Source: Branchiostoma lanceolatum (Eukaryota; Chordata; Leptocardii; Amphioxiformes; Branchiostomatidae). Taken from it: a stretch of 64,000 nt of DNA. The stretch lies in NCBI RefSeq assembly GCF_035083965.1, contig NC_089739.1:6126001-6190000 (forward strand). The letters are read 5' to 3'. Shown here piece after piece: positions 1 through 64,000 of the stretch. A program made the translations under genes and the position numbers. Below the pieces are notes generated by a model that saw only the letters and a program-made list of their open reading frames with translations, searched no databases and was not told where the DNA came from. Within the stretch, counting starts at the first letter, position 1. Each line of letters begins with the position of its first letter.

Positions 1-3000
1 GCGATTTTTGACTTTATCTTCTCATGAATAAACAAAAGTTCAAAGAAATATCATTTTCTAAAGAGCGTTAAGATGCAAAAGACAATATGGCTGAAACATT
101 TTCCGTCACAACAGTTGAATTCTGTACGGCTCTTCCACGACTGCGCCCAGTTTGCCGACTCGTAAACCTGTCGTGCGGCGTTTCTGAAACAGGCTTAACT
201 GACACCAGCAGAAAAATTGCTTGCGTCATGCGTTCCAGTCGAGGTAACACCAGAAGACGTACCCACTGCAAGTAGGTATTCCGATCCTGTTGTGACAACT
301 CCAACCCACCTCTAACCCCACACAAGGACGAGATACCCGTCTTTCTCACCGATCGTCCACCGGAAAGAACTACAAACAAACCAGCTCTTGAAAAGTCTGT
401 GAACGACGCTTCTTCCTTTGTTCGCATAAACCGCCTTAAGGCGCAACACAGACCATTCTATAGTTAAGTACGTATACTATACAAGCTGCTAAGACCAGAG
501 TGGTGAGTTTGATCCATTCACACCGGGAAGGACACCTACTTTTATTGATAAGTGTCGTGGGTTCTTTAACGTACTTGAGGCGTGACTCTCCTCAAACATG
601 GGACCTTCGGCTTTACGTCCCATCCGAGATCACGTCCCTAACCGAAGCTAGGTACTCATTTTTACCTGAGTAGAGTGAGGAGTTGCGTAAAGTGCTTTTT
701 CTAACGGAACAAGATTGTATTAGAAATTAATGGAGGGGTCCCTAACAGGCTAACTTCGAGCGTAAATTTACGATATCCATCACATGCAGTGTCCTCTTTC
801 ACATAATCACTCATCCGATTTCATGTAAACTATTGCCTCTTGTATCTCTCTATCCTTGCTAGATTGTGTAGATAAGTAAACAAAGAAAATACATAAATGA
901 ATCTACTTAACTAAGCCTTCTACACGTCTGAAATGCACTATAAGCCGTAAAAATACCATGTCCCGCCTGCATAAAAGGAATGGTTTAATACGACTATATC
1001 CCCACTAATGTTGTCTTGAGGGTCGTGGTTTAAGGTAACTATTATAATATGGGATATTGTTAGTTGTACAAAGCCGTGGTCTTAAGGACTATCGTGCCGA
1101 GGGGATAAGCGCAACGACAGGTACCAGCATCGCTTGAAGTAAGAGCGGTGGCATGACCATGTCTTCTAGTTTCTTCTTCTGTTTTCTTTTTTCTTTTGCT
1201 TTTTCCTCCTTTCCCCCTCTTTCTTTCTTTCTCTCTTTCTTATGAATATGGACGTAAACCTCTTTGAAAATTTGATACTCCTCGACAAAAATAGGATTTC
1301 TGGCTTGCGTGTCCTACGTGATTTCTCGCTTTGCTGCCGTTCACAAATAAACATGAGATAAGCGCCCCTCCCTTTTGTCCGTTCTTGTGGTGTTTATACC
1401 ACAATAGTCTTCTTAATGTCACCGTCCTTCAGTGCTGCGGTTCCACCTGTAGGTCAGTCTACAATGTAAGTTAGGTAAAGACTGTAGATAGGGGGTTTCT
1501 GAGTGATTTTGGTATCTAATTTTCACTTTATGTTTGTTTTTTCTTTACAAATACTAGCCTTTCCGTTTTCTTCCGAATACGTTACAAACTTAGGGTCAAA
1601 TTCAATTCACTCTTTTCGATCAAGACACAGCGAAAAGAACGAAAAATTAAAATTCAGTCACTTTCCCTAGCCTTTTTCTCGATTCCTTCTCGGGTCGTTC
1701 CCTCAATCGATCCCTCACTTTCCGTCTATTCCCCACTCCATCTCTCCCTCTCTTTCACCCCCGCCGACAAATAAAAACATAAAATCATGCACATTTGTCG
1801 TACGATTTTCAGCGAAGGTATGGTAGAATCGACCGTCGACACGAATCTACTACATTTTCCTTTTCAAAAATTGCTAAATATTTCACGACACACCCACGAC
1901 TGTACCAAGAATGGCCTCATTTCGCTGTCAGAAGATTATCGTTCAATGCTTGTGGCTGGGGCCTCTAAGTATATGTATCAAGTACCTCTAGCACTCTGAA
2001 GTAGCCGTTTGGCACCCAATCCCCTGTTACAGAGTTAGGCAGCAGGGAGAAGTTTAAGTATATGTAAGTAAAATCTCGGAAAGATGTTTACACCATGTAC
2101 CAAGCAACTGAAAAAATTTATTCAGACCTTGATTATATTTTAAAAAATGACGTATTCAGTCTCAAGTTAAATTTTTGATGTCGGCTTTGTATCTTAAAGT
2201 TTTACAAAGTTGAAAAGACGAACCAATTCTAGAAAAGTCTGAGAACGACGTCCCTTTCTTTGTTTGTTCTTTGTTGGCATAGCGGGCAAACCGGCGTAAC
2301 ACTGGCCAGCTTAATAGTTAAGATGCGTAAGACCAGACTGTAATGTCTGACTCACGCACTCATACCGGGAAGGACATCTGCTCTCATCGATAAGTGTGAT
2401 GGGTTCTTTAACGTGTTTGAGGTGTGGCTCTCCTCAAACACGGGACCTCCACGGAAACTAGTGATAATCGGAATACCTGTATGTGAAGAAAAACGGTGAC
2501 CCTCCACCTATTGTTGTCAAGGTTAAGACTCAGACAATTCGTGTATTCGGGGGACACTGACAATACCCTATTGAAAGATTAGAAGCCCATCCTTTTTGTC
2601 CAGTTACATTTTCTTGACCAGTGACATTCAAGGTGCGTTACCACAATGGCATGTGTGTTATCTTAGAGGCTTAATACTTATGAATTATGTATAAGAAAAC
2701 TACAGCAACAACACAAACATCAACAGTAACACGCCCACTTTGAAGCCAAAGTAGTTCTTTTAAAAGTCAACTCTTTGTTGGCGTAGCCTTCAAGGGCGTC
2801 AGAGTGACGAGGCCCCGTTGTCTCCTCTTGTTGTGGCATCAACTGTAAATTCGGTTACTTTCGCGGTGGTTATAAATCGAGGTATATGCGGTAGAGGGGA
2901 AAAGGAGGCTTTCGGTATGTCTTGAATTCGCAGTTGTAATAATTCTGTAGTACAGTAGTCGCACATGGGAGACATATTATTCGCGATAGGGAGGTCACTG

Positions 3001-3194
3001 CGAAAATAAAACCACCGCAAAAGTTTGAAGATGTACGGTATTCTCCTCTGACGCAAGTTTCCGTGCCGCTTGGAGACATACCCGCACCTGTAAGTTGAGC
3101 CCCAATTTCCATACCCAGTCAAGCAAAACCCACCCTTTAAATATAACTGTAGAAACCGACGCGTTACTAGCAGTGGTCTTACGCGAAAAGACGC
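1..3194. other. Intergenic region, no gene recognised
   Basis: No open reading frame here has a recognisable domain, and short frames on both strands look like chance. Two degraded copies of the window's SINE-like repeat are present in minus orientation (about 483-700 and 2335-2455). The stretches just left of them, 384-480 and 2228-2335, also resemble each other (both contain GAAAAGTCTG followed by GAACGACG), so the two copies may belong to one longer repeat. A pyrimidine-rich tract lies at about 1165-1240. A 65-bp block near 1985-2050 recurs near 62645-62712. The promoter and any 5' untranslated exon of the CEMIP-like gene may lie here, but I see no clear TATA box or other core element. Confidence 0.6.
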
Positions 3195-23934
<20,740 letters not shown>

Positions 23935-24015
23935 AACTGAACAACGTGAGGGATCCACGGCTGCGATGTTGTGATACATACTCGATAAAGCAGTTGGCAG
24001 TGATGCCGGATAATC

Positions 24016-24021
24016 AATAAA
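24016..24021 (+). terminator. Candidate poly(A) signal for the CEMIP-like gene
   Basis: AATAAA 82 bp past the stop codon; a second AATAAA lies near 24120. Either could end the transcript before the AT tract at 24236. Confidence 0.5.
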
Positions 24022-24234
24022 ACATCATTTCCAAGCAGATACTCTGGTTGGTGCGGCAGTTCCTATGGGTCTGAACCTATGGGTACTGTTTTGTAGCCCG
24101 AAAGATCAGTTTCGAGATTGAATAAAACCGACTGCTCTCGATACAGTATAGAAATGTGTGTATGTGGTGTGTGTGGCAGTATCTGTGTCTCCACGTGCGC
24201 ATGCTTGCGTTTGTGCGTGCGTTTGTTTCTGTAC

Positions 24235-24394
<160 letters not shown>

Positions 24395-24503
24395 GTATAT
24401 GTGTGTGCGTGTGCGTTGCTTACTGAATCCACAGTTTCACTATATGATCATCGTTTAAAAAAAGACAACAAGTCCATTGTACGAATGATTATTCGATCAC
24501 CCT

Positions 24504-24509
24504 TTTATT
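24504..24509 (-). terminator. Candidate poly(A) signal for the ENTPD gene
   Basis: AATAAA on the minus strand about 215 bp past the ENTPD stop. It is the nearest good signal that I see. Confidence 0.4.
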
Positions 24510-24722
24510 GGACAAAACAAAGCATTACACCAAATGCGTATTAAAAGAATATCTCATGACCAGTGTAGACATGTAATCGTCTCCCAAAAAGTACAAAGGA
24601 AAATATACGAAAATGTAAAACACAAAGAACAATCATGACCTTCTAAAATTGAAGGTTAATAATGCGAAACAGTTTTTCAGTTAGCTAAAAGCAATTCGAC
24701 AGTCATATCTTAAATTGGCTTT

Positions 24723-27700
24723 CTAAGAGGTCCACATCAGAGACAAGCTGGCCAAAATTAAGTCGAGTGACGTAGCAGTCACGTGACTAGCAGATCCGGT
24801 AGCGAACTGGATGTTCAGTAGATACAGCTCGTACATCATAGATCCTAGAGCCCAGCCTGAAGAATCAACCGATCAACCAATCAATCAATCAACCTACCGA
24901 TCAAAATGCGCATTTTCTAGTTAGGTTTTCATACTTTGTGACACAAAAAAGATCAACAGAGAGAAATCATGTATAATACAGGGCACAAAATACATTATGC
25001 TGTATCATCCTTACAGGTACAAATGAAGATTTATTCGATCAAAATGTGCATTTTCTAGTTAGGTTTTCATACTTTGTGACACAAAAAAAGATCAACAGAG
25101 AGAAATTATGTATAATACAGCGCACAAAATACATTATGCTGTATCATCCTTACAGATACAAATGTAGATTTATTTGTGATATTTGTAGATGATGATATAA
25201 ATGTAGATATACGGATAGAAATATCAGATAGAAAGATAGACGGATAGGAATTAGATCACTAAATAGATGTAGGGAGTCGAAATTGATATAAAGGGTCACT
25301 TACCTATCTCCACGCCGTTAATTTCCTCGGTGATGTAGACTTTATCGGTTGCATTTCTATCAATCTTGTAACCGTCGCTTAACAATGCGGCGATGTAGTT
25401 TCCGGCGGCGCACCTGGTGTAACCGTACTCTCCTGATTGGTTGGTCGCCTGTGCGTAGGAGAGTGCGCAGAAGTCGTCCGTCTTTCCTTGGATGTTGTTT
25501 ACGCTCGTGAACCCGCCTGAATGGTATACAAACAGAATTTATATCGAAAACCAGAGCAGGCTGCTAGGAAGCCCAAGCCTGCACCACTTTTTTCCTTACA
25601 TCCAAAGCTATCTGCTGTCAAGACCATAGAATGTCCAGGACAAAACATACAAAAATCGAAGGTATTGCTGCAGTACCAAGATCACACACCAGGGTGCCCA
25701 AAATCGACCTTGACCTTCGTCTTCCTTAGACCAAGGAGGTTATATATACATAACCTCCTTGTCTACACCTACCCACATACCAAATATTATCGTAATCCAT
25801 CCAGAGGTCCGTGGGTTACGCTGAGACACACAGACACGCAAAAAAATATACCCCCACTTTTCATGGAGGTAACAGATATTCTGTACACCGAAAAACAAAA
25901 GCGTTGTTTTTTAAAAGTGCTTACCGTTTTTGTTAACCGCACCGACGCCACCACCTACTTGAGAGACGTAGTAGTAGGCTGCAGTGGCGTAGAACACGGA
26001 GTCCCCCACGGGAGGCTGGTACTCGCCGATGATGCTGCACGGCTCGGTGTAACACGTGTCGTTCAGGCCCAGCAGCTGCCTGACCAGCGCCCGGCACTGA
26101 CGGTTAGGATTCCCGGTACCTACAAAGCACAGCAGTCTATTAGTAACTGTTTCAAAATTCTATCCATTTATTACCCTGGGATCCAGAGCATATGTACAGG
26201 CCCGCGCTCCGAGTTACCCGGGCCTACCCTTCCGCTCCCCCCGAAGATCTACCCCGCCCCACTATCCGCTAGCCACCCAATCTCCTCAACCGTACAAAGT
26301 GTAGAGCTGAGCTTGTTTGGCTAGCGGGAAGTGGGGCGGGGTACGTTGTCGGGCCAGCGGGAGGGTAGGTCCGAGGAAGCTCCGGGCGCGGGCCGGTGTA
26401 GGTCCGGGGAAGCTCGGTACAATTGCTATGGATTCCAGGGTATCCATTTATTTGAGTAGCTGTCATACATTTGGCGAATCTTATTACCTGGATGTCCAAC
26501 CTTCATCAACGCAGTCTATTAGTAAGTCACTTCAATGTATCTCGGCATAATGACAACGATGAAGAAGAACTACACGTTAAATGAGTATTAAAACATCATG
26601 CAGCTACCGTCAGTTATTTAATCCATCGTTTCTTAAAAAGCTGCAATTGACTTCGAATTCGTCGCACGATTCAACTTTTTAGCGAGACTGAGAAAGAAGC
26701 AATCGACGTATTTCTAAAGACACGCCCACAGACAGCTGAAGTTTTTTAAAGACACATCCACGACTGTCTCAAGATTGACATCAATTTGCTGTCTAAAACC
26801 TTAACCTAAACGAGTTTTGTCGTAAGTTTTAAGGTTTACATCCCTATTTTTTCACCCACGGGACTATGACGTACGTATCTTCCTCCACGATGCATGGTTA
26901 AACCTGAATAATACGTAACGTGCGTGGTCTAGGGCCGAGCAACTCGGCCTCTGGACCTATAATGATCAGCCAACTTACACGTGCAAACACACAATAGAAT
27001 ACTGACAGAACTTACCCTTTATCTTTGCCACCTTACTATCCCCAATGTCTACAGCACTGTTGTAGCCCTGGAGGTCACACGGGTTTTCGATGGTGGCTGT
27101 AACAAAAAGAGGTTTAAAGACAGCTACATGATATTATTGACTAGAGGGCTGACTGTAACATAGACAACGGTTAGCATGAAAGTTTATCTGAGACTGAGTT
27201 GATAAATTATATTATGCATGAAAATGTTCAGCTGTTCTCCAACTAAACAAATTTTATCACACACTAATTTTCGACTGAATGACTCAGTCCTCTTCAGGTA
27301 CTTGAACCAATCCCTTCGGACACGTGACTTTATGCACGTCTTACGTAAGAAATGGATCAGCTGTTGTTGGAAGTCGATATCGCCTCCCGTCCAGGTTGAG
27401 AGAAGGTCACGTGTGCATTATCTATAAAGTCACGTGTCCAGGCGCTTGAGTCACGTAGCCGAAAAGTACGGATTCAGTCAAAATTCCTGATGATTCCATT
27501 TCTTATAAACAGTTCAAAACCCCCATATATTGATAGACAATGGTTACATGAAATATTGAAAAAAACTTGAATGAGGATTTTGACACTGACCGTTTTTGTC
27601 AGTCGCCTGCTGGTAGAGGTATTGGTACATCTGCAACCTGAACTGGTCCAGTCCGAACTTCAGGAAGCTGTTGGTGTAGAGGTCGTACCGCTTCCCAGCG

Positions 27701-29736
27701 ATGTACAGCGGGAACAGGTTGGCGTAGAACTGGCCGGTAGGGAGGAAGGTGATCTGGGTCGACCCTCCTCCCATGTCCAGGGCACCAAATGTCTTCATGT
27801 CGCTGCAATATATCACTTACAGGTTGAAATCATCTAAAATCTCAGTTCAAACAAGGTGCTTGCAGTCACGTGATTATGACGTAGTTCTGTCCGCCATGTT
27901 GGACGGTTAAAACCGGAAGTTCCCAGGCAGGAGAACAAAATTCCTTTAGCATTAGCTCCGTTGAAACGGAGGTAGTGTTTTGGGTTGGTGTGTTTGTTTG
28001 TCTTGGTGTGTGTTCGTAGTTATGTTGATATTGTAGACCGACAGGAAGTGAGGCGGAAGATTGCGTAACTGGAGACTGGCAGGATGGGAAAGTTTAATAG
28101 CTTGGCCCTGTTCCATCATATTCGAATGTCTTGTTATATACATTTCTCGTTACTTCTTTCTGCTACTTATCTTTTAGAGTTTAATGTTGATTGTTTGGCC
28201 CTGACGTAGATTGCATATTTCTTACTCTAATCACAAAATGACATGAATCACTTTAGAATATCTTGACGTTGCCCAGTATAAAACGGTGTGTCCACGACTT
28301 ACGTTTTAGAGTCGAAGACGCCCTTCAAGAAGTTGACCGTGATCCAGCCGTAAACTCCTTCCTCTTCTCCAGAGATGACCTTGGCCCAGCCACGCTCGAA
28401 CTTGAAGGGGTTGAAGGTCGGGTTCTGGAAGAGCTCGTTGATTTGATCGAAGATGGCGTCGGCGTCAGCCGGCTTTAACAGTCGCATCCCTGTTTCACAA
28501 ATAGTTCCGTCTCTTTTATATCATTGCTCAGTCCTCTATATCCATAAGACAAACTCATATCTTATGATCGGCTTATGATTTTTTCAATAATCTATTCCAA
28601 ATAAGAGTTGATATTATGATTTCTTCTTTCATATTTTGTTTTGTTTTGTTTACTTTAAACATGTTTCCGAAAACGTATCCGGGTCTGCCCCTATCAATTT
28701 TGTTTGGTAATGTATATTCCAGTTCGTTAATCTGCACATCAATGTTTATAAAGTTGAAATTAAATAATGTAGTATGGCAAGGACGTAATCATCCTACCTG
28801 CCGTAGCTTTTAAGTAAACCGGCGTGCTGCTGTGCAGTTCCTTTGGCACCGCCGCTTTGGCGCTGTACAACAGCAGGATGAGCGCAGTCTTCACGAACTG
28901 CGGGCTGGCGACGTACGAGCTGATACCTGGCCGCACCTGAAAAGAAAATAGAGAGTTATAATTGCATTTCAAGAAAGTTTCCAACAAAAACACACCTGCT
29001 GTTCCAAGAGAATCTGCTAGGGGGCTCAAAACAATACCACTTGTACCTGCACATCAAAAAACCATGACCATTGTTTGAACAAGAACATGAGATACCAAAA
29101 TCGGAAATTCTGTTGCAGTACCATAGTAACTCGCAAGGGGCACTGAGCCTATTCGTGGTACTAGTGATAGATACGTTCATGTGCTTTATTTTCGACCGTC
29201 ATAGAATAGAATTTGCAATCCATAAAGTTGAAACTTTATGAAATTCAACTGATTACTTACTAGTCCGTAGACAAGGCATATGTTAAACTCTACATATACA
29301 ACACCCATTCACACCGTCTAGGCGGGCTCATGGTTCCAACTGCGCATGCACAGTGTGATGCATTGTGGGAAATATGTCAAAGGTGATGGGCCCTGGGACA
29401 TAAACGAATCACGTCTGGACATGTATTAAGCATGATGGTCTAGACAAGAACTGTTCCTACCTAGCTCGAACATGTGCCGTTCAAAACATGAAACAATTTA
29501 TACACTCTGACCTTTCTGGTTCCGGACAGTTTCAGTTCTGTTAAATCTGCCTTCTTTGTCGGAAGGCTATTCCGGTCCCACCTATAGACGTGAAGTTTAG
29601 TCGAACTACTACCAGCATCGAAGATGACACCGTATCGATAGTTATGGGAGGCACGCCCGACTCTTGCCGAAGACACGAAGACGATGACGCCGAGAAAAAC
29701 CGAAAGAACGAAGCAGACACGAAGGTTGGGCTCCAT
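24723..29736 (-). CDS. Ecto-nucleoside triphosphate diphosphohydrolase (ENTPD), 8 exons
   Basis: Hydrolyses extracellular or luminal nucleoside tri- and diphosphates (GDA1/CD39 family). Coding exons in transcript order: 29512-29736, 28798-28936, 28303-28489, 27591-27802, 27016-27096, 25925-26119, 25304-25516 and 24723-24856. All phases agree; the product is 461 residues. The five apyrase-conserved regions are present: DAGSSSTK (~40-47), KATAGMR (~118-124), GEEEGVYGWITVN (~162-174), LDMGGGSTQ (~192-200) and GWALG (~418-422). Residues 1-20, MEPNLRVCFVLSVFLGVIVF, form a signal anchor. The ENPCDLQGY segment resembles the surface ENTPD1/2/3/8 group more than soluble ENTPD5/6; the exact subtype is open. 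The C-terminus has only a short hydrophobic run (LDLILASLSLMW) where surface members carry a full membrane helix. ATG 29736 precedes the only signal anchor. Confidence 0.92.
24899..25173. repeat. 138-bp direct tandem duplication in last ENTPD intron
   Basis: 24899-25036 and 25037-25173 are nearly identical (both GATCAAAATG-GCATTTTCTAG ... CATTATGCTGTATCATCC ... TTTATT), with a handful of differences. Recent local duplication; no ORF. Confidence 0.9.
25732..25761. repeat. Perfect small hairpin, ENTPD intron 6
   Basis: CAAGGAGGTTAT and its inverse ATAACCTCCTTG around a short AT loop. A related palindrome (AAGGAGATTAAATATATTTA then ACCTCCTTT) lies at 38551-38580, and GGAGGTTATATA recurs near 31180, so this is probably a very short element end. 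Confidence 0.6.
26172..26442. mobile_element. MULE-type MITE with 9-bp target duplication, ENTPD intron 5
   Basis: Termini TACCCTGGGATCCA and TGGATTCCAGGGTA, closely related to the element at 17665-17862, with GC-rich arms (CCGCCCCACTATCCGCTAGC region and its inverse). Flanked by a perfect 9-bp direct repeat, TCCATTTAT (26163-26171 and 26443-26451). 271 bp, non-coding. Confidence 0.88.
27960..28090 (-). repeat. Dispersed repeat in ENTPD intron 3
   Basis: The block TGTTTGTCTTGGTGTGTG recurs at about 14982-15000 in CEMIP intron 13, and the AAACGGAGGTA-TGTTTT block recurs near 6558-6580, where GTGTGTGTTTGTG follows. Partial copies of one family. Confidence 0.45.
29337..29405. repeat. Short dispersed repeat (GCATTGTGGGAAATATGTCAA)
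   Basis: Related stretches: 11355-11420 (AATGCATTGTCGGTAAGATG then TCAAAGTTGAAGG) and 40590-40650 (GATGCATTCTGGGACCGAAA then TGTCAAAGGTC). The copy at 40590 lies in sulfatase copy B and is missing from copy A at the same place, so it moved or was lost after the duplication. Confidence 0.5.
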
Positions 29737-32700
29737 CTCTCAGTCTTCCGAAACAAGATGGGGGATGATCCTGAAAATAAGCAATGTGGACCATGTATTC
29801 GTCACAGCTGGCTGTACGTTTTCCAGCAGATGGTACTGTCTTGTAAAGAGCTAATTGGGTCTATGAATGTCCAATATATAGTAATAATGGTTGTTTATTC
29901 TCATATAAAAGAGTGGCAGGGTCCCATGTAGGAACCCTGAATTGATCTGCCGCTTATCACATTTAAAATATCATAGTTAAAACTACATTAATTACACACA
30001 GTTACCGGCACGTAAATTTTTCAATTAAAAGTTTTTTTGCATTAAATTCTCGAATTAAAAGTTTCTCACGTTCGTAGCGGGTCGAACTAAGCTGTGGCAA
30101 CAGGTAGTTTTTTTACAGTATGTTATGGTTTGTTGTCCTTATTCACGGTGTAAACATATACGATGCGTGGCGTGCGTTCAACAGCCCGTCAGGAACTGTG
30201 GAAAATCATCAGAAATTCACAATTTTTACTGGCTGATATCAAGTCTAAGTATCCACAACAATATTATCTACTTGTGTCATGCATATATATCGACGGATTT
30301 CACCGAGGATAGCATCTCTCCGCCGACTCAGATGACTCAACACTGCTTCCTATTGGGGACGCCTTTCCCGCGCCGCCCGTTTACCGTTTGCTTACTTTTC
30401 CCGTGCTCAAATAACGCGCGCTCGCGCCAGATTCAAAATGGCGCCGGTATTTGGAAAGGGGTCTATTGTGGAACCCTGCAGGTCACTTCGCCAGAACGCT
30501 TGAATATCAATAAGGAAGTTTTATCATCTCGATTGTCTCGACGCGTTTTGAAAGCCTACAAACTGTGAAAATCTATGACCAACAAAACAGAATGAACTGC
30601 AATACATTCAGTTTCATCGGTAATAAGTTATAAGCACTTTCATAACAGAACATAAGCGTAGCGAGTTCGTGAAAGAGCGTCGAAAATAACAAACAAAATG
30701 GCGTCGCCGCACCGGCCCGCAACATGTTTTTGACGGTCTTGTAACGTTTGAGATGAGACTTACGAAAATACAAAAATGCTTATGTATGGACTGAGTTTTG
30801 TTTCTTAAAATTCTTATTCCACTTATCAGCCTGCCAGATCGGTAGAATTGTCATTCTTCGAGCCCCGAATACACTTATCATGCACTGAGTAATAGGTGCC
30901 GAGTCGTCCTGAGCTTGGTGCCGAGTTGTCTTGAATGGCCAGGGGCCGAGTTGTCCCAGGGGCCGAGTTGTCTCGGATTCGTATGGTCGAAGCGGTTGAA
31001 TGCTTTTGAGTAGTCTGTTAGGACGAGACTACTCGCTGTGCCGGCGCGGTCGGAGTTCTTGTATATGTAATGTAACATTACCCAACAACTTAAAGCACAC
31101 AGTTGCTCAGTTTTCCTAATTTGAGACTTAATGCACATGTCTTAACCTTGATGATCACTGTGTACGTGATTTTCATAGGAGGTTATATATTAGACGATAA
31201 TGTTCGACAGATGCGTGTGTGATCGTCTTTGCAAGGCGCTAGCTCCGGCGATGCGTATCTAAAGCACAACTTTTGTTGTCAACCCGTAATCGAATTAATC
31301 TGTGTCTAGTTTCGACTACGTTATACTGTAGATATCTTCAAACTATATATCGTTGAATGTTATCTACTTTGTACGGATTGTGATATTTCTTAAGTTCGCT
31401 AGACGCAGTAAACGGTGAAAACATCGGACATATATAAGGATAAAAAAAGCATTAAATGTCTTGTAATGATGGTCCTTTTAAAACTGAAATGCGGACAAAC
31501 CGGTCTTTTGCGTGTGAATAATTAAACAAGGTATTTCGAGAATGCTCTGGAGACTACAAAACATTTGTATTAAAAATCACTACTACGTCTGCTATGCGTT
31601 CAGTTTCTTAAAATAACAAGGTGAAATGTAACTTACTATTGATCTATATGCCAGCGACTCTTAATCATACGAGAAACCGGATACTTTTAAGTTACGAATC
31701 TCAAGCTTATGGCTAATCTGAACAATAGCACAACAGTTAGATACACACTCTTATGTATTGCTTTTATAACAAATATGAAGTGTTATAATACTGGCGAATC
31801 GTAGTACAGTCTATCATATAAAGTCTAACGATTTGCTTTATAATGCATGTATGTAGGAATTATTGTAGTAGCTTCATAGGTTATATAGGACAACAATGTT
31901 GAAATAGACAGTAGTTTATACGTATACTACCCCATAGCATATAACACATCTTTAATGACATACATAGTATTCTAAGAATGTTGCATGAATAAAAAGTGAA
32001 GCACATCACATACCTGTGCATGTGATTTTACAACCTTTCACACAAAGCCTTGTTGACACGCAATTTTACAGGTCCGTATCTGACCGACACGTCACATGTG
32101 CTAGCCAGCTGAAGCTAGCGTATCTAATAGTTCTCGTGACGTCATAGTCGCCTAACCAATCGGACGCCACAACATATTTTAAGCTAATCAGAATAACCGC
32201 GAGGATATAGAGACCCTTTTTCCATCTGAAATTCTCCAACGTGTACTAGTAACATTCATTGGCTTTTTCATTCGTCTTTAATCGAATACGTTGCTTTTAG
32301 AAAATAAAAAGATTTTTTATTCAGAGCATGAACATACGAGTTTGCCGTACATCAAACGAAATACATGTAACAGGAAATCAAAGACATTTAATGTTTGTCC
32401 GGCTGAGGCTTGCACATGGATCTCTTTATTATATAAATTTATACATTTTTACCCAACAATCCTCTACAAACACCAACTTCATGAAGTTTGATTCAATGCA
32501 TACCACTGTCCATAAGCTTTCAAACAGTCAAAGTCTATTGCAAAACATTATCTATTTTCCATATGAAAAATGGCGTAATGTCATACAGTATTCATTAGAT
32601 TCTTCAACACTTCTATCTTTGCATGGGTTGTTCATAAACGTTGATATTATTTCTATAGGCAAATTCATTGTTAATTGATGAAATAAATACAATTTAATAA

Positions 32701-32930
32701 GATAACATTCAATACCATAGCAGCCATAATACGGTTAGAATTCAGGTACTAATTTAGCGCACCATTGAGAATTTCTTATGAATTGGAAAGATACAGTCAA
32801 GATACAGTTTCAAACAAAATGTATTTCATGATGTCAAAAGGAGAGTGGAGCTTGTCATGATTCCTTATACAGTGTTTCCAGACAAAAAGAGAAAAGCCTT
32901 TTGGACATCTACATTTTTTTTTATAGCTGG
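29737..32930. other. Intergenic region upstream of ENTPD
   Basis: No convincing gene. A 147-codon plus-strand ORF at 30125-30568 has no recognisable domain and no coding-like neighbours. CpG-rich stretches with AAAATGGCG motifs near 30400-30470 and 30690-30720 could be promoter sequence for ENTPD. 30895-30977 carries four copies of GCCGAGTTGTC or GCCGAGTCGTC. From 31140 to 32930 the DNA is AT-rich with no feature that I can name. Confidence 0.5.
30975..31065 (-). mobile_element. LINE reverse-transcriptase fragment
   Basis: Minus-strand translation reads YIYKNSDRAGTASSLVLTDY followed by SKAFNRFDHT. This matches the conserved reverse-transcriptase core of non-LTR retrotransposons (typically ...LDFSKAFDRVDH). 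The match starts and stops abruptly and lies beside a small GCCGAGTTGTC tandem array, so it is a short relic. Confidence 0.7.
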
Positions 32931-32947
32931 CACTAACAATGGAAATC

Positions 32948-33259
32948 GGGATGTCCCTGTGGTGTAGTGGTCTGCGCCTTTGCTACTCTGCCACATCTTG
33001 TTCAAATCACTTCGACCAGAAGGACTGGGGTTCAAGCCCCAGGTAGGGCACCTCTGGACAAGAGGCGCATTGAGTCATACCAAAGACTTTATAAAAATGG
33101 TACATACTTATGAAACAGTATGGAAGTTAAACACACTCCACTGCCAGTGGACTAGCCCCCTGCTGCAGTGATTGCACCACAGTGTGGCCCCAGGGCTATG
33201 AAACGGAGATGGGCACCGCCTTATACATCAATTATGGTGCGGGAGGATTTTAACTTTTA
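32948..33259 (+). mobile_element. tRNA-derived SINE with 16-bp target duplication
   Basis: Starts GGGATGTCCCTGTGGTGTAG (A-box region TGGTGTAGTGGTCTG), then GGGGTTCAAGCCCCAGG (B box), a ~200-bp body, and ends near TTTTAACTTTTA. Flanked by a perfect 16-bp direct repeat, ACTAACAATGGAAATC (32932-32947 and 33260-33275). The matching place in the duplicated sulfatase unit (about 39895-39925) has no insert. A different SINE family from 8385-8785. Confidence 0.9.
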
Positions 33260-33378
33260 ACTAACAATGGAAATCAGAAAGCGTTTTACACTATCTAAAC
33301 AGCATTCCATCATGTGAGTTTTACACGTTGTGGAATGCTAAAAGCCTTTCCCTAAATATTTCTTTCTTTCTTAGACAA

Positions 33379-36300
33379 TTACATCTGTATCTCAAGGGAG
33401 GACAAATCGACATCTTCCCGACAATTGCAAGAAGGAAAGTTGCAACATGGTTGCAACCAAGGACGAGGAAAGAATAGCGGCATGTTGAACTGGTTGTCCA
33501 CTTCAGTCAGGCTTTGCTTGTGTTCCTCAACAGCCTTCTTGATGACGTCAAGAACTTCTCGGTATTTCGGGTAGGAGTCGGCGGTGATTGGTCGGTCTTC
33601 TGTAGGGTCGTTAGTGACGTCAAACAGCAATGGCGGATCGTTGAAGGTGACCCCAAATTGAACATTACAGAAGCAGGCAAGTTGTTGGTCACCGCAGTGT
33701 GTTGTACCGGGAGCCCAGGGGTAGGACGCGAGGTGAGCTTTCCACGTCACATTTCCTCAGAGAAAAACAAACAAACAATCACACAGCGTACTTATAGATG
33801 TAGAAAAGAACATCTACATCAAAGTAGAACGATATGTGCAGAACAATTTCTAACCATAGAGTGCTTGAACTTTGCACTCACGTGATTATGACGTAAGTAT
33901 TGTACGCTATACTGGATCGTCAAACCTCGAAATGGCCGGGTTCTACCTAGTACCCCAGAACCAGGCTCCAGATAAAAAGGCAATAAAATAACCCAGCCCC
34001 AAATCTATTGTTCAATTGGTAGCGGCTTCGCAGTTGAGCCTCCTGTTTCCAATTAGTTTGATCAGGGAGACCCGGGATCGAATCCCGGGAAGGGCATCCT
34101 TGTCGGAGCTGCACCGTCTTTCGGAGGAGACGAAAAATGGGAGTTCCGCGTGTTCGAGGAGGTGCCTCGAGTGCGTTACAACAGCCTCATTACTCACATG
34201 GGTACCTACTGGCTGAAATAATACAACCTGGTGAATTTTTATCAAAGAATTGTTTGCCTTAGACCTAAGATATTTTCTTTTAATGCCTTGTTCAAACTTC
34301 ATTTAGCATAACTCACCTTTCTTAGGTCTGTACCGCACAGCATGCAGGACATTACCACAGTAGTGGAACATGAAGTCGTGTGGAGACGGTTGCTTGGCCC
34401 CGCCTAGCAACGGCAGGATGTTCCGCCCGTCCATCACCCTGTCCTGGGGAAGCGGGGCCTGGAGGATGTCTGCTACCGTGGGGAAAATGTCCATCTGACT
34501 CGTGGGCTCCGTGACTACAGTACCGGCCTTGATTTTTCTGTGAAACGTACGAAGAAAAGCATAAGATAGATGCATTACAAAGAAGTAAATTAAGATGTCT
34601 ACTTAGTAAGACATGCTTGTGAAAAAAATCGCATGCAGACATCTATGACTAAACAGTTCTCAATGCAAAAGTGCAGCAATAGACCTGTTTTCGACATTTT
34701 GGAATCTGCTCACGCGAGAGCACAGTCTGACGAGATTTATGTGCGAGAGTTGAAATTATTGGAAGCAACAGATCTACCTTGGCCACTGTACAAGTGTAGG
34801 CATGCGGATCCCTCCTTCAGAGCCTCCTTGGCCTTTACTACCTGTAAGATCGGGTGCAAGGTACTTAGAATGTAAATATTTCTAATATTTGCATGAACGG
34901 AAATTAATATATGCATCCACATATGAGTAATGTGGTTTTAGTTTTAGATTCTATCAAAATGATTGTAAGAAACTTTAGAATCATTTTGACGACGTGTCAC
35001 ACCAGTAAGATGCTTTAAAACATTTTATTCCTATGGGACTTTTGCATGTAACGTCACGTCTTTTAAAATCGAAAAAGTACTCCGCCGCGATGATGGAAGT
35101 GAATTAATCCAAGATGGCGACCGATGGATCGGAACGGACTTCCTGATTCTAACAACAAAGTCATTTGCATGGTGTGCTGTCCTATCTATTCGAAAAGATC
35201 AGGCAACCAAGTAGACCTAGAAAATAAATAATTGGACTGAGCATTTGCCTCGACTAGGCACGTGGTTTCAATCCACCAATATGGCGGACTCTAATAGAAG
35301 GCACGTCAAAGTCACGTGACTACAAACACCTTACGGCCTTACCTTTGTACATGCCGTTCCACCCTCCGGCATCTCCTATTTCCATATGGGCGCCGTTGTC
35401 AGATGTGAAGTACACAAAGGTGTTGTTTGTCAAACCCAGCCTGTCTAACGTTGCCATGACGACCCCGATGCTCCAATCCATCTCCTCCACAGCGTCGCCA
35501 TAGAGACCGTGTCGGCTTTTCCCGCGGAATTCCTTATAAGGTAAAAGGGCGGTGTGTGGATTCCAGTAAGAGACTTCAATTAAGAAGGGTTCCTTCTTTT
35601 CTTTCCTTTCTTCAAGGAATTTGACGGCGTCAAGTGTCATCCTGGGAGTGAGGGTAGAAACGTCGTATGGCTGCTCTATGACGTCATCATCTCTCATCAT
35701 GACACAGTTGAAAACTCTGCCATTGGCCCAATAGACATATGTACATATCACAGCTGACCAGCCGACAACAGACAGCACAATGACAGTTTTCCACTGAATG
35801 TACTGGAAATACTTGAGTGCCGAAAGGCAAAGGAAAAGGCTGACTGCTATCTCCCATACGTAGAAGTCGGTATACACTATATTGGTGATAAACTTCGCCG
35901 TGGCTCCCGTCCCCCCCTCGCTCACATCGTCCGGATCGCACTCGGGCGCGTTTGTACCAGGAAACCCATAGAAGTAGTCGAACCCGAATTTGTTGGGGTG
36001 GTGGCAGTGGTCTCCTACCCATTTGCAGTTTAGACCAAGATGCCATTTTCCTACAAAAAAGAAACGTCCCAAATACTCAAGTTAGCTTGCCTGGAGATCA
36101 TTATATCTGTAATGATTATTTTATTCATCAATAACAACAAACAACAAAACAACAAATTTCATCTGACCTATCAGTGCTGTCTGGTACCCGTGATCCTTTG
36201 CCATCTGAGGAAAAGTGACCTCTGACCTCGGTAGCCCGGATGCAGCAGCCAGAAATGCGTAGGCCAAAGGTCGATCCGTTCCCGCCATACCTTTATGATT

Positions 36301-37808
36301 TAGAAAGAAATATTTTTCTTAAATATATGTATATAGTTTCCGGCTAAATAAGAAATATTTCATGGTTGTGTACGTGCAACAAAAAAAATCGCAAGTATCT
36401 TGAAATTATTTTGCATGAAAGACACACCATCTGCGCCAGAAGTCGCTATTTCTGTTTAAGTAATGCGCAACCAATAACGTGCCTTGTTGTGCCTACGTCA
36501 TGCAGCACCAGCAACTTCTGGTGGAAAGGCAAACAACGACAACAGTTGGTTTGATTTGATTTATTCATTTTGCTATAACAAAAGTACAGCCAGGGCTAAC
36601 CAACTAGTCGAAGGCTACAGCAAAGGGTAACTGGACAACATATTTAATCCAAAACAAACTTTCACAAAGCATATTGAGAAGTTTTGACTAAACTACGACC
36701 GAATTACACATAAAGCCGTACAGAAGATACGTACGCAAGACTAGAGTTCTTACCAAATCTGACGGGAAGGCGTCCAGTCAGGAAGGCTGATCTACTGGGT
36801 GTGCAGACGGCAGCGGCGGCCAGGTGTTGGGTTAACTTGGCACCTTTAGCAGCGATACTGTCGATATTCGGAGTCCTGACATGCAATGATTGATAAGGAT
36901 AACATATGGAAGTTTAATGTGGTCATTTGTTCTAATGTTGAAGGTGATAAATAGCTGCAGCCAGCTCGTAGTGATATTCCTGCCCATTTGTGAATTGTAA
37001 ATTTGGTTGGTCAGGAAGGCAGCAATTAAGTGTTGCACTTTTCACATTACTGGAAAAGATTGGAAAAAATATTGGAAAAACATGGAGGTTATAAGTTTGT
37101 AAAAACTGCTTACAACTTCCATGTTGTTTTATTTCATCGCAAATTATGTTTCGTTACACACGCTTTATGTTTACTCAAGCAGGTTGGTTTACTTTACAAA
37201 CACGTACCATTTCGATGATTTTCGTAGTGAAATTAAGAAAATGGGCGTCAAAAGTACTAATACAGGCTTTTCATTGACGTTACAATAATTGTATTTTAAG
37301 CAGCACTCTAATCCAACATGGCGCAAACGACGTCAAATACAAGCCTACACTACTGACTGTTCTGTCACACGATGACTTGAAAGTTTCTGCCCGTAAGGTC
37401 AATGACCCCAACGGTGCTTTAATGAGTCTGTTCTGAATGTTATGTAAACTGGTATAGGATCTCCTCTTTTCTCCGATGATAGCTCTCCACTACTAAACTA
37501 GAATAGGTACAAAATACGACGCAAGGTTCTGTCTGCTATTGCTACAAGAAAAGTTACCAATTACACGAAGATGCCATCATTATATTTCTGCCAAGGCGAG
37601 AAATGCAAATATTAAATAAGCAACAGGTGACAAAAATCTTAGTTGGTATCAGAAACTGCCACCCTTACCGAATCGTGTCGTTCCCGAAGCAGCCGACGTC
37701 TCCGATCCCCAAGTCGTCGGCGACGAGGAACACGAAGTTGGGCCGATCGTCCGCTCGGGAGATCTGCAACACGACCGACAAGAACACCAACCACAGAGCA
37801 CCCGCCAT
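33379..37808 (-). CDS. STS: Steroid-sulfatase-type arylsulfatase, copy A, 7 exons
   Basis: Membrane arylsulfatase of the STS/ARSD/ARSE/ARSF/ARSH group, which removes sulfate from steroid or related sulfate esters in the ER or Golgi lumen. Exons: 37669-37808, 36754-36875, 36168-36290, 35343-36050, 34778-34841, 34317-34537 and 33379-33755; phases agree; 584 residues (human STS 583). Signal peptide [19 protein letters not shown]; metal-binding VADDLGIGD; formylglycine motif [12 protein letters not shown] with Cys71; GKWHLG; then two membrane helices (~194-237), which mark the STS subgroup and are absent from soluble [23 protein letters not shown]; and the Cys-rich C-terminus [17 protein letters not shown]. 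All catalytic motifs seem intact. It is the downstream member of a tandem pair. The substrate cannot be fixed from sequence. Confidence 0.94.
34006..34240 (+). mobile_element. SINE insertion in intron 6 of sulfatase copy A
   Basis: Contains CAATTGGTAGCGGCTTCGCA (A-box-like), GGGATCGAATCCCGGG (B box) and a ~150-bp body ending ATACAACCTGGTGAATTTTT. Copy B runs straight from AAAATCTATTGTTTATTAAAG at about 40797-40817 with no insert, so this arrived in A after duplication or was lost from B. No clean target duplication seen. Confidence 0.7.
37397..37407. promoter_or_regulatory. IR-1-like GGTCAATGACC in intron 1 of sulfatase copy A
   Basis: Perfect inverted GGTCA half-sites with a 1-bp spacer, about 260 bp inside intron 1. 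The following CCCAACGGTGC is shared with the copy at 44240, so the similarity extends beyond the core. Confidence 0.4.
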
Positions 37809-38621
37809 CGGGACTGGACGCTGAATCTGTGACCGCTTACCTAATTGACCTGACTGACCTCTAGGTTAAGTAAACGATTGGTTGTTGGTTTATTGATTTA
37901 TTAAAATGCCCTTCAGACCCTTTAGGGTGCTAATTTTCCAGAGCTCATTACACAATACAACAACATAAAAATACACCATATATACACATAAGTACGTATT
38001 TACATATAGGTACAGACTGAGGTAAGAGGTCAGAGGTCAGATCAGAGAACTAATTATAACTGAATATAATTAAGTCAACAAATTATCAGATAGTAAAGGC
38101 ATAATATTTGCAAATTACTAAATTGCTAACAATTACAATTTGGAATGATCAATTCATCATCAGGGTTAAAACCAAAATCGGGTATTTAGGGATTGCTGGG
38201 TATCTGTAGAGTAATCGCATTCCTGTCTATCATGACTGGAAAACCATTTGTTTGAAAGATTTTTAACAATTGATAAACTTGCTACTTTTCTGTCTGGTTC
38301 AATTCATACCCTTTATCCTCTATTCATCCTACGCAGAGCCACCACCTACTTTGATTTGAACAGTTTGGTTTGCCCTATTTGAACAGTTTGGTTTGCCCAG
38401 TGTTATCTCTGGTTGATCACTCAAACCCACCAAACCGTTTGCAAATCAGAACACATCATGCATGGCAGGGCGTGGCATCACATCTGATGAGCCCTTACCA
38501 AGACCGGTTCCCTTGGCACAAATCTTTTATCAGCTGGTATTGGATACGATGAAGGAGATTAAATATATTTAACCTCCTTTATACGATACATTGTATTTAG
38601 TATTTGGTACATCCACCAGAT

Positions 38622-38730
38622 TAGCCTGAGTGCCAGCCTTTTTAGCTTCCGTACGCTACCCAAGCTCCGCTGCCGGCCAAAGCGGAGCTTGGGTAGCGTA
38701 CGGAAGCTAAAAAGGCTGGCAGTCAGGCTA
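38622..38730. mobile_element. 109-bp palindromic element with 9-bp target duplication
   Basis: TAGCCTGAGTGCCAGCC ... GGCTGGCAGTCAGGCTA with inner arms AGCTTCCGTACGCTACCCAA and inverse; almost a perfect hairpin. Flanked by CCACCAGAT at 38613-38621 and 38731-38739. Same terminal family as 23600-23688. Confidence 0.9.
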
Positions 38731-38844
38731 CCACCAGATTACTAGTCATCTGTAACTGTATCCACATAGCCCTTCGGTGTAACACTACCTCTTCACAGGC
38801 AGCATCACTGAACGACCCGTCACACCTAACCTTTGCACGTCTAA

Positions 38845-38960
38845 CAGTTCACCCATAGTGGCGGCCATACCTGTCCGTGCATCCTCACAACAACCCCGCG
38901 AGATTATTAAAAGCAGGTGAGTTCTTTTTGACGACAAGTGGGTTCACTTGACTTGTCTTT
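38845..38960 (-). promoter_or_regulatory. Conserved 5' block of sulfatase copy A (possible untranslated exon)
   Basis: Closely matches 47593-47705 upstream of copy B: CAGTTCACC-ATAGT-GCGGCC, CATACCTGTCCGTGCA, and GGTGAGTTCTT. On the minus strand both contain GCACGGACAG|GTATGG, a good splice donor, so the block could hold an untranslated first exon ending at 38871, about 1.06 kb before the coding exon. A promoter is the alternative. Confidence 0.45.
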
Positions 38961-40018
38961 ACATCTATGAGTCAGTCCATTATATAGAAAAATAACTTTA
39001 TAGCACGACATTCGTACACGGTACAATGTATGTCAACATCGATATCTATCAAACATAGTACAAAATATAAGTATAGAATACAATATCCTAATAACTAAAA
39101 TAACAAGGGCTAGCATAACTCGTTGATATAGTGTAGCAATCGAATAGGGCTAATCATGAGTTTAGGTATTTTTTCTAATGATAAAGCAGTATTTTATGTA
39201 TTTACCTATTTTTGCATTGTGGGAGTTGTTGCATCTAAAGATCTATTTAAATCGATCTATAGCATCGATTCTTTTATATACGTGACCCACTAATTTTCTT
39301 TGATAAAGTAGGAAACATCACATGCAGTCACATCGTTTTCTTGAAATACGGTGACTGGCTAGATAATATATGTCTTGAAGATGTCTTACTAGCTCTCAAT
39401 ACGCTTAAAATCGTTACATGACTCTGTTTTGTGTTGTCTGCATATTCGGAAGTTCCAACCTTCAGGTACTGTTACGCAAACATCAATATGATAAGAATTT
39501 GCTGTGAGTTGTTGTAGTGCTCTATGTTGTATCATGATTCTTGTTTTTGGCCAGTACACAATGAAAAAAAGTCATTCTTGTGACCTGATTCCAGATTTTT
39601 AATTGTACATATGTACTCGTTACATGCTCTATATCGCGGAATGATACAAGTTTTCTTTGTCACAATCTATGTGCCTGATGATAAGCTACTTACTATTATA
39701 ATTGGTGACAGTTGATAAGTCTCATGACAAAAGTAGTGCGAAAGCTGTTCAGTATCGTCTAGCTTGAACAAGGAACGGAAAAAATACAGTTTCCAAAGTA
39801 TTTTGTGATTTTAAAGGAGAGCGGAGTTGACCATGATCCTCATACCTTATGCCAGATCGAGGCTTCTTAGACATTAAGATTTTTTTTTTTTAAATTGGCA
39901 CTTAAAGAAATAAAATCAGAAAGCTCACCGTACTGTCTAAAGCCTGTGCACATTTTAACATTTTGGAATACAGCAAGCAACAAAATATCCTTCCATTAGC
40001 ATTTAATCAATTTTTTCA

Positions 40019-43000
40019 TTAGACTCTGACTTTAAGGGAAGAAAAATCAACATCTTCCCGACAATTGCAAGAAGGAAAGTTGCAACATGGTTGCAACCAA
40101 GGACGGGGAAAGAATAGCGGCATTGTGAACTGGTTGTCCACTGGAGTCAGGCTTTGCTTGTGTTCCTCAACAGCCTTCTGGATGACGTCAAGAACTTCTC
40201 GGTATTTCGGGTAGGAGTCGGCGGTGATTAGTCGGTCTTCTGTAGGGTCGTTAGTGACGTCATACAGCAATGGCGGATCGTTGAAGGTGACTCCCCATTG
40301 AACATCGCAGAAGCAGGCAATTTGTTGGTCACCACAGTGTGTTGTACCGGGAGCCCAGGGGTAGGAAGCGAAGTGAGCTTTCCACGTCACATTTCCTTTG
40401 AGAAAACAAACAAAGAAGCAATGACACATAGTAATCATAAATATAGAAAAGACCATCTGCATCAAAGTAGAACAACATGTGCAGAACAATTTCTTCTCAA
40501 GGTTCTAGTAGCTGTTTCCTCCTTTTTTCGCACGCTGACAGAAACTGTTGGCGCCTGGATAGAAACTGTACTACGTAATTTCCTGGCCCAGACGATGCAT
40601 TCTGGGACCGAAATGTCAAAGGTCACCGGGAACTGTGGGAAGCGTGAAATTAGTGAATAGAGTGTTTGAACTTTGCACTCACGTGATTATGACGTAAGTA
40701 TTGTACGCCATACTGGATCGTTAAACCTCGAAATTGCCGGGTTCCACCAAGAACCCCAGAACCAGGCTCCAGATAAAAAGACGATAACCCAGCCCAAAAT
40801 CTATTGTTTATTAAAGAATTGTTTGCCTAAGATCCAAAATACATAAATGCATTGTTCAAACTTCATTAGCATAACTCACCTTTCTTAGGTCTGTACCTTA
40901 CAGCATGCAGGATATTTCCACAGTAGTGAAACATGAAGTCGTGTGGAGACGGTTGCTTGGCCCCGCCTAGCAACGGCAGGATGTTCCGCCCGTCCATCAC
41001 CCTGTCCTGGGGAAGCGGGGCCTGGAGGATGTCTGCTACCGTGGGGAAAATGTCCATCTGACTCGTGGGCTCCGTGACTACAGTACCGGCCTTGATTTTT
41101 CTGTGAAACGTACAAAGAAAAGTATAAGATAGATGCATTGCGAAGTAGTAAATGAAGAATTCTACTTATAGTAAGACATGCTTGTGAAAAAAATTGCATG
41201 CAGGCATCTCCTACTACTAAACAGTTCTCAATGCAAAAGTGCAACAATAGACCTGTTTTCGCCATTTTGGAATCTGCTCACGCGAGAGCACAGTCTGACG
41301 AGAATGTGCGAGAGTTGAAATGATTGGAAGCAACCGATCTACCTTGGCCACTGCACAAGTGTAGGCATGCGGATTCCTCCTTCAGACCCTCCTTGCCCTT
41401 TACTGCCTGTAAGAGCGGATACAAGGTACTTGTAAATATTTCTAATATTTGCATTTGCGAAAAAGAATATATGCATCCACATGTAAATAATGTGGTTTTA
41501 GTTTTAGAACCTATCAAAATGATTGTAAGAAACTTAAGAATTGTTTTGACGACGTGTCAAACCAGTAAGACTTTAAAACCTTTTATGCCTATGTGACGTT
41601 TGCCTGTGACGTCACGACTTATAGATGACAAAACGAATAGTTGGACTGAGCCTTTGCCTCGACTAGGCACGTGGGTTCAAGCCACCAAAATGGCGGACAC
41701 TATGGCACGTCAAAGTCACGTGATTGAGAATTCCCTTACCTTTATACATGCCGTTCCACCCTCCGGCATCTCCTATTTCCATATGGGCGCCGTTGTCAGA
41801 TGTGAAGTACACAAAGGTGTTGTTTGTCAAACCCAGCCTGTCTAACGTTGCCATGACAACCCCGATGCTCCAGTCCATCTCCTCCACGGCGTCGCCATAG
41901 AGACCGTGTCGGCTTTTCCCGCGGAATTCCTTATAAGGTAAAAGGGCGGTGTGTGCGTTCCAGTAAGGGACTTCCAGCAAGAAGGGTTCCTTCTTTTCTT
42001 TCCTTTCTTTAAGGAATCTGACGGCTTCAAGGGTCATCCTCGGAGTGAGGGTAGAAACATCATATGGCTGCTCTATGACGTCATCATCTCTCATCATGAC
42101 GCAGTTGATCACTCTGCCATTCATCCAATAGACATATGTACATATCACAGCTGACCAGCCGATGACAGACAGCACTATAACAGTTTTCCACTGAATGCAC
42201 TGGAAATACTTGAGCGTCAAAAGGACAAGGAAAACGCTGACTGCTATCTCCCATATGTAGAGTCGGGTATAGAATCTATTAGTGGCAAACTTCGCCGTGG
42301 CTCCCGTCCCCCCCTCGCTCACATCGTCCGGATCGCACTCGGGCGCGTTTGTTCCAGGAAACCCATAGAAGTAGTCGAACCCGAATTTGTTGGGGTGGTG
42401 GCAGTGGTCTCCTACCCATTTGCAATTTAAACCAAGATGCCATTTTCCTACAAAAAAGAAACGTCCCAAATACTCGTTAGCTTGCCTGGAGATCATTACA
42501 TCTATAGTGATTATCTTATTAATTAAAAACAAGAAACAACAAAACAATTAATAACATCTCACCTATCAGTGCTGTCTGGTACCCATGATCCTTTGCCATC
42601 TGAGGGAAAGTGACCTCTGACCTTGGTAGCCCGGATGGAGCAGCCAGCCATACGTAGGCCAAAGGTTGATCCGTTCCCGCCATTCCTTTGTCATGATTAT
42701 AAAGGGAGATATTGAATTTATCATAATGTGATATATTTGTATGTAATATATGATAGGTACACATTTTCTGCTGGTAGGCAAGAAACATTTCATGGGTGTG
42801 TGTACGTACAAGAAAAAGCGACTAGTATTCCATGATTTACCAACTACTTTTGCATGAAATACACACAATCTCCGACAGAGATCGCTGGTTCTATTTGTGA
42901 AATGCGCAACCGATGACGTACCTACGTCATACAGGACCAGCAAGTTCTGGTGCAACGACAAGCAACGACAAGAGCTGATTTGATTTGATTTACTAGTATT

Positions 43001-45158
43001 CATTTGGCTATAACAAAAGTACTGCCAGGGCTGCCTAACTAGCCGATTAGGCTATAGCAAAGGGTTAGCCCTGGTAACTGGACAACATACAAAATTCAAT
43101 ACAAACTTTCACAAAGCACATATTGAGAAGTTAACGACTAAAATACGACTTCAAAGTACACATAAAGCCGTACACACGATACGAAAACATGACTAGAGTT
43201 CTTACCAAATCTGACGGGAAGGCGTCCAGTCAGGAAGGCTGATCTACTGGGTGTGCAGACGGCAGCGGCGGCCAGGTGTTGGGTCAACTTGGCGCCGTTA
43301 GCAGCGATACTGTCGATATTCGGAGTCCTAAGAGTATGTTGCAAGGGAATGATACGTCACAAATAAAGCATACTGAACTCATCCATTCTAAAATCCAATG
43401 TGACACACAGCCAACCCATTGTACATTTGGTACGTGTGCGCGTTTCTCAAATATAACTTCTTTGGTTTATCAGGAGCCATGTGTAAGTCAGGGCAAAGAA
43501 AAATATTGCGTTATAGATTCATTAGTTATTCCCCATCTTTACTAAAAGACAAAAGATTTGCGCGTACATTGAAGAGAAACCAGAGTAACGATACTGCATT
43601 TGCAGCAGTATCTTCGAGGAAGTGTAGTCAGTTGCAGCAGTATCAGTACTACTCAAATACTAGTGGCACCATTATATGGTTGCAATGACACGTCAAAGGA
43701 CTGAATCTGGTTAACTCTTCATTTTTAAGGAAAACGATCGAACCCCGAATGTGTTTTCACTCCCTTTATAGCGTTGACATTAACTAGATTTTGTTAATGA
43801 CACCATGTTGACATCAATACAATATATGCCACTTCAGAAGTGAAAAAAAATGCAAGGTTCCCTTGGATATATGATGATTAGCTACAGGTTGGTCAGTGTG
43901 TCAAAGGTAAACTCAAGGATCTATCATGATTTGTGTCGCCAATTGAAATGTAGTATGCAATGAATGGGAAAGTGAATACGCGTACGTATTCACTTGAAAA
44001 TTCTGGAAAGGAAGCCCCCATTGAATGGGTTGTATACAAGTATATACCACCAAGGGCAGACCGCTGTTGACATGATTTGTCGGCCGACACGTAAACTACG
44101 TTTCAGCGTATTTGTACGATCGGTCAATGACCCCGACGGCGTTGAAGAATGGTTTGAGGAGTGGTCAACTTGTACGAGCGGTCAGTGACTCTAACTGTGG
44201 CAGTTACAAAGGTTAATGGATTGCTCGATTTGTACGAGCGGTCAATGACCCCAACGGTCGAAAATTCAACAAAGGTCTGTCGGGAGCAACCGATCCCAAG
44301 TCGCCGGCGACGAGAAAACACGGAGAACACACGAAGGTGGGCCGATCATTTTGCTCGGCATTGCAGTAACGACAAAATGTGGTTACTATCACAAGCCGTG
44401 CACGTGAAATTTGGATAGTAATACGATACCATTAAATTACGCATTGTTTCAGTTCCTTTATACACGTGTACTGTAAACATTTAGACTGGACACCCAACGG
44501 GAAAGAGATAAACTAGATTTCAAAAATATACATTTTTATATTTTTTTGTTGTTTCTGCCAACTTCTAAGCTTTATACTTTTTTTACATTATCATGATATT
44601 GACAAAGAACTGCTTCCAACTTCCATGTTTGTTTTCTCTTCGACTTATAGGCTACGCACGTTTTCCTCCACAAATTAACAAGTATTATTTTCGTGGTAAA
44701 GCGAAGAAAGAGGGCGTCAAAGGCCCCAGTTCCTTTGTCCTGACTGTGCTGTCACGTAACGGCGTACAAACGTACTTGTACGAGCGGTCATTGACCCCAG
44801 AACGATGCAAAGTTGTCGTCTGTGCTCCGTTCTGAACATTTTTTCGCTGATAACTGTCAATTCGTTTAATCTAGCGAAACAAAACATAGTTTCTTTCCTG
44901 TCTCTGCAAGGAAAGTTGCAAATTATACGAAGACGCGGTTAGATTGTTGTAATTGCGTGGAAAATTCCAACAACTTGACAAAAGTCTTAATAATTTGAGC
45001 CGAAACTGCCACCCTTACCGAATCGTGTCGTTTCCGAAGCAGCCGACGTCTCCGATCCCCAAGTCGTCGGCGACGAGGAACACGAAGTTGGGCCGATCAT
45101 CCGCTCGGGAGACCGGCAACACGACAGACAAGAACACCAACCACAGAACACCCGCCAT
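40019..45158 (-). CDS. STS: Steroid-sulfatase-type arylsulfatase, copy B, 7 exons
   Basis: Tandem paralogue of the gene at 33379-37808. Exons: 45019-45158, 43206-43327, 42563-42685, 41740-42447, 41343-41406, 40880-41100 and 40019-40395. Every exon has the same length as in copy A (140, 122, 123, 708, 64, 221 and 377 bp), again 584 residues. Metal-binding [34 protein letters not shown] and the paired membrane helices are all kept. Differences cluster in the membrane hairpin ([20 protein letters not shown] here), the segment after the helices ([11 protein letters not shown]) and the last residues ([11 protein letters not shown]). No stop or frameshift, so both copies look functional. Introns differ more: intron 1 is 1.7 kb here and 0.8 kb in A, partly because of repeats. 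Confidence 0.94.
44122..44250. promoter_or_regulatory. Three IR-1-like motifs in intron 1 of sulfatase copy B
   Basis: GGTCAATGACC at 44122-44132 and 44240-44250, and the one-mismatch GGTCAGTGACT at 44180-44190. Each is preceded by TTGTACGA(G/T)CG. They sit 40-170 bp to the left of the exon 1 relic at 44287. Confidence 0.4.
44287..44376 (-). pseudogene. Relic of sulfatase exon 1 inside intron 1 of copy B
   Basis: Reads GATCCCAAGTCGCCGGCGAC, then GAGAAAACACGGAGAACACA, CGAAGGTGGGCCGATCA on the plus strand. This aligns with the exon 1 sequence at 45050-45130 (GATCCCCAAGTCGTCGGCGA ... CGAAGTTGGGCCGATCA) with insertions that break the frame. It implies a third, lost sulfatase copy or a partial local duplication. 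Confidence 0.75.
44786..44796. promoter_or_regulatory. IR-1-like GGTCATTGACC in intron 1 of sulfatase copy B
   Basis: Inverted GGTCA half-sites, 1-bp spacer, about 220 bp inside intron 1 and in the same relative position as the site at 37397 in copy A. TTGTACGAGC precedes it. The following ~45 bp also match copy A loosely (both end CTCCGTTCTGAA- or GTCTGTTCTGAA-like). Confidence 0.45.
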
Positions 45159-45469
45159 CGTGACTGGACATTGAATCTATGTGCGCGTACGTTATATAGC
45201 ACCTGGTCAACCTTAAGGTTATGCAAACAATTGCTGACTGTACCTTATTACGTCCTTGCCCTTATTTTGGACGGATTGGATTAGACAATAAAAATTGCAA
45301 ACTTTTGAGATTCATATTTATATAAATGAATTTATAAGTATACCAAATATTGATCTGAAAAAAAGGATATGTTTGAAGGTAAAAATGTACGTGGTCTTGA
45401 TGGGTGTGTTGTTTACATACTGAACTTGTTGGCTGTAACGTGACCCTTGGCCGACATATTTGTACGATC

Positions 45470-46494
45470 GGTCAATGACCCTTTAGCGTGGCATAGTTTT
45501 ATAGGTTGGCACTTCATAACACAATGTGATAAACCATTGGAGGATATGTACTAGTCATGTAGCTAACTTTTATTAAAAATGACAATTTCATGGATTTATT
45601 GTTATAATTCTAAAGTCCGAATTCTTTCTTTACAACCAACAATTTTAGCACCTCATTTTGTTTGAACTATGTGCAAGCCTCTGATATGAAATAACGTATA
45701 GTTGCTGGAATTCAAACTGTAGTTTCAGAATTACTAGTATATCCTGATCTGTAACTTTTACTTCGAATTCTATTGGGCATTTGTGTGAGTGTGTTTGTGG
45801 TAATTTACATGTACAACCCCAATTGTGTCAAAAGATACCATTCGGACCATTTAACATGCTGATGCTGATTGTAAGAGTCAGTCAAGTTTTGACCCATAAA
45901 TAATGCTTGATTGCTGTCATATATTCAGTACTATGATGATTTGACGCTAATCTTCAAGAAGATGTGGGGTTGAAGATGGTTGCTGCTGACAGCCAATCAG
46001 AAGTCGTTATTTTCCACTCCAACAGTTTGAGGATTAGTTGGGCGCTTAGTCAGCATTCTGATAGCCCCAAGTAATCTCAAAGAAGATGTTGGGTTGACGA
46101 TTGTAACATTTTCTGACTGCCTTGCTACGTTTAACCCCACCCACCACAAGAGATGCCCGGCTGTTAGAAAAGTCAAACCCTTATACGAGCGGTCAATGAC
46201 CCAGATTACATTCCAAAGGTTTAAGGAGTTTTTGATTTAAAAAGTCAAATCTCCAAGCAGATGTTGGGATGGTGGAATATATCATACCAGCCAGCCGACT
46301 AGAATACGTGGCGATTTTTAATCTCAGCATCTCATCGGAGATTAAGAAAACGTTATGAATCTCCAAGCAGATGTTGGGTTGAAGATTGTAACATTTTCTG
46401 ACTACCTTGCTACTCTTAACCCCACCCACCACAAGAGATCTAGATCCCGGCTGTTAGAAAAGTCAAATCTTTATACGACGAGGGGTCAATGACC
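45470..46494. promoter_or_regulatory. Three IR-1-like motifs upstream of sulfatase copy B
   Basis: GGTCAATGACC at 45470-45480, 46191-46201 and 46484-46494, at about 0.3, 1.0 and 1.3 kb upstream of the copy B start codon. The first is preceded by TTGTACGATC, the other two by TTATACGA. The last two sit in a repeated ~300-bp unit (GGCTGTTAGAAAAGTCAAA before each), so they are duplicates of each other. Confidence 0.4.
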
Positions 46495-46665
46495 CAAATT
46501 ACACCGTGCGATATTATGTTCCAAAGGCTTGATCATGAGGTGTGTTTGATGTAAAAAGTCAAATCTCCAAGCAGATGTTGAGTTGTTGAAATACCTTAGC
46601 TACCAGCCAACTAGAAAAAAATTACGATTTTAAATCTCAGCATCTCTTTGGAGATTAAGAAATCG
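45950..46665. repeat. Cluster of AATCTCCAAGCAGATG MITE copies
   Basis: Full copies with inverted ends at 46246-46345 and 46562-46656 (AATCTCCAAGCAGATG ... CAGCATCTCNNNGGAGATT), single ends at 46357, 46073 (AATCTCAAAGAAGATG) and 45951 (AATCTTCAAGAAGATG). The GTTGGGTTGA-GATTGTAACA, TTTTCTGACT and CCACCCACCACAAGAGAT blocks are repeated at 46090-46155 and 46375-46440. Termini are related to the CEMIP-intron MITE at 22177-22341. Confidence 0.75.
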
Positions 46666-47592
46666 TTACTCTGTTCCATCCCCATAAACCCTCTAATGGG
46701 TCATGGATGGTAGAATTCAGCAAAAACACGGAAATAGTCATACTCCCCTGGCAAATTATTCTACCTATTCGGCTAGATTTTTTTTTTTTCAGCCAGCGTT
46801 CTTAGTCAGGTTGAGAGCATATTCCTCGGTGTGGAGATTCTCTACTATACCTGGATCGCTCAGAGTGATGATTCACCCCCACACGTTTGTTGAACAATGG
46901 ACACAATAGATGATGACCAGCACGCGATGTGTAGAAGGCTTTTCTACGACCTCTAGGACGATTAGAATTACGGGGTGGCCAGGCGAAATCAGCTGATTTG
47001 TTTGCATCATTACCCTCAGAATGTTTTAGACAAAGAATTTTGGATTCTAGATAGATTTTTTTTCCAGATCAGTTGTATGTTAGTTTTTGGAGATCAAAAA
47101 ATATCATGGACGGGGGGGGGGTGTAAAAAGATACTTAAGCTATTTCTAAGGAAAATGTTTGCAAGGTGTATGATTTTCTTTAGATTGCTCTGGAATGCTC
47201 ACCAATATTTTAAAAAAGAAATAGAAATGGTCCTAAATGCAAAAATGGTAGTCTTTTATATTGCATCCTATGTGTATTCACTGTAATAACATTCGTGTAT
47301 GAAATTGTATCCAAAACTATTACATTATGTTTCATTTTGTTTAGAGGATTCTTAACTTGATGAATTTACTATCATCTTCTCTATTTTAATCTATACACCT
47401 TTAGTCCATTTATCCTACGCGGATCGCCCCACCCCTTCTTCGAACAAGTTGGTTTACCCTTAGTATGTCAACACCCTGCCTTATCCAAATACTAGTATGA
47501 TTACTCAAACCTGCCAAACCGTATGCAAATCGGGACGCGTCACGCCCTGCAGGGCGTGGCACCCAATGACCCGTGGCCAAGAGACGGCTCGA

Positions 47593-47705
47593 CCTACAGT
47601 TCACCTATAGTAGCGGCCATACCTGTCCGTGCACCTTCACCCAAAACGCCGAGACATTCTTCAACGCTGGTGAGTTCTTCTTTGACCATTTGTAGGTTGG
47701 CTTCA
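47593..47705 (-). promoter_or_regulatory. Conserved 5' block of sulfatase copy B (possible untranslated exon)
   Basis: Counterpart of 38845-38960. On the minus strand GCACGGACAG|GTATGG places a candidate donor at 47623/47622, about 2.46 kb upstream of the copy B start codon. The similarity continues to the left as 47400-47560 versus 38320-38475 (CAAACC-GCCAAACCGT and GCAGGGCGTGGCA), showing that the duplicated unit included the 5' flank. Confidence 0.45.
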
Positions 47706-48949
47706 CATCTAGTTTGTCTGAAATATACGTAACCTGCCATTTTCTTTGAACGGTAAACTTCAAGTAGAAACACGCAAGCTTAAAGTGTTTTACTTGAAAT
47801 ACCTTAAGTGGATAGACAAGTGGTTATGCCAAAACGCTTTCCGAAAGATCCTCAGTTGTACAGAAAAACATGTCATGACTCCATTACGTGACAGTAAGGC
47901 AGGGTTTGAAGGAACATTCATGTACATTTGTATGTCTGTAGCCCTGACACTCTTTTGTACATGTGTCGAAAATCTGTCATTTCCCCTACAAGCATTGTGA
48001 TGTAAATAGGTCAGTGTATTCAGTAAAGCGTGTCAGGGGCAATTTATGACAGACACCTGTATCGTTACTGTTTTTTTTTACGTCGTTTGACTAACAGATT
48101 CTTGTGTTACATTGGACTATGTAGGAGTGCGTACAGAGTTGGAAGGTCAACGCTTCGAACACTATTTTGGCCATGTATTTGAAATACATTTTACGAAAGC
48201 GTTTGACGTAAACAATACCTGACACCTTTACGCCGTGCATTCTATTCAAACCATCTTGATTGTTATCATAATGTTGTATCGAATCAGGCACGTGTAATAA
48301 GCCGATACTAAGAGGGAGGGGGTAATGTTTGCTTTCTTTGAAGGTTTAGTGGGTGGAAGGCGTTTGATCCTTCTTTGCACTTGTCAATGTGCCTTTGTCT
48401 CTAAAGCACACCGCCTATCTTAAGAGCTAATTGACTCACCGTACAAAGAAAAGCTTTGCTGTGTCACGCTCTTACTTTACCACCCTTGTAACCACAAACC
48501 AACCTGATTGTCAGCATTTAAGACATGCCAAAATAATGTGTAGGTCTGAATTATATGTCAGGATTTGCAAAGAAAATCCGTTTGTTAACAATGGGTCATA
48601 AGATTGTGGTCTTTATCGACCACATTCTAATCCCCAAGTAGAAGTATTTATTCTAGTAATATCCTAGTATTCATCCTAGTCTTTCTTCCTACTAGGAAAA
48701 TTGCAAGCTTGACTACCATTCCCTGTAACATGAACCTCATCGCTGAGAGTGTTTGTGTCAATGACGTCACGCCTTCGAGATTTGCATACTATATATGGTT
48801 AGGTCGCATAAGCTGCACATGCGCGAGATCAGACAATAGTCGAATAGAGATTAGCGCCTAAGCTCTTAAGATTATTTACTTTGTCTGTGGTCTTGTTAAA
48901 CCGGTTGTGACTGACATATGGTAAAAAAATGAAACATGTATTAGTATGG

Positions 48950-49155
48950 AGGTCCCGTGTTTGAGGAGAGCCACACCTCGAGCACGTTAAAGAACCCACT
49001 GCACTTATCGAAAAGAGTAGCGGGTCCTTCCCAGTGTGAGTGTTTCAAAACCTTACTGTTACAGTCCTATGGCCGCATATGGGTTCCCCCTTCGTAATAG
49101 CCTCCGGCTAGTTGGGCAACCCTGGAATGTACATGCTGAACCAATAAATAAATGT
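48950..49155 (+). mobile_element. SINE 3' half ending just before the secreted-protein gene
   Basis: GGAGGTCCCGTGTTTGAGGA, GAGCCACACCTCGAGCACG, CTTATCGAAAAGAGTAG, then ATGGGTTCCCCCTTCGTAAT and the tail CCAATAAATAAA, matching 8560-8785. It ends about 50 bp before the acceptor of the next gene. Confidence 0.8.
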
Positions 49156-49213
49156 ATCAGTAACTTTTCTTACTGAAATTGATTTGTTTTACTTTTTTGA
49201 ATTTCAGGCCACA

Positions 49214-50440
49214 ATGAGGGTGTTGAACTTTGTGCTGTTGTTTGGTCTACTAGCGACCACCTTGTCCAAGGACGTCGTCAAGGTTAACAAAGGCTTGGCT
49301 AAAAATGATGACGTCAAGTGGACAAAGATTATCGGGCAGGTACACAAGATCATCCGCAAACTCCCGCGAGATTTGCAACTTCCGGCGACCAAGCTCGTTT
49401 TCCAGTTACCCAAACTCTTCGAGAATCTTTTGAAGTCAAAAGATTCCTATTTGCAAAACCCGGCTGAAATGTTGAAGATGATTGGATTCGGATTGATGGA
49501 AACTTGGACATTCGTCCTGAACAATTTATCGGAAGAAGTGAAAGGAGACGTCATGAAGGTACTCAGAGGGATGTCAGATCTCGCGAGACTTAAAAACGAG
49601 ATGTCCAACATCCGGGGTAAACTCCCACAATTCCAAGATATCAACCTTCAGACAGATGTGCCGGAAGCTCTCAACAAAATCCAGAAGGATGTTCCCAAAC
49701 TTTGGAAAAATATCCAAAAGAAACTGCCTAAGACACTAAGCACTGATTATAAAAGTTTGCTGAAGCATCTTCCAGATGAAAAACAAGTCAGACAAATCGT
49801 ATACTCTCTTCTGACCATTCTTGATGAAAAACTACCCAGTCTCGCCTCCTACGATACAACAAATATCGCCAGCCATTTGAAAGACTTTGAGAAACATGTG
49901 CCAGAAGCGTCGAGAGAAATAGTTACGGCTGCTTTCCAAGCGTTGACGACGTTCCAAGAAAAGTTTCCAGATCTGAGCAATCTTACCGTGACCGGTAAAA
50001 TGATTCGGGTTCACGTTCCCGTGTTGGTGAGACAAGCTGTGGACAACTTTCCTGACCTTAAATCTGCAACCATTGATGTAAAAAGATTAGAATCAGAATT
50101 ACACAATTTACTAGCACAAGTTAAGAATGGCCTCCCTGGCTTAATGCAAAGTTTGAGCGCCAAATTTCCTGATCTAAGTCAATGGAAACCCGAATCCTTG
50201 CCTGACGTTTTTCTAGAAGTCGCTAGGTGGATAGGTGACCTACTGGTAGGGGGTCCCGCGAGATTGCCAGATATGAGTCAATTGTCTAAAGAACAGGGTG
50301 GCATGATGAAGACTTTGTTCGCTTCTGCTGGAACAAAACTGAAATTCATTGCCCACAATATTACTCAGCACCTCTCTGATGGTATTCAGTATGTCAAAGA
50401 AAATCTACCAGAACAAAATCCAGACAGAAACGAATTGTGA
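49214..50440 (+). CDS. Secreted, Cys-free, proline-punctuated 11/22-mer protein (unassigned)
   Basis: I do not recognise a named family. A 408-residue protein in one coding exon. A good acceptor (GAATTTCAG, AG at 49206-49207) just before ATG 49214 implies an upstream untranslated exon; the in-frame ATG at 49184 lies before that acceptor and is disfavoured. MRVLNFVLLFGLLATTLS is a clear signal peptide. No cysteine; sequons near N104, N256 and N382. Prolines, nearly always after L, V or F, stand at 138, 150, 161, 172, 187, 208, 230, 252, 269, 280, 308, 319, 330 and 352: gaps of 11, 22 or close to it. Between them lie amphipathic helix-like segments rich in K, E, D, L and V. This is the layout of exchangeable apolipoproteins, but the residues do not match a specific one. 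Lipid-surface binding is inference. Confidence 0.85.
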   Translation: MRVLNFVLLFGLLATTLSKDVVKVNKGLAKNDDVKWTKIIGQVHKIIRKLPRDLQLPATKLVFQLPKLFENLLKSKDSYLQNPAEMLKMIGFGLMETWTFVLNNLSEEVKGDVMKVLRGMSDLARLKNEMSNIRGKLPQFQDINLQTDVPEALNKIQKDVPKLWKNIQKKLPKTLSTDYKSLLKHLPDEKQVRQIVYSLLTILDEKLPSLASYDTTNIASHLKDFEKHVPEASREIVTAAFQALTTFQEKFPDLSNLTVTGKMIRVHVPVLVRQAVDNFPDLKSATIDVKRLESELHNLLAQVKNGLPGLMQSLSAKFPDLSQWKPESLPDVFLEVARWIGDLLVGGPARLPDMSQLSKEQGGMMKTLFASAGTKLKFIAHNITQHLSDGIQYVKENLPEQNPDRNEL

Positions 50441-53400
50441 TGTGAGAAATCTAAGATCTTTTTTACATGATGTTGGAATAAATGTTACACAAATCAGTTA
50501 TGCAAATAAGCGGATTCTACTGTATCTTGATAATATTAATTGATGCAATGGAGGCCTTACAATCTGCAATGTTTAATCACGTAGTTCTATTTTGTCACTA
50601 CCGATCCATACACCTCTGGTTTCACACGAATCAAAGTTTATGCAATGTGTTTGTAATGTTTGTACATTTTCATATAAATCAATAAATCGTATGACCGGGT
50701 CTTTTATTCAGATTGAAAACAAAAAGAAAACCTGTACAGTGACTGTGTCTTGTGATTAAACATTAATTGCTAATTGCAAATTTGTAGTTTGCATTGATTC
50801 AATGTCCGAGGTATAGGGATGGTAGCAAAATAACACAGAGCTATACTTATCTAATAAAAAGGAAATCTAACACAAATTTTGGATATTTTGTCAATTTTTT
50901 TTTACCAACGAAGCTAACAAACTAGTAAATGCCTAGTATATAATCGAATGTAGCACTTCCTTGCTGTGATTAGTAATTGTAGTAATTACTAGTAATTGTA
51001 CTTAATAATGATGATGATGTAATTAACGACGCATTGGTGTCAAAACAATCTAGACTAATAGCGGTAGATAATGTAAATAGTATGACGTAGGCATGACGTC
51101 ATGAAAGTTACGAATGTTTTGATTGGCTAATAGGCCGATGACATCATCGTTCTTGCAACTATAGCTAGCAGCATGCAGGTATTGGTGACGTCAAGGTAAA
51201 AATGAGTCGTTTGGAAACATTTAGGAAGTTATGTTTTTATCTTGAAGCATTTAATCTCTCCGAGGACATGATATAATCAACGCACGCCCATATATGAAGT
51301 AGTGCAATCATTCTGTAAATTAGTTGACGTCACAATACTACGCTACAAAAATACTGTATTCGAAAAGCCCGTAACAGACAACTCATCGAACTCCAGTGCA
51401 CCATATACTGAAAGGTTCGTTTTCTTTTGCAATTGTGAGGTCTTTTTTCAATGTAACGTATAAGGGGGCCTGGAATATTTCTTTCCCAATCGTAACTATC
51501 TTTATTTGTTGATGTATTTTGATGCGAGGTAGGTATCGAAGTCCTAGCGGTTTAATTTAGCCTCATTTGCAGGATTTCTGAACGGCTTCAGCGTTTTTCT
51601 TGGGGGGGGGGCGCTGATTTGTGATTTTCAACATATTGGAGCATGGTCCTTTTGCTGGAGAAATCTGCGATCGGCAAATTCTAAATAATATAGTCAAGTC
51701 ATCTCCCTAGATTATTTCTAGATTGTCCATTTGGTCCTTCAAAACAGGGTAGAATTGGACCGCATCACGCAACAGGTGGTGGCGTACGTGTGATCTTTGT
51801 AACGCCACGCCCCTTCACCATATTTGGAAGTAGCGTGTTCAGGTCAAACGGGGTCACGGTTCATGTGTCTTGCCGCGTGCTGTTACGTATGCACTGCGGA
51901 AGTTACTCCTCTCTTCGAAGTAGCAATTAGTCACATCCTGAAAACCTTAATATACTTGTAAGCTTTTATTTTACATATCTTAAAATGTTGCCAGATCCAT
52001 GACTATGCATTCGGGGAAGACGCTGCACCAACACAAGCGGAAATAATTGTACAGTTTTCTTTAAGGTTGTGACCTATTTTACAATTACAGTACTTCTTAT
52101 TCTTATCGCCAAGAAATCAGCTGACTTACGTAACAACACAACAAGCTACGGATACGTCTTAACGTTCAAGCCTGGAAGAAGCCATCGTTTCAAAGGTAAG
52201 ACTACCAGACTTAAAGTCTAAAGTTTGGTTTCCACTTAGTTATTCTTTGAGATAGCTTTGTGTAAGAATGTGTAATTGTACTAAGGGCCCTACATATGTT
52301 ATAGTTAGTGGTATACGTTGTTTTTAAAGAATGCACTTGCAAATGTTGCGGTCATTTTGAACAAGGTGCATGTCGTCTTGTCATTCAGTGACTTTTATAC
52401 TTGGGGGGTCGCGAATCTGGGTAGTCGTTTAGAGTAACTTCCTCCCTAAAGAGAGTAAACCCCTTTAGTTGGCCCCACGCCCTCGACCTTAACAGGCAAG
52501 ATTTGTGTCATTTGCCCTGGGCTCTACTCGTGACGTTTGGACTATGTTCTACTGTTGTTCCCGTTCTGATATACATATCATAAAATATTTTGAAAGGTTT
52601 TCAAGCAATAAACGTGCTTTACCGTAAATTTACTACATACAAGGGGTGCAATTACGAAAACAGATGGCCCAAATGTGTCATTTAATCGTGATTCTCACCT
52701 CGCGGTGTTGTTTGGTATTGTTTGATACCCCTCTCATTTTACCTGCACATTTGAATGAGGGTAGTCGGTAAGTTCGTAATGTTGCCGTGCCATCGTCCAA
52801 ACACTTTAGATTTTTAAATCTACCAAGTCGTTTCCTGAAATCATTTCTCATAGTGTTTTCTATCCTTGTACATAAACCACTCCCACGCCGACTTAAACTA
52901 TCTTTTTTTAAATGTATGTAGGTCAAAGTTGTAAGAGCATTTTAGCACTCTGATTTGGCAAATTTTAACAACATATATCATGTTGATTTATTTATTAGTT
53001 AACTATGTTTGCACGCACTGGAAGTTACGTAATGTCCCGATTTCTTGCGTATTCAACTGTAGTGTTTGCACAGCTACGGTAGCTAGGCACAAAGGTCGGG
53101 ATCTCTTCTGTTGTCCTCGTGTGTTGTGCTTGAGGCCAATGTACAAAAAGCTATGCTAAAATAACATTGTAGCTAGTCTCGAAGTGAGATTTTCTCTTGA
53201 ATACACCGTAGTTACTAATTCAGTACCAACTTCCATTATCGTACAACAACTAAATAAATATGCTTCCTAGCTACACATACTGTAAAAGAAGAATATCATT
53301 ATTTGATAACATATACAAATGGCGTGCTAAAATAACACCGTAGCAAGCCGTGAAATGAGATCTCTTAAGTACACTGCAGTTTATATCACTAATTCAGTAC

Positions 53401-53734
53401 CCACTTTCATTATAATGCAACAACTAACTCTTAATGTGCTTTCGAACTACACCTATATTATACCGTAAAAGAAGTGTATCACTGTTTGGTAACATTTGTT
53501 GGGTCTTGTGCTGTTGGTACCAGTTAACGACAAATACCCCCATCAGTAGCTGTAAATAATTGCCATATAAATGTCGCCTAAATGTCGGGACACGTTGCAT
53601 TGTACTCTAAGCATCGCCATGCTTATTTTTTCTCTCTATGCCATACAGCAACAACATGAATGGTGACTGTTATTAGCAGCTACTTTCGTTCATATGTCTG
53701 ACAAAGGTTTAAACAAATTAATTTTACACCCTCT
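50441..53734. other. Intergenic region between secreted gene and TTPA-like gene
   Basis: A poly(A) signal for the left gene lies at 50681-50686 (AATAAA). A candidate untranslated first exon of the TTPA-like gene ends at 52195 (TTTCAAAG|GTAAGA). A minus-strand frame at 52678-52926 has no recognisable domain. 53150-53270 and 53335-53460 share blocks (GTGCTAAAATAACA or ATGCTAAAATAACA, ACTAATTCAGTACC, CAACAACTAA), a small local duplication. The rest shows nothing nameable. Confidence 0.5.
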
Positions 53735-56594
53735 ATGTCAGCAATGGAGCAGACGGCATCGCCCCCTAGCGGTTACGTGTGTAACCTCAGCGCAGAGGCT
53801 CTGAAGAAGGCGCGAGAAGAACTAAACGAGGATCCAACCACTAGACTGGCTATGGTGGAAGCTCTCAGGGAAAGAATTCAGCAAAGACCCGATCTCTGTG
53901 TCCAAGACGATGATCACATCCTTCTCAGGTTCCTTCGAGCGAGATATTTCGACGTCGAACAAGCATTCAAGGTAGAGTATAAGTATATGAGTATGACAAA
54001 AAATCATCAGAATGTTTATTGTTTTTTTACAGCGCATCCAACCGTGCAATTTTGCATACTGGCAAATCAACTTCACACGAGACTCTGACATAGACTCGCA
54101 AGATTTTATGATATGATCTCTCGCGAGAGTGCGTGAGTCTCACGAGAAGATAAAAACTTCGGCTTCTCTAAGATCTAAGTTTTATGATATCTAGCCGTTT
54201 TGATGTGTAATCATGTTTTTGATAACCACCGCACATTGCTAGCAAAGAGTTATGATTCTTAGATAATTAACATACAAATTATGTCTGTAAATATACAGTT
54301 GTTGGAGAAATACCACGTATGGCGAACTCACAGTCCAAAAATCTGCAGTAACATGCGCCCCTCCAGTGTGCGGGGACTACTAGAGGCGGGCTACCATGCC
54401 GCGCTGCCGGGTAGAGACCAAGATGGCAGGAAGGTCATGTTTTACAGAATAGGTAAGGACATTCCTCTGGCGTTTGCATGTGCCAAACTAGTTAAAAGTT
54501 TTACAATGTTTGATTCAAGTCCAGTATTTTGAATCCTCGTGCAGTGAAAGCCGATAACGCATATACTCTGTGGTAATAGGCAAAACATAATCAATACAAA
54601 ATTCAATATTTTTTAGCACCAAAATCACACAGAAAAGAAGTCGAAGTCGAACAAAGGGGAAAAAACAGCAAGACACGAAATAAACATGCGAGTATAAAAT
54701 AGCGACAGATATACTAGTGCTTTGTGTGCAATTGCTGATATTTCCTATATATACCATATAATTTTTTCCACAGGAAAATGGGATCCCTCCCAATTTTCTG
54801 CGTACGAGGTTTTTCGATTGAGTCTAATCAGCTCGGAGAAGATCATCCAAGAGGAGGATACTCAGGTTAGATAATCTGTCGATTAGAATATGGTAATCTT
54901 GCGATCGAATTAGGTTAACGCATTCTCCTCCATAGGCCACCATATCATGAATCTTCGCATGATGAGAAAAATGGAGAAATCTCGGTAATGCAGGTGTTAA
55001 AGCGAAATCATTATCATGGCAACATAGAGACGGCGCGGACACAACGCACATGCGCCTCACATGCGTTGCCATGGTGATTCATCGCTTGCCCCCTGCGTTA
55101 CCCATAATTCCGTTATCCGGAACATGGTACCTCTTTCAGAAGTAACCCATAATTACGTTGTCCGGAACAAGACATCCATTTCAGAAGTAACCCATGATTC
55201 CGTTATCCGAAATATGACATCCGTTTTAGAAGTTACCCATAATTCCGTTATCCGGAATATGACACCTGTTTCTTCTCGCACAGGTTCATGGGATCGTTAT
55301 GATTGCGGACCTGACCGGACTCTCATTATCCCACGCCTGGCAAATCGGACCGCGAGTCGCCCAACAAATCGGGTCAATAACAACGGTAAGGATATGTCGG
55401 TGAACGTTAGACATCCAGGTGATAAGATATATACGCCAAATAACAAGTACTCAAGCAACAACCTTGTCGATTTAAATTCTACTGATGAACCATCCTCTTT
55501 TAACATATCAATCCAGGGTTTTGGTATAAAAACTTATTCTCCAGTTCTTCCCTTTAGTCACTGACAAAACTGATAGCGGGTGTTGTCTGAAACGTCAGAC
55601 TGTTTCAAGATTTCATCCAGTTGCTTGAGTAATTGTCATCTAGCGGTACTAAGGATACTAATGAGGATCTATGATCGTTTTCGCAATGTTAGAGCTTTTG
55701 CCACAAGTCTTTTTAAAATTTCTTTGCAATTCTTAGATTTTTTAAAGACATTCGTGCCTGTTGTGATTGGTTTCAGTTGTTTTTGTTTATTTGTTTGTTT
55801 GTTTTTTTGTCTGTTGACAGGATGCCTTTCCCATCCGGGTAAAGGAGATTCACCTACTTAATGAACCAATGGTGTTCAATGCCATCTTCGCCATCATCAA
55901 GCCATTCATGTCCGAGAAAATGAGAAACAGGGTGAGAACTCAAATTTGACAAATTCGCTAAAGTGACAAATTCAGAACTTTCGCTCAGAACTTTGAAATA
56001 GATTTTATGGCAGGCTTGGAAAACTGAATAGATTGAAAATTGAGTGAAATGATATATTGTAGTTCACACTAACATGAAATGAGCTACATGTATATGGAAT
56101 TCTGTATATTTTGGGCCTTTGCCTTCTAGTTCTAGGTAAAAGCTATGATTTGTATGAACCTGTAAAGTTTTACTATAGGTATATGATAACAGTTCATGAT
56201 ATGATAAAAGATACTCCAGACGAGGAAAATACCATTTTTGGAATTTTATCCATATTAGAACTTTTTTGTACCAGTATAAAGTTTTCTATGATACATTAAT
56301 ACACTAAAGATTGACAGACACATCAACGTAATTTTACCTCATTCCCAGATACACCTTCATGGACCCAAGACAGAGACGCTTCTGCAGTATGTGGACCGTG
56401 ATGCTTTGCCTCCGGAGTATGGCGGAACTGGCACCCCATTGGACGAGGCGTGCAGCCAATGGACGGAGACCCTTCTAGCCAGCGAAGACGAATTTTCCGC
56501 CATGTCTTATTCTAACCTAGAAGAAGTCACCGAAAAAAATGAAGTAGAGGAAGATGATGAGGTTGAAGAAGCTTCAGAAGTGGAGGAATGCTAG
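53735..56594 (+). CDS. TTPA: Alpha-tocopherol transfer protein-like CRAL-TRIO protein, 6 exons
   Basis: Cytosolic lipid-transfer protein of the SEC14/CRAL-TRIO family; human TTPA moves alpha-tocopherol to the plasma membrane for export on lipoproteins. Exons: 53735-53971, 54299-54452, 54774-54865, 55284-55385, 55821-55931 and 56349-56594; phases agree; 313 residues. CRAL-TRIO-N helices (ALKKAREELNED, HILLRFLRARYFDVEQAFK) are followed by the lipid-binding domain: ALPGRDQDGRKVMFYRIGKW, EVFRLSLISSEKIIQEEDTQ, GLSLSHAWQIGPRVAQQIGS, DAFPIRVKEIHLLNEPMVFN, IHLHG and LPPEYGG. The basic residues of PIRVK and KMRNR correspond to those reported to bind phosphoinositides in human TTPA. An acidic tail (EEDDEVEEASEVEEC) is longer than in human TTPA (278 residues). 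A good acceptor (CTCTATGTCAG) ends at 53741, so translation may start at ATG 53744 after an untranslated exon, giving 310 residues. Clavesin is the main alternative. Confidence 0.92.
55094..55275 (+). repeat. 45-bp minisatellite, ~4 units, before TTPA-like exon 4
   Basis: Units of the form GTTACCCATAATTCCGTTAT then CCGGAA-ATGACA-C-TTTCAGAA. The period is 45 bp, a multiple of three, so the array stays open in one frame and reads as a 15-residue repeat (EVTHNSVIRNMTPLS type). It ends about 10 bp before the acceptor AG at 55282-55283. I regard the long ORF over it as non-coding because exon 4 uses another frame. Confidence 0.85.
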
Positions 56595-56885
56595 ATGTGA
56601 CTAAGACTTTAACTTTAATAGTCTCCACTCTCCACCGGTGAATAGTTTGTCAAAGGAGTCATTCGACCGCGAATGAATGTGTAAAATGCTTTAAAATTAC
56701 TATTTTCATATCCGTCCTATGAGTTGCCTTTAATACATTCCTACAGCGGTCTAGTTTTCGCGAAGACAAAGAATTTAGTAATCTTGTATGTCAGCCATAG
56801 CTTGAGAGAGAGAAGTCTGTTACATCCACATGCAATTTGCTGTTTTGATATAGGAATCCTAATTATGAATTTTGTACATAATGTA

Positions 56886-56891
56886 AATAAA
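56886..56891 (+). terminator. Candidate poly(A) signal for the TTPA-like gene
   Basis: AATAAA about 290 bp past the stop; a second AATAAA lies at 57137-57142. Confidence 0.45.
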
Positions 56892-56894
56892 AAA

Positions 56895-58650
56895 TTGTAA
56901 AATGTAGATTTATTTGAGATTAACAGATTAGTCAATAATTTGTGTACCAATACAGAAAACTTACAAAGAAACCAGTGCCTTGACTTAATTTTATTAATGA
57001 ATTTGGCGGTTATTTGTTGAATTAATGAATTGATAAATGGATGGATAAATGAATGAATGGACAGATAGATAGATTGATAGCAATATACAATCTTAGTGTA
57101 ATAATCTATTCAGGCCTTCTCCTCCAATTATTGATGAAATAAAGCCATTGCGTAATAACAGGAAAGCATCTACTCTAAGAATTTGCATCAACAGCTAGAT
57201 CCCTTGAGCTCCGATGTGTTCTCGTCCTGAAATTCATAGGTGGACCGCCAGGAGCGCTATTTCATCAGACTACACCCACAAACGGGTAATTGATAAAAAC
57301 GTGAGGTGACCTTCAAAGGAAAGGTGTCAAGACTATACAGGTGGTGGTGTCAGGCTTAGATATACATATATTCAAATACTATATAGTGGACTAAGGAGTT
57401 GAGAGCCAATGTCTGAAAGGATCAAACAATTGTGCTCGCGGTCAAAGAATCGATTTGGCTTATATTTTGCACAGAGGTAGTACTTGGCCCACAACCCCTG
57501 AAAATAGTTTTCTTTCCGCTCAACACCCATCGTTGCCATGGAAACGGCCCAATCAAGAGTTGGACCCATTTTGACAGATTTTTATAGGGCGACAACATAG
57601 AAATTGGCAAAGGTTAGAGCATGCTCACTGCTTTAGCGTAGCGGAAAATTCAAAAGGCTCAGTTTAGACAAATGCTTGAACTTCTTGAAAAATGGTGTGA
57701 ATATATAAGTACTTGGGCAATACGATGTTTTAAGGTTACGAAAACTAATTTTTGCCTAACTTTGAGATGCTATAAGCCTCGCTCAGTAAAGGACAAGGGT
57801 TAAGTGTATTACGCAGAAAAACGTAAAAGAAAACTTATAACATTTCTTTGGTTTGGGCCACGCAACTTTGTTGATATGGATGATCCTCGCGGGAATATTG
57901 AATCAGTATCGTCCATTTCCAAAAAAGATTACAATTTATGTACGTGTAAATCGCACAAAAGATGCTACAAAATGAGCAAACACATGCCATGAATTGGAAA
58001 AAAAGATACCAGAAAGCGGGTACTTATGACATACAATGCCTCTTTTCCTTTCGTACAAACATATTGATTTGTAGTAAACTTACTTCTTGCATGCACAAAA
58101 TGTATTTCCAGCACTGCAGCGAAGGTTTCCAAAGTCGTCCAAAAAAATGTGAAAGAACAAAATAAAGAATTTCCAGTTTTGTATAATCTTTACCATGTTC
58201 TGTAATATCAGTCATTTGTATTAAATACATTCCTGATCGCTTAGGTTTCCCAAGAAAGACACCTTTATTTTCTAATTTGGTCCAGCTTTCAGTTTTTTTT
58301 GCTCGTTCGCATCAAGAGGCCATTCATATATCCAGAACTCATCCTGTTTTACAGTTTTGGTACAAGACTCTTGTACATTTGTAGGTGTTTTACAACAAAC
58401 GTATTGTCAGTCTCACATCATTCTTCGACTAATGATTCAAAAGTGTTTTAGTTTTGATTTCAAAGGGTGTGGCGAAATCTCATGACATGGTAAGCTAAAA
58501 TTATGCGCAACGTAAGTCTGTTTACCTCGCTTTCCGGTTTGCCAATTTCGCGCCAATTCTTAACCTTTCACCTTTCCCAAGTAGCCAATCAGTGCGCTCG
58601 CAAGGGGGCTGTTCGGACACGTTGATGACGTACAACCCGGAAATAGGTCC
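56895..58650. other. Intergenic region between TTPA-like and RNF217-like genes
   Basis: AT-rich. Short ORFs at 57372-57610, 57804-57992 and 57962-58165 have no recognisable domain. I see no RNA gene or complete mobile element. 57050-57080 has a small GATA/GAAT-type simple repeat. Confidence 0.5.
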
Positions 58651-58653
58651 TGG

Positions 58654-58661
58654 TATATAAA
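58654..58661 (+). promoter_or_regulatory. Candidate TATA box of the RNF217-like gene
   Basis: TATATAAA 228 bp upstream of the start codon, downstream of a GC-richer stretch with GTTGATGACGTACAAC. Position fits a core promoter with a ~200-bp leader. Confidence 0.4.
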
Positions 58662-58888
58662 GAAGTGCGAAGTAACCAAGGGTCATGTTTCTATTTTGAT
58701 TCTTGAGTCAGGGAGGCCGTGGTTTAAATACTCCCGACTGCTGGCAGTTTGGGACAAGCTCAACTCCCTGGCAGCGCTCTTTTGTTGACTTAGCTCTCCG
58801 AGCAAGCATTCGCGACATTCTCGGGCCACCGACCGACTAAGCAGAGCAGAAAAAAGACCTGGGGATCGAACCCGGGGCTCAGAAAAAT

Positions 58889-61800
58889 ATGCCGGACGAA
58901 AAGGTTTTCAACATGGCTGAATCTTCTCTTGCTGGCCAAGGGGAACCCCACACGTCAGAAGGACAACAACAAAACGGGAACGAGGACGATGAAGATTTTA
59001 TTTTCGCAATCGCTGTCGATCTTTTCGACATGGACGTAGAGTTGGGTACGACCAAGGATACAGAAGATTTAACGGGTACGCTGCAGGAACCCCGGCGGGC
59101 CTCAGTGGCCGACCTTGCCGATGGAGAGTCTGCCATGCCCCGGTGCGTGTCCGGCTCGAGTGACTCGCTGGACGACGACGGCATCTCCTGGGGAAGGCTC
59201 GATCTTTTTGCCGACGACGATCAACCAGACACCTCGGTAAACAGACCACCACCAAGGGACGGAAAAATACAACTAACACCCGAGCACAGACTTCTGCTCG
59301 AAAACTTACTCCGGAGACGACGAGCTCGGAACGGGCCGAATTTCGAGGTTAACTCAGTTCTCGATCCTGACGAAACGGCCTCGAACGAGACGCTAGAAGA
59401 AGAATTAGACGAAGAGCAAATACAGCAGTTTGCTGAGATCGTAGACGACCCCGAGTTTATGAATTTCATCGAGTTGGATCGGGACGATTTCGAAAACCAG
59501 TCCACTCCGAGGCTCTCTGCGTCCCTTGTGGGGGAGTTTACCGTGACTGAGTGCGGCGTGTGCCTAGAAACGCAGGCTCTACACCGGCGGCCATGCTGTA
59601 ACTTCCCAGTCTGTGACGCCTGCTTGAAACAGTACTTTACAATACAGGTAATGTGCATGTACAGTCTAGTGCATTTGTTTGTTTTTTAGTTCGTCCATAT
59701 CTTTCTTTTAGTTTTTAACCTATTATTATTATTACTGGTATTTTGCCTCCCCCCTCATTAACATTCTTCTGTTTTGGCCCCTGATAATTTTGGAAGGCTT
59801 GAAATAAGATTTGAAAAAGAAACTGAAAAAAAAATGTTGATTACCTTCACTGTGTGACTAAACAGAACATTGATAGTTAAACTCAAAAACCCAAGCTGTT
59901 GTTTCGTTTTGGTTTCCTTATCTGTTTTTCTTTGGCATAAAAGTTGCCCTGGGGTTGATCAATAATGTTATGATAGTATATGCAACAGGTACATTGCATC
60001 AGCTATGTAAACTGAAAGAAATAAGATACTAAACATTCATTGGTCAATGACTCAACTATGTAAACTAAAATAATTGAAATACTGAACATTCATTGGACAA
60101 TGACTAAACTGATATTTACAGTAACTGTTGTCCTCTGGAAAAAACAAAGGTTTAATTTACAAATTACATCTTTAATTTACAACACTATTTAGCTTTTATA
60201 CTCTACATACCTACAGATGTGAAACTAATGTCTAGTTCCCTTTTTTACAATGCAGCTATTGTTCGGAGTAGTTCTTCTTTTCTTCTTTGAAAAGAGCGTG
60301 GGGTTTGTTTATATAGTTCACCTCTTGTGACAGCGGAATTAAGAACTGTGGCATTTCAGACAATTGAGGTCATGACATTGAAGAGTGACACACCTAAGTT
60401 TTCACGCAAAGTGTTGCAAGGGGGGGGGGGCATGAAAGAAGTGCTGTTATGAATTATGTCAGTAATCAATTATTGAATACTATCTGTCAAGAATATAATT
60501 ACTATTGTGTGTATCCGTTTACATTGGAAATGTAGCTCACAGTTTAATTTGCAAAAGTGCATTTCTTTTATTAGGACTGTCATCACTATTTCCAGGCTTT
60601 TATGCCATTGTGTTTTATTTTTAATTCCATGTTTAAAGCTAAAATTCTCTGTAGGTATTTTAATTTAGAGATTTCATGCAAATCTCTCAACTTTTGTTTA
60701 GTTTTTCTTTTACATCTAAAGATGGCCTCAAAATCAAAACCGAATCTTCCTGATGATATGGTACAGTCAGACACACTTCCAAGCAGTGTAGGGGTAAACC
60801 ATCAGCATTTGGGGGAATAGAGTGTGCAAAAGAGAAAAAAAGTTCCCATTGCTTTTTTCCTTACAGAAATCATAACAAAAATGTGCTACTTAAAAAAAAT
60901 AGATATTTTTTTTGGAACTTCCTGTTTACTTAATTGAAAACCACCCCTGAATATACAATGGTTTGTTCCCAGGATGTAGAAGCTCTATTGTCTAGACTCA
61001 CCTGGCCGAAGGTAAACAAAAGCAGCGACCCGATAAGTGATGACTCACTGTCACTATGTGTATGTCACACAGGCCACATCACCAATGTTTACCACCTGAT
61101 GATGTTACACTCTAAATATAACCCTGAGGGTGACAACAGACATGTAACATGGAATGAATTTGGTACAAACAGCAGTAATGTTGTATCGAATTTACAGATG
61201 TAAAAGTTGCAAATTGAAGAAGTGGATCATCTTATTGTTATCCTGTGTAGATACAGCTGTGTCAGAAATTTGCATGTTTTTCCAATGAAAATATTGTTTT
61301 TTTGCCATCCTTGTATTGTGAGTTCCCTTCATATATAGCTTTCATTTGTGCAATGATTTAGTTTGTTCTTCATGTGTAACATTGTACTCACAGGAATGCA
61401 AATATACACAGACACAGTCACACATGAATGCACATTGATGCATGTATGCACATATGCAGGAATGCAGGCATGCACACACGCAGGCACACACACACATATG
61501 CACACGTATGCACACATGTACACGTTGACAGTGTCAGGCACGCACGTTCACCCACAAGCATGCACACACACACACACACAAACATACACACACACCCATT
61601 CCAAAAGGTAGATGATAGAAATTTTTCATTCCTCTATCCTTCGTCAATAACAATGTCCCTGATTTTTTGGTTGATATGAATTTCTTCTGTATTCATTTGG
61701 TTTCATTTCCCCTTTGAAGTTAGATATAGATTTCTAATTTTAGGCTATCACTAACTGTATCATGACAGCCTAAAATTTAGAAAGCTGCTATTTTAAGTAG

Positions 61801-63720
61801 AAGCTCTGATCTATTTCAGATCTGTACTTAAGTCATCATACAAAGATTTCTTTCATACAAACTAGTTATTATAGGCATTCTTTATCTACTTGGGTGAACC
61901 TAAATTTGTATACTTTGATCAATGTGTTATCAATGAGGTTATGATCTATTTTCTAACCTCTTTGGTGTTATCAAATCTCGTAGCAAATTTTCTTCATCAC
62001 GATAGGACTTTTCCTAACAATGTATCAGGCCACCACATGTAAGTAAACAATGTAATCAATTAGACAACTCCTAATGAAGTGTTTTTGGGATGGTGACAAT
62101 GTTGCTTCTAAAACCACCTGTAACTGTTGGTCCCTTGGGAATTGTAATTTGGGTGGTCCACAGTTCTATTGTTCCTGGGATGTTAAACAGACCTAGTAGT
62201 AAACCAGTAGTCATCCTCTGATTATGAGGCAAAGCATTACACTTTTTTAAGGGTTCAAAAGGGCAATGTGGCTTTGCAAATTGCAGGGAAAATGAGGCTC
62301 ACTTTTTTCAGCGAAGCACACCAGGTCACTTCTACTCCTCTTGATAAATGCACTCTTTAACTGGTAGAATTTGGACGCTTGAGGCTTTCCAAATACTAGA
62401 CCAGTGAAATTATTGTAAACTTTATAGATTTGATCCTTTAAATGCTGAGTTCCACAGGAAAAGACCCAGTTTAGGTCCAAATTTTAGACCGAATTTGTGA
62501 AAATTCATGTATCAATTGTCTTCCTATTTCATGTGACTTTCTGGGTCAACATTTATATTTGCATTGCTTTGTTTTCTGTTTCCTCACATGGGCCCATATG
62601 GGAATAGATACTGGTCCTATGACTCTTGCTTTCACCTTTGGCACACTGAAGTAGCGGTGTGGCACCCCATTCTCTATTGCTTACAGTGTTAGGCAGCAGG
62701 GAGAAGGTTAATAGTGAGGACAAAAAGAGCTTTAACAAAGGCTACATGTGGTTTTGAAGGGATCACTTGAGATCAAAAGCTTTTGAAAAAGCAGATAAAT
62801 TCATCAATTGTCCTTTAAAATAGAAGTGTTTCGGGAAAAGCAGTTCTTAGTTAGACTGGTCACAAAATGAAATTTACATTGTGAGACTGCTTGAAAAAAA
62901 ATTGTAACTCTGTAGAATTCTGAAAAAGGAACTTTAGAAAAAATGAAATGCAATTAGAATTGCCACAAATGTTATTAGATACCACTATCCCAACAAAGCA
63001 ATCAAGAGCTGTGCGATTTTCTTCCATCAGAATTCAGATGGGAAATTTGAATACTAGAATGAGTCATCATATAGTTCTGCAAACATCATCAAGTAATCAG
63101 TCCGGTTGCCTTAGAGATATAATTGTGTGCATGCATCATGTTGTAATTGCTTTTTAGAAATATCTAGTTTTGCCCAGCCAATTCCATAAATGGGTGTCAA
63201 ACTTTTATAGATATGGATATTAGTATTCCTTATAACATCCATCATTTCATCTTTAGAATTCAAAGCAGTATTAGAAAAGGACATGAAGTTCTTTTCTACA
63301 GTACAGTCCTTATTCTGAAGCACATTAGTAACTGTAAAGGCAGAAATGTTCGCAGGGATTTAATTTCACAGTAAGGAGAAAATGGGGCGGTTTTGAGTTC
63401 GCGTTTGAAACAATAGTGGGGCTACAGTCACACAATGGAACGGCTTTTCGTGATGGTTTTAAGATCGCGGTAAAGAGTTCACCACCAAAAACCCCGAACA
63501 TAAGACCACCGCGAAAATTTCTGCATTATATAGTTCTGACTGTAGATTTTTGTTTACAATTGTATATCTCCTGTTGTGTTTGATTAGGTTCTCCAGGCTA
63601 TTGTGAAGCTGTACTGTTGCAGTAGCGAGTGTCAGAGCACCGTTTCGCGGGAAGAAATTACCTTTAGGCTCGACGAAGACGCTCGACTGAAGTTCCAACG
63701 ATATCTACTGGAAGCCAACA
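58889..63720 (+). CDS. RNF217: RNF217-like RBR E3 ubiquitin ligase, first two coding exons (partial)
   Basis: Exons 58889-59647 (253 codons, phase 0) and 63588-63720 (44 codons plus one base); the gene continues past the window. The N-terminal ~215 residues are acidic and low in complexity (for example QNGNEDDEDF and ETLEEELDEEQIQQF) with no domain I can name. From residue 222 comes CGVCLETQALHRRPCCNFPV then CDACLKQYFTIQ, the RING1 of an RBR ligase; the closest relative I recall is RNF217 (CGVCLE...PCC...VCEECLK). Exon 2 continues with LYCCSSECQSTVSREEITF and a helix LKFQRYLLEANS, as between RING1 and IBR. RING1 binds the charged E2; the catalytic cysteine lies in RING2, beyond the window. 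ATG 58889 is the first in frame; 58913 (MAES) is possible. Confidence 0.88.
61421..61605 (+). repeat. CA-rich microsatellite
   Basis: Interrupted (CA)n with GCATGCA/ATGCACA variants, in RNF217-like intron 1. Confidence 0.9.
62645..62712 (+). repeat. Dispersed 65-bp repeat (pair with 1985-2050)
   Basis: CACTGAAGTAGCGGTGTGGC, ACCCCATTCTCTATTGCTTA, CAGTGTTAGGCAGCAGGGAG then AAGGTTAA. The copy at 1985-2050 reads CTCTGAAGTAGCCGTTTGGC ... TTAGGCAGCAGGGAGAAGTTTAA. Same order and spacing 60 kb apart. Confidence 0.7.
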
Positions 63721-64000
63721 GTAAGTATTAGGTTTTTTTGTATCTTCTGTTCTTGATATGCTAGTATGGCCGCTGCTGGATCAAATTCTGTGGATCCTTT
63801 GGCTGGAGTTAGATTCCTAGGGTCGGCTCCAGCTCAGACATGTTGTAAGGGATTGCATTCGTCATTTCGGATGGTGATGTAAAGCCGGTGGCCCCATGTA
63901 TGAGGGAAATTTAGGCATAAGCCTCAAGGGTCAAACCTCTACCTCTTTTTATAAACCAACAGATAAATCTTTTGCATGCTGAGAAAGGTGTGTGTAAATA
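63721..64000 (+). other. Start of RNF217-like intron 2
   Basis: Follows donor AACA|GTAAGT at 63720/63721. No further exon is visible before the window ends. Confidence 0.7.

Follow-up and report, generated by a model that had tools for sequence, protein, structure and literature searches.

A predicted secreted amphipathic-repeat protein of amphioxus with an apolipoprotein-like architecture, probably of independent origin

In the vertebrate genes for the apolipoproteins A1, A4, and E, introns interrupt both the codons of the signal peptide and the N-terminal part of the mature region, and insect apolipophorin-III is a secreted, Cys-poor protein composed of amphipathic helices. Perilipin 4 is not known to have a regular proline punctuation. 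In excerpts of PMC5889406, for which the term "11-mer repeat" was counted 8 times, this protein is described as coating lipid droplets by means of a long repetitive amphipathic helix, and an excerpt of PMC8000854 defines the class A helix by an acidic center of the polar face and a basic boundary. With respect to amphioxus and lamprey, excerpts of PMC7431520 report that APOA1 of Branchiostoma belcheri (BbAPOA1) is set apart from the vertebrate apolipoproteins in the tree, that the amphioxus and lamprey proteins contain 2 to 3 MEME motifs, and that motifs 4 and 5 of the lamprey protein LAL2 derive from amphioxus APOA1. According to the same excerpts, LAL1 and LAL2 are devoid of an integral apolipoprotein domain, the LAL2 genes lack introns, LAL2 has no clear internal duplication, and recombinant B. 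belcheri APOA1 binds LPS and LTA and acts on Gram-negative bacteria (PMC7431520, citing Wang 2019); the same amphioxus APOA1 paper is cited in an excerpt of PMC11260610. According to an excerpt of PMC10339998, B. belcheri has a VLDLR gene and six members of the LDLR family, and receptors of a lipoprotein system therefore exist in this species.

The window, i.e., the whole stretch of 64,000 nucleotides of Branchiostoma lanceolatum DNA that was analyzed, contains a gene whose product (P0001) resembles apoA-I and apoA-IV in its predicted secretion, the absence of Cys, the mean helical moment, the prolines at 11/22-residue steps, and the presence of internal repeats. No paper on this gene was recognized in the literature searched, although a name under which it could be looked up is lacking. 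The features of the locus are as follows.

49214..50440, plus strand: coding sequence of the predicted secreted, Cys-free amphipathic-repeat protein P0001, 408 aa
49214..49267, plus strand: predicted signal peptide, residues 1-18 (MRVLNFVLLFGLLATTLS), from direct reading of the translation
49268..49624, plus strand: N-terminal region, residues 19-137, amphipathic, with few prolines (51, 57, 66, 83)
49625..50269, plus strand: proline-punctuated repeat region, residues 138-352, 11/22-residue units, typically [LVF]-P-[DEK]-L
50270..50437, plus strand: C-terminal region, residues 353-408, with prolines at 399 and 403 only
48790..48796, plus strand: TATA-like box TATATAT of a putative promoter
48921..49207, plus strand: putative first intron (GT..AG) with donor-like and acceptor-like sites, ending 6 bases before the ATG
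50681..50686, plus strand: candidate polyadenylation signal AATAAA, with a second copy at 50477

The coding sequence reads as a single exon, open from the signal peptide to the stop codon. It lies in a stop-free run of 430 codons; the longest such run among 60 Markov-random windows of 64 kb was 241. An earlier note on this DNA had read a signal peptide and no cysteine from the translation; both hold, the start being signal-peptide-like (MRVLNFVLLFGLLATTLS/KD, by direct reading) and the protein containing 22 Pro and no Cys. The pI is 9.25, the mature mass is ~44 kDa, and three N-glycosylation sequons are located at residues 104, 256, and 382. The only inferred intron of the gene lies upstream of the ATG, which would distinguish P0001 from the vertebrate apolipoprotein genes with their coding introns and would be reminiscent of the intronless LAL2 genes as described in the excerpts of PMC7431520. 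The donor-like site of this putative intron, ATG/GTAAAA at 48921, is one of eight GT[AG][AG] sites in the list for 48700 to 49180, and the acceptor-like site reads TTTCAG. If the intron is used, the in-frame ATG at 48918 to 48920 would add Met-Ala-Thr ahead of the annotated Met. The TATATAT at 48790 is the sole TATA[AT]A[AT] match within 48300 to 49214. The sequence CGTTAAAGAACCC at 48985, inside the putative intron, recurs on the minus strand at 559 and 2401 and is possibly a dispersed element, of a kind that appears to occur in Branchiostoma.

The proline spacing listed in the earlier note, i.e., successive gaps of 12, 11, 11, 15, 21, 22, 22, 17, 11, 28, 11, 11, and 22 between prolines that follow L, V, or F from residue 138 to 352, was exact for all 13 gaps; the rule excludes Pro 326 and 348 of the same region. 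Eight of these gaps are exact multiples of 11 versus 0.81 expected, a count reached in none of 5,000 random placements. When the 14 prolines of the region were restricted to sites after hydrophobic residues, 0 of 50,000 placements reached the observed spacing, and with a minimum gap of 10 in addition to this rule the expectation rose to 2.5 (p = 0.0004). Across the mature protein, multiples of 11 account for 8 of the 17 gaps between prolines after hydrophobic residues (p = 0.00125) and for 7 of the 21 gaps between all prolines (p = 0.0124), both p values being corrected for the scanning of periods k = 5 to 30, among which 11 was the best for either set. The proposed 11/22 period thus stood against random placement. 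Tandem 11/22-residue units begun by proline are present in P0001, less regular than in apoA-I. Gaps of 12, 15, 17, 21, and 28 break the register, a global phase lock at period 11 is absent (p = 0.22 for the prolines after L, V, or F in residues 138 to 352; p = 0.30 for all prolines), a proline phase scan over periods gave a p value of 0.23, and just 9 of the 21 gaps between all prolines deviate from a multiple of 11 by no more than one residue (p = 0.065).

A repeat signal is also seen at the level of residues. The best off-diagonal self-alignment of P0001 scores 129, above all 400 shuffles that kept the three-class pattern of hydrophobic, proline, and polar residues (maximum, 120; mean, 60) and above all 400 that kept seven residue classes (maximum, 128; mean, 75); the corresponding scores of apoA-I (158) and apoA-IV (337) each exceeded all 40 shuffles per kind. 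Because the seven-class maximum is just one point short of the score of P0001, part of the signal is mere pattern, and the remaining part appears to be residue-level ancestry. The motif KFPDLS does recur as had been claimed, with two copies at residues 250 and 317 and the variants NFPDLK and RLPDMS. Of three non-overlapping segments, two align loosely with the first (30 and 22% identity) and were not taken as proof, and repeats within the coding DNA comprise one weak family only (22 nt, 3 copies), so any duplications would be old. The internal duplication seen in P0001 sets it apart from LAL2 as described in the excerpts of PMC7431520. With respect to periodicity, the 11-residue period of P0001 is weaker than that of apoA-I. 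In the mature protein, the autocorrelation of hydrophobicity had z values of 4.7 (lag 7), 2.7 (lag 11), and 2.4 (lag 22). Residues 130 to 375 alone gave 2.3 for lag 11 and 0.25 for lag 22, and apoA-I gave 5.3 for lag 11 and 5.5 for lag 22. The residue-similarity autocorrelation of P0001 was 5.3, 5.2, and 4.7 at lags 7, 22, and 11 and only 1.3 at lag 33.

The amphipathic character that had been noted for the segments between the prolines was confirmed by a mean 18-residue helical moment of 0.380 (shuffles, 0.216; z = 9.2), level with apoA-I (0.379) and apoA-IV (0.399). Three stop-free exon stretches from other genes of the window, two with sulfatase domains and one without a Pfam match, stayed near their shuffles (z = -1.7, -0.7, and 1.3). 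For the mature protein as a whole, the power is highest at 98 degrees, as in a helix that makes three turns in 11 residues; for residues 130 to 375 it is highest at 100 degrees, as an ordinary helix also gives. Low moments are found in the segments 138-149 (0.08) and 252-268 (0.15). Ahead of the 22 prolines, positions -12, -8, -5, and -1 are hydrophobic in 18, 15, 17, and 18 cases, and the hydrophobic stripe is looser behind them (+2 and +3, 11/22 each; +6, 10/21; +10, 11/20). Regarding charge, strongly basic stretches include residues 19-50 (net charge, +6) and residues 161-171 (net charge, +4), and 14 of the 17 inter-proline segments listed (at least nine residues each) have a net charge between -2 and +1. 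Across six settings, 57 to 75% of the Lys and Arg residues are located in the polar center, and a significant difference between K/R and D/E at this place was found in none of the six (p = 0.16 to 0.62). An inverse class A charge layout, first suggested by a count able to take one residue twice, was not significant with each residue counted once and was dropped.

Overall, the shuffle tests support an apolipoprotein-like architecture, and the best explanation, with a rough probability of one half, is that P0001 is a basic secreted protein of amphipathic repeats that evolved independently and covers lipid or anionic surfaces. Such a Cys-free protein of ~44 kDa would be made of diverged 11-residue units that fold into amphipathic helices, each unit or unit pair being opened by a proline, with the hydrophobic stripe at -12, -8, -5, and -1 before this proline and a looser continuation at about +2/+3, +6, and +10. 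The helices would most likely lie flat on lipid or another amphiphilic surface; the 11-residue pitch would keep their hydrophobic side facing this surface, and the prolines would act as hinges that let the chain bend around a curved particle. Anionic surfaces, e.g., anionic phospholipid or bacterial LPS/LTA, are expected to be preferred over neutral HDL-type phospholipid, because P0001 is basic and, unlike in apoA-I, its Lys and Arg are not confined to the interface. The sequence features, amphipathicity, 11/22 spacing, repeat signal, and differences from apoA-I and apoA-IV were computed directly, and it is from them that we infer secretion, helix formation, lipid binding, the preferred surface, and the independent origin.

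A rather unlikely explanation, and the next to be weighed, is that P0001 is soluble and secreted, an all-helical bundle or a protein of helical repeats in which hydrophobic faces are packed together and prolines simply start the helices, with no or only incidental lipid binding. Soluble bundles of helices can likewise have high moments, and amphipathicity alone cannot separate bundles from lipid-surface proteins. Proline followed by D/E and Leu is a usual helix-start pattern, and in residues 138 to 352 an acidic residue directly follows 9 of the 16 prolines; the N-glycosylation sequons would also suit a soluble protein of this kind. The exact 11/22 spacing, on the other hand, beats the nulls that preserve the hydrophobic pattern, which is unexpected of a generic bundle, and in searches with P0001 the Pfam and NCBIfam matches all stayed below the cut-offs of their families and the PDB matches all had E values of 1 or more. 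The weak matches to a SURF1-like chain (E = 3.5) and a ribosomal eS17 chain (E = 1.1) in the PDB and the best NCBIfam match (E = 0.011, far below the cut-off) were rejected.

That P0001 is a very divergent true member of the apoA-I/A-IV/E family, perhaps the orthologue of BbAPOA1, is improbable. The overall design is the same, an amphioxus APOA1 has been published, and LAL2 was accepted as an apolipoprotein despite its lack of introns and of an integral apolipoprotein domain (excerpts of PMC7431520); LAL1, LAL2, and BbAPOA1, as chordate apolipoprotein-like proteins, were compared with P0001 by description only. The profile search against the apolipoprotein family in Pfam, however, did not bear out a relationship. 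PF01442 was not among the six families listed to an E value of 10 for P0001, in a search in which most matches with an E value over ~0.1 are removed by the HMMER filters, and it did not match any of three pieces of P0001 at E values of up to 1, whereas apoA-I (1.2e-67) and apoA-IV (1.7e-72) were readily found as positive controls in the same scan. Pairwise scores of 48 against apoA-I and 56 against apoA-IV exceed those of most full shuffles (p = 0.047 and 0.020) but are ordinary for pattern shuffles (p = 0.33 and 0.37), and the reversed P0001 scored 48 and 59. A profile comparison by hhalign gave a probability of 0.4 for P0001, below the 2.0 of its reversed sequence.

The proline register, the most informative of these comparisons, and the charge layout point in the same direction. 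Position -2 is hydrophobic at 1 of 22 prolines in P0001 versus 16 of 17 in apoA-I plus apoA-IV (Fisher p = 7e-9), position -1 at 18 of 22 versus 3 of 17 (p = 9e-5), and position +1 at 1 of 22 versus 13 of 17, the p values serving as guides only because the prolines of one protein are not independent. The count comprises all prolines of P0001, the seven of apoA-I past residue 60 (three N-terminal ones dropped), and ten of apoA-IV; in the two apolipoproteins, positions -9, -6, and -2 before the proline are hydrophobic in 13, 17, and 16 of 17 cases. The register of P0001 is thus one residue off that of apoA-I and apoA-IV, and for a unit shifted by one residue a separate origin is an easier explanation than the drift of each unit. 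ApoA-I showed a significant class A layout in five of the six settings, apoA-IV in four, and P0001 in none, and the pI of P0001 contrasts with 5.27 and 5.51 for apoA-I and apoA-IV. Family membership is not supported by these tests, to which the apparent absence of an intron in the coding frame may add, and the apolipoprotein-like architecture is probably independent of the vertebrate apoA/C/E family in origin. Between the two options left by the earlier note, an independent or a very divergent lipid-surface protein, the former is hence the better reading. Should the gene be the orthologue of BbAPOA1 after all, it would be a known one, and the register would give reason to re-examine the APOA1 naming.

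Least probable is a humoral defense protein, basic and amphipathic, whose main role is the binding of LPS/LTA and bacterial membranes instead of lipid carriage. The high pI, the basic stretches, the Lys and Arg of the polar center, and the LPS and LTA binding reported for recombinant BbAPOA1 (excerpts of PMC7431520) speak for it; the net charge of -2 to +1 in most of the inter-proline segments listed and the lack of a Pfam family above the cut-off speak against it.

The top Pfam match of P0001 was Baculo_PEP_C (PF04513; 23.4 bits, E = 6.7e-5), below the curated cut-off of 38 bits. Since the reversed P0001 (20.8 bits, E = 4.3e-4) and apoA-IV (44.6 bits) also match and two full shuffles gave nothing, this profile responds to a proline-punctuated amphipathic pattern, and the identity was rejected as a pattern effect. 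Caution is therefore advisable when PF04513 is used to annotate such proteins, as even human apoA-IV passes the cut-off (44.6 versus 38 bits). The tail-protein families phrog_1272 (E = 4.4e-4) and phrog_788 (E = 0.0018) of PHROG were dismissed by analogy, and VRR_NUC (E = 0.012, below the cut-off) was too weak. P0001 shares predicted secretion, Cys poverty, and predicted amphipathic helices with insect apolipophorin-III, but the family of the latter, PF07464, which apoA-IV matches at 4.6e-12, was not among the six Pfam families listed to E 10 for P0001. The likeness to perilipin 4, as far as it is described in the excerpts, lies in a long repetitive amphipathic helix; perilipin 4, however, is intracellular, and no perilipin family was among the Pfam matches of P0001. 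Pattern scans of prokaryotic and viral contigs yielded 85 and 8 stretches, none confirmed as a relative, and tblastn against phages returned 28 records, none significant (best E = 0.7); these collections are bacterial, archaeal, and viral and have no bearing on animal orthologues. Inside the 64-kb window, tblastn at E values of up to 1 returned the gene itself only.

If P0001 binds lipid, it would serve as a natural test for telling the features of apolipoproteins that are forced by physics, i.e., the 11-residue pitch and the proline hinges, from accidents of descent such as the proline register and the class A charges. It would then also bear on the question of when exchangeable apolipoproteins arose in chordates, for which PMC7431520 takes as its starting point an amphioxus APOA1 with a separate place in the tree. 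Tentatively, and with odds clearly short of even, an invertebrate chordate may possess its own independently evolved exchangeable-apolipoprotein analogue, so that the apolipoprotein design would have evolved at least twice in chordates; the 11/22 proline-hinged design would then have been reached with the proline one residue off and without class A charges.

The neighborhood of the gene is animal-like in its predicted domain content, with G8/ILEI, a CD39-type nucleotidase, two sulfatases, and CRAL-TRIO. An exon of a CRAL-TRIO lipid-transfer protein (CRAL_TRIO_N; 53735-54088, plus strand) is located 3.3 kb downstream of P0001, and both proteins may handle lipids; adjacency as such proves nothing. 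Frames with G8 and ILEI domains adjoin at 6200-7678 on the plus strand, an arrangement presumably like that of CEMIP-like proteins, and exons of a GDA1/CD39 family nucleotidase are found at 27544-29739 on the minus strand. Two tandem sulfatase genes on the minus strand (33379-36081 and 40019-42547) have exons that are near-identical by eye and, judged from these, represent a recent duplication; Pfam Sulfatase is present in the long exon of both copies and Sulfatase_C in the first. Both long frames contain a hydrophobic two-stretch insert, which ends at VICTYVYW in the first copy and which we take to resemble that of steryl-sulfatase-like enzymes. Long simple repeats occupy 12635-12919 (an ATG-type run, read as poly-Met), 15872-16540 (read as Thr-His), and 24063-24544 (read as Ile-Tyr).
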